Assembly (NCBI GenBank): GCA_013287275.1 | Contig: JABDED010000015.1 | Coordinates: 1-52,458, forward strand | Origin: Betaproteobacteria bacterium | Lineage (GTDB): Bacteria > Pseudomonadota > Gammaproteobacteria > Burkholderiales > Burkholderiaceae_D | Reading direction: 5' to 3' | DNA length: 52,458 nt | Shown: one piece after another, positions 1-52,458 of the stretch | Layout: every line of letters starts with the position of its first letter | Position numbering within the stretch: position 1 is the stretch's first letter | The notes under the pieces: model-generated | The model's input: only the letters and a program-made list of their open reading frames with translations | What the model was told of the DNA's origin: nothing | The model's database searches: none | Position numbers and translations under genes: made by a program

Positions 1-1193
1 GAGGTGTGTTGCGACTGCTCCAGTTGTTGGGGAGTCATCTTGAACTCGACGATGTGTTTGTGCCTGTTGGCCTTTTGCATGCCGTTGATGGCAGCCAGGC
101 TGAGCCAGTTGTGGGCTTGCACCAGGTCCACCGCCGCACCGTGACCGTAAGCATACATCAAACCCAAATTGAATTGCGCCCTGGCGTTTTCCTGTTCGGC
201 GGCTTTCCTGTACCAGGACAGCGCCTGTTTGTAATCCTGCTCCACGTCCTGGCCGTTGTCGTAGCGCAAGGCCAGCTTGAATTGCGCGCCGGCATGTCCC
301 GACGCCGCACTCTTCAAATACCAGTCCATCGCGGCGCGGCCGCTTTCCATCACACCCAGGCCATTGTCGTACATCAGACCCAGCTTGTAGCAGGCGGCGG
401 GATGTCCCTGCTCGGCGGCCTTGCGGTACCAGTTGGCCGCCAGTTTCATGTCATGCTTGATGCCTTCGCCGGTTTCATGGATCAGCGCCAGGTTGAACTG
501 CGCCTTCACGTGGCCCTGCTCGGCGGCCTTCTGGTACCACAGGGCCGCCTGCTTGTGGTCTTTGGGCACGCCCTGCCCGGTGTCGTATAGCAGGCCCAGG
601 TTGAACTGGGCGCTGGCATAGCCTTGCTCGGCTGCCTTGCTGTACCAGGATATCGCGCGCGGATAATCGGCCGGCATGTCCTTGCCGTTGCCATAGATCA
701 TGCCAAGATTGTTTTGCGCAGCGGCGTCGCCCAGGTTGGCGGCTTTCTCGAACCAGGTAATGGCCTTGCGGTAATCGCGCGGCAAACCCTGGCCGGTGAT
801 ATAGATCAGGCCGATATTGTTTTGCGCGCCGGTATGCGCCTGCTCGGCCGCCTTGCTGTACCAGGCCAGCGCCTGCATATGGTTCTGGTATTTGACGGAA
901 CTGCTGTAGATCAGGCCCAGGTTGAATTGCGCGCGCGCATACCCCTGCTCGGCCGCCCTGCGGTACCAGTGGATCGCCTGTTCGGTATCTTGCTGCACGC
1001 CCTGCCCGGTCGCATACATCAGCCCCAGGTTGAACTGGGCCAGTACATGGCCCTGCTCGGCTGCCTTGTGGAACCAGAGGATCGCCAGCCTGGCATCCTG
1101 CTCGGCTCCTTTGCCATGGATATACTGCAGGCCCAGATGATATTGGGCATCTGCATCGCCGTCATCCGCCGCCCGCTTCATTTGCATTTCCAT
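1..1193 (-). CDS. Sel1-repeat (TPR-like) protein, 3' end beyond the window
   Basis: The minus-strand frame is open from ATG 1193 to the window edge, giving about 397 residues with no stop yet. It is almost entirely made of Sel1-like repeats of about 36 residues. I count ten, with recurring blocks such as AQFNLGLMY, G.G...D and A..WY.KAAEQG. Sel1 repeats form alpha-solenoid scaffolds for protein-protein contacts. No signal peptide is seen. An in-frame TAA lies directly before ATG 1193, so this is the first possible ATG. The gene begins 38 bases after the stop of the GGDEF-EAL gene on the same strand, so it probably belongs to that operon and may act as a scaffold or output partner of the c-di-GMP module (inference). 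The C-terminus is missing. Confidence 0.9.
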   Translation of the reverse strand, partial: MEMQMKRAADDGDADAQYHLGLQYIHGKGAEQDARLAILWFHKAAEQGHVLAQFNLGLMYATGQGVQQDTEQAIHWYRRAAEQGYARAQFNLGLIYSSSVKYQNHMQALAWYSKAAEQAHTGAQNNIGLIYITGQGLPRDYRKAITWFEKAANLGDAAAQNNLGMIYGNGKDMPADYPRAISWYSKAAEQGYASAQFNLGLLYDTGQGVPKDHKQAALWYQKAAEQGHVKAQFNLALIHETGEGIKHDMKLAANWYRKAAEQGHPAACYKLGLMYDNGLGVMESGRAAMDWYLKSAASGHAGAQFKLALRYDNGQDVEQDYKQALSWYRKAAEQENARAQFNLGLMYAYGHGAAVDLVQAHNWLSLAAINGMQKANRHKHIVEFKMTPQQLEQSQHT

Positions 1194-1231
1194 TTACTGG
1201 TCATCCATTCTTGCATTCTTGTTTTGGCTGC

Positions 1232-3451
1232 TCATTTAAGTGAAAATTCACAGGCATTATCTTTCAGCAACTGGATGAATTTTTGCTGAGGCAAAGCCTG
1301 GTGGAACAGGAAGCCTTGCAAGGTGGTGCAACCTGCCTGTTCCAGATAGCGCGCCTGGCAGTCGGTTTCCACGCCTTCGGCGATCAAATGCAGGCCAAGG
1401 CCGCGCGCAATCGAAATAATCGCCAGCACGACCGGGTAGTGCCCGTCCGGATCCTGGATTTCCTTGACGAAGGATTGATCGATCTTGATCGTATGCACAG
1501 GGAAGCGGTGCAAATAGGCCAGCGACGAATAACCGGTGCCGAAATCGTCAATCGCCACGCTGATGCCGAGCTGGCACAGCTTGTTCAATTGCTCGATCGC
1601 ATATTGCGGATTGCGTATGCACAGGTTCTCGGTGATTTCCACCTCTATCTGCGAGGCCGCGATCTCATGCGCAGTCAGCGCCGCCTTTAATTTCTTGTGG
1701 AAATCGCCGCGGTCCAGATATTGCGGCGACAGGTTCAGCGACAGGCGCAGGGGCTGGTCGGTGATGGAATTCCACTCCTTCAGGTCGCGGCACAGGGGCG
1801 CCAGCATCCAGTCGCTGATCGGCAGGATCAGGCCGTTTTCCTCGGCAAAGGGCAGGAACTCGCCGGCATTCAAGACGCCGCGCTCCGGATGGTTCCAGCG
1901 GATCAGGCCTTCCGCGCCTATCACCTGGCCGGTGCCGACATCGATTTGCGGCTGGTAATACATTTCCAGCTCGCCCAGTTCCAGCGCCTTGCGCAGGCTG
2001 TGTTCCAGCACGATCTTCTGGTGCGACGCATCCTGCATGGAAATGTCGTAAAAACTGTGGCCGTTCTTGCCCAATGCCTTGACCTTGTACATCGCGATAT
2101 CGGCATGGCGTATCAGGTCATCCGCCGTCTCACCATCGCCGGGGCAGACCGCAATGCCGACGCTGGCCGACACATGCACTTCATGTGCGCCCAGCTGGAA
2201 TGGCTGGCTCAAGGTTTGCACGATCTGGTCGGCGATCATCGCAGCATCCTGCTTGTCGCGCAGGTCCGGCAACAGCACAGTGAACTCGTCGCCGCCCAGG
2301 CGCGCCAGCGTATCGCCCTCGCGCAGACGGTCGCGCAGGCGCGAGGCCACCATCTGCAGCAATTCGTCGCCCTTGATATGGCCCAGCGTATCGTTGACCA
2401 GCTTGAAGCGGTCCAGGTCGACAAACATCACCGCCAGCTCCGACTTGTTGCGCTTGGACTGGATCAGCGCCAGGTTCAAGCGGTCGCGGAACAGCGCGCG
2501 GTTCGGCAGATCGGTCAGGATGTCGTGGTAGGCCTGGTAGGAAATCAACTGCTCGGCGCGCTTGCTCTCGGTAATATCGCGCGCCACGCCATAGGTGCCG
2601 AAGAATTCCCGCTTGCCGTCGCCCTGGTCGACCGAATACATGCCGACCGAATTGAAGGAAATCGACATCACGGTATTGTCGAACTCCCTGTCCTTGTCCG
2701 GTTCATTCTGGTAGCGCAGGCGCAATTCTATATTGCGCGAAGCGCGCGCGCCTATGCGTCGCTCGTTGAACACGTAGCGGGCACGGCCCAGGTCTTCTTC
2801 ATGCACCAGCACCGAATAATGCTTGCCTATCAGCTCATCCGGCTTGTAGCCCAGCAGCTGATGCGCCCTGTCATTGACGAAGGTAAACTTGCCTTCCACA
2901 TTCAGCGTGTAGATGATGTCGGGCGAACTGTCCACCAGGTAACGGTAAAGCTTTTCCGAACATTCCAGGCGCCACGCCATATCGCGGTTTTCTGCTTCCA
3001 GCCGGCGCTTTTGCAGCGCATTTCCCACCGTCTTCAGTAATTCCTCGTGCGGATAGGGCTTGCGCAGATAGCCGTAGGCGCCGCGCTTCAGCGCGCCGAT
3101 CGCCGCATCGATGCCGCGGTCGCCGCTCAGCACGATCACGCTGGCGTCTATGCCGCGCTCATTAATGAAATCCATGATGTCGTGGCCGCTGACATCGGGC
3201 AGGCGCAGGTCCAGCAATACCAGGTCGAAATGCAGCTTGTTTAATTGGTCTATCGCTTCGGCGCCGTTGGTCGCCGTCACCAGATGGTAATCTCCTCCCC
3301 TCAACAATTCATGCAGGCTGCTCAGTAGCCGGGGTTCGTCATCGACCAGCAGTAAACGCGGAATTTTCGCCTGTTCAAGCCTGGCCACTGGATCCATTCC
3401 GTCCAGGGCGACATTGATTGCGGTCGAGTCATACGAGTTTATCAGGCTCAT
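1232..3451 (-). CDS. Response regulator with REC-PAS-GGDEF-EAL domains (c-di-GMP turnover)
   Basis: A 739-residue cytoplasmic protein with no membrane segment. The receiver domain (about 33-147) has acidic residues in VDDE, phospho-acceptor D81 in LLDLRLPD and K131 in RKPYP. A PAS domain covers about 165-295. The GGDEF domain (about 305-465) has an intact GGDEF at 386-390 and an RxxD inhibitory site (REGD, 377-380), so both cyclase activity and product feedback are plausible. The EAL domain (about 480-735) carries the variant EGL at 514-516 but keeps SLNLS, EITEN, IDDFGTGYSS, IKID and AEGVET, the usual metal and catalytic residues, so phosphodiesterase activity is also plausible. It starts 21 bases after the stop of the HDOD kinase gene, so that kinase is the likely phosphodonor. 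Net activity cannot be read from sequence. Confidence 0.95.
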   Translation of the reverse strand: MSLINSYDSTAINVALDGMDPVARLEQAKIPRLLLVDDEPRLLSSLHELLRGGDYHLVTATNGAEAIDQLNKLHFDLVLLDLRLPDVSGHDIMDFINERGIDASVIVLSGDRGIDAAIGALKRGAYGYLRKPYPHEELLKTVGNALQKRRLEAENRDMAWRLECSEKLYRYLVDSSPDIIYTLNVEGKFTFVNDRAHQLLGYKPDELIGKHYSVLVHEEDLGRARYVFNERRIGARASRNIELRLRYQNEPDKDREFDNTVMSISFNSVGMYSVDQGDGKREFFGTYGVARDITESKRAEQLISYQAYHDILTDLPNRALFRDRLNLALIQSKRNKSELAVMFVDLDRFKLVNDTLGHIKGDELLQMVASRLRDRLREGDTLARLGGDEFTVLLPDLRDKQDAAMIADQIVQTLSQPFQLGAHEVHVSASVGIAVCPGDGETADDLIRHADIAMYKVKALGKNGHSFYDISMQDASHQKIVLEHSLRKALELGELEMYYQPQIDVGTGQVIGAEGLIRWNHPERGVLNAGEFLPFAEENGLILPISDWMLAPLCRDLKEWNSITDQPLRLSLNLSPQYLDRGDFHKKLKAALTAHEIAASQIEVEITENLCIRNPQYAIEQLNKLCQLGISVAIDDFGTGYSSLAYLHRFPVHTIKIDQSFVKEIQDPDGHYPVVLAIISIARGLGLHLIAEGVETDCQARYLEQAGCTTLQGFLFHQALPQQKFIQLLKDNACEFSLK

Positions 3452-3472
3452 TTTTGTTCCAGAGGATTTGGC

Positions 3473-5692
3473 TTATGAATAAGCGACAGATTCGTGCTCT
3501 GTTCGCTGTGCTACCGGCAACCATATTTCAAACGTCGTACCTTGCTTCGTACTGCGGCAACTGATCAGGCCCTGCAATTTCTTCACCAGCCCATGGACGA
3601 TGTTCAGTCCCAGACCGCTGTGGCCTTTTCCTTTGCTGCTCTTGACCGGCGAAAACAACTTCGCCATCACTTCGGGAGCAATGCCGGGGCCGGTATCTTT
3701 TACCCATAATTCCACGTACAGCACGCCATCGCGATTCACCAGGCCATGGCTGCCTATTTCTATCACGCCGCCGGCAGACATCGCCTCCAGCGCATTCTTG
3801 ATCAGGTTCATGAAGATCTGTTTCAGCGTATCGGCGCTGCCGTTGATCTCGAAGGATTCATCCAGCATGCGGTTTTCAATCTTTACCAGCGGCGACGCAA
3901 ACTCTGCCTGCTGGAACAGCCGCACGACTTCGCCGACCACGCGGCTGATCTCGGTCTTGCCGGACTGCTCGGCCAGGTTCACATCGACGAATTCATCGAT
4001 GATCTTGCCGACCCGGTCTATCTCTTCATTCAGTATCGTGACCTCGCCGCTGACCACTTCACGGTTCAATAGTTTGCGGTCCAGGATGCCTAGGTAATTC
4101 TTGATGATGGACAGCGGATTATTGACCTCGTGCGCCACCTTGCGGGATGCTTCGCGATAGCTGCGCGACAGGCTTTCGCTCATATTGTCGGCGTCGTTCT
4201 TTTCGCTCAGCAAGGCCTTCAGCGCCATCGAGGCCTGGCTGCCGAAAGTTTTCAGGAAGTTCTCCCGCTTGGCCAGGTCGTCGGCTTGCCAGGACATGAA
4301 GCCGGCGATCAGCACGCCCAGGCTGTTGCCATCGGCATGCAAGGGCAGGCAGGCCAACTGGTCGGTATTAAACAGGCGCAGCAATTGTTCTTCGAAGACA
4401 CCGATACCGGCGGCCGTTTCCGCCTGCTCGGCGCCGGTAAACATCACGCGGCGCTCGCGCACGGCCTCGGCGATCACACTGCCTTCGGTATCGAGCGGCA
4501 GCGCAAAGTCGGCCAGCCGCAACCTGTGCTCACCGACCCGGCTGCCTACCAGCGCGTCGCCGGTGGCATTGGCCAGCAGGATCACGGCGCCGTCAAAATG
4601 GAACAGGATGCGGGCCGACTTGGCCACGGTTTCCAGCAAGCCGCTCTCGCCCTGCTGCCGCGAGAAGGAGCGCCCCAGTTCCGACGCCAATACTATGCCG
4701 CGCACCTGCTCTATCATCTTGTCCTTGGTGGCATCCCTGGCGACCGGTGCCGGAGCAGCCGGCGCCTGCACTTCTTCGCTGAGGTCGATATCCAGCTGTT
4801 CCGCCGATTTTTGCACCTGGTCCGTCACCCGCCCGCGTATTTCATTCAGGTCGCTGAGCTTTAGCGAGCACAAGGCTCCCGCTTTTTCCAGCTGCGCATC
4901 GTTCAGGCCCTTGCTGTTCAATGCGTGCGCCAGATAGGTAATGCGTATCAGCGGATGCGCCTTCTCCAGCCGCGCAGGCGTCTCATGGTGATACAGCACG
5001 CTGTCGGCGATGAAGGAATCCAGGCTCCATTGCTCTATCAGCCAGGAGCCGACCTCGGCATGCGTGGTCTGCAGCGTACGTTCTTCGACTGCGCACAGGT
5101 TGTCGTCATCCGCGGCAAAGAAATTGAATGCATATTCTTTCGGCAGTATCGCAAACAGCGCCAGGCGGCCTACATCGTGCAGCAAGCCTGCCAGGTAGGC
5201 TTCCTCAGGATTGGAATAGCCTATCTTGAGCGCAATTACCTTGGCGGTCATGCCGGACTGCACGGAATGCGACCAGAAGCCGCGCAGGTCGGTGCCGCCC
5301 GGTTGCGACAATTTGTCAAAAATCTGGGAAACCGATTCATTGATGACGATGGTCTTGATCATCTCGGTGCCGATGGCCTGCAGGGCTGGATCCAGCCCGT
5401 TGCAAGGGCCGTTGCGGTGGTAGGCCGAGCTATTTGCGACTGCCAGCATCTTGGCCGTCATCGCCGTGTCCTGGGCGATCAGGCGCGACAAGTCTGCCAC
5501 CCCCACTTCCTCGGATTGACATTGCTCCATTAACTTGAGCAAGGTCTGAGGCATGGATGGCAAACGCGCAGCCATCAAGCGGCTGCGAATATCAAGATCC
5601 TGTTGAGTCGTTTTTATTTTGCTCTCCCAACCAAAACACCTGTAACGCCTGGCACCGCTTATATTCACGCCTGAGCCTGACCTGCCCATCAA
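3473..5692 (-). CDS. HDOD-GAF-histidine kinase hybrid
   Basis: Up to 739 residues. The order is an HDOD domain (about 40-285, with LLHDVGRL around 171-178), a GAF-like region (about 350-495), and a kinase core with H-box AHEVNNPLS (H521), N-box IKNALEAM (N633), DTGPG (666-670) and GLGL (693-696). No transmembrane segment is seen, so this is a cytosolic sensor kinase. It is first in the operon HDOD kinase > REC-GGDEF-EAL > Sel1 and is the obvious phosphodonor for the receiver of the next gene. The start is uncertain. The longest frame starts TTG 5692 or ATG 5689, neither with a ribosome-binding site. A good GGGAGAG lies 4 bases before an ATA codon at 5617. The next in-frame ATG (residue 40) would cut into the HDOD domain. 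Confidence 0.9.
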   Translation of the reverse strand: MMGRSGSGVNISGARRYRCFGWESKIKTTQQDLDIRSRLMAARLPSMPQTLLKLMEQCQSEEVGVADLSRLIAQDTAMTAKMLAVANSSAYHRNGPCNGLDPALQAIGTEMIKTIVINESVSQIFDKLSQPGGTDLRGFWSHSVQSGMTAKVIALKIGYSNPEEAYLAGLLHDVGRLALFAILPKEYAFNFFAADDDNLCAVEERTLQTTHAEVGSWLIEQWSLDSFIADSVLYHHETPARLEKAHPLIRITYLAHALNSKGLNDAQLEKAGALCSLKLSDLNEIRGRVTDQVQKSAEQLDIDLSEEVQAPAAPAPVARDATKDKMIEQVRGIVLASELGRSFSRQQGESGLLETVAKSARILFHFDGAVILLANATGDALVGSRVGEHRLRLADFALPLDTEGSVIAEAVRERRVMFTGAEQAETAAGIGVFEEQLLRLFNTDQLACLPLHADGNSLGVLIAGFMSWQADDLAKRENFLKTFGSQASMALKALLSEKNDADNMSESLSRSYREASRKVAHEVNNPLSIIKNYLGILDRKLLNREVVSGEVTILNEEIDRVGKIIDEFVDVNLAEQSGKTEISRVVGEVVRLFQQAEFASPLVKIENRMLDESFEINGSADTLKQIFMNLIKNALEAMSAGGVIEIGSHGLVNRDGVLYVELWVKDTGPGIAPEVMAKLFSPVKSSKGKGHSGLGLNIVHGLVKKLQGLISCRSTKQGTTFEIWLPVAQRTEHESVAYS
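5615..5628 (-). promoter_or_regulatory. Ribosome-binding site before a possible ATA start
   Basis: On the minus strand GGGAGAG (5628-5622) is followed by CAAA and an in-frame ATA (5617-5615). It is the only good Shine-Dalgarno sequence near the HDOD kinase start. If used, the protein would begin at residue 26 of the longest frame, just before the HDOD domain. ATA starts are rare, so this stays a hypothesis. Confidence 0.35.
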
Positions 5693-6207
5693 CGCCGTGA
5701 ATTAAAGAAATCCGGTAAACATACGATAACAAAAAGTACCGGCAGAAATTTCCACGCAGCAATTTCAATAATGCATGTCCCGGCAAAATCAGCACCCAAA
5801 AGCAAACCGACGCCTACCCTCCCAGATAGCGTAATGGCAAGCCTTTATAGTAATCCTTTTATAATAACATCAATATATTACATCGAAGTAACTTACTATC
5901 CCTATAGTGCCCCTATATAGTCCTGCATGAAATTTCCTGCCGCCCTGGATCAGCCGGTGCGGTCAAAAATGCTGACGCACGGCGACTGCACAAATCATCA
6001 ATAAATCGTCTTTAAAATTGTAACTTTCCGATGTTTAGCACGGCAATTACTGCGTAGTCAACAATTGGATATGGGATTGTGTTTTTTTGGTGCGAATGAG
6101 AACCGTGCGCCGGACGTAATGCAACGCTCATTAATTTCCACATGGAAATATTTTAAGCAGGCGTTCCTGCATCTTGTCCGCACTGCAAATTGACCGGCCG
6201 ACTGGCG
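5693..6207. other. 515-bp AT-rich stretch without a gene
   Basis: No credible ORF. The middle (about 5840-5925) is very AT-rich with repeated CTATAG/CTATATAG runs. A possible minus-strand sigma-70 promoter for the HDOD operon is TTGACT (6061-6056), N18, TAAACA (6037-6032), which would leave a leader of about 400 bases. GCAGG-CGTT-CCTGC (6157-6170) followed by an A/T-rich run on the minus strand may be a weak terminator of the GGDEF gene that ends at 6208. An adjacent dyad is TTTCCA-CA-TGGAAA. Confidence 0.4.
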
Positions 6208-7329
6208 CTAAGCGACCTTGTCAGCCTCTGCCGCCGGCTCTTGCTGCTTGCCGGCATCCGGTTGGTCCGCCTTGCTCTGCTTGGTCTTGTGCAGATCGGC
6301 GTCTGCCCGCTTCAGGATACTGGCGATGGTGTCGCCAGTCAGCATGGTCGCCACGCCTATCGTGGCAGTAACGCGCAATTCCTTGCCGGATACTGCCACC
6401 GGCATCGCAATGATGGTGGCCTTGGTGCGGGCGGCGATCTTGCCGGCGTCTTCCGCCGAAGCCTCCGGCAACAACACGCAGAATTCCTCGCCGCCATAAC
6501 GGGCCACGCAATCATAGCTGCGGGTCGCCCTTTTCATCCGCCGCGTCACTTCGACCAGCACAATTTCACCGACATGGTGGCCATGCGCTTCATTGATCTG
6601 CCGGAAATGATCCAGGTCCAGCACCAGCAGCGACAAGGATTTCCCCAGCCGCGTATGGCGCTTCAGCTCACAGTCGGAAATGCGCATGAACTCGCGCCGA
6701 TTGGCGACCCCGGTCAGCGGATCGATGCTGGCCTGCCTTTCCAGCTCTTGCTCCGCACTCAAGGTCTTGCGCCTGAACCGGTGCGTGCGGGAAGAGATCG
6801 TATGGCCCGATATTGCCGCCAGCAGCAGCATCAGGGCGACGTTATAGGTATACGAAACGGCGGGCGCGTGCTTGTACAAGAACAGGATGGATAGCGAAGC
6901 GGCCACAAAACCCACCATAGGCGGATTCATCTGGCGTAGGGGCAGCGGCAGCACGACGAAATACATCGCCACTATCCAGATATCTATATAGTAGTGCCCG
7001 AAATAGTCGGCCGGACGGCTCGCATTGCCTGCCAGCGTAACAGCCAGGGCCACCCATACCCAGCGCAGCATTTGCTGATCCAGTTGCTGCGCATTCAGTA
7101 TCTGCGGCAATTGCCGCGCCAACCATAGCGAATACAGGAAAACCGCCGCATGCGCCCCCATCAGCAGCAGGAACACATCGCCCGACTGACGCAAGGCAAA
7201 ATCAAAATAGATCAAAGGCAGGGTAGCCCACATGGCCACCAGGACCACCCGGCGGCACTGGGCGATATCCACGTTCAGGTAGTGCGAGCGGTATTGTTCC
7301 TCGCTGACATCAGGGTAACGAGCTTGCAT
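6208..7329 (-). CDS. Membrane-bound diguanylate cyclase (GGDEF)
   Basis: 373 residues. The N-terminal half has about six hydrophobic segments (around 25-45, 50-70, 88-100, 113-131, 137-151, 158-177), forming an integral membrane sensor. The C-terminal GGDEF domain has GGEEF at 279-283 and an RxxD inhibitory site (RSYD, 270-273) at the correct five-residue spacing, so it should make c-di-GMP from two GTP with product inhibition. A short K/Q/A-rich tail follows. ATG 7329 has a good ribosome-binding site (GGGAGAG). It is a single-gene unit with its own promoter. The membrane part resembles MASE-type sensors but I cannot assign a named type. Confidence 0.93.
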   Translation of the reverse strand: MQARYPDVSEEQYRSHYLNVDIAQCRRVVLVAMWATLPLIYFDFALRQSGDVFLLLMGAHAAVFLYSLWLARQLPQILNAQQLDQQMLRWVWVALAVTLAGNASRPADYFGHYYIDIWIVAMYFVVLPLPLRQMNPPMVGFVAASLSILFLYKHAPAVSYTYNVALMLLLAAISGHTISSRTHRFRRKTLSAEQELERQASIDPLTGVANRREFMRISDCELKRHTRLGKSLSLLVLDLDHFRQINEAHGHHVGEIVLVEVTRRMKRATRSYDCVARYGGEEFCVLLPEASAEDAGKIAARTKATIIAMPVAVSGKELRVTATIGVATMLTGDTIASILKRADADLHKTKQSKADQPDAGKQQEPAAEADKVA

Positions 7330-7384
7330 GGATGCACTCTCCCGGTAGCTATTTCTTTGTAGGTAATTTTTTTAGCTGTAAACC

Positions 7385-7412
7385 ATTATATAGCGGGGTC
7401 GGGCTTGTACAA
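7385..7412 (-). promoter_or_regulatory. Sigma-70 promoter of the membrane diguanylate cyclase
   Basis: On the minus strand: TTGTAC (7412-7407), a 16-base spacer, then a perfect TATAAT (7390-7385). Predicted transcription start is near 7377, leaving a leader of about 48 bases before ATG 7329. Confidence 0.6.
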
Positions 7413-7729
7413 ACAGTAAACATTGGGGCACAGAATGGCCCAGGGGAAATTTAAGCGAATAAAAAGCAATACCATTTTTCGCGGGCAATGTTTTTTGCGC
7501 CCCTTCCAATTCCCGCCAACCTGCTACAAATCAATGCCGACCAAGGACTGCTGTGGTAAATTACGTCTAATCATTTTTGAATCAGCTTATGCAAGCAAGT
7601 ACGCGATCCTCCGCCCTCCTCGCCGTATCTCATCTGAAACAGCATTGTTGTTGACGCTGTAAGCCCTTCCTTTGCCCAGTTTTGCCGGGTACGCCTTTTT
7701 TCTTGTTTGTTTTTTATTCCATAAAACCG
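7413..7729. other. Gene-free stretch upstream of cysS
   Basis: About 320 bases without a credible ORF between the divergent GGDEF and cysS genes. It must hold the cysS promoter, but no convincing -35/-10 pair was found. TTGACG at about 7652 lacks a good partner. The last 45 bases before cysS are T-rich. Confidence 0.4.
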
Positions 7730-9112
7730 ATGGACATCCTCCTTTACGATAATTGGGAGCGCAAGCTGCGCCCCTTCCAGCCACTACGCCAGGATTGGAC
7801 CGGCCTGTATTGCTGCGGCCCCACCGTGTATGACTATGCGCATATCGGCAACCTGCGCACCTATCTGTTTGAAGACGTCTTGCGGCGCACGCTGGAGTTC
7901 AACGGCCACCGGGTGCGGCACGTGATCAACATCACCGACGTCGGCCACCTGGTATCGGACGCCGACGATGGCGAAGACAAAATGGAAAAAGGCAGCCGCA
8001 AGGCCGGTGAGTCGGCCTGGGATATTGCAGAGCGCTTTACCATTGCCTTCAAGCAGGATTTGCGCAGCCTGAACATGCTGGAGCCGGCAATCTGGTGCAA
8101 GGCGACCGAGCATATCGCCGAGCAGATAGACTTCATCCGCGCGATAGAAGACAAGGGCTATACCTATATCACCGCCGACGGCGTGTATTTCGATACCTCC
8201 AAACAAGACAACTACGGCTACCTGGCCAGGCTGAACCGGGACGGGCAGGAGGCCGGCAAGCGGGTCGCACTGGGCGACAAGCGCAATGCGACCGATTTTG
8301 CGCTGTGGAAGTTCAGCCCCGCCGGCGAAACCCGGCAGATGGAATGGGACAGTCCCTGGGGTCGCGGCTTCCCCGGCTGGCATATAGAGTGCTCGGCGAT
8401 GTCGGCCAAATACCTGGAACCCTGGTTCGACATCCATTGCGGCGGCGAAGACCATATCCCCATCCACCACACCAATGAAATCGCGCAAACCGAGGCCTGC
8501 TACGGCACCCGGCTGGCGAACTTCTGGATGCACGGCTACTTCCTGCAGATAGACGCCGGCAAGATGTCCAAATCCAGCGGCGACTTCCTGCGCCTGCAAA
8601 CCCTGATCGACCAGCACATGGATCCGCTGGCCTATCGCTACCTGTGCCTGACCGCGCACTACCGCAGCCAGTTGAACTTCAGCTGGGAAGCCTTGACGGC
8701 CGCGCAGACGGCCTTGCAGCGCCTGCGCGATAGTTACCTGTCATGGGCCGGCGATGCGGGGCCGGCGCAGGCCGACCAGGGATTTGTAGAGCGCTTCCAT
8801 GCCGAAATCAATAATGACCTGAACCTGCCGCGAGCACTCGCGGTGATGTGGGAACTGATCAAGACCGGCCTGCCGCCTTCAGTGAAGAAGGCTACGCTGG
8901 ACCGTTTTGACCTGGTGCTGGGGCTGGATTTGCAGCATTGGCAACCGCCGCAGCAAGACATCCCCGCCGCTATCCAGGCATTGGCGGAACGCCGCAGAGC
9001 CGCCAGGGAAAGCAAAAACTGGGCAGAGGCCGACGCATTGCGCAAGGAATTGCGCGCGTTGGGTTATGAAGTGGAAGATACCGCAGCGGGCATGACGATC
9101 AAGCCCGCGTAG
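7730..9112 (+). CDS. cysS: Cysteine--tRNA ligase, variant type
   Basis: 460 residues from ATG 7730. A longer frame from TTG 7682 adds a hydrophobic stretch not expected in this family. Class I aminoacyl-tRNA synthetase charging tRNA-Cys with cysteine. Visible: the CCGPTVYD zinc/cysteine-site block, HIGN in place of HIGH, HIECSAM, and the KMSKSSGDF loop. The zinc-site region reads GGEDHIPIHHTNEIAQ rather than the E. coli GGSDLMFPHHENEIAQ, so it belongs to a distinct CysRS subtype. It could be the only copy or a second one beside a housekeeping cysS elsewhere; the window cannot tell. The ribosome-binding site is weak. Confidence 0.93.
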   Translation: MDILLYDNWERKLRPFQPLRQDWTGLYCCGPTVYDYAHIGNLRTYLFEDVLRRTLEFNGHRVRHVINITDVGHLVSDADDGEDKMEKGSRKAGESAWDIAERFTIAFKQDLRSLNMLEPAIWCKATEHIAEQIDFIRAIEDKGYTYITADGVYFDTSKQDNYGYLARLNRDGQEAGKRVALGDKRNATDFALWKFSPAGETRQMEWDSPWGRGFPGWHIECSAMSAKYLEPWFDIHCGGEDHIPIHHTNEIAQTEACYGTRLANFWMHGYFLQIDAGKMSKSSGDFLRLQTLIDQHMDPLAYRYLCLTAHYRSQLNFSWEALTAAQTALQRLRDSYLSWAGDAGPAQADQGFVERFHAEINNDLNLPRALAVMWELIKTGLPPSVKKATLDRFDLVLGLDLQHWQPPQQDIPAAIQALAERRRAARESKNWAEADALRKELRALGYEVEDTAAGMTIKPA

Positions 9113-9128
9113 GCAGACAGGCAGGAAT

Positions 9129-9252
9129 GTAGCCTGTATGGAGCAGCGCGCAATCCGGGGGGCGGTCCACGGAAATCATTCAGCATTTTTCATAGGCCGA
9201 ATGCCCGCCTTACGGGCCTCCCCCGGATTGCGCTGCGCTCCGTGCAGGCTAC
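9129..9252. repeat. Palindromic intergenic repeat (REP-like)
   Basis: Left arm 9129-9161 and right arm 9220-9252 are imperfect 33-base inverted copies (GTAGCCTG, GGAGC and CAATCCGGGGG blocks shared) around a 58-base spacer that has its own small stem GCCCG-CTTA-CGGGC-like. It lies between the convergent ends of cysS and bdhA, so it can act as a two-way terminator. The 'GGAGCGCAGCGCAATCCGGG' style is typical of dispersed proteobacterial repeats. No second copy occurs in the window. Confidence 0.75.
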
Positions 9253-9258
9253 CTATCG

Positions 9259-10041
9259 TTACTGCATGAACCAGCCGTGGCTGACCACGATCGATTGCCC
9301 GGTCAGTGCATTGGTCGGGAAGGCCGCCAGGAAGATCGCCGTCCTGGCGACGTCGGCAACCGTGGTAAACTCGCCGTCCACCGTTTCCTTCAGCATCACC
9401 TTGTGGATCACGTCGTCTTCGCTGATGTTCAGTTCCTTGGCCTGCTCGGGAATCTGCTTGTCCACCAGCGGCGTGCGGACGAAGCCCGGGCAGATCACGT
9501 TGGCGCGTATCTTGTCCTTGGCGCCCTCTTTGGCCACCACCTTGGCCAGGCCGACCAGGCCGTGCTTGGCGGCGACATACGGCGCTTTCAGCGGCGAGCC
9601 TTCATGCGAGTGGACCGAGCCCATATAGATAATCGAGCCGCCCTTGCCGGCCTTGACCATCTCACGCATGCAGGCGCGGGTAGTCAGGAAGGCTCCGTCC
9701 AGATGGATCGCCAGCATCTTCTTCCAGTTATCCAGGCTCAGGTCCACTACCGGGCTGATGATTTGTATGCCGGCATTGCTGATCAGGATGTCGATACCGC
9801 CAAAAGCGGCCACCGCATCGGCAATCCCCTTGTCCACCTGCGCTTCGTCGGTGACGTTCATCGCCACGCCTATGGCCTGGCCGCCGGCCGCCTTGATCTC
9901 TTCAGCCGTCTTGACCGCAGCTTCCAGCATCAGGTCGGCGATGACGACCTTGGCGCCTTCCTTGGCGTATTCCTGCGCAATCTCCTTGCCTATGCCGCTG
10001 GCAGAGCCTGTGATGACGGCGACTTTATCTTTCAATTGCAT
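9259..10041 (-). CDS. bdhA: D-3-hydroxybutyrate dehydrogenase (SDR)
   Basis: 260 residues, classical short-chain dehydrogenase length. NAD-binding TGSASGIG (12-19), NAG (about 90), and the catalytic Ser plus Y-x3-K in YVAAKHG. The ending VVSHGWFMQ is characteristic of bacterial 3-hydroxybutyrate dehydrogenases. It interconverts (R)-3-hydroxybutyrate and acetoacetate with NAD in the cytosol, as part of polyhydroxybutyrate and ketone-body use. ATG 10041 follows a good AAAGGA site. Single gene; its 3' end faces cysS across the palindromic repeat. Confidence 0.93.
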
Positions 10042-10234
10042 GATATTTCCTTTACGGTGGACTGAACGGGACGTGCAAAACCTGGAGGAGTGGTAGAAGG
10101 CAGGAGCGAAAAGGCAGCAATCCTGCCCGATATCGTATCAAGGATAGACGAGATTTGCTTCACGCCGCAACGCACAAATTGTAGCAAAATGAAAACATTA
10201 TCAGATAGGCAAAAATACTTAGTGCAAAGCCCCT

Positions 10235-10262
10235 CTTGAAAACAGTGTTAATAGCCTCATTT
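10235..10262 (+). promoter_or_regulatory. Sigma-32 (RpoH) heat-shock promoter of htpG
   Basis: CTTGAAA (10235-10241), a 13-base spacer, and CCTCATTT (10255-10262). This fits the RpoH consensus CTTGAAA-N13..15-CCCCATnT with one mismatch. Predicted start near 10269, leader about 55 bases. Confidence 0.8.
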
Positions 10263-10323
10263 TCGTGCAGGTACTAAAAATAAACACATCACCACATCAC
10301 TAATTAGATTTTTGAGGGAACAC

Positions 10324-12228
10324 ATGTCTGAGCATGATAAACAAACCCTGGGTTTTCAGGCAGAAGTAAAACAATTGCTGCAATTGATGATCCATTCTTT
10401 GTATTCCAACAAGGAAATTTTCCTGCGGGAATTGATATCGAACGCCTCCGACGCCGCCGACAAACTGCGTTTTGAGGCGATCAACGACGCCAGCCTGTTT
10501 GAAAACGACGCCGACCTGAAGATCAAGGTCAGTTTTGACAAGGACGCGCGCACCATCACTATCGCCGACAACGGCATAGGCATGACCCGCGACGAAGCGG
10601 TGCTGCACCTGGGCACGATTGCCAAATCGGGCACCAAGGAATTTTTCGGAAAATTGTCCGGCGACCAGCAAAAAGACGCCGCGATGATAGGCCAGTTCGG
10701 CGTCGGCTTTTACTCCGGTTTTATCGTCGCCGACAAGATCACGGTGGAATCGCGCCGCGCCGGCACCCCTGCAACTGAAGGCGTGCGCTGGGAATCCGCC
10801 GGCGAAGGCGACTTCAGCGTGGAAGCGATGGACAAGACAGGCCGCGGCACCTCCATCACGCTGCATCTGCGCGAAGGCGAGGACGAATTCCTGTCGTCCT
10901 GGAAGCTGAAATCGGTGATCCGCACCTACTCCGACCATATCTCGCTGCCTATCCTGATGCAGAAGGAAGAATGGGACGAAGAGAAAAAGGCCCAGGTGCT
11001 GAAAGACGAACTGGAAACCGTGAACCAGGCCAGCGCCTTGTGGGCACGCAGCAAATCCGACATCACGCCCGAGCAGTACGAAGAATTCTACAAGCATATT
11101 TCGCACGACTTCCAGGCGCCGCTAAGCTATACGCATAACCGCGTCGAAGGCCGCAGCGAATATACGCAACTGCTGTTCATCCCCAGCCGCGCACCGTTCG
11201 ACATGTGGGACCGCAACAAGCGCGGCGGCATCAAGCTGTATGTAAAACGCGTGTTCATCATGGACGACGCGGAACAACTGATGCCGGTCTACCTGCGCTT
11301 CGTCAAGGGCGTGATCGATTCCAACGACCTTCCGCTGAACGTTTCCCGCGAAATTTTGCAAGAGTCGCGCGACATCAAGGCAATCCGCGAAGGTTCCACC
11401 AAGCGCGTACTGGGCATGCTGGAAGAACTGGCCAATGCAGATGAGCAAGAGAAGAAGGATAAATACGCGAGCTTCTGGACCGAATTCGGCCAGGTGCTGA
11501 AAGAAGGCGTAGGCGAAGACGCCGGCAACAAGGAGCGCATCGCCAAGCTGCTGCGCTTTGCGTCCACGCATAACGACAGCGATGCGCAAACCGTATCGCT
11601 GGCCGACTATCTGAGCCGTGCCAAGGAAGGCCAGGACAAGATCTACTATGTCACCGCCGATAGCTACATCGCCGCGAAGAACAGCCCGCACCTGGAGATC
11701 TTCCGCAAAAAAGGCGTGGAAGTGCTGCTGCTGACCGACCGCGTCGACGAATGGATGCTGTCTTTCCTGACCGACTTTGAAGGTAAGGAACTGGCCTCTG
11801 TGGCAAAGGGCGACCTGGACCTGGGCAAACTGGAAGACGAAGCCGAGAAAAAGCAGCACGAGGCGACAGAAACCGAGTTCAAGGACCTGGTGGAAAAAAT
11901 GAAGGCAGCGCTGGCAGACAAGGCCAAGGATGTGCGCGTGACTTTCCGCCTGACCGATTCTCCCGCCTGCCTGGTGGCCGACGAGAATGAATTGTCAGGC
12001 AACCTGGTGCGCATGCTGAAGGCCGCAGGCCAGGCCGCACCGGAATCCAAGCCTATCCTGGAAGTGAATCCCGACCATCCGTTGGTGCAACGCCTGAAAT
12101 ACGAAGAAGCCAAGTTTGCCGACTGGTCGCATATCCTGTTCGACCAGGCCATGCTGGCTGAGGGCGGCGCGCTGGCCGATCCTGCCGCGTTCGTGAAGCG
12201 CCTGAATGAAATGCTGTTGAGTAAATAA
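10324..12228 (+). CDS. htpG: Molecular chaperone HtpG (Hsp90)
   Basis: 634 residues from ATG 10324, which follows a GAGGGA site; the TTG at 10312 lies inside that site region and is less likely. N-terminal GHKL ATPase domain with [17 protein letters not shown] and GQFGVGFYS, then the middle domain and C-terminal dimerisation domain; normal family length. ATP-dependent dimeric chaperone of the cytosol that remodels client proteins after heat stress. Regulation by sigma-32 is supported by the promoter at 10235. A strong hairpin terminator follows at 12260. Confidence 0.97.
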
Positions 12229-12259
12229 GCTTAGGCAGCGACGGGCAGAGTATGAACAA

Positions 12260-12290
12260 AGAGGGCGGTGCATCTGATGCACCGCCCTCT
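12260..12290. terminator. Bidirectional hairpin terminator after htpG
   Basis: A perfect 13-bp stem (AGAGGGCGGTGCA / TGCACCGCCCTCT) with a 5-base loop, between the convergent htpG and glycine-zipper genes. T-rich bases follow on both strands (TTCATT on plus, TTGTTC on minus). Confidence 0.8.
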
Positions 12291-12320
12291 TTCATTGGCT
12301 ACCTGAAGAATGTATGCAGG

Positions 12321-12773
12321 CTAATGGGTAACGCGGGTCGTGCGTCCCGCCGACAGCAAGCGCACCCTGTCCCCGGCCCGGAACGGCTCATCGGCATCCT
12401 GGGTGATCGCTTTCAGTTCGCCATTGTCCAGCCTGACGGTAATTTCCAGACCCTTGCGATGGGTTGCATTGTCTTCGATTTTATTTCCGATCAAGCCGCC
12501 GGCCACCGCGCCGAGGATGCCCGCGACTGCAGAACCATTGCCGCCGCCGATATTCGAGCCGGCAGCAACACCGCCGACTGCAGCGCCGGCCAGGGTGCCC
12601 ACACCGCTCTTGCCGCCATCAATCAGGACTTCTCTGACCGATTCAACTACGCCCATGCGCACGCTTTGCTCATTCTGGGCCTGGCTCGAACGATACACGC
12701 TGTTGGACGATTGAGGATTCACTGCGCATGCACTCAATGCAGCGATCGCAACGACCATTAACAATTTTTTCAC
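12321..12773 (-). CDS. Glycine-zipper 2TM-domain lipoprotein (SlyB/Pcp-like)
   Basis: 150 residues with a lipoprotein signal peptide and lipobox LSAC (Cys at about 16). The middle holds a glycine-zipper segment (GTLAGAAVGGVAAG, AGILGAVAGGLIGNKIE) and the C-terminus a small beta-type domain (ITVRLDNGE...ITQD). Predicted outer-membrane lipoprotein of the SlyB/Pcp class, linked in other bacteria to envelope integrity. The start is GTG 12773, with GGAGAG seven bases upstream. A paralogue with the same layout lies at 37683. Single gene. Confidence 0.88.
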   Translation of the reverse strand: MKKLLMVVAIAALSACAVNPQSSNSVYRSSQAQNEQSVRMGVVESVREVLIDGGKSGVGTLAGAAVGGVAAGSNIGGGNGSAVAGILGAVAGGLIGNKIEDNATHRKGLEITVRLDNGELKAITQDADEPFRAGDRVRLLSAGRTTRVTH

Positions 12774-12901
12774 AATTACTCTCCGAAAATCCGATTTATC
12801 TATTTACCCGCTTTCGACAGGATTTTAGCCGATTTGTTCATTTCCCCATGTAACGCATCATTTCGACGCATCATTTCGACACCTTGTTTCAACGCCTGCG
12901 T

Positions 12902-13339
12902 TCAATAAGAAATCTTCAGGCGCCGGTACAGGAAGCCGAGCACAAACAACGGCCCTATCAATAAAAACCGCAGATCGTCAAAAAACGAAGGTTTCTTGCC
13001 TTCTATCTTGTGGCCGACAAACTGGAAAATCCAGGCGATCACAAAAGCCCCTATTGCCACCGGCAATACCCAGGACGGCGGCAATAGATACAATATCCAC
13101 AGCATCGCGGCCGCCATCAGGCTCATGCCTACCGCAAACGACACCGACAGACTGAAGTAATACGCCAGCGAGGCTGCTGCCGCAGCGACGGCCGCCCACG
13201 GGTGTATGGCCCAGATCAGCCCCAGCACGGTCCACATGATGACCGGCACGCAAACGAAATGGATATACTCATTGACGTGGTTTCGATGGCTCTCCGCATA
13301 TTTTTCCAGCAATTGGTCCACTGCCCTGGTTTCACTCAT
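12902..13339 (-). CDS. Mpo1/YGL010w-like membrane protein (DUF962)
   Basis: 145 residues from ATG 13339, preceded by GGAG; the longer TTG start would include the ribosome-binding site itself. About four hydrophobic segments, with the family signature HRNHVNEYIH near the start and FVGHKIEGKKPSFFDDL near the end. Yeast Mpo1 is an iron-dependent dioxygenase in alpha-oxidation of 2-hydroxy fatty acids, and the conserved histidines here match that family. Bacterial function is mostly untested. Located in the inner membrane. Single gene with no obvious partner. Confidence 0.85.
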   Translation of the reverse strand: MSETRAVDQLLEKYAESHRNHVNEYIHFVCVPVIMWTVLGLIWAIHPWAAVAAAAASLAYYFSLSVSFAVGMSLMAAAMLWILYLLPPSWVLPVAIGAFVIAWIFQFVGHKIEGKKPSFFDDLRFLLIGPLFVLGFLYRRLKISY

Positions 13340-13523
13340 CCTCGTCTCCAATTTATATTTATATTTTTAAAACCCCTCAATGCTCGCCATTGAGGCCAGT
13401 CTACGAATCCATTGTAGCTCGAGATATCCTGGCTGACAAAATACAGAAATTCTTGCAAAAGACATACTTTGCAACAAACATTAAGCGTATGAAGCCTTAT
13501 CATCGGGCTTTACCCCCTCAATC

Positions 13524-14036
13524 ATGGATCACACGAAATTCATGGCATTTACTGAAGAATTGCCCCGGCTGCAGGGATTTCCTGCTGTAATAGATAAAAA
13601 TACGACAACTTTAATATTAGGCAGCTTTCCTGGAGAAGCTTCATTGCAGGAACAGCAATACTACGCGCACCCCAGAAACCAGTTCTGGCGTTTGCTGTCG
13701 GCTGTGCTGGAGGAAGATCTGGCGGCACTGCCCTATCCGCAGCGGCTGACGAGAATGCGGGCGCATAGCCTTGGCTTGTGGGATATATTTGACTCTTGCC
13801 GCCGGCAAGGCAGCCTGGATTCCGCCATCCGGCAGCAACAGATGAATGATTTTTCTGCATTGCAGCGCCGATACCCGAAACTGCACAAACTTTGCTTCAA
13901 CGGCAAGACCGCGGGCAAGCTGCAAGCGCACTTTGACAAGGCGGGATACCAGACCGTTGTGCTGCCCTCTTCTTCCCCGGCCAACGCGCAAATGTCGTTT
14001 GAGCAGAAATTATTACTGTGGCAAGCTATCCTGTAG
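13524..14036 (+). CDS. DNA-deoxyinosine glycosylase (uracil-DNA glycosylase superfamily)
   Basis: 170 residues. Motif 1 is LGSFPGEASL with a following YY....N.FW block, and motif 2 is LPSSSPAN near the C-terminus. These match the short hypoxanthine/deoxyinosine DNA glycosylases of the UDG superfamily (family 6-like). It would remove deaminated bases such as hypoxanthine from DNA. ATG 13524 has a weak ribosome-binding site and ATG 13542 is an alternative start. It stands 13 bases before the spermidine-synthase-like gene and may be co-transcribed with it. Confidence 0.82.
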   Translation: MDHTKFMAFTEELPRLQGFPAVIDKNTTTLILGSFPGEASLQEQQYYAHPRNQFWRLLSAVLEEDLAALPYPQRLTRMRAHSLGLWDIFDSCRRQGSLDSAIRQQQMNDFSALQRRYPKLHKLCFNGKTAGKLQAHFDKAGYQTVVLPSSSPANAQMSFEQKLLLWQAIL

Positions 14037-14049
14037 GTAAAATAGGCTT

Positions 14050-14865
14050 ATGCTGATAAAACGAAAATCCATAGAGGCCGAGGCGAATCTGCGCTCCGGC
14101 CCCAAAGCCGCCGCCCAGGCGCTGAAAAAACCCGCCCGCAAACCCAAGTTTGCGCCCGTCACGCTATCTGAGCTGGACGGCGTGCGTTATCTGCATTTCG
14201 GTACCGAATGGGTGCAGGGCGCGATGCGGCTGCGCAAGCCGGACTGGATAGAACTGGAATACGCGCAACAGATGATGGCCTGGATGCTATTTATTGAGCA
14301 ACCTGCCCATATCGTGCAGCTGGGCCTGGGGACGGCGGCGCTGACCAAATTCTGCTACCGTAACTTTGAACAGGCTCAGGTCACCGCTGTGGACCTGAAT
14401 CCCGCCGTGATCTCGGTCTGCGAAAGCATGTTCAAGCTGCCGCCGAACGATGAGCGGCTGCAAGTGCTGGAAATGGATGCAGGGGAATTCGTCAACGACA
14501 TTAACAATCACGGCAAGATCGATGTGCTGCAGGTGGATTTGTACGATGCCACCGCGCGCGGACCGGTGCTGGACAGCCCGGAGTTCTACCAGGCTTGCGA
14601 AGCCTGCCTGGGCGATCATGGCATACTGACCGTTAACCTGTTCGGCGACCATCCCAGCTACCTGAAAAACCTGAAAGCGCTGCGCTTCGCCTTCGACCAA
14701 GTGCTGTGCCTGCCGGAAGTACATGACGGCAATGTGGTGGCAATCGCATTCAAGTCCCGGCCGGAGCTGGATTTTCCGGCCCTGTATGAACGTGCGGTGG
14801 CGATCAAGGAAAGCACCGGCTTGCCGGCAAAATCCTGGGTGAATGGCTTAAAGACAAGCAAGTAA
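14050..14865 (+). CDS. Spermidine-synthase-like methyltransferase-fold protein
   Basis: 271 residues. After a basic N-terminal tail (1-35) it has a Rossmann/SAM-type fold typical of the spermine/spermidine synthase family: LGLGTAALTKF (nucleotide loop), TAVDLNP, and DVLQVDLYD. The N-terminal beta-barrel domain of true SpeE is reduced and active-site acids are only partly recognisable, so polyamine synthesis should not be assumed. It is followed after 23 bases by the GspE-type ATPase gene, suggesting an operon with no obvious functional link. Confidence 0.8.
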   Translation: MLIKRKSIEAEANLRSGPKAAAQALKKPARKPKFAPVTLSELDGVRYLHFGTEWVQGAMRLRKPDWIELEYAQQMMAWMLFIEQPAHIVQLGLGTAALTKFCYRNFEQAQVTAVDLNPAVISVCESMFKLPPNDERLQVLEMDAGEFVNDINNHGKIDVLQVDLYDATARGPVLDSPEFYQACEACLGDHGILTVNLFGDHPSYLKNLKALRFAFDQVLCLPEVHDGNVVAIAFKSRPELDFPALYERAVAIKESTGLPAKSWVNGLKTSK

Positions 14866-14888
14866 ACTGTAACCTGACCGAAGACGAC

Positions 14889-16682
14889 ATGGCAACCACA
14901 ATGACAAAACCCGCGCATCGATCGCTGAGCATGCAGCAAATCTTTACCTGGCTGATGGCGGACGGCATTGTGAAAAAGGAAACCGCGAAAGCGGATTTCA
15001 ACCACGCGCAAAGCATCCTGAACAACGGTCCCGCGACCATGCACCCGCTGACGGCCGTTGCCCAGTGCAAGCTGCAATCCGCGGAAGCGCCGCACAAGGT
15101 GCTGACGCTGGACTGGCTGACCGAATGGACCGCCGGCAAGGTCAAGCTGCCCTTCTACCGCATCGATCCGCTGAAGATAGATTTCACCAAGGTCTCCGAC
15201 GTGATGTCGTCGACCTATGCGACCCGCTTCAATATCCTGCCGGTGGAATCGACCGCGACCGCGGTCATCATCGCGACCACCGAGCCCTACAGCGGCGAAT
15301 GGCAAGAAGAGATCGCCAAGATCACGCGCAAGGAAATCAAGCTGGTGATGTCCAATCCGCTGGATATCTCGCAGTACATTTCGCAATTCTTTACGCTGGC
15401 CAAGTCGATCAAGGATGCAAAGAAAGCCAGCGTCAACGACCTTGCGCTGCGCAACAATTTCGAGCAGCTGGTAGAGCTGGGCAAAGCCAACAAGCAGGTG
15501 GACGCCAATGACCAGCACATCATCAATATTGTGGACTGGCTATGGCAATTTGCGTTCGACCAGCGCGCCTCGGATATCCACCTGGAGCCGAAACGCGAAC
15601 TGGCCACGATACGCTTCCGCATAGACGGCGTGCTGCATCAGGTCTACCAGGTGCCGGCCATCGTGATGATCGCGATGACTGCGCGCATCAAACTGCTGGG
15701 CCGTATGGACGTGATAGAAAAACGCCGGCCACAGGATGGCCGCATCAAGACCCGCACCGCCAATGGCCAGGAAGTGGAGCTGCGCCTGTCCACCATGCCT
15801 ACCGCATTCGGTGAAAAAGTGGTGATGCGTATTTTCGATCCCGAGGTAGTGGTCAAGACCTTGCCCGAACTGGGTTTCCCGGTCAACGATGCCATGCGCT
15901 GGGACCATCTCACCAGCAAGCCGCACGGCATCATCCTGGTGACCGGACCTACCGGCTCCGGCAAGACCACCACGCTATATACGACATTGAAGGCGCTGGC
16001 GACTTCGGACGTCAACGTCTGTACTGTGGAAGACCCGATAGAAATGGTGGAGGCGTCCTTCAACCAGATGCAGGTTCAGCCCGGCATAGACCTGAATTTC
16101 GCCGATGGCGTAAAAGCGCTGATGCGGCAGGATCCCGACATCATCATGGTAGGCGAGATCCGCGACCTGCAAACTGCGGAAATGGCGATCCAGGCTGCGC
16201 TGACCGGCCATCTGGTATTGTCGACGCTGCACACCAACGATGCACCTTCCGCCATCATGCGCCTGCTGGAACTCGGCGTTCCCTACTATCTGCTGGAGGC
16301 GACCATCATCGGCATCCTTGCGCAAAGGCTGGTGCGCACCCTGTGCCGGCATTGCAAATCGGCAGACGGAGAAATGCTGGACGCGGTCTGGAAAAGCCTC
16401 ACCGAAGAATGGAACATACCCAAGCCCGCCACCGTCTACAAGCCGGTGGGATGCCCGGAGTGCCGGCAAACCGGCTTCCTCGGACGTACCGGCCTGTATG
16501 AATTACTCACGGTGACCCAGCCCTTCAGCAAACTGATCAAGCAGGAATCGGATATCCATGCGCTGCGCGCGCAAAGTATCGCCGACGACATGAAACCGCT
16601 GCGGATAGCCGGCGCATACAAGATCCTGGAGGGCCTGACCACCGCCGAAGAAGTATTGAAAGTCACCTCTGCCTTAGTCTGA
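14889..16682 (+). CDS. GspE/PilB-family secretion/pilus ATPase, stand-alone
   Basis: 597 residues. An N-terminal MshEN/GspE_N-like region (about 85-170) precedes the hexameric ATPase core: Walker A GPTGSGKTT (353-361), Asp box VEDPIE, Walker B DIIMVGEIRD, and His box LSTLHTNDA. A zinc-binding tetra-cysteine is present as CRHC (486-489) and CPEC (522-525). Such ATPases power type II secretion or type IV pilus assembly at the inner membrane. No GspF/PilC, pseudopilin or secretin gene lies nearby, so it is an orphan. All catalytic motifs are intact, so it looks active. Confidence 0.92.
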   Translation: MATTMTKPAHRSLSMQQIFTWLMADGIVKKETAKADFNHAQSILNNGPATMHPLTAVAQCKLQSAEAPHKVLTLDWLTEWTAGKVKLPFYRIDPLKIDFTKVSDVMSSTYATRFNILPVESTATAVIIATTEPYSGEWQEEIAKITRKEIKLVMSNPLDISQYISQFFTLAKSIKDAKKASVNDLALRNNFEQLVELGKANKQVDANDQHIINIVDWLWQFAFDQRASDIHLEPKRELATIRFRIDGVLHQVYQVPAIVMIAMTARIKLLGRMDVIEKRRPQDGRIKTRTANGQEVELRLSTMPTAFGEKVVMRIFDPEVVVKTLPELGFPVNDAMRWDHLTSKPHGIILVTGPTGSGKTTTLYTTLKALATSDVNVCTVEDPIEMVEASFNQMQVQPGIDLNFADGVKALMRQDPDIIMVGEIRDLQTAEMAIQAALTGHLVLSTLHTNDAPSAIMRLLELGVPYYLLEATIIGILAQRLVRTLCRHCKSADGEMLDAVWKSLTEEWNIPKPATVYKPVGCPECRQTGFLGRTGLYELLTVTQPFSKLIKQESDIHALRAQSIADDMKPLRIAGAYKILEGLTTAEEVLKVTSALV

Positions 16683-16770
16683 TGCTGCGCTTTGTCCATC
16701 ATACAAGCGACGACAACATTGTATTCATGCATTTGCGCCAGGTTTTAACCTATAGGAAGGGAGATAGCTG

Positions 16771-19461
16771 ATGCCCTTTTCGACCAGGCGGTTTTCCGGC
16801 ATATTGCTTTCCACAATCTGGTTCCAGATAGCCGCTCTGGCGCTGGTATATATGCTATTGGGACGCCTGTCGCTGTTGCTGGCCATCCCTCCCGGCTATG
16901 CGATGGCGGTCTATCCGCCGGCCGGCGTCGCACTGGGCATCGTCCTGGTGGCCGGCTACCGTCTGCTGCCGGGTGTCACGTTGGGCGCCTTCCTGGTCAA
17001 TATCCTGATCAGTTGGGAATCCCCGGCCGGCCTCTCCCCCGCTTCCGTTACCCTGGCTGTCCTGCTCGCTTGCGGCGCGACTTCGCAGGCCTTTGCCGGC
17101 CGCTACCTGGTGCGCCGCTTCGTCGGCGAAGATCTGGCGCTGGACAGCGACACTGGCATTTTCAGGTTCTTCCTTTATGGCGGCCTGCTCGCCTGCACGG
17201 TCAGCGCCAGCGTCGGCGTGCTGTCCCTGTACAGCCTGCATTTCATTCCCGGCAATCGTATTCTGACCAATTGGGCGACCTGGTGGAGCGGCGATACGCT
17301 GGGCGTGCTGACGATCACGCCCATCGTCATGGTGCTGTGCGGCAAACCGCGGGAAATCTGGCACTCGCGGCGCTGGAATGTGCTGTTGCCGCTGATCATC
17401 TGCCTGGCGGTCGTGTTTATCGTTTTTGCCTATATCAGGCACAGGGAAGAGCAAAAGCAATTCCTGGAATTCAGGCTGGAGGTCGAGCGCATCAGCCAGG
17501 ATTTGCAAAACAAGCTGAATAACCACACCGATGCGGTCAGCAACATAGAAAGGTTTTTCGCCAGTTCAAAATCGGTCAGCCGCAGCGACTTCGCCACCTT
17601 TGTACAGCATACGATAGAGAGCAACAAAGCCATTACTTCGCTGATCTGGGCGCCAAAAATCAGGCAGGCCGACAAGGCCGCCTTTGAAGCCTCGGTGCTG
17701 CAGGAGGGCTATGTCAACTTCAGGATTTCCGAGCGCGATGCAAACGGCAAACTGGTGCCCGCCGCCGAGCGGGAAGACTATTATCCCATCACCTATATCG
17801 CGCCGTTCAGGACAGCAACCCAGGCCTTCGGTTTCGACATGGGTTCCAACGACATCCGCAGGACGGCCATAGAAGAAGCCCGCGACAGCGGCAACCTGAC
17901 CGTGACCGATCCGCTGGTGCTGGTAACCGACAACGGCGAGCAGTATTCAGTCTTGCTGTATGCGCCAATCTATGCGCCGGGCAAGCCATTGGACAGCTCA
18001 TGGAAAAGGGCTGAGGCTTTCCAGGGCGTCGCCATGAGCGTAATGCGGATGAGCGAAGTGGTGGAGGACCTGCTCAGCAAAGAAGACCAGAAAAATATCT
18101 TGATCAAATTCTATGACTTGTCCTATCCCGGCAAAAAAGGGATTTTCTACGACGCGATCAAGGTCGTGCAGCCGCAACGCTTCTTCCAGTCCACGATCAA
18201 TTTCGGCGGACGCCAGTACGCGCTACTGGCACAGCCGTCCACCGCATACTGGGATGCCCATGTGTCGTGGATTACCTGGTTTACGATGATAGGCGGCCTG
18301 TTGTTTACCAGCTTGCTGGGCATCTACCTGCTGGTGGTGACCGCGCATACCTTCAATGTGGAAATCCTGGTCGCCCAGCGCACCAGCCAGTTGCATGACA
18401 GCGAGGAGCGCCTGCGCGCCATCCTGGCCAATGCAGCGGAAGGGATAGTGACGATGAACCCCAGCGGCTTTATCGAATCTGCCAACCAATCGGCGGAAAC
18501 CCTGTTTGACTATCCGCGCGGCGCACTGTTCGGCAGGAATATCCTTAGCCTGTTTCCCGACCCGGCGTCGGAAGCGTTTTTGCAGAACTATATGCAAGAG
18601 CAGCTGGAACTGCACGAAAAACAAGGGCGCCAGGAAGTCGTCGGCAGGAAACGGCTGGACCAGGAAATTCCGCTGGAACTGGCCATTGCCAAGGCTGAAC
18701 TTGGCTCGCAGACTTTGCTGGTGCTGATATTGCACGATCTGTCGGAGCGAAAACGCGTAGAAAAACTAAAAGGCGAATTTGTCGCCGCCGTATCCCATGA
18801 GCTGCGCACGCCACTGACCTCCATCCGCGGTTCCCTGGGCCTGCTGGCCGGCGGCATAGGCGGCGCGATCCCGGACAAGGCCAAAGGCTTGCTGGACATG
18901 GCCAACGACAACGCCGAGCGGCTGACCGTGCTGATCAACGACTTGCTGGATTTTGAAAAACTGGAATACGGCGGCATGCAATTCAAGCTGCAGGCGACCT
19001 CGCTGCGGGATCTGGTCGCCAAATCGGTCAACGCCAACAAAGGCTATGCGCAGAAGTACGGGATAACGCTGCTATTCGACGCAGAACACAGCATCGATGC
19101 GACCGTCAATGTGGATCAGCAGCGTTTCATCCAGGTGTTGTCCAATCTGCTCTCCAACGCCGCCAAGTTTTCCCGGAAAAATGGCGAGGTGGAAGTGCAT
19201 CTTTCGAGCGCCGAAGGCTGGGCCAGGGTGGCGGTGACGGACTACGGCATAGGCATCTCCAGGGAATTCCAGAACAGCATCTTCCAGAAATTTACACAGG
19301 AAGATGCAAAGGCCGCTCGCAAATACGCCGGTACCGGCCTGGGCCTGTCGCTGACCAAGACCATGATGGAAAAAATGGGCGGCCGCATCAATTTCACCAG
19401 CGTGGAAGGCGAAGGCTCCACTTTTTATGTGGAGCTGCCCATCGTGACTATTTCAACATGA
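16771..19461 (+). CDS. MASE1-CHASE-PAS sensor histidine kinase
   Basis: 896 residues. An N-terminal MASE1 membrane domain (about 15-195) and another membrane helix (about 203-221), a periplasmic CHASE domain (about 235-470), a closing helix (about 503-525), PAS (about 540-660), HisKA with VSHELRTPLTS (H676), and an HATPase domain (NLLSNAAKFS, DYGIGIS, GTGLGLS). It ends in GSTFYVELPIV. It senses an external ligand and has no receiver or adjacent response regulator. ATG 16771 has a strong GGAAGGGAG site. Its last 30 coding bases before the tail recur downstream of the HNH gene (20827-20856), which points to a rearrangement at its 3' end. Confidence 0.93.
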   Translation: MPFSTRRFSGILLSTIWFQIAALALVYMLLGRLSLLLAIPPGYAMAVYPPAGVALGIVLVAGYRLLPGVTLGAFLVNILISWESPAGLSPASVTLAVLLACGATSQAFAGRYLVRRFVGEDLALDSDTGIFRFFLYGGLLACTVSASVGVLSLYSLHFIPGNRILTNWATWWSGDTLGVLTITPIVMVLCGKPREIWHSRRWNVLLPLIICLAVVFIVFAYIRHREEQKQFLEFRLEVERISQDLQNKLNNHTDAVSNIERFFASSKSVSRSDFATFVQHTIESNKAITSLIWAPKIRQADKAAFEASVLQEGYVNFRISERDANGKLVPAAEREDYYPITYIAPFRTATQAFGFDMGSNDIRRTAIEEARDSGNLTVTDPLVLVTDNGEQYSVLLYAPIYAPGKPLDSSWKRAEAFQGVAMSVMRMSEVVEDLLSKEDQKNILIKFYDLSYPGKKGIFYDAIKVVQPQRFFQSTINFGGRQYALLAQPSTAYWDAHVSWITWFTMIGGLLFTSLLGIYLLVVTAHTFNVEILVAQRTSQLHDSEERLRAILANAAEGIVTMNPSGFIESANQSAETLFDYPRGALFGRNILSLFPDPASEAFLQNYMQEQLELHEKQGRQEVVGRKRLDQEIPLELAIAKAELGSQTLLVLILHDLSERKRVEKLKGEFVAAVSHELRTPLTSIRGSLGLLAGGIGGAIPDKAKGLLDMANDNAERLTVLINDLLDFEKLEYGGMQFKLQATSLRDLVAKSVNANKGYAQKYGITLLFDAEHSIDATVNVDQQRFIQVLSNLLSNAAKFSRKNGEVEVHLSSAEGWARVAVTDYGIGISREFQNSIFQKFTQEDAKAARKYAGTGLGLSLTKTMMEKMGGRINFTSVEGEGSTFYVELPIVTIST
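19414..19443. repeat. Left copy of imperfect 30-bp direct repeat (kinase 3' end)
   Basis: Matches 20827-20856 at 26 of 30 positions, in the same orientation. Here it encodes GSTFYVELPI near the C-terminus of the MASE1 kinase. The two copies bracket the low-GC HNH gene. Confidence 0.75.
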
Positions 19462-19504
19462 CTCTATTAAAGGTTTGATACACTCTTTTGCTGCCCAGAG
19501 TTCT

Positions 19505-20761
19505 TTACTTTAATCCCAAGAAATGTTTATGGCGTAAATTTAATGCTGAGACACTTGGTTGATCGGTTAGCTTTTTGGGAAATGTTAGGCATTTATCGGC
19601 GTAAGCTCCATATTCTGTGTCTTTCAATTTCTCTGAAAGATGAATATTACCGTTCTCATCAATCGACAGCAGCTTTAGATCATACAGTGAGTGAATATCT
19701 GCTCTTAGTAGCAATCCGTTTGTCACGGAATAGTTTTGTCCTTTCGAGTGCGGTGTAATGTGTGCAGCCTCTAAGAGATCTTCGATTTTAGAACCTGTGA
19801 CGGCGCATCGCTTTCCATAGGCGTTCAGCAAAGCTTGACGAAATTTTGTTTGCCCTCTACGAGTGCGAATCGCCCGTAGTTGAATTGCATCTTCCGACTC
19901 GTTTTCAGGAATAACTAAAGTATTACCAAAATCATCCAGAGGTTTTACGCCACGTACTAAAAGACAATTGCCTGTTAATTTTTCATATCGATGAACATAC
20001 CAATTCGCCAAGTCTAGAGAACGGAAGTGCACAGTCGAGGATGTTTCCCCGAGCTCATCTTTTTTTCTGCGGTCTCCATCTGTAAAAATTACTCTTACAG
20101 GCATTCCTGTTCTACAAGAAAACGCCATTGCAGAATCGACCTGTCGGGCGCGGCTAGCCTGCTGCAACGCTCGTATTTTTTTAGCACTATCACTATTTTT
20201 ATCGAGCGCGATTGCATCCAGGTCGGCCGCGAGTTTTCGAGCGCTGCTTTCAAATGCAATCTCTCCGTCCGACTCTATCAGTGACGAATGCCAAACACAA
20301 AGTACAAATCCCTCTTTCTCAGATCCAAATGACCAGTTGTAACAATAATTTGGATTTGCTTTCGGTTTCTTTACCAATTGGCCAGATTTTGTGTAATTCC
20401 ACGCATCGACAGAAATATTTGCTTGTACTAGCAAATCGAAAAGATATTCCAGTTTTAAGGGACGAAGGTCATCAATGACGGCGACATCTGTCCGCTTGAA
20501 CAGTTGTTGCCGACGGAGGATGATTCGCTCCCTCTTGCGATCCAGCTCGTAGCGCTCCCATCCTTCTTTCTGCCAAAGATACGCTAGTATATGACCTTGT
20601 TCCTTCTTCGTGCTATACCACCAAGCGTCATGCTTTCGGGCACTTCCCGGAAGTTTCTTGCCAAGGATTTTTTCGATATCCTCGAAGGAAAGATCCACCT
20701 CATCTTTTTTAAGATCGCGCAAGTATTCTACGAAATGTAAATAGTCAGCTATTTTTGTCAT
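19505..20761 (-). CDS. HNH endonuclease with N-terminal DUF7662-like domain
   Basis: 418 residues. The N-terminal part (about 1-85, with LSFEDIEKILG..LP.SARKH..WW) looks like the DUF7662 family. The middle (about 105-275) is unassigned, with a WYVHRYEKLTGNCLLVRG block. The C-terminal HNH_2-type nuclease (about 305-370) has CAVTG, EAAHITPHS (H334), N348 and H357. This layout is often found in restriction or modified-DNA-cleaving proteins; the target is unknown. GC is clearly lower than the neighbours (about 42% in one hand-counted 60-base line), which suggests transfer. No methylase is adjacent. ATG 20761 has no clear ribosome-binding site. Confidence 0.85.
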   Translation of the reverse strand: MTKIADYLHFVEYLRDLKKDEVDLSFEDIEKILGKKLPGSARKHDAWWYSTKKEQGHILAYLWQKEGWERYELDRKRERIILRRQQLFKRTDVAVIDDLRPLKLEYLFDLLVQANISVDAWNYTKSGQLVKKPKANPNYCYNWSFGSEKEGFVLCVWHSSLIESDGEIAFESSARKLAADLDAIALDKNSDSAKKIRALQQASRARQVDSAMAFSCRTGMPVRVIFTDGDRRKKDELGETSSTVHFRSLDLANWYVHRYEKLTGNCLLVRGVKPLDDFGNTLVIPENESEDAIQLRAIRTRRGQTKFRQALLNAYGKRCAVTGSKIEDLLEAAHITPHSKGQNYSVTNGLLLRADIHSLYDLKLLSIDENGNIHLSEKLKDTEYGAYADKCLTFPKKLTDQPSVSALNLRHKHFLGLK

Positions 20762-20826
20762 TTTGAATGGCTAGCCAGAGTTTAAATTGTGTGACTAGAA
20801 ACAATACCATGGGATCTAGCGATTTA

Positions 20827-20856
20827 GGCTCTACTTTCTATGTGGATCGGCCCATC
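20827..20856. repeat. Right copy of imperfect 30-bp direct repeat (relic of kinase 3' end)
   Basis: Read on the plus strand it encodes GSTFYVDRPILP followed by TGA, a normal-looking histidine-kinase C-terminus with no gene in front of it. It overlaps, antisense, the last codons of the SDR gene that ends at 20838. 26 of 30 bases match 19414-19443. Confidence 0.75.
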
Positions 20857-21761
20857 CTCCCTTGATCTGCCGGTGTCTTCTGCCGCGCATCCCGCAAGCC
20901 CTCCTCCACGGTCGCATAACGCAAGCGCATCCCCAGTTCGGCCTTGATCCTGAAGTTTTGCAAACGCCGCGATTCCGACATGAAGGACAGCAGCATGGGG
21001 CTGACGGCGGCGCTCAGTTCTGCGCGCGGCAGGCGCGGCGGACGCGGCAGTTCAAATACATCGGCCACCGCATCAAAATACTCGGCCATTTTCATATCGC
21101 TATCGTCCACCGCGTGATACACCCGCAACGGCGACGCGCGGAACAAGGCCAGTTTGATCAATTGGGCCAGATCGTTGGCATGAATGTGGTTGGTGTATAC
21201 GTCATCCGCCGCCGTTAATGCCGGCGTGCCTTTTTGCAAACGCTCCAGCGGCAGCCGGTCGGCGGCATAAATGCCCGGCACCCGCAGGATCGCCAGCGAG
21301 GATTGGCTGCGCCTGGCCCAGGCCCGCAACAGCTGTTCGGCCGCCACACGGCGCCGCGCGCGCGCATTGGCCGGCCGCACGCCGCGCGTCTCGTCAAACA
21401 CCGCTCCGCCGCAATCTCCATAGACACCGGTCGTGCTGATGTAAACAAGACGGCTCTTGTCAGGTAGAATGGCGGTCAAATTACGGGTGCGGGCGTCAGT
21501 TTCACCTTCGGATCGCGGCGGTGCCAAATGGACAATATATCGCGCCAGGTTCGCCAGGCGGGCCAAAGTATCCCTTTGATCCAGGTCGGCGACGATGGGT
21601 ACCGCTCCGGCGGCGCGCAGCCCGGCCACCCGCGCCGGCTGGCTGGTCGCGGCGAATACATGGAACTGCCGGCCCAGCAAAGCTAGCAAACGCAAGCCTA
21701 CGTCCCCACATCCAAGGATAAGCAGCCGTGGCTTGCCGAATTTTTTTTGTTTATTTTTCAT
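20838..21761 (-). CDS. NAD-dependent epimerase/dehydratase family protein (YeeZ-like)
   Basis: 307 residues from ATG 21761. The frame is open further upstream to 22019, but that part overlaps the divergent reductase gene and is not expected in the family. N-terminal Rossmann motif LLILGCGDVGLRL, then STTGVYGDCGG with the SDR-type Y but without a clear Y-x3-K, and a C-terminal domain with HIHANDLA. Atypical extended SDR; substrate unknown. Its start codon is only 12 bases from that of the divergent reductase. No ribosome-binding site is visible, so it may be translated from a leaderless or very short mRNA. Its 3' end overlaps the kinase relic. Confidence 0.85.
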   Translation of the reverse strand: MKNKQKKFGKPRLLILGCGDVGLRLLALLGRQFHVFAATSQPARVAGLRAAGAVPIVADLDQRDTLARLANLARYIVHLAPPRSEGETDARTRNLTAILPDKSRLVYISTTGVYGDCGGAVFDETRGVRPANARARRRVAAEQLLRAWARRSQSSLAILRVPGIYAADRLPLERLQKGTPALTAADDVYTNHIHANDLAQLIKLALFRASPLRVYHAVDDSDMKMAEYFDAVADVFELPRPPRLPRAELSAAVSPMLLSFMSESRRLQNFRIKAELGMRLRYATVEEGLRDARQKTPADQGRMGRST

Positions 21762-21773
21762 ATTCAGGATTGT

Positions 21774-22799
21774 ATGACTTTTCAAGTAACGGTGACCCCG
21801 AGCGGCCATCAATTTAGCTGCGAGGATGGCGAAACCGTATTGAGCGCAGCCTTGCGCGCCGGCGTAGGCCTGCCTTATGGCTGCAAAAACGGCGCTTGCG
21901 GCTCTTGCAAGGGTAAAGTGCTGGAAGGCAGCGTCACGCACGGCGTACATCAGCAAAGGGCCTTGTCGGAGACCGAAGAAGCACAGGGCGCCGCGCTGTT
22001 TTGCTGCGCCAGGCCGCATTCGGATTTGACCATAGAAGCGCGCGAAATCCAGTCCAGCGGCGACTACCCGGTCAAGAAGATGCCTAGCCGCGTTGCAAAA
22101 CTGGAAAAGCTGTCAGACGACGTGATGTTGATTTCCCTGCAATTGCCGGCCAATGAACGCCTGCAATACCGTGCCGGCCAATACATAGAGTTCATGCTGC
22201 GCGATGGCAAGCGCCGCAGCTATAGCATGGCCAATGCACCGCACCTGGATGACAAGATCACTCTGCATGTACGCCACATGCCGGGCGGCCTGTTTACCGA
22301 CCAGGTGTTCACCACAATGAAAGAAAGGGACATCCTGCGCTTTGAAGGGCCGCAAGGCACGTTCTTCCTGCGCGAAGACAGCGACAAGCCCATCATCCTG
22401 CTGGCCTCCGGTACCGGCTTTGCTCCTATCAAGGCATTGGTGGAACAACTAGCCCATACAGAATCGACCCGCCCGGTAACCCTGTACTGGGGCGGCCGCC
22501 GCCCGCAAGACCTGTACATGCACAGCCTGTGCGAAGAGTGGGCGGCTACGCTGCCCAATTTCAATTACGTGCCGGTGATCTCGGATGCGCTGCCGGAAGA
22601 CGCATGGAGCGGCCGTACCGGTTTTGTGCATCGCGCGGTGATGGAAGACTACGCCGACCTGAGCGCCTACCAGGTATATGCCTGCGGAGCGCCTATCGTG
22701 GTGGACTCTGCAAAAACCGATTTTGTAGGCAAGTGCCGGCTACCGGAAGAAGAGTTCTACGCGGACTCCTTCATTTCAGAAGCAGACCTGGCGGCATAA
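21774..22799 (+). CDS. 2Fe-2S ferredoxin / FAD-NAD(P)H reductase fusion (CDP-6-deoxyglucoseen reductase-like)
   Basis: 341 residues from ATG 21774 with AGGA five bases upstream. The N-terminal plant-type ferredoxin domain (about 1-90) has the cysteine set CKNGACGSCKG plus a later CC. Then an FAD-binding domain (RSYSMAN) and an NAD-binding domain (LLASGTGFAPIKAL, YACGAP). The order ferredoxin-FAD-NAD matches reductases annotated as CDP-6-deoxy-delta-3,4-glucoseen reductase (AscD-like). In betaproteobacteria without the sugar pathway it is probably a general electron-supply reductase for an oxygenase or other partner. A strong terminator follows. Confidence 0.9.
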   Translation: MTFQVTVTPSGHQFSCEDGETVLSAALRAGVGLPYGCKNGACGSCKGKVLEGSVTHGVHQQRALSETEEAQGAALFCCARPHSDLTIEAREIQSSGDYPVKKMPSRVAKLEKLSDDVMLISLQLPANERLQYRAGQYIEFMLRDGKRRSYSMANAPHLDDKITLHVRHMPGGLFTDQVFTTMKERDILRFEGPQGTFFLREDSDKPIILLASGTGFAPIKALVEQLAHTESTRPVTLYWGGRRPQDLYMHSLCEEWAATLPNFNYVPVISDALPEDAWSGRTGFVHRAVMEDYADLSAYQVYACGAPIVVDSAKTDFVGKCRLPEEEFYADSFISEADLAA

Positions 22800-22813
22800 G
22801 GCTCCAGCCTTCC

Positions 22814-22840
22814 AAGCCCGGCCTTGCCGGGCTTTTTTTA
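22814..22840 (+). terminator. Rho-independent terminator of the reductase gene
   Basis: A 9-bp stem AAGCCCGGC / GCCGGGCTT with a short loop, followed by a run of T. It sits 15 bases after the stop. Confidence 0.9.
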
Positions 22841-22872
22841 TCGCAGCCTCAATCACTACTTCAGTCGCTACC

Positions 22873-23865
22873 TCAGGCCCGCATGGCCGCCAGCGTCTGC
22901 CGTATGCCTTCGTCATACGAAGTTTTCACCAGGCCCGGCAGCAGCTTGCGCAGGTCGCTGTCGTCCATCAGCACCGGCGCCGTTTGCAGGTAATGCATTT
23001 CCACCAGTTCGCGCATGAATTTGTCGAACAGGCCCACCAGCCTGATCATCCATTTGCCAAATACCATCAGCCTGGGCTTGCTGCCGGCGCGGGCAAATAC
23101 CTTGCCGGCAAACTGGCGCTGCGAAATCACGCCGGCGCCGGCAAAATGCCAGGTGCGGGCATAGGCTTTTTCATTCGCGGCCAGCGCCAGCAAGGCCGGA
23201 CCGGCATCCGGCACATACACAAACTCGTGCGGCGTATCGATCGGCCCTATCATCATCGCCCTCTTGCCGCTGACGGCGGCCTGGAACACGCCATCCAGCA
23301 AGCTTTTGTCGACGCCGGGGCCATAGAAATCCGGCAGGCGCAATACCGTGCCGCGTATCTTGCCGGCCCGGTCTGCCTCCATCAGCAAGTCTTCCTGCTG
23401 TTTGCGCATCTGGCCCTTGAAGGTATGCGGCTGGCGCGGATGGTCTTCCTTCACCTTCGCCGTGCCGGGCAAGCCATAGGGATAGACGGTGCCGCTCAGC
23501 ACGAAATGGCGCACGTTTTCAGAGATGGCGGCGTCCAGCGCTTTTTGCATCAGCAGCGGATGCAGGTCGAACTTCCAGTAATCCACACCCACCAGGTAGA
23601 TGACGGTGTCGATGCCGCGCGCCGCGGCGCGCATCGAGGCGGCGTCGTCGGTATTCCAGGTCACGATCTCGGCCAGCGGATCGTCGCCAAAGTGCTGCTG
23701 CAGCGCCGCAGCGGAACGCCCTACCACCCGGTAAGCCCGGCCCTCGGCGCGCAATGCCGCAGCAATGCTTTTGCCGATGGCGCCCGATGCACCGAACAGG
23801 GCGATGGTGGGATGGGCCTCGGTGGGAAATTGCTTATTTGACATATTTTCAGTGTTGGTCATCAT
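22873..23865 (-). CDS. NAD(P)-binding SDR/NmrA-like protein
   Basis: 330 residues. Rossmann motif LFGASGAIGKSIA (about 23-35) and an atypical SDR core (FVLSGTVYPYG; LRLPDFYGPG). The C-terminal third carries a helical segment FGKWMIRLVGLFDKFMREL. Predicted NAD(P)-dependent epimerase or reductase; substrate unknown. ATG 23865 follows CAGGAG. It diverges from the LysR gene across 75 bases, so that regulator probably controls it. Confidence 0.85.
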   Translation of the reverse strand: MMTNTENMSNKQFPTEAHPTIALFGASGAIGKSIAAALRAEGRAYRVVGRSAAALQQHFGDDPLAEIVTWNTDDAASMRAAARGIDTVIYLVGVDYWKFDLHPLLMQKALDAAISENVRHFVLSGTVYPYGLPGTAKVKEDHPRQPHTFKGQMRKQQEDLLMEADRAGKIRGTVLRLPDFYGPGVDKSLLDGVFQAAVSGKRAMMIGPIDTPHEFVYVPDAGPALLALAANEKAYARTWHFAGAGVISQRQFAGKVFARAGSKPRLMVFGKWMIRLVGLFDKFMRELVEMHYLQTAPVLMDDSDLRKLLPGLVKTSYDEGIRQTLAAMRA

Positions 23866-23908
23866 GCTCTCCTGTAGTTGATGGTGCCATGTTAGTATTC
23901 CGTTTAAA

Positions 23909-23923
23909 ATGCGTCCAATGCAT
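23909..23923. promoter_or_regulatory. Candidate LysR operator
   Basis: A dyad ATGC-N7-GCAT that also satisfies the T-N11-A rule (T23910 to A23922), located between the divergent SDR and LysR genes. The usual position for self-control and target control by LysR-type proteins. Confidence 0.45.
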
Positions 23924-23940
23924 GTTTTATATATCTACAT

Positions 23941-24858
23941 ATGCATCAAAAGAATTTACGTGCGATAGACCTCAACCTGTTGGTGATCCTGGATGCGCTG
24001 CTGACCGAGCGCAGCGTCACCCGCGCGGCGGCGCGCTTGTACCTAACCCAGCCGGCTACCAGCCATGCGCTGGAGCGCCTGCGCATCTTATTCCATGATC
24101 CCTTGCTGGAAAGGCGAAAAGGCGGCATGGGGCTCACTGCGCGGGCGGAAGAATTACAAGCGCCGCTGCGGGAAATACTGGAAGAATTGCAGCGCCTGGT
24201 GCAGGTGCCGGATATTCCGCTATCGGAATTGAAGCAGACGGTCCACCTGGCCATGCCGGATTTTCCTGCCGCGCTGATCGTGCCCAGGCTATGGTCGGCA
24301 TTGCAAAAAACCGCGCCCGGCATCAACCTGGTTGTGCATAACTGGACCGACAACAGCCTGGAAATCGCTCGGCTGCAAAAGGGTGAAATCAGCCTGGTGT
24401 TATCCACATTGGGGACAGTGCCGGCGGATATCGAAAAAGTGCATATCGGCGACGAACGCTACACCGGGGCCGCCGCCCTTGACCACCCCATCAGCGAGCG
24501 CCCCAGCGTGGAAGAGTTCATCGCCTATCCGCACGTGCTGGTATCTGCGCGAGGTAGCCAGAGCACGCCCTTCGACCAGCAACTGGCCGCACTGGGTCTG
24601 CAGCGCCGGGCCGGCATTTCGGTGTCCAGCTTCCTGACGGTGCCATCCATCATCGCCTCCTCCAATGCGATCGCGCTGATACCGCGCAGCATGGCCAGGC
24701 ACTGGAGCGGCACCGGCAGGCTGAAGCAATTTGTGCCGCCGGTGGAGGCCGGCAGCTTCAGCGTAGACATTGCGTGGCACAGGCGGCGCAGCAACGACAA
24801 GGCGGTACAACTGGTCGCCGAGCTGGTGATCCTGGCGATCAAGGAAAATCTGGAATAA
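23941..24858 (+). CDS. LysR-family transcriptional regulator
   Basis: 305 residues. N-terminal winged helix-turn-helix (about 9-68: LNLLVILDALL, SVTRAAARLYLTQPATSHALERLR) and the C-terminal substrate-binding domain. The LRAIDLNLL opening resembles the NodD/LeuO-like LysR branch. Probably controls the divergent SDR gene from the 75-base shared region. Effector unknown. Confidence 0.93.
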   Translation: MHQKNLRAIDLNLLVILDALLTERSVTRAAARLYLTQPATSHALERLRILFHDPLLERRKGGMGLTARAEELQAPLREILEELQRLVQVPDIPLSELKQTVHLAMPDFPAALIVPRLWSALQKTAPGINLVVHNWTDNSLEIARLQKGEISLVLSTLGTVPADIEKVHIGDERYTGAAALDHPISERPSVEEFIAYPHVLVSARGSQSTPFDQQLAALGLQRRAGISVSSFLTVPSIIASSNAIALIPRSMARHWSGTGRLKQFVPPVEAGSFSVDIAWHRRRSNDKAVQLVAELVILAIKENLE

Positions 24859-24900
24859 AATTGCCTGATTGGAAATATACAAAAACATGCAAAAAACATT

Positions 24901-24929
24901 TTGACGCAGTGCGCAAAACATCCTACTAT
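24901..24929 (+). promoter_or_regulatory. Strong sigma-70 promoter
   Basis: TTGACG (24901-24906), an exact 17-base spacer, TACTAT (24924-24929). Predicted transcription start near 24936. It lies 43 bases after the LysR stop and drives the leader/sRNA candidate before argD. Confidence 0.65.
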
Positions 24930-24935
24930 CCGTTT

Positions 24936-25085
24936 TATGAAAAATTTCCCTAACATGTCTTCACCAAATATCGCGCGACGTAGTGCTATGCACCCGGAGC
25001 CTGGGCGAGTTGTGTGATGAGCGTGCGCGTGAAATAAGCAGCACCAGAACACTGAAGCCACAGGCCCAACCTGTGGCTTTTTTTG
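24936..25085 (+). ncRNA. Candidate small RNA or transcription attenuator upstream of argD
   Basis: About 150 bases from the predicted start to a strong terminator at 25055-25085, with no conserved protein. It contains stems GTGC-TAT-GCAC (about 24992-25002) and CCCGG-AGC-CTGGG just after it. A 20-codon reading frame (MSSPNIARRS..., ATG at 24955) could be a leader peptide, but its codons show no arginine attenuation run. The terminator stops about 92 bases before argD. So this is either an independent sRNA or an argD attenuator. I recognise no known riboswitch family. Confidence 0.4.
25055..25085 (+). terminator. Rho-independent terminator upstream of argD
   Basis: A perfect 10-bp stem AAGCCACAGG / CCTGTGGCTT with loop CCCAA, followed by a T run. 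It is in the leader, not after a known gene. Confidence 0.88.
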
Positions 25086-25177
25086 TATCTACTCAATCTT
25101 TGCATTTAATTTTGTCAACGCATCAAGAACAGCACACCTACCCCTTATTGCCGGATTTTTAACCCAGGAGCCTAGAA

Positions 25178-26368
25178 ATGGAATACAGCCAGTACAACGT
25201 CAATGCCCTCATGTACATCACGCCACGGCCTGAACTCGTATTTACCGAGGGTAGCGGCATGTGGCTGACCGACCATGCCGGCAAGCGCTACCTGGATTAC
25301 CTGCAAGGCTGGGCCGTCAATTGCCTGGGCCATTCGCCGCAATGCATACAGGATGCGCTGATCAAGCAATCGAAAACCCTGATCAACCCATCGCCGGCTT
25401 TCTACAATGCGCCGGCGATCGAACTGGCGACGCTGCTGACGGAAAACTCTTGCTACGACCGCGTGTTCTTTGCCAACAGCGGCGCGGAAGCTAATGAAGG
25501 AGCGATCAAGCTGGCGCGCAAGTGGGGGCAGAAAAACAAGAACGGCGCATTTGAAATCATCACCTTCGACCATGGCTTCCATGGCCGCACGCTGGCGACC
25601 ATGTCGGCCTCCGGCAAACCCGGCTGGGACACCATTTTTGCGCCGCAGGTATCCGGCTTTCCAAAGGCCGACCTGAACGATATCGCATCGGTGGAAAAGC
25701 TGATCACCAAAAAAACCGTGGGCGTGATGCTGGAACCGGTACAGGGCGAAGGCGGCGTGTTGCCGGCCAGCCGCGAATTCATGCAGGCGCTGCGCGCACT
25801 GACCAAGAAGCACAATATCCTGCTGATCGTCGATGAAGTGCAATCCGGCATGGGCCGTACCGGCACCCTGTTTGCGTACGAGCAGTCGAACATAGAACCG
25901 GACATCATGACGCTGGCCAAGGGCATAGGCGGCGGCGTGCCGCTGGCTGCCCTGCTGTGCCGCGAAGAAGTGGCCTGCTTCGTGCCCGGTGACCAGGGCG
26001 GCACCTACAACGGTAATCCGCTGACGACGGCAGTCGGCATCGCCGTGCTGAAGACCCTGCTGGAAGACGGCTTCCTGGCCTCGGTACAGGAAAAAGCCGC
26101 CTACCTGAGCAAGGCGCTGACCAAGCTGTCCGAGCAATACGGCTTGCAGGGCGAGCGCGGTGAAGGCTTGCTGCGCGCTTTGAAGCTGGGTTCGGACATC
26201 GGCCCGCAGATCGTCGAAGCAGCGCGCAATATGGAGCCGGTGGGCCTGCTGCTGAATTCGCCGCGCCCCGACCTGCTGCGCTTCATGCCTGCATTGAATG
26301 TCAGCATCGCTGAACTGGACCAGATGATAGACATGCTGGGCCAGGTATTGCAGCAAGTGAAGAAGTAA
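25178..26368 (+). CDS. argD: Acetylornithine aminotransferase (class III PLP)
   Basis: 396 residues, normal ArgD length. Visible: phosphate-cup [32 protein letters not shown] with the PLP-binding Asp, and the Schiff-base lysine in TLAKGIGGG. Converts N-acetylglutamate semialdehyde to N-acetylornithine in arginine synthesis and often also succinyl-diaminopimelate transamination. ATG 25178 follows CCAGGAG. It is monocistronic here, preceded by a terminator-containing leader. Related class III enzymes (AstC, GabT) are possible alternatives. Confidence 0.88.
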
Positions 26369-26381
26369 GCTTTATCCATTC

Positions 26382-26408
26382 TGCGGCAGGCACCCGCTGT
26401 CTGCCGCA
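26382..26408 (+). terminator. Weak hairpin terminator of argD
   Basis: An 8-bp stem TGCGGCAG / CTGCCGCA with an 11-base loop, followed by TCTTTCCCTC. It sits 13 bases after the argD stop. Confidence 0.6.
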
Positions 26409-26608
26409 TCTTTCCCTCTCCCCACCTCCTGTTGCTCTCGCACCGCAGCAAAACCTCCTCCACGCAGCACAGAACTTTTCATAAAAAATCCGGTCAGAAG
26501 CAAGTCTGGCTGCTGCCTTCAAGTAATATAAGAAAACCAGCTGCAGCAGAATAAAACACGGCATCAATATAAAGTGCCGGCCTTCCCGTAACCCCATAGA
26601 GTGAATCC

Positions 26609-29600
26609 ATGAAAATTTCGCGTCTTATGCTGTCCCTTGCCCTGGCAGGGTCGGTCTCGCCGGCTTTTGCCGGCGATGCCTACTACCGCTTCCCTTCTAT
26701 ACATGCGGATGCCGTCGTGTTCACGGCGGAAGGAGATTTATGGAGGGTGGGTAGCAATGGCGGACAAGCGCAAAGGCTCACCACCCATCCGGCCGCCGAA
26801 ACCAATTCAGCCATATCGCGCGACGGCAAGTGGCTGGCGTTTTCCGCTTCGTATGAGGGCGCGCAGGAGGCCTATGTGATGCCGCTGGCGGGCGGCCTGC
26901 CCAAGCGCCTGACTTTTGAGAACGGCGCCGTCAGCGTGCTGGGCTGGAGCGCGCAGGGCGAGGTGCTGGTCACCACGCAAAACAGCAGCGGGCCGTCGGC
27001 GCATCGCATCATCGCCGCGGTGGATCCGCAGAGCATGGCGCGCCGCGTATTCCCGGTAGCCGACGCCAACGAGGCGACACTGGACGACAGCGGCAAGATC
27101 CTGTATTTCACGCGCTACGGCTTGCACATGACGAACGACAATGTGCGCCGCTACCGCGGCGGCGCCTATGCGCAATTGTGGAGCTACGAACTGCAAGGCA
27201 AGGCGGAAGCACGGCCGTTGTTTGCCGGCGACACTTCCAACAACAAGCGCCCGATGTGGTGGAATGGCCGACTGTATTTCGTCAGCGACAGGGATGGCGC
27301 CGACAACCTGTGGAGCATGAACGCGGACGGCAGCGACAAGCGCGCACTGACCAGCTACAAGGAATGGGACGTGCGCAACGCCAGCATGGGTGACGGCAAG
27401 ATCATCTTCCAGTTGGGCGCCGACCTGCATGTATACGATATCGCCCGGCAAGACGACAAGCTGCTAAAGATAGACCTGGTGTCCGACTTCGACCAGCAAA
27501 GGAGCCGGCTGATCAAATCGCCGCTGGAGCAGCTCTCCAATACCCAGCTATCCAATAAGGATGAACGCATCATCATCACCGCCCGCGGCAAGGTCAGCAT
27601 TGCCGGCACCGGCTCGCAAAGGCGCATAGAAATCGCCGTACCGCAGGGCTCACGCGCCCGCGGTGCGGTATTCAGCCATGACGACAAGTGGGTATATGCG
27701 ATAGTCGACACCACTGGTGAAAACGAAATCTGGCGTTTCCCCGCCAATGGCGCCGGCCCCGGCGAAGCCCTGACCCGTGACGGCGACAGCCATCGCTGGC
27801 AGTTGTATCCGTCGCCGGACGGCAAATGGCTGGCGCATACCGACAAGCGCGGCCGTTTCTGGCTGCTGGACCTGGCCAACAAAAAGAACATCGTCATCGA
27901 CGACGCCGGCAAGGTCGGCGTGGACCAGCATGAAGAAGTGGTCTGGTCGCCGGACAGCAAAACCCTGGCCATGGTGCGCGCCACCAATAGCGCCCAGCGT
28001 GAACAGATAGGCCTGTATGCGCTGGACTCAAAAGAACTGGCCTTTGTCACTACCGACCGCTACACCGCCGGTTCGCCGGCCTTTTCGCCGGATGGGAAAT
28101 GGCTGTATTTCATGTCCGACCGCAACTTCAAGCTGGCCAACGGCGCGCCCTGGGGCGACCGGAACATGGGCCCGGTATTCGACAAGCGCACCGGCGTATA
28201 TGCGCTGGCCCTGCAACCGGGCAATCGCTTCCCTTTCAAACCGGATGATGAGCTGAGTAAACCTGATCCCGCCAAGGCCGACGTCAAGGACGACAAAAAG
28301 CCGGTCGCGGAAACAGACCAGAAGGACGCCGGCAAGAAACCGGCCAAGCCTGCCTCCCCGGCGGTGGTATTTGCGGGACTATCTGGACGCTTGTATGAGG
28401 TTCCGCTGGCGGCGGGCAATTACCGCTCCCTGGAGGTAGACGACAAGCGCCTGTACTTCCTGGAGCAGGACCCCGGTGAAAACGGCAAGGCCACGCTGAA
28501 AACGCTCGCCATCAGCAGGACCAGCCCGCAGCCCGAGGTATTCACGGCCGGGGTGCGCACCTATGACCTGTCCAGCGACAAGAAGCGCGTGTTCTATCAG
28601 ACCTATGCCGCCTCCGGTCCCGGCGAATTTGTCATCGTGGACGCCGGAGCCAAGCAGCCGGCCGATATCAGCAAGGCCAAGATCAAGGTCGACGACTGGT
28701 CGTTCAGCTCCAATCCGCGCGAAGAATGGAGGCAGATGTTCACCGACGCCTGGCGCATGCACCGGGATTTCCTGTACGACGCCAAGATGCGCGGCCTGGA
28801 CTGGCTGAAGATACGCAACAAATATGCGCCGCTGGTCGAACGCATCACCGACCGCGCAGAGCTGAACGATATCCTCGGCATGATGGTGGCCGAAGTCGGC
28901 GCCTTGCATTCGCAGGTCGCGCCCGGCGACATCCGCAAGGCTACGCCTGAAGGCCAGCCGGCCGGCCTGGGCGCGGTCTTGTCGCACGCGGCGGACGGCT
29001 ACCGCATCGACCACGTCTACCGCAGCGAACCCGAGCTGCCCTCAGAACGCGGGCCGCTGGCGCAGGCCGACATGGACATCAAGGATGGCGACGTGATTAC
29101 CGCGGTCAACGGCAGACCCGTGCTGCAGGCGCGCGATATCTCCGACCTGCTGCTGAACCAGGCCGACAAGCAAGTATTGCTGCATGTGAAACGCGGCACG
29201 GCGGCGGCCAAGCCCTTCATCGTCATGCCGGTATCGATGACCAGGCAAAACAGCCTGCGCTACAGCGACTGGGAACAAAGCCGCAGCAGCCGCGTCGATG
29301 CCGAATCCCAGGGGAAAATCGGCTACCTGCACCTGCGCGCGATGGGCCAGAACGATATCGCCAGTTTTGCGCGCGACTTTTACAGCAACATCAACCGCGA
29401 CGGCCTGATCATCGACGTGCGCCGCAACAACGGCGGCAATATCGACAGCTGGATCATAGAAAAACTGCTGCGCAAAGCCTGGGCCTTCTGGTCTTCGCCG
29501 AATAACCAGCCGGCCAGCAATATGCAGCAGACCTTCCGCGGCCATCTGGTGGTACTGGTGGACGAGCTGACCTATTCGGATGGCGAAACCTTCGCCGCCG

Positions 29601-29911
29601 GTGTCAAGGCGCTCGGCATTGCGCCCTTGGTCGGCAAGCGCACGGCCGGTGCCGGTGTCTGGCTGTCCGATCGCAACCGGCTGGCGGACAACGGCATGGT
29701 CAGGGTTGCCGAGAACGGCCAGTTCGCCGCCGACGGCCGCTGGCTGATCGAAGGCATAGGCGTATTGCCGGACGTCGAAGTCGATAATCCGCCGCATGCG
29801 ACCTTTGCCGGCGAAGACAGGCAACTGGAGGTTGCGCTGCAATTGCTGGAAAAGAAGCTGAAGGAACAGCCGGTCAAGCCGTATATGCCGCAAGTCATCC
29901 CGGCTTTATAG
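26609..29911 (+). CDS. Tricorn-type serine protease (S41 family), exported
   Basis: 1100 residues. A cleavable signal peptide ends near AFA (about 21-22). Two beta-propeller regions (about 25-620) contain repeated SPDGKW-like blades. Then a helical region, a PDZ domain (about 790-870, GLGAVLSHAADGY...DGDVITAVNGRPV) and the S41 catalytic domain with DVRRNNGGN and YSDGE (nucleophile S990). Tricorn-type proteases degrade peptides; bacterial homologues with signal peptides are periplasmic. A K/D/P-rich linker (about 550-590) separates the propellers from the rest. A strong terminator follows. Confidence 0.93.
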   Translation: MKISRLMLSLALAGSVSPAFAGDAYYRFPSIHADAVVFTAEGDLWRVGSNGGQAQRLTTHPAAETNSAISRDGKWLAFSASYEGAQEAYVMPLAGGLPKRLTFENGAVSVLGWSAQGEVLVTTQNSSGPSAHRIIAAVDPQSMARRVFPVADANEATLDDSGKILYFTRYGLHMTNDNVRRYRGGAYAQLWSYELQGKAEARPLFAGDTSNNKRPMWWNGRLYFVSDRDGADNLWSMNADGSDKRALTSYKEWDVRNASMGDGKIIFQLGADLHVYDIARQDDKLLKIDLVSDFDQQRSRLIKSPLEQLSNTQLSNKDERIIITARGKVSIAGTGSQRRIEIAVPQGSRARGAVFSHDDKWVYAIVDTTGENEIWRFPANGAGPGEALTRDGDSHRWQLYPSPDGKWLAHTDKRGRFWLLDLANKKNIVIDDAGKVGVDQHEEVVWSPDSKTLAMVRATNSAQREQIGLYALDSKELAFVTTDRYTAGSPAFSPDGKWLYFMSDRNFKLANGAPWGDRNMGPVFDKRTGVYALALQPGNRFPFKPDDELSKPDPAKADVKDDKKPVAETDQKDAGKKPAKPASPAVVFAGLSGRLYEVPLAAGNYRSLEVDDKRLYFLEQDPGENGKATLKTLAISRTSPQPEVFTAGVRTYDLSSDKKRVFYQTYAASGPGEFVIVDAGAKQPADISKAKIKVDDWSFSSNPREEWRQMFTDAWRMHRDFLYDAKMRGLDWLKIRNKYAPLVERITDRAELNDILGMMVAEVGALHSQVAPGDIRKATPEGQPAGLGAVLSHAADGYRIDHVYRSEPELPSERGPLAQADMDIKDGDVITAVNGRPVLQARDISDLLLNQADKQVLLHVKRGTAAAKPFIVMPVSMTRQNSLRYSDWEQSRSSRVDAESQGKIGYLHLRAMGQNDIASFARDFYSNINRDGLIIDVRRNNGGNIDSWIIEKLLRKAWAFWSSPNNQPASNMQQTFRGHLVVLVDELTYSDGETFAAGVKALGIAPLVGKRTAGAGVWLSDRNRLADNGMVRVAENGQFAADGRWLIEGIGVLPDVEVDNPPHATFAGEDRQLEVALQLLEKKLKEQPVKPYMPQVIPAL

Positions 29912-29930
29912 CGTTTACCCTCCCGTCATG

Positions 29931-29963
29931 AAACCCGCCGATCACACACCGGCGGGTTTTTTT
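29931..29963 (+). terminator. Rho-independent terminator of the tricorn gene
   Basis: A stem AAACCCGCCG / CGGCGGGTTT with a 9-base loop, followed by T residues. It sits 20 bases after the stop. Confidence 0.9.
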
Positions 29964-30092
29964 ACACCCAAAGGTGCAAGCTGCAAGGGATTCATCGTAG
30001 TTATCGCACAACACCCGGGCTGGCAGCAAACGTCCTTGCCCTCGCCCACGCAAAAGGTATGATAGGCGTATGACAACAACAATGGAGAAGAC

Positions 30093-31040
30093 ATGGGAAA
30101 GCTGATATGGAAGGGGATGCTGTATCTGCCCCTGCTATTGCTGGCAGTGCTCGCGGTATCGGTTGCCCTGACCTGGGCGCCGGATAAACCGCTATCGGAA
30201 CTGAAGCAGCGCTGGGCCCCGCCGCCTTCGCAGTTCGTCAATGTGACCGGCCTGCAGGTGCATGTCAGGGATGAAGGCTTGCGCGACGACCCCGTGCCTG
30301 TCGTACTGATACACGGCACGTCCGCCAGCCTGCACACCTGGGAGGGCTGGGTCGCGGCGCTCAAAGGCAAGCATAGGGTGATTACCATGGATCTGCCCGG
30401 TTTTGGCCTGACCGGCCCGAATGCCCAGGACGACTACAGCAATCCCGTCTATGTCCGCTTCATCCTGGATCTGCTGGATACCCTGGGCGTGCAGAAGTGC
30501 ATCCTCGGCGGCAATTCGCTGGGCGGTGAAATTGCCTGGCAGGTCGCCGCGGCGGCGCCGCAGCGAGTGGAAAAACTGATCTTGGTGGATGCAGGCGGTT
30601 ATGCCTTCCAGCCCAAGTCGCTGCCCCTGGGTTTCATCATCGCCCGCACTCCGGGTTTGAACAAGCTGATGGAATGGACCCTGCCGCGCAGCCTGATGGA
30701 AAAGAGCGTGCGCAACGTGTATGGCGATCCGGCCCTGGTAACGCCGGCGCAGGTGGATCGTTACGAAGCGATGACGCTGAGGCAAGGCAACCGCCATGCG
30801 CTGGGCAGGCGTTTCAGCCAGCTGGACGCCGGCGCCACCGCAGCGAAGATCAAGACGCTGAAGCTGCCGACTCTGATTATCTGGGGCGCACAGGATCAGC
30901 TGATCCCTATCGAATACGGCCAGCAATTCAACCAGGATATCGCCGGCAGTAAGCTGGTCCGGTTTGAAAAACTGGGACATGTGCCGCAGGAAGAAGACCC
31001 TGTCGCCACGGTAGCCGCGGTCAAGGCTTTCTTGAATTAG
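30093..31040 (+). CDS. Alpha/beta hydrolase, membrane-anchored
   Basis: 315 residues. An N-terminal hydrophobic segment (about 8-28) acts as a signal anchor. The alpha/beta hydrolase core has the oxyanion motif HGTSAS (74-79), nucleophile elbow GNSLGG (S142), acid in WGAQDQLIP and His in LGHVPQEE. Predicted esterase or lipase-like enzyme on the periplasmic side of the inner membrane; substrate unknown. ATG 30093 follows GGAG. Single gene with its own terminator. Confidence 0.9.
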   Translation: MGKLIWKGMLYLPLLLLAVLAVSVALTWAPDKPLSELKQRWAPPPSQFVNVTGLQVHVRDEGLRDDPVPVVLIHGTSASLHTWEGWVAALKGKHRVITMDLPGFGLTGPNAQDDYSNPVYVRFILDLLDTLGVQKCILGGNSLGGEIAWQVAAAAPQRVEKLILVDAGGYAFQPKSLPLGFIIARTPGLNKLMEWTLPRSLMEKSVRNVYGDPALVTPAQVDRYEAMTLRQGNRHALGRRFSQLDAGATAAKIKTLKLPTLIIWGAQDQLIPIEYGQQFNQDIAGSKLVRFEKLGHVPQEEDPVATVAAVKAFLN

Positions 31041-31052
31041 AATCCACCATAA

Positions 31053-31077
31053 AAAATCCCGGGATACCCCGGGATTT
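31053..31077. terminator. Hairpin terminator between convergent hydrolase and DUF2383 genes
   Basis: AAATCCCGGG-ATAC-CCCGGGATTT, followed by T on the plus strand and by a T run (complement of AAAAAA) on the minus strand. Works both ways. Confidence 0.85.
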
Positions 31078-31107
31078 TCATCTGCCTTGCCTCGGCTTGG
31101 CTTGCGT

Positions 31108-31566
31108 TTAAGCGTGGGCCCTGATCTGGTCGCGCAGGTTCTTGATCTGGTCATGGTTCTGCAGCACGCCTTGATACTGGCGCTCCACCACCAGGCGTAT
31201 GTGCGCCGGCAAGTCTTTTTCCAGGGCCTTGCGATAGCTGCGCACCGCAGAATCTTCGCCGCGTTCGCACTCGTTCAGCACCGCTTCATCGTCCTGGCCG
31301 GTGATACTGGTCTTGATGTTCAGCCAGCTGCGATGCAAAGCACCGACAACGCTACTGCTGGTTTCAGGGTCGCCACCTTGGGCGCGCACCAGGTCTTGCA
31401 GTTCCGCTGCCGCTGCAGCACAACCCCGCTGGCGATCCGCCAGCATGGTTTTCAATTGCGGATGGCGATCGCTGGCATCTTCCACACAGGTTTTGAAACC
31501 TTCCTCACCGTCCTTGCAGGTTTCGATCAAATCGTTCAGGGTAGAAATGATATCGTCGTTATCCAT
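31108..31566 (-). CDS. PA2169-family four-helix-bundle protein (DUF2383)
   Basis: 152 residues from ATG 31566, which follows AAAGGA; the longer frame adds an unlikely basic N-terminus. All-helical, ferritin-like size, with paired segments LNDLIETCKDGEEGF and ERGEDSAVRSYRKAL that fit the DUF2383/PA2169 family. Cytosolic; function unknown, often near stress genes. It starts the stress island on the minus strand. Confidence 0.87.
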   Translation of the reverse strand: MDNDDIISTLNDLIETCKDGEEGFKTCVEDASDRHPQLKTMLADRQRGCAAAAAELQDLVRAQGGDPETSSSVVGALHRSWLNIKTSITGQDDEAVLNECERGEDSAVRSYRKALEKDLPAHIRLVVERQYQGVLQNHDQIKNLRDQIRAHA

Positions 31567-32113
31567 GATTTTTCCTTTACGTGAATTTGTTTGCAGACGG
31601 GCTCGTCGCCCCCGGGGCATGTAAACCTACGGCGCTGACACAGCCAATGCTGCACCACAAACAGGGCCTTGTGGACCGTTAAAGAGAAGCCTTTAACATG
31701 CAAACATGCTAACCACTATTGCACGCGGCGGCCATCGGACATGCGCCTCCAGGGCTGTAGGAATGCGGGAAGAAAAAACGCAACAGCTGATAAATGTTTC
31801 CACAGAAAAACATCAAGGCTTTACTCTCATCGCGCCTGCCGTTTGCATCTCCCGCCTTGCGCCGACAAATACGACGACGTGTTGCAGGCCACTATTGCCG
31901 ATACCGGCGCCGGCGAGGATACAGGCGGGCGTGAGCCGCAATTTGCATTACTTCATCTATTCCTACAAGCCTGCTCGCTGGCGTCCTATATAGCCCCTAC
32001 TTTGCGGATGCTAGTATCGATCCATAGAGAAATTGCCACCGAAAATGTTGAAGTCACTGGCGAATTCTGGCCGAACCAGATGTTTCCCCAAACATGTAAC
32101 CGGAGGATGCGCG
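31567..32113. other. 547-bp stretch without a supported gene
   Basis: ORFs here (for example 31669-32196) lack ribosome-binding sites and plausible composition. The part near the DUF2383 start holds two perfect dyads, CCACAA-N8-TTGTGG (31655-31674) and GTTAAAG-N6-CTTTAAC (31678-31697), possibly operators in the promoter region of the divergent genes. The rest shows nothing I can assign. Confidence 0.45.
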
Positions 32114-32341
32114 ATGAACAAAAGTCTGCTGAAGGGCCTGAGCATGTATTCCCTGGGATTAAGCCAGGAACTGCTTGGCCGTGCACTTGGCAATAGCCGT
32201 CTGCAAGTAGTGGGAGTCCACCTGCAGGTCAGCGGCAAATGCCAGATAGCTGTCGGGGACGCGCAAAGGATCATCCGTCACTGCCTGAAACGGCAAGAGA
32301 AACCTGTGCACCTCGAGATGAAGACCGGCAGCACAAGCTGA
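32114..32341 (+). CDS. Small hypothetical protein
   Basis: 75 residues from ATG 32114, with a near-ideal CGGAGGA site nine bases upstream; the longer frame from 32033 is less likely. No signal peptide or membrane segment. Contains LLKGLSMYSLGLSQELLG and a basic QRIIRHCLKRQEK block. I do not recognise the family. It opens a run of three small plus-strand genes before the GlsB-like gene. Confidence 0.55.
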   Translation: MNKSLLKGLSMYSLGLSQELLGRALGNSRLQVVGVHLQVSGKCQIAVGDAQRIIRHCLKRQEKPVHLEMKTGSTS

Positions 32342-32425
32342 AACTGCTCACACACCGTGCGCGCCTCTGGAAAAAAATCATCCGGCCTTCCGCACATCCC
32401 CAATCGCCTGAACCGGGAGTACCTT

Positions 32426-32617
32426 ATGCTTACAAAAAAACACATGCTACTCGCCGCCGGCCTCGCCGGCTGGGCTTTGCTGACAGCAATCGGCAAGGGC
32501 CGCCATCATGCCAAACGGCACGAACACAAACAGCACAAAGTGGAGCTGAATACCTGGGAAGGGGAAGGCGGGAATTTACCTCCGTCCGCAACCGCCGACG
32601 GCCAGATCCGCCATTAA
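32426..32617 (+). CDS. Small hypothetical membrane-anchored protein
   Basis: 63 residues from ATG 32426 with GGGAGT upstream. One hydrophobic segment (about 7-20, LLAAGLAGWALLTAIG) is followed by a His/Lys-rich stretch (GRHHAKRHEHKQHK) and a polar tail. Function unknown. The His-rich part could bind metal or simply be charged. It lies between other small stress-type genes. Confidence 0.6.
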   Translation: MLTKKHMLLAAGLAGWALLTAIGKGRHHAKRHEHKQHKVELNTWEGEGGNLPPSATADGQIRH

Positions 32618-32668
32618 GCCCAAGCCTGCAGCCTTGCCAATCAAATATCTGACCCCGGTGGGAGCCCT

Positions 32669-32962
32669 ATGAATTTCATCGCATGGATAATTTCCGCCGC
32701 AGCGATAGGCTGGCTCGCCAGCCTGTTGATGAAATCGGATACGCCATTGGCCTCGAACCTGATCGTCGGCATATTCGGCAGTGCCATTGGGCACTGGGTC
32801 TTGGAGCCGCTCACCAGCGGCATCCTCAACAGCGGCGCCATTTCCCGCGAAGACTTTACCCCCAGGCCTGAGCTTGGCGTGAGTTCAGCACTGGCCACAT
32901 TTTTCGGCGCACTGGCGCTACTGGCGATACTGAACCTGGTTCGCAAAGGCAAGATGCGGTAA
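32669..32962 (+). CDS. GlsB/YeaQ/YmgE-like stress membrane protein
   Basis: 97 residues with three hydrophobic segments (about 2-20, 28-50, 72-90). The opening MNFIAWIISAAAIGWLASL and the GIFGSAIG loop fit the transglycosylase-associated GlsB/YeaQ family of small inner-membrane stress proteins. ATG follows GGGAG. Last gene of the small plus-strand run. Function in stress is known only by association. Confidence 0.75.
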   Translation: MNFIAWIISAAAIGWLASLLMKSDTPLASNLIVGIFGSAIGHWVLEPLTSGILNSGAISREDFTPRPELGVSSALATFFGALALLAILNLVRKGKMR

Positions 32963-33551
32963 GCAAAGCCTGATCCTGCCACAATCAATCCTCAGTCATG
33001 GGGCCTTGCCCTCTACCATTTCATCAAACACCGATGCATGCGGCTCCTGCCATATAAATGTTGCCGGAGCCCTATTGGGCGACGCGGGCGGAGTGCCCGC
33101 GGATCATCGTTTCCTGGTTTTTTCATGATAACTGCATGTTCGGGGTCATCCATAAATACTGCCCCGGATCAAACTGTCGTGGGATGGCGCAAGGACTGGC
33201 GCCTCCGGACTATTTAGTCCTGGGAAAGTATGCGATTGGTGTGAAATTGGTCAATAGATCACCAGCGGCCATGGCACCGGCGTTTCAGTGACGGCCTTGC
33301 TGTTGTGGATTTATCATCCGTCCCGGATAGTCTTCCTTGGCGCCGAATTCACGTGCGAATACGCAGAATATTTCGGCAGTTTGCAAAATTCAGCGCAAAA
33401 TCCGAACAATTAGCGAAAGTAGCAGTCCCATAGTGTAAAATTTACATTGACCATTTGTCCCGTATGCGCCGACCGGCCCGGCCGCCCTTGCCGCACGCGG
33501 TAACGACAAAAACACTTACGCTGCGATAGCTGAGATAGAACCGAGGAAAAA
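32963..33551. other. 589-bp stretch without a gene, with several hairpins
   Basis: No credible ORF. Inverted repeats: GGCTCC...GGAGCC (about 33041-33070), GCGGGC-GGAGT-GCCCGC (33084-33100), and GGACTA-TT-TAGTCC (33207-33220). A perfect dyad TGTAAA-A-TTTACA (33434-33446) lies about 105 bases before the response-regulator start and may be an operator. No clear -10/-35 pair was found for that gene. Confidence 0.5.
33434..33446. promoter_or_regulatory. Candidate operator TGTAAA-A-TTTACA
   Basis: A perfect 13-base palindrome upstream of the NarL-type regulator gene. It overlaps a TAGTGTA element that recurs near other genes of the island. Confidence 0.35.
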
Positions 33552-34184
33552 ATGATACGTATCGCCATCTGTGACGATCATCAGATAGTCAGGGCAGGAT
33601 TCAGGCAGATTTTTTCTGAGATCACTGATATAGACGTAGTCGCTGAAGCCACCAGCGGCAGGGAGGCACTTGACATTGCACGCAAAAAAATCTGCGACGT
33701 CATGCTGCTGGATATCAGCATGCCGGACCAGAGCGGCATCGATACCCTGCGCACCATCAAACAGGGACAGCCGGAACTGCCGGTGCTGATACTCAGCGGC
33801 TACCCGGCGCAGCAATATGCAGTCAACTTGCTGAAAATGGGCGCCAACGGCTACCTGAACAAGGAATGCGATGCCGAAGAGCTGATCAAGGCCATCCGTA
33901 CCGTCGCCACTGGCCGCCGTTATGTCAGCGCCGCCGTCGGCGAGATATTGGCGCAGGGCTTCGACCATGACACAACGGCCGCCATCCACACTGAATTGTC
34001 CGACCGCGAATTCCAGGTGTTTTTGCGCCTGGCAAAAGGGGAATCGGTTTCGGATATCGCCGTCAAGCTGTCGCTGAGCGTAAAGACCATCAGCACTTAC
34101 CGTACCCGGGTGATGGAAAAGATGGGACTGCATTCCAACAGCGACCTGACCTACTATGCGCTGAAAAACAACCTGCTGGAATAA
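33552..34184 (+). CDS. NarL/UvrY-type response regulator
   Basis: 210 residues. The receiver domain (about 1-118) has acidic pair D8-D9, phospho-acceptor D54 (LLDISMP), S82 and K104. The C-terminal LuxR-type helix-turn-helix (about 145-208) has LSDREFQVFLRLAKG and VKTISTYRTRVMEKMG. A transcription regulator activated by phosphorylation. The likely partner is the HisKA_3 kinase at 34971, separated only by the convergent single receiver gene. ATG follows GAGGAAAAA. Targets are probably the stress genes around it (inference). Confidence 0.93.
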   Translation: MIRIAICDDHQIVRAGFRQIFSEITDIDVVAEATSGREALDIARKKICDVMLLDISMPDQSGIDTLRTIKQGQPELPVLILSGYPAQQYAVNLLKMGANGYLNKECDAEELIKAIRTVATGRRYVSAAVGEILAQGFDHDTTAAIHTELSDREFQVFLRLAKGESVSDIAVKLSLSVKTISTYRTRVMEKMGLHSNSDLTYYALKNNLLE

Positions 34185-34286
34185 TCGGGGCAGAATCGCC
34201 CGAGGATAAGCTTGGTGGGGTGATGCCAAGGCGGATGCGGCGTTGCCGGCAACGGCCTGGGACTCGCGGCGAATTTTTCGCCGTAG

Positions 34287-34667
34287 CTAATGCGCCATGG
34301 ACTGAATGTGGCCGATCAGGATATCCATGTCCCGGGCTTTATCGAAAAAAGCGTCCGCGCCCAGCGCCAGCGTGCGCGCTTTTAACGCAGTACTGGGATT
34401 GCTGGTAAATACAAGGCGCTTGCCGTATGTCCTGGCATCGCTTTTCAGCGCAGCCAGCACCGCGAGGCCATTGCCTTCGCGTAGCCCGATATCGACGATC
34501 GCGACATCCCATTCTTTTGAGCGCAATTGATTCACGGCATCTTTTTCATTTTCAGCATAGCCGACTACTTCAATGTCGCCGGTCTGCTGCAAAATATCAA
34601 TCAGCACGGATCGAATCTTGATGGCATCTTCTATTAAAAATACTTTCAATTTTTTTGCTATGTTCAT
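34287..34667 (-). CDS. Single-domain receiver (CheY-like) protein
   Basis: 126 residues, a receiver domain only: E13-D14, phospho-acceptor D59 (AIVDIGLREG), T/S in VFTSN and the Lys in FFDKARD. No output domain, so it acts by protein contact or as a phosphate sink in a relay with the neighbouring kinase (inference). It is transcribed towards the NarL-type regulator and divergently from the kinase. The start ATG 34667 has AAGG upstream. Confidence 0.9.
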   Translation of the reverse strand: MNIAKKLKVFLIEDAIKIRSVLIDILQQTGDIEVVGYAENEKDAVNQLRSKEWDVAIVDIGLREGNGLAVLAALKSDARTYGKRLVFTSNPSTALKARTLALGADAFFDKARDMDILIGHIQSMAH

Positions 34668-34830
34668 TCTATAGACCTTTTTATTGGTCTTATTTTAACT
34701 ATCAATTTTCCTTATATACTGAACATTCTAGGGATAGCTTCAGTCCAGCGCAATACGTTGACGCGCATGAGGATGTAGGACAATGGCTATTGCAAGCGAT
34801 TTTGGATGGCAAATCATTTTGCAGCTAGCC

Positions 34831-34860
34831 TTGACTCTTACAAAAAAAATACAATATATA
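34831..34860 (+). promoter_or_regulatory. Sigma-70 promoter of the stress-island kinase
   Basis: TTGACT (34831-34836), an 18-base A-rich spacer, TATATA (34855-34860). Predicted start near 34867, leader about 105 bases. The 303-bp gap 34668-34970 is otherwise AT-rich and gene-free. Confidence 0.6.
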
Positions 34861-34970
34861 CGTTCGTCTGTCGTAATCAGGAGTAGATTCACACTTCGTA
34901 TCCATCGCCAGACCTCCGAGCACTAGTCTCAACTTGCCGGTTTATAGCAGCTCACTAACGAATAAATGGA

Positions 34971-36344
34971 TTGGCTTACGTGAAAAAAAAATCTGTCGCA
35001 TCGATACCCCTGTATATCACCGCCCTGTTCGTCATTTGCCTGGTGACGCTGGCAGGCTCTGCCGTTTCCAGTTACCAGAACCTGCAAAAGCTGAAGCAAA
35101 ACAATGACTGGATGGAGCATGGCTGGAGTGTCAAGGACCACCTGAAGAATATCAACCTGCTCATCATGGATGCAGAAAGCAGTTTGCGCGGATACTACCT
35201 GTCTGACGATCCCACCTATCTGCGCCCCTGGAAGGCCGCCAAGGACAAGCTGGAATCGGAGTTCATCATCCTCAACAAACTGGTACAGGACAATCCCGCA
35301 CAGGTAAAGAACCTGGCGCAATTGCGGCTGCAGTTCGACCGCAAGATGAAGAAATTTGAGGAAACCACGGCCCTGTTCAAGGATGGCGGCCTGATTGAAG
35401 TCGTCAACGCGATCAAGCTCGGCGACGGCCGGGACCTGATGGATGAAATCCGCCTGCAAGACATCATCATGGAAAAAGAAGAGCTGGAGCTGCTGACGGC
35501 GCGGCGCGACCGCTTCTACCAGGAATATAACGGCGCCCTGTGGATAAGCAATGCGATCAACGGCATCGCCATGCTGATCCTGATGCTGTTTTACCGCCTG
35601 ATCGGCCGCAGCTTTGCCAAGCAGAGGGCGGTGGAAGACGCGCTGAAGCTGGCCAACGACAATCTCGAAACCACCGTGCTGGCGCGTACCGAGCAATTGT
35701 CGGTGTTGTCGCGCCACTTGCTGAAAGTGTCGGAAGAAGAGAAGTCCAAGCTGGCGCGCGAGCTGCACGATGAAATGGGCGCCAGCCTAACTGCTATCAG
35801 CATGGACCTTTCCATGGTCACCGAAAAATTGAAGAAAACCGAACCGGCATTGGCCACACAATTGCTAAGGGCAAAACAGGCATTGCTGGACACGGTGGAC
35901 CTGAAGCGCCGCATCATCGAAGACCTGCGCCCGAGCATGCTGGACAACCTGGGCCTGACGGCCTCCATCCAGAACCACTGCCAGGAAACGGCCCGCCTTG
36001 CGGGGCTCGCCTATGAAGCGGATATCTCGGAAGACTTTGACAACATCGATCCGACCTGGGCCATCGCGCTGTTCCGCATCACCCAGGAATCCCTGAACAA
36101 TGTGATCAAGTACGCCAAGGCCAGCCATGTCAAGGTGACGCTGAAGCGCCAGGCGAACGGGCTGTGGCTGCAAATCCTGGACGACGGCGTCGGCATACCG
36201 AAAGACGCGTTGAAGAAACATAAATCACACGGTCTGCTTGGTATGCGGGAGCGGGCCTTGCTGTTGGGAGGAAGTTTTACGGTCAAGCCCGGGGCGGCAA
36301 ACCGCGGCACTTCGATTGAGGCCTTCCTGCCTTTCCCACACTAA
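34971..36344 (+). CDS. CHASE3-like sensor histidine kinase, NarL partner type
   Basis: About 457 residues. Two membrane helices (about 11-33 and 190-210) enclose a helical periplasmic CHASE3-like domain. Then a HisKA_3 dimerisation domain with LARELHDEMGASLTA (H266) and an HATPase domain (ESLNNVIKYAKAS, DDGVGIP, GLLGMRERA). HisKA_3 kinases pair with NarL-type regulators, so 33552 is the expected partner. The start is uncertain: TTG 34971 or GTG 34980, neither with a clear ribosome-binding site. An overlapping five-codon frame ATG GAT TGG CTT ACG TGA ends on the GTG. Confidence 0.9.
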   Translation: MAYVKKKSVASIPLYITALFVICLVTLAGSAVSSYQNLQKLKQNNDWMEHGWSVKDHLKNINLLIMDAESSLRGYYLSDDPTYLRPWKAAKDKLESEFIILNKLVQDNPAQVKNLAQLRLQFDRKMKKFEETTALFKDGGLIEVVNAIKLGDGRDLMDEIRLQDIIMEKEELELLTARRDRFYQEYNGALWISNAINGIAMLILMLFYRLIGRSFAKQRAVEDALKLANDNLETTVLARTEQLSVLSRHLLKVSEEEKSKLARELHDEMGASLTAISMDLSMVTEKLKKTEPALATQLLRAKQALLDTVDLKRRIIEDLRPSMLDNLGLTASIQNHCQETARLAGLAYEADISEDFDNIDPTWAIALFRITQESLNNVIKYAKASHVKVTLKRQANGLWLQILDDGVGIPKDALKKHKSHGLLGMRERALLLGGSFTVKPGAANRGTSIEAFLPFPH

Positions 36345-36362
36345 CCGTCAGGTAATCCTTAA

Positions 36363-36391
36363 GCGGCCCGGGTTGCACTAACCCGGGCCGC
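36363..36391. terminator. Strong hairpin between convergent kinase and Crp/Fnr genes
   Basis: A perfect 12-bp stem GCGGCCCGGGTT / AACCCGGGCCGC with a 5-base loop. It lacks a T run, so it may end transcription inefficiently or protect 3' ends. Confidence 0.7.
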
Positions 36392-36395
36392 AGTC

Positions 36396-37223
36396 CTATC
36401 TTGCCACCCTTGCCGAACCGCTGGACAGCATCAGGTCAAACTCATGCTTGGCAACCCTGTAGCATTCGCCCGCATGCATCTCCAGCCCTTCCCTGTCGAG
36501 CACGGTGATATTGCCTCGGCGATACTGGATCAGGCCTTCATGCTGCAACTTGCCGGCTGCTTCGGTCACACTCTCGCGGCGCACGCCCAGCATATTGGCA
36601 ATCATCTCCTGCGTCACTTTCAATTCATTGGTGGGCAAGCGGTCCAGCCTGTCCAGCAGCCAGCGCGACAGCTGCTGGTCTATCGAGTAATGGCGGCCGC
36701 AAACAGAATTCTGCGCCATCTGGGCAAACAGGGCCTGCGTATAGCGCATCAGCAATTGCTGCAGCTTTCCGCCGCGGGCGCAGGCATCTTTCAGCACGGA
36801 CGCCTTCATTTTGTACGCATGCCCGGCGCTTTGCACCATCGCGGTACCCAGTGCGCTTTCGCCCATCAGCGTAGAAATCCCCAGCAAGCCTTCATGGCCT
36901 ATCACGCCGATTTCGGTAACGCCGCCGTCGGCCAGCACATACAGCAGCGCGACAATCGCGGTGGTAGGGAAATACACGTGCGACAGTTTGCTGCCGTACT
37001 CATACAATTCCTTGTCAAAAGGAAGGTGCACAAACTCCAGGTGAGGCAGCAGGAATGCCAGGTCATCGGCAGGCAGCGCCGCCAATAAATCGTTTTGTAT
37101 CGGGCCTATCGGCCGCGGATTCAACTGGTTGCTGACAATTGAAAACTCGCGCTTTACCATAGTCGCTGCTGGAACGGGAAGACGCGCTTTAACCGAAATT
37201 TCAGTACGCATGGAATTGTTCAT
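36396..37223 (-). CDS. Crp/Fnr-family transcription regulator
   Basis: 275 residues from ATG 37223, which follows AAGGGGA; the frame extends to 37268 without a better start. The cyclic-nucleotide-binding-like domain (about 45-165) lacks the usual cAMP phosphate-binding arginine motif. The C-terminal Crp-type helix-turn-helix (about 190-245) has QEMIANMLGVRRESVTEAAGKL. No FNR cysteine cluster is seen, so the signal is probably neither oxygen via Fe-S nor clearly cAMP. It may control the stress island (inference). Confidence 0.9.
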   Translation of the reverse strand: MNNSMRTEISVKARLPVPAATMVKREFSIVSNQLNPRPIGPIQNDLLAALPADDLAFLLPHLEFVHLPFDKELYEYGSKLSHVYFPTTAIVALLYVLADGGVTEIGVIGHEGLLGISTLMGESALGTAMVQSAGHAYKMKASVLKDACARGGKLQQLLMRYTQALFAQMAQNSVCGRHYSIDQQLSRWLLDRLDRLPTNELKVTQEMIANMLGVRRESVTEAAGKLQHEGLIQYRRGNITVLDREGLEMHAGECYRVAKHEFDLMLSSGSARVAR

Positions 37224-37682
37224 TTTAGTCCCCTTGACATTCAAATCTGACATCGTTAGCTGCATCAACCCTGAGAAAATTGTTGCAGTAATACTGTGTT
37301 AAGCCGTGCCAGAGCTTACTTACCGATCACTTGTTCAATCCAAGTAATATGCTTCCCACTTTAAGTTTTAAGCGGCGTGTCAGCCATCGGAGTAACAGGT
37401 GCGGACTTGTACGCCAAGCCCGTTGCGGCCGGTCAGTGTTGTCCTACAAGCACAATTCCAGGGCAACAGAAATTTCCTCTTGGCAAGCTGCACTCCTGCT
37501 GCCGCCATAGGAGGAAACGGAATATCGTGCGGCAGGGGCATACCCCGCAGGATGCGAATCTGATTTCCATGCGGCAAACCCAGCCTGGACGGAGCGGCGG
37601 CTGCAAAAACCTCAGTGTGCTAGCGCACCGAAAAATTTTGCCGCGCCAATTATCCTTGCCGCATATAACAACCAAGGGGCAA
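37224..37682. other. 459-bp gene-free divergent region
   Basis: No supported gene between the Crp/Fnr and glycine-zipper genes; an ORF running through it is only the open upstream part of the lipoprotein frame. It contains the hairpin GGGG-CATA-CCCC (about 37536-37547) and a possible -10 CATATA about 15 bases before the lipoprotein ribosome-binding site. Confidence 0.4.
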
Positions 37683-38144
37683 ATGATGAATATCCACCGT
37701 AAATTCGCTGTGGCAACGCTGCTGGCAGCGACTTCCTTGTTGAGTGCATGCGGCTCCACAACTACCACGACCGCGGTTCCCGCGTATTCGCAGGTTTCGA
37801 ATAACTACGGCGTGGTCGACTCGATACAGATAGTGCAGGTGCAGACCGAGAGAAGAGGTCCCGGCGCAGGCGCCGTAGTCGGCGGGATTGTCGGCGGCAT
37901 ACTGGGCCACCAGGTCGGCAGCGGCACGGGTAATACTGCAGCAACCGTTGCCGGTGCGGTCGGCGGCGCTGTGGTCGGCAACCGGGTGGAGCAAAATAAT
38001 AATCCGCCACAGGCCCGTGACATGTACCAGATCACCGTGCGCATGGACAACGGCAGTTACCAGACCATCACGCAGGACACGATCGCCGACCTGCGGATAG
38101 GCAGCCGCGTGTATGTAGAGAACAATCGCGTTTCTCGCCTGTAG
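37683..38144 (+). CDS. Glycine-zipper 2TM-domain lipoprotein
   Basis: 153 residues from ATG 37683 (or 37686), after AAGGGG. Lipobox LSAC (Cys at about 23), then a Thr-rich linker, a glycine zipper (GAVVGGIVGGILGHQVGSG, VAGAVGGAVVGNRVE) and the C-terminal ITVRMDNGSYQTITQD domain. Same architecture as 12321, so a paralogue. Outer-membrane lipoprotein. Probably part of the stress response controlled nearby. Confidence 0.88.
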   Translation: MMNIHRKFAVATLLAATSLLSACGSTTTTTAVPAYSQVSNNYGVVDSIQIVQVQTERRGPGAGAVVGGIVGGILGHQVGSGTGNTAATVAGAVGGAVVGNRVEQNNNPPQARDMYQITVRMDNGSYQTITQDTIADLRIGSRVYVENNRVSRL

Positions 38145-38157
38145 CCGACAGACAAGC

Positions 38158-38184
38158 GGGCCTGGGAACTGGGTTCCCAGGCCC
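38158..38184. repeat. Perfect 12-bp inverted repeat after the lipoprotein gene
   Basis: GGGCCTGGGAAC-TGG-GTTCCCAGGCCC, 13 bases after the stop. No T run follows. It may be a processing or Rho-dependent 3' end structure. Confidence 0.6.
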
Positions 38185-38260
38185 ACTGGAACACACCCGT
38201 CTGACCTGACTACGCTACGAATGCAAAAAATCTGCCTGCGGATTAATGCCTTTGACTACA

Positions 38261-38300
38261 AAAAAAACCATCTGCCGACGAAACGGTCAAATGGTTTTTT
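38261..38300. terminator. Bidirectional terminator
   Basis: A/T-flanked stem AAAAAACCAT / ATGGTTTTTT with inner CCG-ACGAAA-CGG. It lies between the convergent lipoprotein and lmo0937-type genes; both strands end in T runs. Confidence 0.8.
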
Positions 38301-38354
38301 AATTTGAACCCGGCCAAAAGACCACCGGGCTTGCGAACTTGTTTTATTTCATCC

Positions 38355-38498
38355 CTATCTTCGTCCGCTGATGACCTGTACCAGAAACATGACGATGGCC
38401 ACAACCAGCAGGATGTGGATAAATCCACCGATGGTATAAGAAGTGACCAGGCCAAGTATCCACAATACTAATAAAATGACGGCAATGGTATACAGCAT
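38355..38498 (-). CDS. lmo0937-family small membrane protein (DUF5670)
   Basis: 47 residues, easily missed because of its size. Two hydrophobic helices (about 3-18 and 24-43) with LWILGLVTSYTIGGFIHILL between and across them, the hallmark of the lmo0937 family, and the basic end SGRR. ATG 38498 follows AAAGGGACT. Inner membrane; function unknown, widespread in stress loci. In the same direction as the glycine-zipper gene upstream. Confidence 0.85.
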   Translation of the reverse strand: MLYTIAVILLVLWILGLVTSYTIGGFIHILLVVAIVMFLVQVISGRR

Positions 38499-38578
38499 AA
38501 TCGAGTCCCTTTCAAAATTTACACTCGCTACTTTTCATCAAACAGTGGCGCGAACCGGCACTGGTTCCGTCCTGCTCG

Positions 38579-38800
38579 CTATTTCCTCTTGCCGACTTCA
38601 TTACCCAGATAGCCGCCTACCGCCGCACCGCCTACCGTACCGATGGCGCTACCGCCAGTCAGCACAGCACCGCCCACAGCGCCGATACCGGCACCGGCTA
38701 CCGCACTCTTGTCCTGATTGCTCATGCCGGCGCACGCGCCTAAACTGATCACAGCGGCTACGGCAATGCCCTTGATTGCCAACTTGTTTAAGATATTCAT
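38579..38800 (-). CDS. Small glycine-zipper lipoprotein
   Basis: 73 residues from ATG 38800 (three consecutive ATG codons; the third is best spaced from AAGGAG). Signal with lipobox LGAC, then a Gly-rich zipper AVAGAGIGAVGGAVLTGG and VGGAAVGGYLGNEVGKRK. A short relative of the SlyB/Pcp-type proteins without the C-terminal domain. Predicted membrane lipoprotein. Confidence 0.85.
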   Translation of the reverse strand: MNILNKLAIKGIAVAAVISLGACAGMSNQDKSAVAGAGIGAVGGAVLTGGSAIGTVGGAAVGGYLGNEVGKRK

Positions 38801-38973
38801 CATCATCTCCTTGATTTGCATGAAACCGAAAGTATCGAATCGAAGCAGTATCCAGAAAATCATGCAATACCATTCGAACAGCTTTAGTGTAGGTCCATGG
38901 GCAGTCAAGCTCTGTACGTTAGCCAACGTATATGCAGCGGCACACGGTCGCGGCAATCACAGCAAATGCATCC

Positions 38974-40206
38974 TCAGTCTCCCAGCAATTCGGAGACGGC
39001 TTCCAGGCCTTCAATATGTTCGGAAACAACTTTCACGATCACAATGATAGGGATCCCCAGCAGCAAACCCCATATCCCCCACAGCCAGCCCCAGAACAAC
39101 AGCGAGATGAACACGGCGGCGGCATTCATCTTCGCGATCCTGCCTGTCATCCAGGTTGTGACAAAAGTGCCTATCAGTGTCGCAATACCCAGGGAGGTTC
39201 CGGCCACCAGCAGGGCCATCGATATCGATCCGAATTGCATGAACGCGACCACGCCGGCCGCGACGGCGATCAGCAGCGAACCAAAGTAGGGGATCACGTG
39301 CAGCAAGGCGCTGGTCAACGCCCAGGCGCCGGCATTTTCCAGGCCTATGATCTGGAAGGCTGCCCAGATGAGCAGGCCCAGCAATGCATTGGTCACCAGC
39401 AGCATGAACATATAGTGCTGGATGGAGGTATTGATATCGCTCAGAATCTGGACGGTAATCCTTTTCTTGCTCAGCGAAGGCCCGGTCAGCTTGACCAGCT
39501 TGCGTTTAAAGGTGTCGTCGGACAGCAGCAGGAAAAATACCAGGAACAGCACCATCAAGACCTGGCCGAGAAATTCCATCACGCTCATGGATCCCAGTAG
39601 CAGCCATTCCCTGAGTTTAAAGACAGGCTGGTCGCTGGCGGCCGGCTTGCGGAAATCCGGCTTTGCGCCCGCGGCCTGGCTGGTGGCTTTTTCCAGTTCC
39701 GTCGCCGCAGCCTGCATCTTTTGCATCATGCTCGCCTGGCCGTACTGCATCCTGGTCAGTTCCGAAGATAATTTCCTGGTCGCGGCCGGCAACTGCTGCA
39801 GGATGGAATCAAACTCTTCCTTCAAGGTGCCGACATGCATGCCGGCTCCACCGACGATGCCTATCATCAGCACCGAGGTGGCTACCAGGCGCGGTATCCT
39901 GATGCGCTGAAGGGCGGCGACCAGCGGGCTCAAGGTATAGGCAATAAAGATCGCGAAGGTGAGCGGTATGAAGAATTTCTGCGCAAAACTCAGTGCAAAG
40001 ATAAAGGCGACCACCGCCAGTATCGTAATCGCCCAGCCGCGCGCGTCGACGTGTATGCGGCTTGGGGGCAATTGCTTAGCGTCCGAAGCCGCAGACATCG
40101 CTACTTCCGGCGCCGCAACCAAGGCCGACGTAACGGGATCCTGGCTTGCCGGTGTGCTATTTGTTTCGGCCCTGCCAGGTTCTGGATGATCTGAAAAGGT
40201 ATGCAT
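38974..40206 (-). CDS. AI-2E family transporter (PerM-like)
   Basis: 410 residues from ATG 40206 with GAGG upstream. A polar N-terminal tail (about 1-60) precedes multiple membrane helices: two after the tail, a long extramembrane segment (about 125-220), then the rest, in the arrangement of the AI-2E/PerM permeases. Substrate is uncertain; members export autoinducer-2 or move sodium/protons. A clear promoter lies just upstream. Confidence 0.9.
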   Translation of the reverse strand: MHTFSDHPEPGRAETNSTPASQDPVTSALVAAPEVAMSAASDAKQLPPSRIHVDARGWAITILAVVAFIFALSFAQKFFIPLTFAIFIAYTLSPLVAALQRIRIPRLVATSVLMIGIVGGAGMHVGTLKEEFDSILQQLPAATRKLSSELTRMQYGQASMMQKMQAAATELEKATSQAAGAKPDFRKPAASDQPVFKLREWLLLGSMSVMEFLGQVLMVLFLVFFLLLSDDTFKRKLVKLTGPSLSKKRITVQILSDINTSIQHYMFMLLVTNALLGLLIWAAFQIIGLENAGAWALTSALLHVIPYFGSLLIAVAAGVVAFMQFGSISMALLVAGTSLGIATLIGTFVTTWMTGRIAKMNAAAVFISLLFWGWLWGIWGLLLGIPIIVIVKVVSEHIEGLEAVSELLGD

Positions 40207-40261
40207 GTGACCTCGGTAGTTATTATTTTTGTTGAGGATATTGTGCCTGCTCGGTTCTTTA

Positions 40262-40290
40262 TATAAACGCCCGGGCCAGTAGTGTGTAAA
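40262..40290 (-). promoter_or_regulatory. Sigma-70 promoter of the PerM-like gene
   Basis: TTTACA (40290-40285), a 17-base spacer, TTTATA (40267-40262). Predicted start near 40255, leader about 50 bases. Confidence 0.6.
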
Positions 40291-40386
40291 CAAAACTTTC
40301 ACTGCAAACCAGAAAGAAGCCTGTTGCGGGCGAAATACGGATTTTTCCTATCAAGCCTCGCAACAGAGCCTGTAGTAGTGAACTAG

Positions 40387-40569
40387 CTATTTTTTATTGG
40401 CGTCTTTCATCGCTTCCTTGATGTTGCCTATGCCCTTCTGCACCTTGCCTTCGACCTGCTTGGCAGCGCCTTTGGCTTCCTGCTCTTTGCTGCCGACCAT
40501 TTTCCCTGCTTCTTTTTGCATTTTGCCGATTGCATCTTTGGCAGCGCCTTTGATTTGATCTGAATTCAT
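40387..40569 (-). CDS. CsbD-family stress protein
   Basis: 60 residues from ATG 40569 after AAGGAG. Lys/Glu/Ala/Gly-rich, strongly hydrophilic, with IKGAAKDAIGKMQ and EGKVQKGIGNIKEAMK, typical of CsbD. Cytosolic; in other bacteria a general-stress gene, and molecular function is unknown. A second CsbD gene lies at 42604. Confidence 0.88.
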   Translation of the reverse strand: MNSDQIKGAAKDAIGKMQKEAGKMVGSKEQEAKGAAKQVEGKVQKGIGNIKEAMKDANKK

Positions 40570-40995
40570 GATGAAACTCCTTAGGTGGTTTAATAAAGCG
40601 CTGCAACTCCTCAGCGATGAAAACTTGCACATGGTTCCAGGTTGCCGCAGATGCAGACAACAATCATGCCCATGCACAGGCTACAGAATAGGGAGGCTGG
40701 CGCTCTACCTCTGTACGATATCCAACACAGGTCCGCTGTTTCGCCCGGATGAAAAATGGAGAGGGGTATGGCCTGCAGGTTCAAGGAAGGAAGATGAGCC
40801 GGGCCTGCGCGTTCAGGCAAAGCCGGTCAAGCCGGTCTTTTGTGCGCCTGGCCCTGCCCATGATGGGGAGTAACAAAAAACAAGCAGCACAATCAGGCTT
40901 GTGCTGCGGCAGGCGGCCATAGGAACGCCGGATGATTGAGATTCAGGGTCCGCCCGCGTACATCAGGGTAAGTCAAACCCCAAAATATCGATTCT
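40570..40995. other. 426-bp gene-free stretch between CsbD and DUF883 genes
   Basis: No supported gene. It holds the terminator of the DUF883 gene (40873-40907) and must hold the CsbD promoter, which I could not define. A 9-bp tandem pair AAGCCGGTC occurs near 40814-40831. Confidence 0.4.
40873..40907 (-). terminator. Rho-independent terminator of the DUF883 gene
   Basis: On the minus strand a perfect 9-bp stem GCAGCACAA / TTGTGCTGC with a 6-base loop, followed by TTGTTTTTTGTT. Confidence 0.85.
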
Positions 40996-41415
40996 CTATT
41001 TGCTGCGCGCGATCAGCATCCCTATCAGGATACCGACGCCGGCCGCCACGGCTACAGACTGCAGGGGCTTTTCTTTTACATACTCGCCGGCAACTTCAGC
41101 ACCCTGATTCAATTTCTCACGTGCACTGGCTGTGGCCTGGTTGGTCGCTTCCCTGGCAACGGCGACTTGCTGCAGCAGTTTTTCCTTTGCGGCGTTCAGG
41201 TCGATATCGGACAAGCTGGGCAGGCGGGCGATCAAATCATCCAGGTCTGCCTTCAGTTTCAGCATTTCATCCGAGGCGACCGAACCTACCTGCTTGCCAG
41301 CTGCCTTGGTAGCGTCGAACACGTTGCCGGCGGCACTCCCTACGCGCCCTGCGAGATTCTCGGCGGCGTCCAAGGCTGTGGGTGTTTTTGTTGCTATGGT
41401 GGAAGTAGTTCCCAT
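40996..41415 (-). CDS. DUF883-family (YqjD/ElaB-like) protein
   Basis: 139 residues from ATG 41415 after AAGGAG. A mostly helical, Ala/Lys-rich body (about 15-110) and one C-terminal membrane segment (about 118-136, VAVAAGVGILIGMLIA), as in the E. coli YqjD/ElaB proteins, which bind ribosomes at the membrane in stationary phase. Function here inferred by family only. Confidence 0.87.
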   Translation of the reverse strand: MGTTSTIATKTPTALDAAENLAGRVGSAAGNVFDATKAAGKQVGSVASDEMLKLKADLDDLIARLPSLSDIDLNAAKEKLLQQVAVAREATNQATASAREKLNQGAEVAGEYVKEKPLQSVAVAAGVGILIGMLIARSK

Positions 41416-41464
41416 TAATAACTCCTTGATGATGGACAGGCTGACGCAGCGTACACTAACGCGA

Positions 41465-41511
41465 TCTGGCCATACCGCATTGCCGTGGACGAGTCCACTA
41501 CGGTATGGCCA
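41465..41511. repeat. Nested perfect inverted repeats (47-bp hairpin)
   Basis: Outer arms CTGGCCATACCG (41465-41476) and CGGTATGGCCAG (41500-41511) are perfect complements. Inside them lies GTGGAC-GA-GTCCAC, also perfect. It sits in the 123-bp gap between the BON and DUF883 genes. There is no T run on either side, so it is not a standard terminator. Confidence 0.8.
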
Positions 41512-41538
41512 GCCTTGCACTGCATTGCTACAGCATGG

Positions 41539-41853
41539 TTACTTGACGCGGATATCGTTTTTCACGTTTTGCACGCCTTTGACGCCGCGCGTTACTTCAA
41601 CCGCTTTGCCGATAGCTGCAGGATCCGCAACGAAACCGCTCAGTTGCACTGTGCCCTTGAATGTTTCCACATTGATTTCAGTTGCTTTCAATGTAGGCTC
41701 ATTGACAAAGGCAGCTTTCACTTTAGCAGTAATTACCGTGTCGTCAACATATTCGCCGGTGCCTTCCTGTTTGGCAGTGGATGCACAGCCTACCAGCGCG
41801 ACCATCATCGCTGCCATCAAGAAAACGCTGAGTCGTTTGAGGATTGATTTCAT
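41539..41853 (-). CDS. BON-domain lipoprotein (OsmY-like)
   Basis: 104 residues with signal peptide and lipobox LVGC (Cys at about 23). One BON domain (about 38-104): DDTVITAKVKAAFV, INVETFKGTVQLSGFV, VKNDIRVK. BON domains bind phospholipid; OsmY-type proteins are induced by osmotic stress. Anchored in the envelope. ATG 41853 follows CTGGAG. Confidence 0.9.
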   Translation of the reverse strand: MKSILKRLSVFLMAAMMVALVGCASTAKQEGTGEYVDDTVITAKVKAAFVNEPTLKATEINVETFKGTVQLSGFVADPAAIGKAVEVTRGVKGVQNVKNDIRVK

Positions 41854-42001
41854 TTTTATTCTCCAGAGGAAAGATAAGTTTTAATTTCCAGGGCCGCTAC
41901 CGAAAAATTCGGCAGCATGCTCCGGGTTACTGCCTCAAGCTAAAGACTGCAATGTTGCCCCTAGCCTGCACTTCAAGAAAATCGATAAACGTATGTATAG
42001 C

Positions 42002-42550
42002 TTATTTGCCGTATTGCGCTTTGGCCGACGCTACGCAGGCCTCCTTGCTAGGGCCAGCCAGTCCTTCGCATTTTTCAATCGCTACGTTATAGTCAGCATC
42101 GTTTTTTGTTTTCGCCGCATCGCTGCGCGCATCGGCAACTTTTTTGCCTGCCTTGGCATTCGCTATCGAGGTTTCCTTGATAGCCTTGGCCTCCTTGTTG
42201 CAAACGTCCTTGTCATTGCCGGCCTTGTCATCGCATTTTTCCTTGGCGACCGCATATTCGGCATCGGCAACGTCTATCATTGCCTTGGTATAGGCCTTGG
42301 GCGTATTTTCATATTTGGCTTTTGCATCGGCCTTGACGCGGGTGCGGGCCAGTTTGGCTTCTTCCACGCAGACGTCCTTGGCATTGCCGGCCAGCGCATC
42401 GCACTTGGCGCTGGCGACCTTGTAGTCATTGTCGGCGCTGTTTTCCGCCATTTTGTAGGCCGCCTTAGCCTCATCGGATGCGGCAAAGGAACTGGAACAG
42501 ATACCGATGGCTGCGACAGAGAATATCAAGCCTGTAATTAGTTTCTTCAT
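42002..42550 (-). CDS. Secreted protein with three Cys-x10-Cys repeats
   Basis: 182 residues. A signal peptide ends near SFA (about 23). The mature part is Lys/Ala/Asp-rich and contains three copies of a block of the form KC(D/E)..AG..K(D/E).C..(E/S)AK, each with two cysteines ten residues apart. The last cysteine pair is near the C-terminus. Each pair could form a disulphide in the periplasm. No family name is known to me. AAGGAC precedes ATG 42550. It is 53 bases after the CsbD gene on the same strand and may be co-transcribed. Confidence 0.8.
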   Translation of the reverse strand: MKKLITGLIFSVAAIGICSSSFAASDEAKAAYKMAENSADNDYKVASAKCDALAGNAKDVCVEEAKLARTRVKADAKAKYENTPKAYTKAMIDVADAEYAVAKEKCDDKAGNDKDVCNKEAKAIKETSIANAKAGKKVADARSDAAKTKNDADYNVAIEKCEGLAGPSKEACVASAKAQYGK

Positions 42551-42603
42551 TTTGTATGTCCTTATTTTATGGGATGCGGCAAAGTCCTTTATTTGTTGAG
42601 CAT

Positions 42604-42816
42604 TTAAGGCTTGTAATCCTTATTGCGCTCTTCAAATTCTTTGACTTGTGTTTCTGCCTCATCCTTGCTGATACCATAGGCCTCCTGCACCTTGCCGGCC
42701 AGTTGATCGCGCTTGCCGGCGATCACCTCCAGCGTGTCATCGGTCAGTTTGCCCCATTGTTCCTGGGCCTTGCCTTTAAACTGTTTCCAGTTTCCTTCTA
42801 CGATGTCCCAATTCAT
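42604..42816 (-). CDS. CsbD-family stress protein (second copy)
   Basis: 70 residues from ATG 42816 after AAAAGGAG. The family pattern NWDIVEGNWKQFKGKAQEQWGKLTDD and GKRDQLAGKVQEAYG is clear, and closer to the classical CsbD (YjbJ) form than the copy at 40387. Cytosolic, hydrophilic; stress-induced in other bacteria. Confidence 0.92.
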   Translation of the reverse strand: MNWDIVEGNWKQFKGKAQEQWGKLTDDTLEVIAGKRDQLAGKVQEAYGISKDEAETQVKEFEERNKDYKP

Positions 42817-43096
42817 ATTGAGCTCCTTTTTTTTAAACGCATGCGGATTGAAAATTTTGCAGACATGATTTCCGCCGGCTTGCCTAGCTCCATGATTGAA
42901 GCCCAAACCATGGAATGCATCGTAACATCGGGAAAAAAGTTGCCATATAGGACAGCAAGCAGAGGCCGTGTAGGACAAGGCGAAGAAATTTTTTATCGGG
43001 ACAGCCTTTTATTTAGTTTCTTTAAAAAACCAAATTAGTTGTTTAATGAAACCTGATGATCTATGATGATTCCATCAACGACACCAAGGAAGCAGC

Positions 43097-43699
43097 ATGC
43101 CCAGGCTTAAAATCAATGAATCCCCCTGCTCCGCCGCCCGCGCGCTTGACATACTGGGCGACCGCTGGACCTTGCTGCTGATACGGGAAGCGGTATTCGG
43201 CACCCACAGGTTCGACGATTTTGCCGAGCACCTGGGTATTGCGCGCAATGTGCTGTCTGCGCGCCTTGCCATGCTGGTAGAAAACGGCATCCTGGAACAG
43301 GAGCCGGTAGACAGCGAATCCAGGCGTTATGGCTACCACCTGACCCCGATGGGCCTGGATTTATTGCCGGTGCTGGTTTCCTTGATGCAGTGGGGCGACC
43401 GCTGGCTGCAAACCCCGGCATCGGTTCCGTTGCAGATCGTGGAGCGGAAAACCGGAGAAAAAATACCGGACATGCGGCCCAGCAACAAAGCCGGCAAGGC
43501 GCTGGCTTTTAAAGACCTGGACTGGATGCCCGGTCCCGGCGCCGACGATCCACGCATCGCCGCGCTGGTCGCCGCCTATGAATCGCAAAGGTCAACCGTA
43601 CCGCGCCCTGTGCCTTCTGCCCCCAGCATCATTTCCGCTGCAGACCGGCCAAGCACGAATGGACGCGTTATCAAGCGTCGCCAAACTTCGCGGCTGTGA
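43097..43699 (+). CDS. HxlR-family transcription regulator
   Basis: 200 residues. A winged helix HxlR domain (about 10-105) with the typical N-terminal Cys (SPCSAARALDILGDRWTLLL) and FDDFAEHLGIARNVLSARL. The longer tail (about 105-200) is polar and unassigned. It senses reactive or electrophilic signals through the Cys in some members. ATG 43097 follows AAGGAAG. Its stop overlaps the next gene by four bases, so the two are translationally coupled. Confidence 0.9.
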   Translation: MPRLKINESPCSAARALDILGDRWTLLLIREAVFGTHRFDDFAEHLGIARNVLSARLAMLVENGILEQEPVDSESRRYGYHLTPMGLDLLPVLVSLMQWGDRWLQTPASVPLQIVERKTGEKIPDMRPSNKAGKALAFKDLDWMPGPGADDPRIAALVAAYESQRSTVPRPVPSAPSIISAADRPSTNGRVIKRRQTSRL

Positions 43700-44151
43700 T
43701 CGAGATGCAGAACCTATTGGCATTTTTGCTGCTGATCATTTTTTCTTTGCTGGCGCTGGTGCATGTGTATTGGGCATGCGGCGGACAAAAGGGCGCGTCC
43801 ATTGCAGTGCCTGAGCGCCCTTCAAGAAGCAATTCCCTGACCATGGAAAAGGCATTTCAACCTGGCAGGGCCGGCACTTTGGCGGTGGCGCTTGTCTTGT
43901 TTGTGGTTGCCGCCATGGTCGCAGTGCGCAGCGGCATGTTGGGCATCAGTGTCGGGCACACCGGCCTGAATATTATGCGTCTTGCGCTGGCCATGGTGGC
44001 AATCGCCATGCTGCTGCGCGCAATCGGCGAATTCCGCTTGGTCGGCTTTTTCAAGAAAATCAGGAATACCCGCTTTGCCAGGATGGACACCCTGCTCTAC
44101 TCGCCCTTGTGTTGTGTGCTAGGCCTGGGCCTTGCCATACTGGTGCTGTAG
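43696..44151 (+). CDS. DUF3995-family membrane protein
   Basis: 151 residues from GTG 43696 (overlap GTGA with the HxlR stop), or 148 from ATG 43705. Four hydrophobic helices and the family motif LALVHVYWACGG near the start. Inner membrane; function unknown. Co-transcribed with the HxlR regulator, which may regulate it. A terminator follows. Confidence 0.85.
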   Translation: MIEMQNLLAFLLLIIFSLLALVHVYWACGGQKGASIAVPERPSRSNSLTMEKAFQPGRAGTLAVALVLFVVAAMVAVRSGMLGISVGHTGLNIMRLALAMVAIAMLLRAIGEFRLVGFFKKIRNTRFARMDTLLYSPLCCVLGLGLAILVL

Positions 44152-44164
44152 CTTGCACAAATAA

Positions 44165-44206
44165 AAAAATCCTCGCCCATCCGTTCACAGCAGTGCGAGG
44201 ATTTTT
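44165..44206. terminator. Bidirectional hairpin terminator
   Basis: A/T-flanked stem AAAAATCCTCGC / GCGAGGATTTTT with an 18-base loop, between the convergent DUF3995 and aldo/keto reductase genes. Confidence 0.85.
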
Positions 44207-44228
44207 GTATCTACCGGCGGCCGCTGGA

Positions 44229-45254
<1,026 letters not shown>

Positions 45255-45273
45255 GGCGGCGTGCTCCTGTGAT

Positions 45274-45300
45274 GGCAAATAAGGTAAATAAGGCAAGTAA
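45274..45300. repeat. Three tandem 9-bp repeats
   Basis: GGCAAATAA, GGTAAATAA, GGCAAGTAA in a row, in the leader of the aldo/keto reductase gene. Too short to infer a function. Confidence 0.6.
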
Positions 45301-45376
45301 GCCAGTTCCCGCAACCGGCTGCTTTGAGTGCGGTTTTGGAATGAATGGATTGTAGACGCATAAATTTCAACAATAA

Positions 45377-45394
45377 ATGGCATAAAATTGCCAT
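45377..45394. promoter_or_regulatory. Candidate LysR operator
   Basis: A perfect inverted repeat ATGGCA-TAAAAT-TGCCAT, 33 bases before the LysR start and between the divergent LysR and aldo/keto reductase genes. Confidence 0.5.
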
Positions 45395-45427
45395 CACTAT
45401 TCAATATTCGCCAACAGTGAGGCCGCT

Positions 45428-46345
45428 ATGGACCGCATTCACGCCATGCAGATATTTACCCGCATCGTTGAACTGGGCAGCTTTACCCGCGCCGCCGACA
45501 GCATGTTGCTGCCGCGCGCGACGGTGACCCATACCATCAAACAGCTGGAAAGCTATCTCGGCACGCGGCTGCTGCAAAGGACCACGCGCCAGGTCAGCAC
45601 CACGCTGGACGGCGAGGCCTATTACCATCGCTGCGTGCGCCTGCTGGCAGATCTGGAAGAAACCGAATCGGCCTTCAGCCACAGTACAGCCAATCCCAAG
45701 GGCAAGCTGAGGGTCAGCCTGCAGGGCTCGCTGGGCCGGACCATCGTCATCCCGGCGCTACCGGCTTTCCATCAGCGCTATCCACAGATAGAACTGGAAA
45801 TCGGCATGGGCGACCGCCTGGTGGACCTGGTCAGGGAGGGAGTCGATTGCGTGTTGCGCGGCGGCGAGTTGCGCGACTCCACGATGGTGGGCAGGCGGGT
45901 TGCATCGATGCTGCAGATCACCTGCGCCAGCGCCGCTTATCTGGAAAAGTACGGCGAACCCAGGACCCTGGATGAGCTGCACCACCACCAAGCAGTCAAT
46001 TACATCTCATCGCAAACAGGAAGGCCGATGGATTTCGAGTTTGAAGTGGAAGGGACGACGCACAGGCTGGCGATGGGCGGCGTAGTCTCGGTCAATGACG
46101 CCGACGCCTACATGGCCAGCTGTGAAGCCGGATTTGGCCTGATCCAGATGCCGCGCCACGGCCTGGCCAGGCAACTGGCCGAAGGAACGCTAAAGGAGGT
46201 CTTGCCCGCGTGGCGCCCTGCCCCCATGCCCTTGTCTGTGCTGTACCCGCACCATCGCCAGTTATCGCCGCGGGTACGCGTGTTTGTCGAATGGCTAAGC
46301 GGACTGATGGCCGCGATGCCGGATACCGTGCCGCCGCAAACCTGA
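45428..46345 (+). CDS. LysR-family transcriptional regulator
   Basis: 305 residues. N-terminal helix-turn-helix (about 1-60, MQIFTRIVELGSFTRAAD, ATVTHTIKQLESYLGTRLL) and a substrate-binding domain (about 92-295), of the CrgA/AaeR-like class. ATG 45428 follows GAGG. Divergent from the aldo/keto reductase across 173 bases, so that gene is the likely target. Confidence 0.93.
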   Translation: MDRIHAMQIFTRIVELGSFTRAADSMLLPRATVTHTIKQLESYLGTRLLQRTTRQVSTTLDGEAYYHRCVRLLADLEETESAFSHSTANPKGKLRVSLQGSLGRTIVIPALPAFHQRYPQIELEIGMGDRLVDLVREGVDCVLRGGELRDSTMVGRRVASMLQITCASAAYLEKYGEPRTLDELHHHQAVNYISSQTGRPMDFEFEVEGTTHRLAMGGVVSVNDADAYMASCEAGFGLIQMPRHGLARQLAEGTLKEVLPAWRPAPMPLSVLYPHHRQLSPRVRVFVEWLSGLMAAMPDTVPPQT

Positions 46346-46480
46346 TTACAGAAAACAAATAGGCTTCTCGCCCCGCCCGACAAGCTTAATATATTTATTT
46401 GCGGTAATATTCCAGGTCTGGCGGCACATGCCGCCGCCCGCGCACCAGCGCCCAGACCAGTTTAAAAAAGGGAAGCAGGA

Positions 46481-48205
46481 ATGATTTCTAAAAAGTATTC
46501 GTTAAAGCCTTTACTCTTGCTCGGCACCCTGGCCGGCATCTCCGTCCACGCAATTGCTGCCGGCGGCTCCGCCAAGGCGGCCGGCGCCATCAATGGCGAC
46601 GAACTGCTGCAGCATATCAAGGTATTGGCATCCGACGACTTTGAGGGACGCGGCCCGGCCAGCAACGGCGAAGTAAAAACGGTGACTTACATTACCGAAC
46701 AATTCAAGAAGCTCGGCCTGGCTCCCGGCAATCCGGACGGCAGCTATGTGCAAAAAGTGCCTTTGCTGGGCACCACGTCCGCGCCTACGCTGAGCCTGAA
46801 CGTGGGCGGCAAGGAACAGAAATTGCGCTACCCGGACGAGTTTGTCGCCTGGTCGCCGCAGGCCCAATCCAACATCAAGATCGACCAGTCCGAGCTGGTC
46901 TTTGTCGGCTACGGCGTGATCGCCCCTGAATATCACTGGGATGACTATAAAGGCATGGACCTGAAAAGCAAGACCCTGGTCATGCTGATCAATGACCCGG
47001 CTATCCCTGATCCTAAAAACCCTTCCCAGCTTGATCCCAAGATGTTCAAGGGCAAGGAAATGACTTACTACGGGCGCTGGACCTATAAATTTGAAATGGC
47101 AGCTAAACTGGGTGCTGCGGCGGCGCTGATCGTGCATGAAACCAAGCCCGCATCTTATCCGTATGAAGTGGTCAAAAACAGCTGGGGCCGCGAAAACTTC
47201 AGCATCTATGACCCCGCAGGAAACCCGGATTTCCCGGCAGTGCCCGGATGGATGCCGGTAGAGCGCGCGAAAGAACTGTTCAGCGTCAGCGGCCTGGATT
47301 TTGACGCGATGAAAAAAGCGGCGCTGTCCAGGGATTTCAAGCCCGTGAAGATGGGCGTTACCGCCAGCTATGCCGTCAGCAACAAGATCAACCAGGTGGA
47401 GTCCAATAATGTGGTCGCCAGGATAGAGGGCTCGGACCCGGCGCTGAAAGACGAATACATCATATATACCGCGCACTGGGACCATCTCGGCATCAATGAG
47501 GCATTGCCAGGCCCGCGCACCGGCAAGATCTACCACGGCGCACTGGACAACGCCTCCGGCGTTGCCAGTCTGCTGGAATTGGCCAAGGCCTATAAGGCGC
47601 TGCCGGTAGCGCCGAAGCGCAGCATCCTGTTCATCGCCACCACATCGGAAGAACAAGGCCTGCTGGGCGCGCGCTACTATGCGCGCAATCCGCTGTACCC
47701 GCTAGCCAAGACCCTGATCGACATCAACATCGACGGCATCAACCCCTGGGGCAAGACTAAGGACGTGAAGATCATAGGCTACGGCAAATCCAGCGCCGAC
47801 GACCTGGTGCGCAAAGTGGCCAAGACCCAGGGCCGCACCACCAGCTCCGAAGCGCATCCTGAATCCGGAGGCTTTTACCGCGGCGACCAGTTTGAATTCG
47901 CCAAGGTCGGCGTGCCTGTCATCTACGCCAGCAGCGGCACCCAGTTCATCGGCAAATCCCCCAAATTCGCGCTGGAAAAATCCGAGGACTACACTGCGCA
48001 TAGCTATCACAAAGTCAGCGACGTCGTGAACAAGGACTGGGATTTTGGCGGTGTGGTAGAAGATATGCGCATGCTGTTTGAAGCGGGTTACGAAGTTGCG
48101 CAAGGCAAGGCGAAACCTGAGTGGAAGGCCGATGCGGAGTTCAAGGCGGCCCGGGATAGCTCGCAGCAGGCGGCAGGCAAGCCGGTGGGCACAGGTTCGC
48201 AGTGA
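46481..48205 (+). CDS. M28-family zinc peptidase, exported
   Basis: 574 residues. Signal peptide (about 1-26). A PA-type insert (about 130-250) and the M28 di-zinc core: AHWDHLG (H332), GALDNASG (D356), TSEEQGLLG, DINIDG and the last zinc His in YHKVSD. A probable periplasmic aminopeptidase that releases residues from peptides. ATG 46481 follows GGAAGCAGGA. Single gene; the terminator at 48268 follows. Confidence 0.93.
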   Translation: MISKKYSLKPLLLLGTLAGISVHAIAAGGSAKAAGAINGDELLQHIKVLASDDFEGRGPASNGEVKTVTYITEQFKKLGLAPGNPDGSYVQKVPLLGTTSAPTLSLNVGGKEQKLRYPDEFVAWSPQAQSNIKIDQSELVFVGYGVIAPEYHWDDYKGMDLKSKTLVMLINDPAIPDPKNPSQLDPKMFKGKEMTYYGRWTYKFEMAAKLGAAAALIVHETKPASYPYEVVKNSWGRENFSIYDPAGNPDFPAVPGWMPVERAKELFSVSGLDFDAMKKAALSRDFKPVKMGVTASYAVSNKINQVESNNVVARIEGSDPALKDEYIIYTAHWDHLGINEALPGPRTGKIYHGALDNASGVASLLELAKAYKALPVAPKRSILFIATTSEEQGLLGARYYARNPLYPLAKTLIDINIDGINPWGKTKDVKIIGYGKSSADDLVRKVAKTQGRTTSSEAHPESGGFYRGDQFEFAKVGVPVIYASSGTQFIGKSPKFALEKSEDYTAHSYHKVSDVVNKDWDFGGVVEDMRMLFEAGYEVAQGKAKPEWKADAEFKAARDSSQQAAGKPVGTGSQ

Positions 48206-48267
48206 TCTGCTGGATGCGCAGCGTATTCGATTTTCGCTAGCGAATCTCAGGAAGCAAACAAGAAAGC

Positions 48268-48299
48268 AAGCAAGCAGCCGGTATGGTGCTTGCTTTTTT
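48268..48299. terminator. Bidirectional terminator between M28 and HiPIP genes
   Basis: A 9-bp stem AAGCAAGCA / TGCTTGCTT with a 10-base loop, followed by TTTTA on plus and TCTTGTTT on minus. It touches the HiPIP stop. Confidence 0.85.
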
Positions 48300-48579
48300 A
48301 CTTCCTGGTAAACGCCATGCACCAGCCGTCGCGGTCTATTTGTCCGGCTACGACGCGGCAGGCGCCCTGGGTACCGCTGCCGTCTGCCGGAGGAATGAAT
48401 GCCGCGCAATCCGCGCATCTCTGGCCGTCCTTGGGACGGTCTTGATAGTGCAGGTCGAAGCGGGATGCGCCGGCCGCGGCGTCCCGGTACAGGCCTGCCA
48501 GTGGAAGCGCCGCCAGCGACACCAGCGCCACGGCGCCTTGCTTCAGCATGCGGCGGCGCTGGCAGTGTTGTGCGTCCAT
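48298..48579 (-). CDS. High-potential iron-sulfur protein (HiPIP), Tat-exported
   Basis: 93 residues. The N-terminus RRRMLKQGAVALVSLAAL is a Tat-type signal. The mature domain has four cysteines in the HiPIP order (CADC, then one about 16 residues later in GACR, then one in GWCMAF), which bind one [4Fe-4S] cluster. A periplasmic single-electron carrier, usually between a donor and a cytochrome or oxidase. It starts 28 bases after the stop of the cytochrome-porin gene on the same strand, so the two are probably one operon and the HiPIP may take electrons from it. Confidence 0.92.
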   Translation of the reverse strand: MDAQHCQRRRMLKQGAVALVSLAALPLAGLYRDAAAGASRFDLHYQDRPKDGQRCADCAAFIPPADGSGTQGACRVVAGQIDRDGWCMAFTRK

Positions 48580-48607
48580 TTTTGATTGTTCCTTTCAAAT
48601 CGAGGGC

Positions 48608-49933
48608 CTAAAACATCAGCCAGGTCATCAGATACAGGGTGTTGTTATTCCTGGCATTCCTGCCGAAGCCGTCGTAATTGCTCGCGGCCCCGTTAAACCG
48701 TGTGTAACCGGTGTACTGCAGCGCAATGCGGATGTCGCGGCGCGGCAGATAGTTCAATTCAACGACATAGCCATTGCTATTGGGGCTGCCGCCGGCACTG
48801 CCGGTTACCGGCGCGCCGGTGTTGTACAACAGGTCGTCGCCGTTGCCGCGCAGCGAAAAATAGCTGAGGTTGATCCCGTATTGCTTCTGATAGTAGTAGC
48901 TTAGCTTGCTGCGAAACGACTTGAGGACGTCGCTTTGATTGCTGAACGACGACGCATTCCAACGCTGGTTTTCGCGGATAGTGTTGAGTTGCGCAGAAAA
49001 GCGATGGCGATCGGTAATGTATTGGTACTGGGCGTCGAAACCGATGTCGCGCAGGCGGTCAGCCGCGCCGAAGGGCATGCCGCTGTCCGGATAGCGATTG
49101 ATGTTGATGCCATACGTGCCGAGCATGGCCGAATGCATGCCTGCCCCCCACTCATGCTGCAAGGCCAGGCGCCAGTAGGGATTCAAGCCCCGCAGCGCAG
49201 CGTCGCCGGCATGATCGGTGCCCGCACGGAGCAGCGAGAAGGCCTTGTCGGCAGTACGGTAAGCGCTCAGCTCTGCGTATACCGTGTTATGCCAAAGCGC
49301 GTAGGCTCCGAACCCGGCCACTTGCTGGCCCAGGCTTTCTATCACTGTGCCGGCATTCGGGGCCGGCGCGACCGGTGACGATGCGAATGGAAATCCCCAG
49401 ATGGGGCCGGTATTATAAATATCTTGCACCATGGGGTTGTTGTGCAGCGTCACGCCGGCAATCGTTGCTTGCGGACTTTCGCCGAACCTCTGCGCGTAGC
49501 GCAGGTCGAGATTGTCGATGCTGGTGTGGTGCGCGACGCCGTCATAAGTGACCTGGCTAAAGATGCCGAGCTGCTCGGCAAGTTTGCCGGAAACAAACAC
49601 GCTGGCTTGTTGCAACACCAGTTCCCGGTCCTTGGGGAAATTATCCGCCTGCCTGGGATCGACGTTAGCTGTTGACGTGCGCGACACCTGCAACATGCCC
49701 GCCAGCGGCACCCGCAGTTGCTCGCCTAACGTATAGCCGTTCAGTTTGAATAGCCTGCCGGTAGGCGTGAGTTCCGGCCAGCTCACATGGCATGTCATAC
49801 AATCGAGCTTGGTTTGCCGCGCGAAGCTGGGGACGGCATGGGCCGGCTGCATCATGAGCAACAAGAGAACCGGCAAGAAAAATATCCCCGCCATGCGCGC
49901 GGGACTATATGCAAGCGACTGCTGGATAGGCAT
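48608..49933 (-). CDS. Cyc2-like fused c-type cytochrome / outer-membrane porin
   Basis: 441 residues from ATG 49933 (GCGGAG upstream); the frame runs on to 50161 without a better start. Signal peptide to about residue 33 (AHA). The mature N-terminus VPSFARQTKLDCMTCH holds one heme motif CxxCH and continues PELTPTGRLFKLNGYTL. The remaining 350 residues have alternating, aromatic-rich strands and end in Phe, as outer-membrane barrels do. This is the layout of Cyc2, the monoheme cytochrome-porin of iron oxidisers, though many heterotrophs carry homologues. Electron transfer across the outer membrane is plausible; the substrate is unproven. HiPIP follows. Confidence 0.85.
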   Translation of the reverse strand: MPIQQSLAYSPARMAGIFFLPVLLLLMMQPAHAVPSFARQTKLDCMTCHVSWPELTPTGRLFKLNGYTLGEQLRVPLAGMLQVSRTSTANVDPRQADNFPKDRELVLQQASVFVSGKLAEQLGIFSQVTYDGVAHHTSIDNLDLRYAQRFGESPQATIAGVTLHNNPMVQDIYNTGPIWGFPFASSPVAPAPNAGTVIESLGQQVAGFGAYALWHNTVYAELSAYRTADKAFSLLRAGTDHAGDAALRGLNPYWRLALQHEWGAGMHSAMLGTYGININRYPDSGMPFGAADRLRDIGFDAQYQYITDRHRFSAQLNTIRENQRWNASSFSNQSDVLKSFRSKLSYYYQKQYGINLSYFSLRGNGDDLLYNTGAPVTGSAGGSPNSNGYVVELNYLPRRDIRIALQYTGYTRFNGAASNYDGFGRNARNNNTLYLMTWLMF

Positions 49934-50280
49934 GATGCAACTCCGCAAAAATAAATTTCTTGCAGCGCGAATAGCGTTGCGGCTTTGCTGAAAACGGTAT
50001 TGGGGCTGATGCGTACGATGGCAAGCGGCAGGCAAGCAGTCCGCGTGCCCGTCCCTGGGTACCTGCTGAATGTCAATGAATGCCAGCTTCACCGGTAGAT
50101 GCGGTTTGCACTTAAAAAAGTTCACACGTGCAGTGGGATTTATATCGACGCTTGTTAGCAAGCGGTCTGCGCATTGATGAAGCTGCCATGACTATCGATG
50201 CTGCCAGGAAAACGCCGTCATGTATAGATTTTGAGGGGAGTGACATTGCAACATTGGCCCGCGGATTGCCGTCGACGAAG
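49934..50280. other. 347-bp gene-free region upstream of the cytochrome-porin
   Basis: No supported gene. It contains a perfect hairpin CGCTTG-TTAG-CAAGCG (50149-50164). On the minus strand a -10-like TATAAA (about 50140-50145) is just downstream of this hairpin, so the hairpin may be an operator. The -35 is not clear. Confidence 0.4.
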
Positions 50281-51243
50281 TCACTGCCGCGAACGCAACT
50301 CCCGCACCCCGCGCCCTATCTTGCGCCGCAAAAGCGTACGCAAAGTAACGCCATCCGCATAGCCCACCTGCGAAGCGATCTGGTCTATGCTCGCGCTGCT
50401 GGTTTGCAGCAAATGCACCGCCCTCTCGACCCGCAGATCCTGGAAGTAGGACAAAGGCGTCTTGCCCAGCACCGCGCGCAAACGCCGCGCCAGCGTGCGC
50501 TCGCTGGTGCCGGTCGCTTTCGCCGCTTCGCTCAGCAAGAATCCTTCGGCCAGCTTGCCGCGCGCCCATTGCTCAAAGCGTTCCACGACCGGATCGGTAT
50601 GCGCCAGATGATCGGGGATCACAAATGCGGCCTGTGAAGGGCGCGGCTCTATCACCAGGTAGCGCGCGGTCATCGCCGCCAATGCCGGGCTGATGCTGCG
50701 CACCAGCCACAGCGCCAGGTCCAGATGCCCAAGTGCAGCGCCGGCGGTTATCCGGTTGGCGGAATTGACCAGCATATGCGACTCATCCAGCTTGACTACG
50801 GGAAACAGCTCACGGAACAGTGGCGCCAGCCACCAGGACGTGGTGGCGCTATGCCCATCCAGCAAACCCGCATTGGCCAGCATGAAGGTGCCGGTGCAGG
50901 CAGCGGCAATCATGCTGCCGCCATCGGCCCAGCCCTTCAGTATCTTGCCGATATCCGCCACTTCCTTGCGCTGCAAGGCGGCGCGCACCTGCTCCGGCAT
51001 TTTTGCCCCCATTGCCGGCACCAGCACCACGTCCGGCCTGTCCAGGCCGGACGCAGGCGCAACCGGCACGGTAAAGCCATGGCTGGTGCGTATATGCTTG
51101 CGCACAGACAACAATTGCACGTCGAAACGGCAAGCCGGATCGCCTCCCATTGCAGCCAGTTCATTGGCAATGCCGAAGGTATCCAGCAAGGTGGACAGGC
51201 CGGTATCAAACACATCATCAACGACCAGGATATAGATTTTCAT
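50281..51243 (-). CDS. GlxA-type AraC-family transcription regulator
   Basis: 320 residues from ATG 51243; the frame extends to 51294 with ATG 51255 as an alternative. An N-terminal DJ-1/PfpI-like domain (about 1-185, MKIYILVVDDVFDTGL; AAACTGTFMLANAGLLDG) and a C-terminal AraC helix-turn-helix pair (about 220-318, FLLSEAAKATGTSERTLARRLRA; IDQIASQVGYADGVTLRTLLRR). It divergently flanks the ABM-domain gene, which it probably controls. Confidence 0.9.
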   Translation of the reverse strand: MKIYILVVDDVFDTGLSTLLDTFGIANELAAMGGDPACRFDVQLLSVRKHIRTSHGFTVPVAPASGLDRPDVVLVPAMGAKMPEQVRAALQRKEVADIGKILKGWADGGSMIAAACTGTFMLANAGLLDGHSATTSWWLAPLFRELFPVVKLDESHMLVNSANRITAGAALGHLDLALWLVRSISPALAAMTARYLVIEPRPSQAAFVIPDHLAHTDPVVERFEQWARGKLAEGFLLSEAAKATGTSERTLARRLRAVLGKTPLSYFQDLRVERAVHLLQTSSASIDQIASQVGYADGVTLRTLLRRKIGRGVRELRSRQ

Positions 51244-51376
51244 GGCAGGAATCATAGCATAACTGTCATTCCTGCCACTTATATGCGAACGCATTGAGGC
51301 CTATCATCGCTCCTGTTGTTCAAGCACACAACACATCCCACCACTGGGACGCATTTAAATTAAAAGGAGATACACC

Positions 51377-51679
51377 ATGGTAAAACTCGCATTGCTGGTA
51401 CGCCTGGAAGCGAAGGCAGGGAAAGAAACGGAAGTGGCAAGCTTCCTGGAAAGCGCGTTGCCGCTGGCCAACCAGGAAGCCAGGACCATCGCCTGGTTTG
51501 CATTGCGCATGGGCCCGTCGACCTTCGGCGTGTTTGATGCATTTGCCGACGAGGATGGGCGCTCCGCCCACCTGGCAGGCCCTATCGCCGCAGCGCTGAT
51601 GGCCAAGGCGGGTGAATTGCTGTCGCAGCCGCCGGTGATAGAAAAGGTGGATTTGCTGGCGGTAAAATTGCCGGCTTAA
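51377..51679 (+). CDS. ABM-domain monooxygenase-like protein
   Basis: 100 residues, a single antibiotic-biosynthesis-monooxygenase (ABM) fold. Visible: LLVRLEAKAGKETEVASFL, then WFALRMG and FGVFDAFAD. ABM proteins form dimers; some are cofactor-free oxygenases for quinols or polyketides. Substrate unknown. ATG 51377 follows AAAGGAG. The divergent GlxA-type regulator suggests it is inducible. Confidence 0.88.
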   Translation: MVKLALLVRLEAKAGKETEVASFLESALPLANQEARTIAWFALRMGPSTFGVFDAFADEDGRSAHLAGPIAAALMAKAGELLSQPPVIEKVDLLAVKLPA

Positions 51680-51727
51680 ATACACCGACAATAAATACCT
51701 GCACATAAGTCGAACATAAGCGGCACA

Positions 51728-51760
51728 TAAAAAAAACCTCGCGGACTGCGGTTCGCGAGG
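51728..51760 (-). terminator. Rho-independent terminator of lpdA
   Basis: On the minus strand: CCTCGCG-N10-CGCGAGG followed by TTTTTTTTATG. A weaker signal exists for the ABM gene on the plus strand. Confidence 0.88.
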
Positions 51761-51804
51761 CTTTCGTGTTGCTGCCCGGCTTTATCGGGCAACTTATTTT
51801 TACT

Positions 51805-52458
51805 TTACTTTTTACGCGCAGGCGGCAAATCGGTGCACACACCCTCGAACACTTCGGCCGCCATCCCTATCGACTCACCCAGCGTAGGATGGGGGTGGAT
51901 GGTCTTGCCGATATCGACTGCATCCGCACCCATTTCTATCGCCAGTGCCAGTTCGCCTATCATGTCGCCCGCATGGGTGCCGACGATGCCGCCGCCGACG
52001 ATGCGATGCGTCTCTGCATCGAACAACAGCTTGGTAAAGCCCTCGTCGCGGCCGTTTGCCACTGCGCGGCCTGAAGCAGCCCATGGGAAGTGGCCCTTCT
52101 CCAGCTTGATGCCCTTGGCCTTGGCTTCGTCTTCGGTGATACCTACCCATGCCACTTCAGGGTCGGTATAGGCAACGGATGGGATCACCGTTGCATCGAA
52201 ATGCGACTTGAGTCCGCTGGCCGCCTCTGCCGCGACGTGCGCCTCATGCACGGCCTTGTGCGCCAGCATGGGCTGGCCGACCAGGTCGCCGATCGCAAAG
52301 ATATGCGGCACATTGGTGCGCATTTGCTTGTCAACATTGATGAAGCCGCGATCGGTGACGCTGACGCCGGCCTTGTCGGCGGCAATCTTCTTGCCGTTGG
52401 GGCTGCGGCCGACGGCCACCAGCACCATGTCATAGATTTGCGGCTCCGGCGCGGTGAC
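51805..52458 (-). CDS. lpdA: Dihydrolipoyl dehydrogenase, C-terminal part (5' end beyond the window)
   Basis: The last 217 residues are present. Visible: VAVGRSPN, the FAD-binding FAIGDLVGQPMLAHKA, the dimerisation domain with VAYTDPEVAWVG, and the catalytic HPHPTLGE of the His-Glu pair. FAD flavoprotein that reoxidises the lipoyl group of 2-oxoacid dehydrogenase complexes with NAD. The redox-active disulphide lies in the missing N-terminal part. Probably the last gene of a pdh or odh operon; a strong terminator follows. Confidence 0.93.
   Translation of the reverse strand, partial: VTAPEPQIYDMVLVAVGRSPNGKKIAADKAGVSVTDRGFINVDKQMRTNVPHIFAIGDLVGQPMLAHKAVHEAHVAAEAASGLKSHFDATVIPSVAYTDPEVAWVGITEDEAKAKGIKLEKGHFPWAASGRAVANGRDEGFTKLLFDAETHRIVGGGIVGTHAGDMIGELALAIEMGADAVDIGKTIHPHPTLGESIGMAAEVFEGVCTDLPPARKK

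Follow-up and report, generated by a model that had tools for sequence, protein, structure and literature searches.

A Cyc2-like cytochrome-porin gene followed by a HiPIP gene in a Burkholderiales genome: a candidate two-gene electron conduit at the outer membrane

Cyc2 is one of the main genes by which microbial iron oxidation is recognised. In Cyc2PV-1, the heme plug is described as lying on the periplasmic side of the barrel and the dissolved donor as having to come in through the pore (PMC8406198), and the sequence AXPXFAR[Q/K][T/Y] just before the heme motif is given as unique to Cyc2 (Keffer 2021, PMC8406198). A preliminary description of the locus studied here treated Cyc2 as a protein of iron oxidisers, which proved too narrow: homologues are reported well beyond the known iron oxidisers, for example in the well-sampled genera Burkholderia, Ralstonia and Xanthomonas (Keffer 2021, PMC8406198), and those of Burkholderiales have been published (PMC10654088, PMC8406198). 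The periplasmic acceptor of Cyc2 electrons is reported to vary between organisms (PMC11412304), and the role of a HiPIP beside Cyc2 in Ferrovum JA12 was called unknown (PMC4725956). A search by title and visible abstract, largely outside the subscription literature, found no two-gene Cyc2-HiPIP unit and no exchange of the carrier, and Cyc2 was not found paired with Collimonas.

The Cyc2-like protein and the adjoining HiPIP

The window, the whole stretch of 52,458 nucleotides that was analysed, carries on its minus strand a gene for a Cyc2-like protein and, directly downstream, a gene for a HiPIP (Table 1). The coordinates, the placement on one strand, the order of the two genes and the start of the HiPIP gene 28 bases on were exactly those of the preliminary description. 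The Cyc2 layout proposed there was also recovered: AVPSFARQT, CMTCH, PEL and a C-terminal Phe were all read in the translation, with a probable signal peptide recognised by eye. AVPSFARQT matches the Cyc2-specific pattern and stands three residues ahead of C45. The protein has one CXXCH (C45-C48-H49), the PXL of Cyc2 begins four residues on from it (H49, then P53-E-L55), and its 441 residues compare with a length of at least 365 for the family. The hydrophobic N-terminus is signal-peptide-like by eye, and residues 11-27 form a helix in the structure model. A single copy of the gene was found in its own genome, which is 56% complete.

Table 1 Features of the two-gene locus and their positions in the window.
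Feature	Position	Strand	Detail and basis
Cyc2-like monoheme cytochrome-porin gene	48608..49933	(-)	441 aa, stop included; open reading frame and translation, Cyc2 signature, predicted 16-strand barrel
Putative signal peptide, residues 1-33 (MPIQQ...AHA)	49835..49933	(-)	By-eye reading of the sequence
Cytochrome block A33-Y67, AVPSFARQT..CMTCH..PELT..GR.FKLNGY	49733..49837	(-)	Fits the Cyc2 consensus given by Keffer 2021 (PMC8406198)
CMTCH heme-binding motif, residues 45-49	49787..49801	(-)	Direct sequence reading
16-strand beta-barrel, residues 77-440	48614..49705	(-)	AlphaFold2 model
28-base gap between the genes	48580..48607	(-)	Ribosome-binding-like AAAGGAA at 48589-48595, ahead of the HiPIP ATG
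HiPIP gene, short Iro/PioC-like kind	48298..48579	(-)	93 aa, stop included; PF01355
Twin-arginine stretch RRRML, residues 8-12 (RRRMLK)	48544..48558	(-)	Sequence
Four cluster cysteines C55, C58, C74, C87	48319..48417	(-)	Sequence; aligned to 1isu and PioC

Among 92 distinct full-length relatives that had been collected purely by similarity, 91 kept both the heme motif and the FxR[QK] that precedes it; the remaining relative (L080) retains the heme motif, with FAEQT before it. An ordinary heme-less porin was ruled out because the heme motif is thus present in all 92. The columns of the cytochrome block were likewise invariant in a 98-sequence alignment, which counts for less, as some of the filtering of its rows had used that motif and the named loci had been found with patterns derived from it. 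Comparison of the protein with family models and PDB sequences returned no real match; an NCBIfam match to holo-ACP synthase at 16.5 bits was dismissed as chance.

Structure prediction with AlphaFold2 on the 98-sequence alignment yielded 16 strands at a mean pLDDT of 92.5 and a pTM of 0.88. The same number of strands was obtained from a shallower alignment of 11 sequences (pLDDT 62.7). The model matched porins in Foldseek and in VIA-align, OprP and OprO being among the VIA-align matches, and the predicted structure has the fused 16-strand, OprP/OprO-like barrel that characterises Cyc2. These models bear out the barrel of the preliminary description and contradict the possibility, raised there, that no barrel would be predicted. 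By its sequence and predicted structure, the first protein has the testable features of the Cyc2 family, and it may oxidise iron.

The downstream protein scored 32.4 bits against PF01355 (cut-off 22), which together with its RRRMLK stretch agrees with the Tat-type HiPIP described earlier. Against the NCBIfam model for iron oxidase Iro (NF041615) it scored 59.4 bits, under the equivalog cut-off of 100, and it is therefore not called Iro. Its nearest solved relatives are PDB 1isu (E 3.6e-08) and PioC (6xyv, E 8.5e-05). All 13 linked HiPIPs whose start call could be used have a twin arginine; for the other 3 of the 16 the call was unusable. In the 294 genomes scanned from the same family, the HiPIP model gave 87 matches, 71 of them full-length (64-97 bits) and 16 short (22-34 bits), and the HiPIP of the window belongs to the short kind. 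A second, full-length HiPIP lies in the same genome at 10933-11121 of another contig (C29, locus L250). A consensus scan of the 28-base gap found neither a promoter-like nor a terminator-like site, such scans being uninformative here, and the isoelectric points of HiPIPs and heme plugs offered no useful contrast.

The gene upstream of the pair, on the same strand, encodes a putative DJ-1/PfpI-AraC-type regulator, and a convergent M28 peptidase gene lies downstream. The upstream neighbour, at 50281-51294 (-), joins a DJ-1/PfpI domain to an AraC-type helix-turn-helix and is a candidate regulator; its protein scored 122.6 bits to FtrA, under the cut-off of 425. None of the genes of the rus operon (cyc1, cup, coxBACD, rusticyanin) was found among the neighbours of the Cyc2-like gene in the window. 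Elsewhere in the window are a 1,100-aa tricorn-type protease with S41 peptidase, PDZ and propeller repeats (26609-29911, +), a 418-aa protein in which DUF7662 is joined to an HNH_2 endonuclease domain (19505-20761, -), and two neighbouring open reading frames of equal length, 739 aa (1232-3451 and 3473-5692, both -), the former encoding a response regulator-PAS-GGDEF-EAL protein.

Recurrence of the pair and the carrier downstream of Cyc2

Among the 294 same-family genomes, a HiPIP lay within 2 kb of a Cyc2 match in 13 of 45 cases, where about 0.05 would be expected from gene density in 4.5-Mb genomes; the 45 matches include fragments, and two broken genes (G013, G239) were each counted as one after their pieces had been joined. 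The pairing is thus not due to chance, and chance neighbours were rejected as the main reading. The pair is conserved in related genomes, and the possibility, raised in the preliminary description, that homologues would never co-occur with a HiPIP is contradicted. By genome, 24 had both, 14 Cyc2 only, 49 HiPIP only and 207 neither (Fisher p 7e-8, kinship ignored). In the closest relative (G165), which is 70% identical, the pair is kept with a gap of 16 bases. Eight of the 13 paired loci have a short HiPIP and five a full-length one; among the latter, the HiPIP of G036 lies upstream of Cyc2 and that of G239 beside the broken Cyc2 gene. The short HiPIPs of the family sample were evenly divided, 8 of 16 adjoining a Cyc2 gene and 8 of 16 standing apart. 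No CXXCH frame longer than 123 aa was found within 3.5 kb of the eight unlinked ones, one of whose contigs is only 3.75 kb long; one of the eight (L249) may not be a true HiPIP.

The gene that follows Cyc2 on the same strand was classified for 161 distinct motif-bearing genes, drawn from genomes at the levels of genus, family, order and class and from named records (the best 80 of 579 relatives of the query). Fragments, genes lacking the motif and exact repeats had been removed; two of the named-record loci (L154, L175) were lost in this step, and two others (L178, L184) contributed a pair of genes each. A carrier was counted if its stop fell within 1.3 kb downstream. The carrier was a c4-like diheme cytochrome for 69 genes and a HiPIP for 16; both were present for 4 genes and neither for 67, and 5 were left unclassified where contigs end too soon; the proportions are not representative of all Cyc2 genes because the named records are the best 80 of 579. 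'c4-like' is a label for the diheme partner, based on a profile grown from one example, which contains two Cytochrom_C stretches and has no NCBIfam family over its cut-off. HiPIP alone was found in 6 of 32 genes from genus and family, 0 of 23 from the order, 0 of 26 from the class and 10 of the 80 genes from named records (best 80 of 579). Genus names are available for six of these 10 (Telluria antibiotica, three Collimonas records, Cupriavidus basilensis and a Rhizobacter MAG), and the remaining 4 are MAGs without one.

Most relatives with either carrier show a cyc2-cyc1-like order, and the window gene and its kin have a HiPIP at that place; the HiPIP therefore occupies the gene slot of the Cyc1-type diheme carrier. 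The family is already known and the variant is well supported, its new part being the apparent exchange of the carrier in a fixed gene slot. The HiPIP is not obligatory, since 67 of 161 genes have neither carrier and no HiPIP adjoins the gene in three close relatives: Pseudoduganella flava (L115), Massilia rhizosphaerae (L116) and genome G925 (L083). 'Neither' does not mean that a carrier is absent, because a crude test showed some other CXXCH frame close to 25 of the 67 loci and one rus-like operon has a cupredoxin-like gene.

Several individual arrangements were observed. In four loci (L022, L024, L045, L151), both a diheme cytochrome and a full-length HiPIP follow the Cyc2-like gene, possibly an intermediate arrangement. 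In another close relative (L114), one of the HiPIP-less members of the window's clade in the tree described below, a HiPIP-like Tat-signal start lies directly downstream, from 6773 onward, and is broken by a stop codon; this hints at loss of the HiPIP and may reflect decay of its gene or an assembly error. The rus-like operon (L206; genome G861, contig C3) contains cyc2, cup, coxB, coxA, coxC, ctaA, ctaB and a rusticyanin-like gene; the rusticyanin scored 137.2 bits (cut-off 146.7), the cox, cta and cup genes were named by eye, and no cyc1 was seen in the operon, including between cyc2 and cup. On plasmid pSBC1_3 (734 kb) of Caballeronia sp. SBC1 (L257), the order is HiPIP, a Cyc2-like 'cytochrome C' and a c-type cytochrome. 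Cyc2-like matches were also present on plasmids of Ideonella, Paraburkholderia, Acidiphilium, Acidithiobacillus, Polymorphobacter and Methylocystis (9 records), where they are annotated as 'cytochrome C' in 4, as hypothetical in 4 and as hypothetical plus c-type cytochrome in 1.

A careful tree was built from 62 of the 161 genes and a quick tree from all 161. The 16 HiPIP-only loci fall in two clades. In the careful tree, the window gene belongs to a 14-row clade (support 100/99) in which 9 rows have a HiPIP and 5 do not, and the Collimonas-Cupriavidus genes form a separate 7-row clade in which all do (100/100). The c4-linked and carrier-less genes group with the Collimonas-Cupriavidus clade and not with that of the window, with moderate support (91/81); the Cyc2 of the rus-like operon and one Gallionella MAG homologue also fall outside the clade of the window. 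The HiPIP label changes 6 times over the 161-row quick tree, compared to a mean of 15.4 when shuffled. Two origins of the HiPIP pairing are suggested by this topology, and are not shown, because uniting the two HiPIP clades was not rejected (p-AU 0.109, the groups having been named after the quick tree was seen). A tree of the HiPIP proteins, with 62 columns, had little resolution (p-AU 0.384).

Proposed electron path and alternatives

The two proteins probably constitute an outer-membrane electron conduit that runs inward, with Fe2+ as the most likely donor. This proposal builds on computed results: the Cyc2 signature and barrel fold of the first protein, the HiPIP assignment of the second, the order of the two genes, their recurrence side by side in related genomes, and the presence of the HiPIP in the position of the diheme c4-like carrier. 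The N-terminal monoheme domain of the 16-strand porin, with its heme presumably attached at CMTCH, would act as a plug at the periplasmic opening. The donor, a small dissolved species and most likely Fe2+, would enter the pore and reduce the heme, which would pass single electrons directly to the Tat-exported HiPIP, presumably made from the same transcript. The HiPIP may then diffuse through the periplasm to a membrane oxidase or a bc1 complex. Transfer from Cyc2 to a HiPIP would be downhill judging from published proteins, since the potential of Cyc2PV-1 is given as 208 mV and that of PioC, a HiPIP which receives electrons from an iron-oxidising complex of the outer membrane, as 450 mV (PMC10879576).

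The same conduit might instead run outward, with electrons leaving through the HiPIP and the Cyc2-like protein for Fe(III) or another acceptor outside the cell. The sequence by itself does not indicate a direction, and isoforms of Cyc2 and Cyc1 have been linked to the reduction of ferric iron by acidithiobacilli (PMC10715153), but those Cyc2 proteins for which assays are published oxidise iron (PMC8406198) and the HiPIPs listed in PMC10879576 span 50 to 633 mV, mostly poor for Fe(III) reduction near neutral pH; we consider outward flow improbable. That the genes are neighbours by chance, or merely co-regulated, with the HiPIP serving another pathway, appears similarly improbable. Several close relatives do have the porin gene without a HiPIP, and half of the short HiPIPs matched in the family sample are not linked to a Cyc2 gene. 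Against this, pairing within 2 kb in 13 of 45 cases far exceeds the 0.05 or so expected, the 16 HiPIP-only loci of two separate clades all have the HiPIP downstream on the same strand, and it stands where a c4-like carrier is found elsewhere. The outer neighbours, moreover, differ among the three loci compared by Pfam: an M28 peptidase and an AraC-type gene in the window, a sigma factor in G165 and PhyH in Telluria.

A further alternative keeps the inward direction and differs in purpose: the donor could be another small molecule, or Fe(II) oxidation could be protective or redox-balancing in a heterotroph rather than mainly respiratory. The genome contains COX1-family fragments and, at 56% completeness, gave no match to RuBisCO and therefore no sign of iron-based autotrophy, a combination that fits, without deciding for, a heterotroph with a supplementary path rather than an autotroph. 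The missing RuBisCO match and the presence of the pair in Collimonas, Telluria and Cupriavidus favour such a role. These three are heterotrophic soil genera. He 2017 (PMC5566968) and Keffer 2021 (PMC8406198) also warn that homologues outside the known iron oxidisers may differ in function. The heme block, however, shows the same conservation as across the family as a whole, and absences from a genome only 56% complete mean little; we regard a chiefly non-respiratory role as rather doubtful, and retain the inward conduit with Fe2+ as its likeliest donor.

An evolutionary extension of the inward conduit is offered tentatively. The HiPIP may have displaced a Cyc1-type diheme cytochrome to give a self-contained two-gene uptake cassette that travels between unrelated genomic settings in heterotrophic Oxalobacteraceae and Cupriavidus and would feed a high-potential pool without multiheme cytochromes. 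If so, Fe(II) or another small reductant would supply electrons to that periplasmic pool.

Comparison with known systems

The recurring pair names a concrete partner for Cyc2 that can be tested with purified proteins, and the genera Collimonas, Telluria and Cupriavidus include named isolates. If Fe(II) is the donor, such Burkholderiales would join the possible iron oxidisers; if it is not, the pair would help to delimit a Cyc2 subfamily to be left out when Cyc2 serves as a marker of iron oxidation.

The suggestion in the preliminary description that the pair is an undescribed variant held in part. The HiPIP in a slot otherwise occupied by a Cyc1-like diheme carrier supports it, but a Cyc2-HiPIP cluster had already been reported in Bradyrhizobium (He 2017, citing Percak-Dennett 2017; PMC5566968). 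As in the window, cyc2 is clustered there with a HiPIP gene; unlike in the window, the Bradyrhizobium cluster is described as also containing three periplasmic cytochromes, including homologues of Cyc1 and CycA1 (PMC5566968).

The Cyc2-like protein shares with Cyc2 of Acidithiobacillus ferrooxidans and Mariprofundus the single CXXCH within the signature, a length above 365 aa and the predicted 16-strand OprP-like barrel, and its N-terminus resembles the signal peptide of those proteins. In Acidithiobacillus, cyc2 is followed by cyc1-cup-cox-rus (PMC10654088), whereas here the HiPIP alone follows. Iro, the HiPIP of A. ferrooxidans, is the sole NCBIfam match of the window HiPIP and of three other linked HiPIPs, and all four score 52-67 bits against the cut-off of 100.

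Pairs of a Cyc2-like and a diheme gene in other Burkholderiales (Paraburkholderia, Ralstonia, Trinickia) resemble the present locus in that a homologous gene is followed directly, on the same strand, by a carrier, and a c-type cytochrome likewise fills the downstream slot on the Caballeronia and Ideonella plasmids. The carrier in the window differs in being a HiPIP, which in 4 of the 161 genes is present in addition to the diheme cytochrome and on the Caballeronia plasmid lies upstream. PioABC of Rhodopseudomonas palustris TIE-1 is similar in that a porin and a cytochrome form a conduit through the outer membrane and a short HiPIP carries electrons in the periplasm; its cytochrome PioA is described as decaheme and PioB as a separate outer-membrane porin, in contrast to the monoheme fusion found here.
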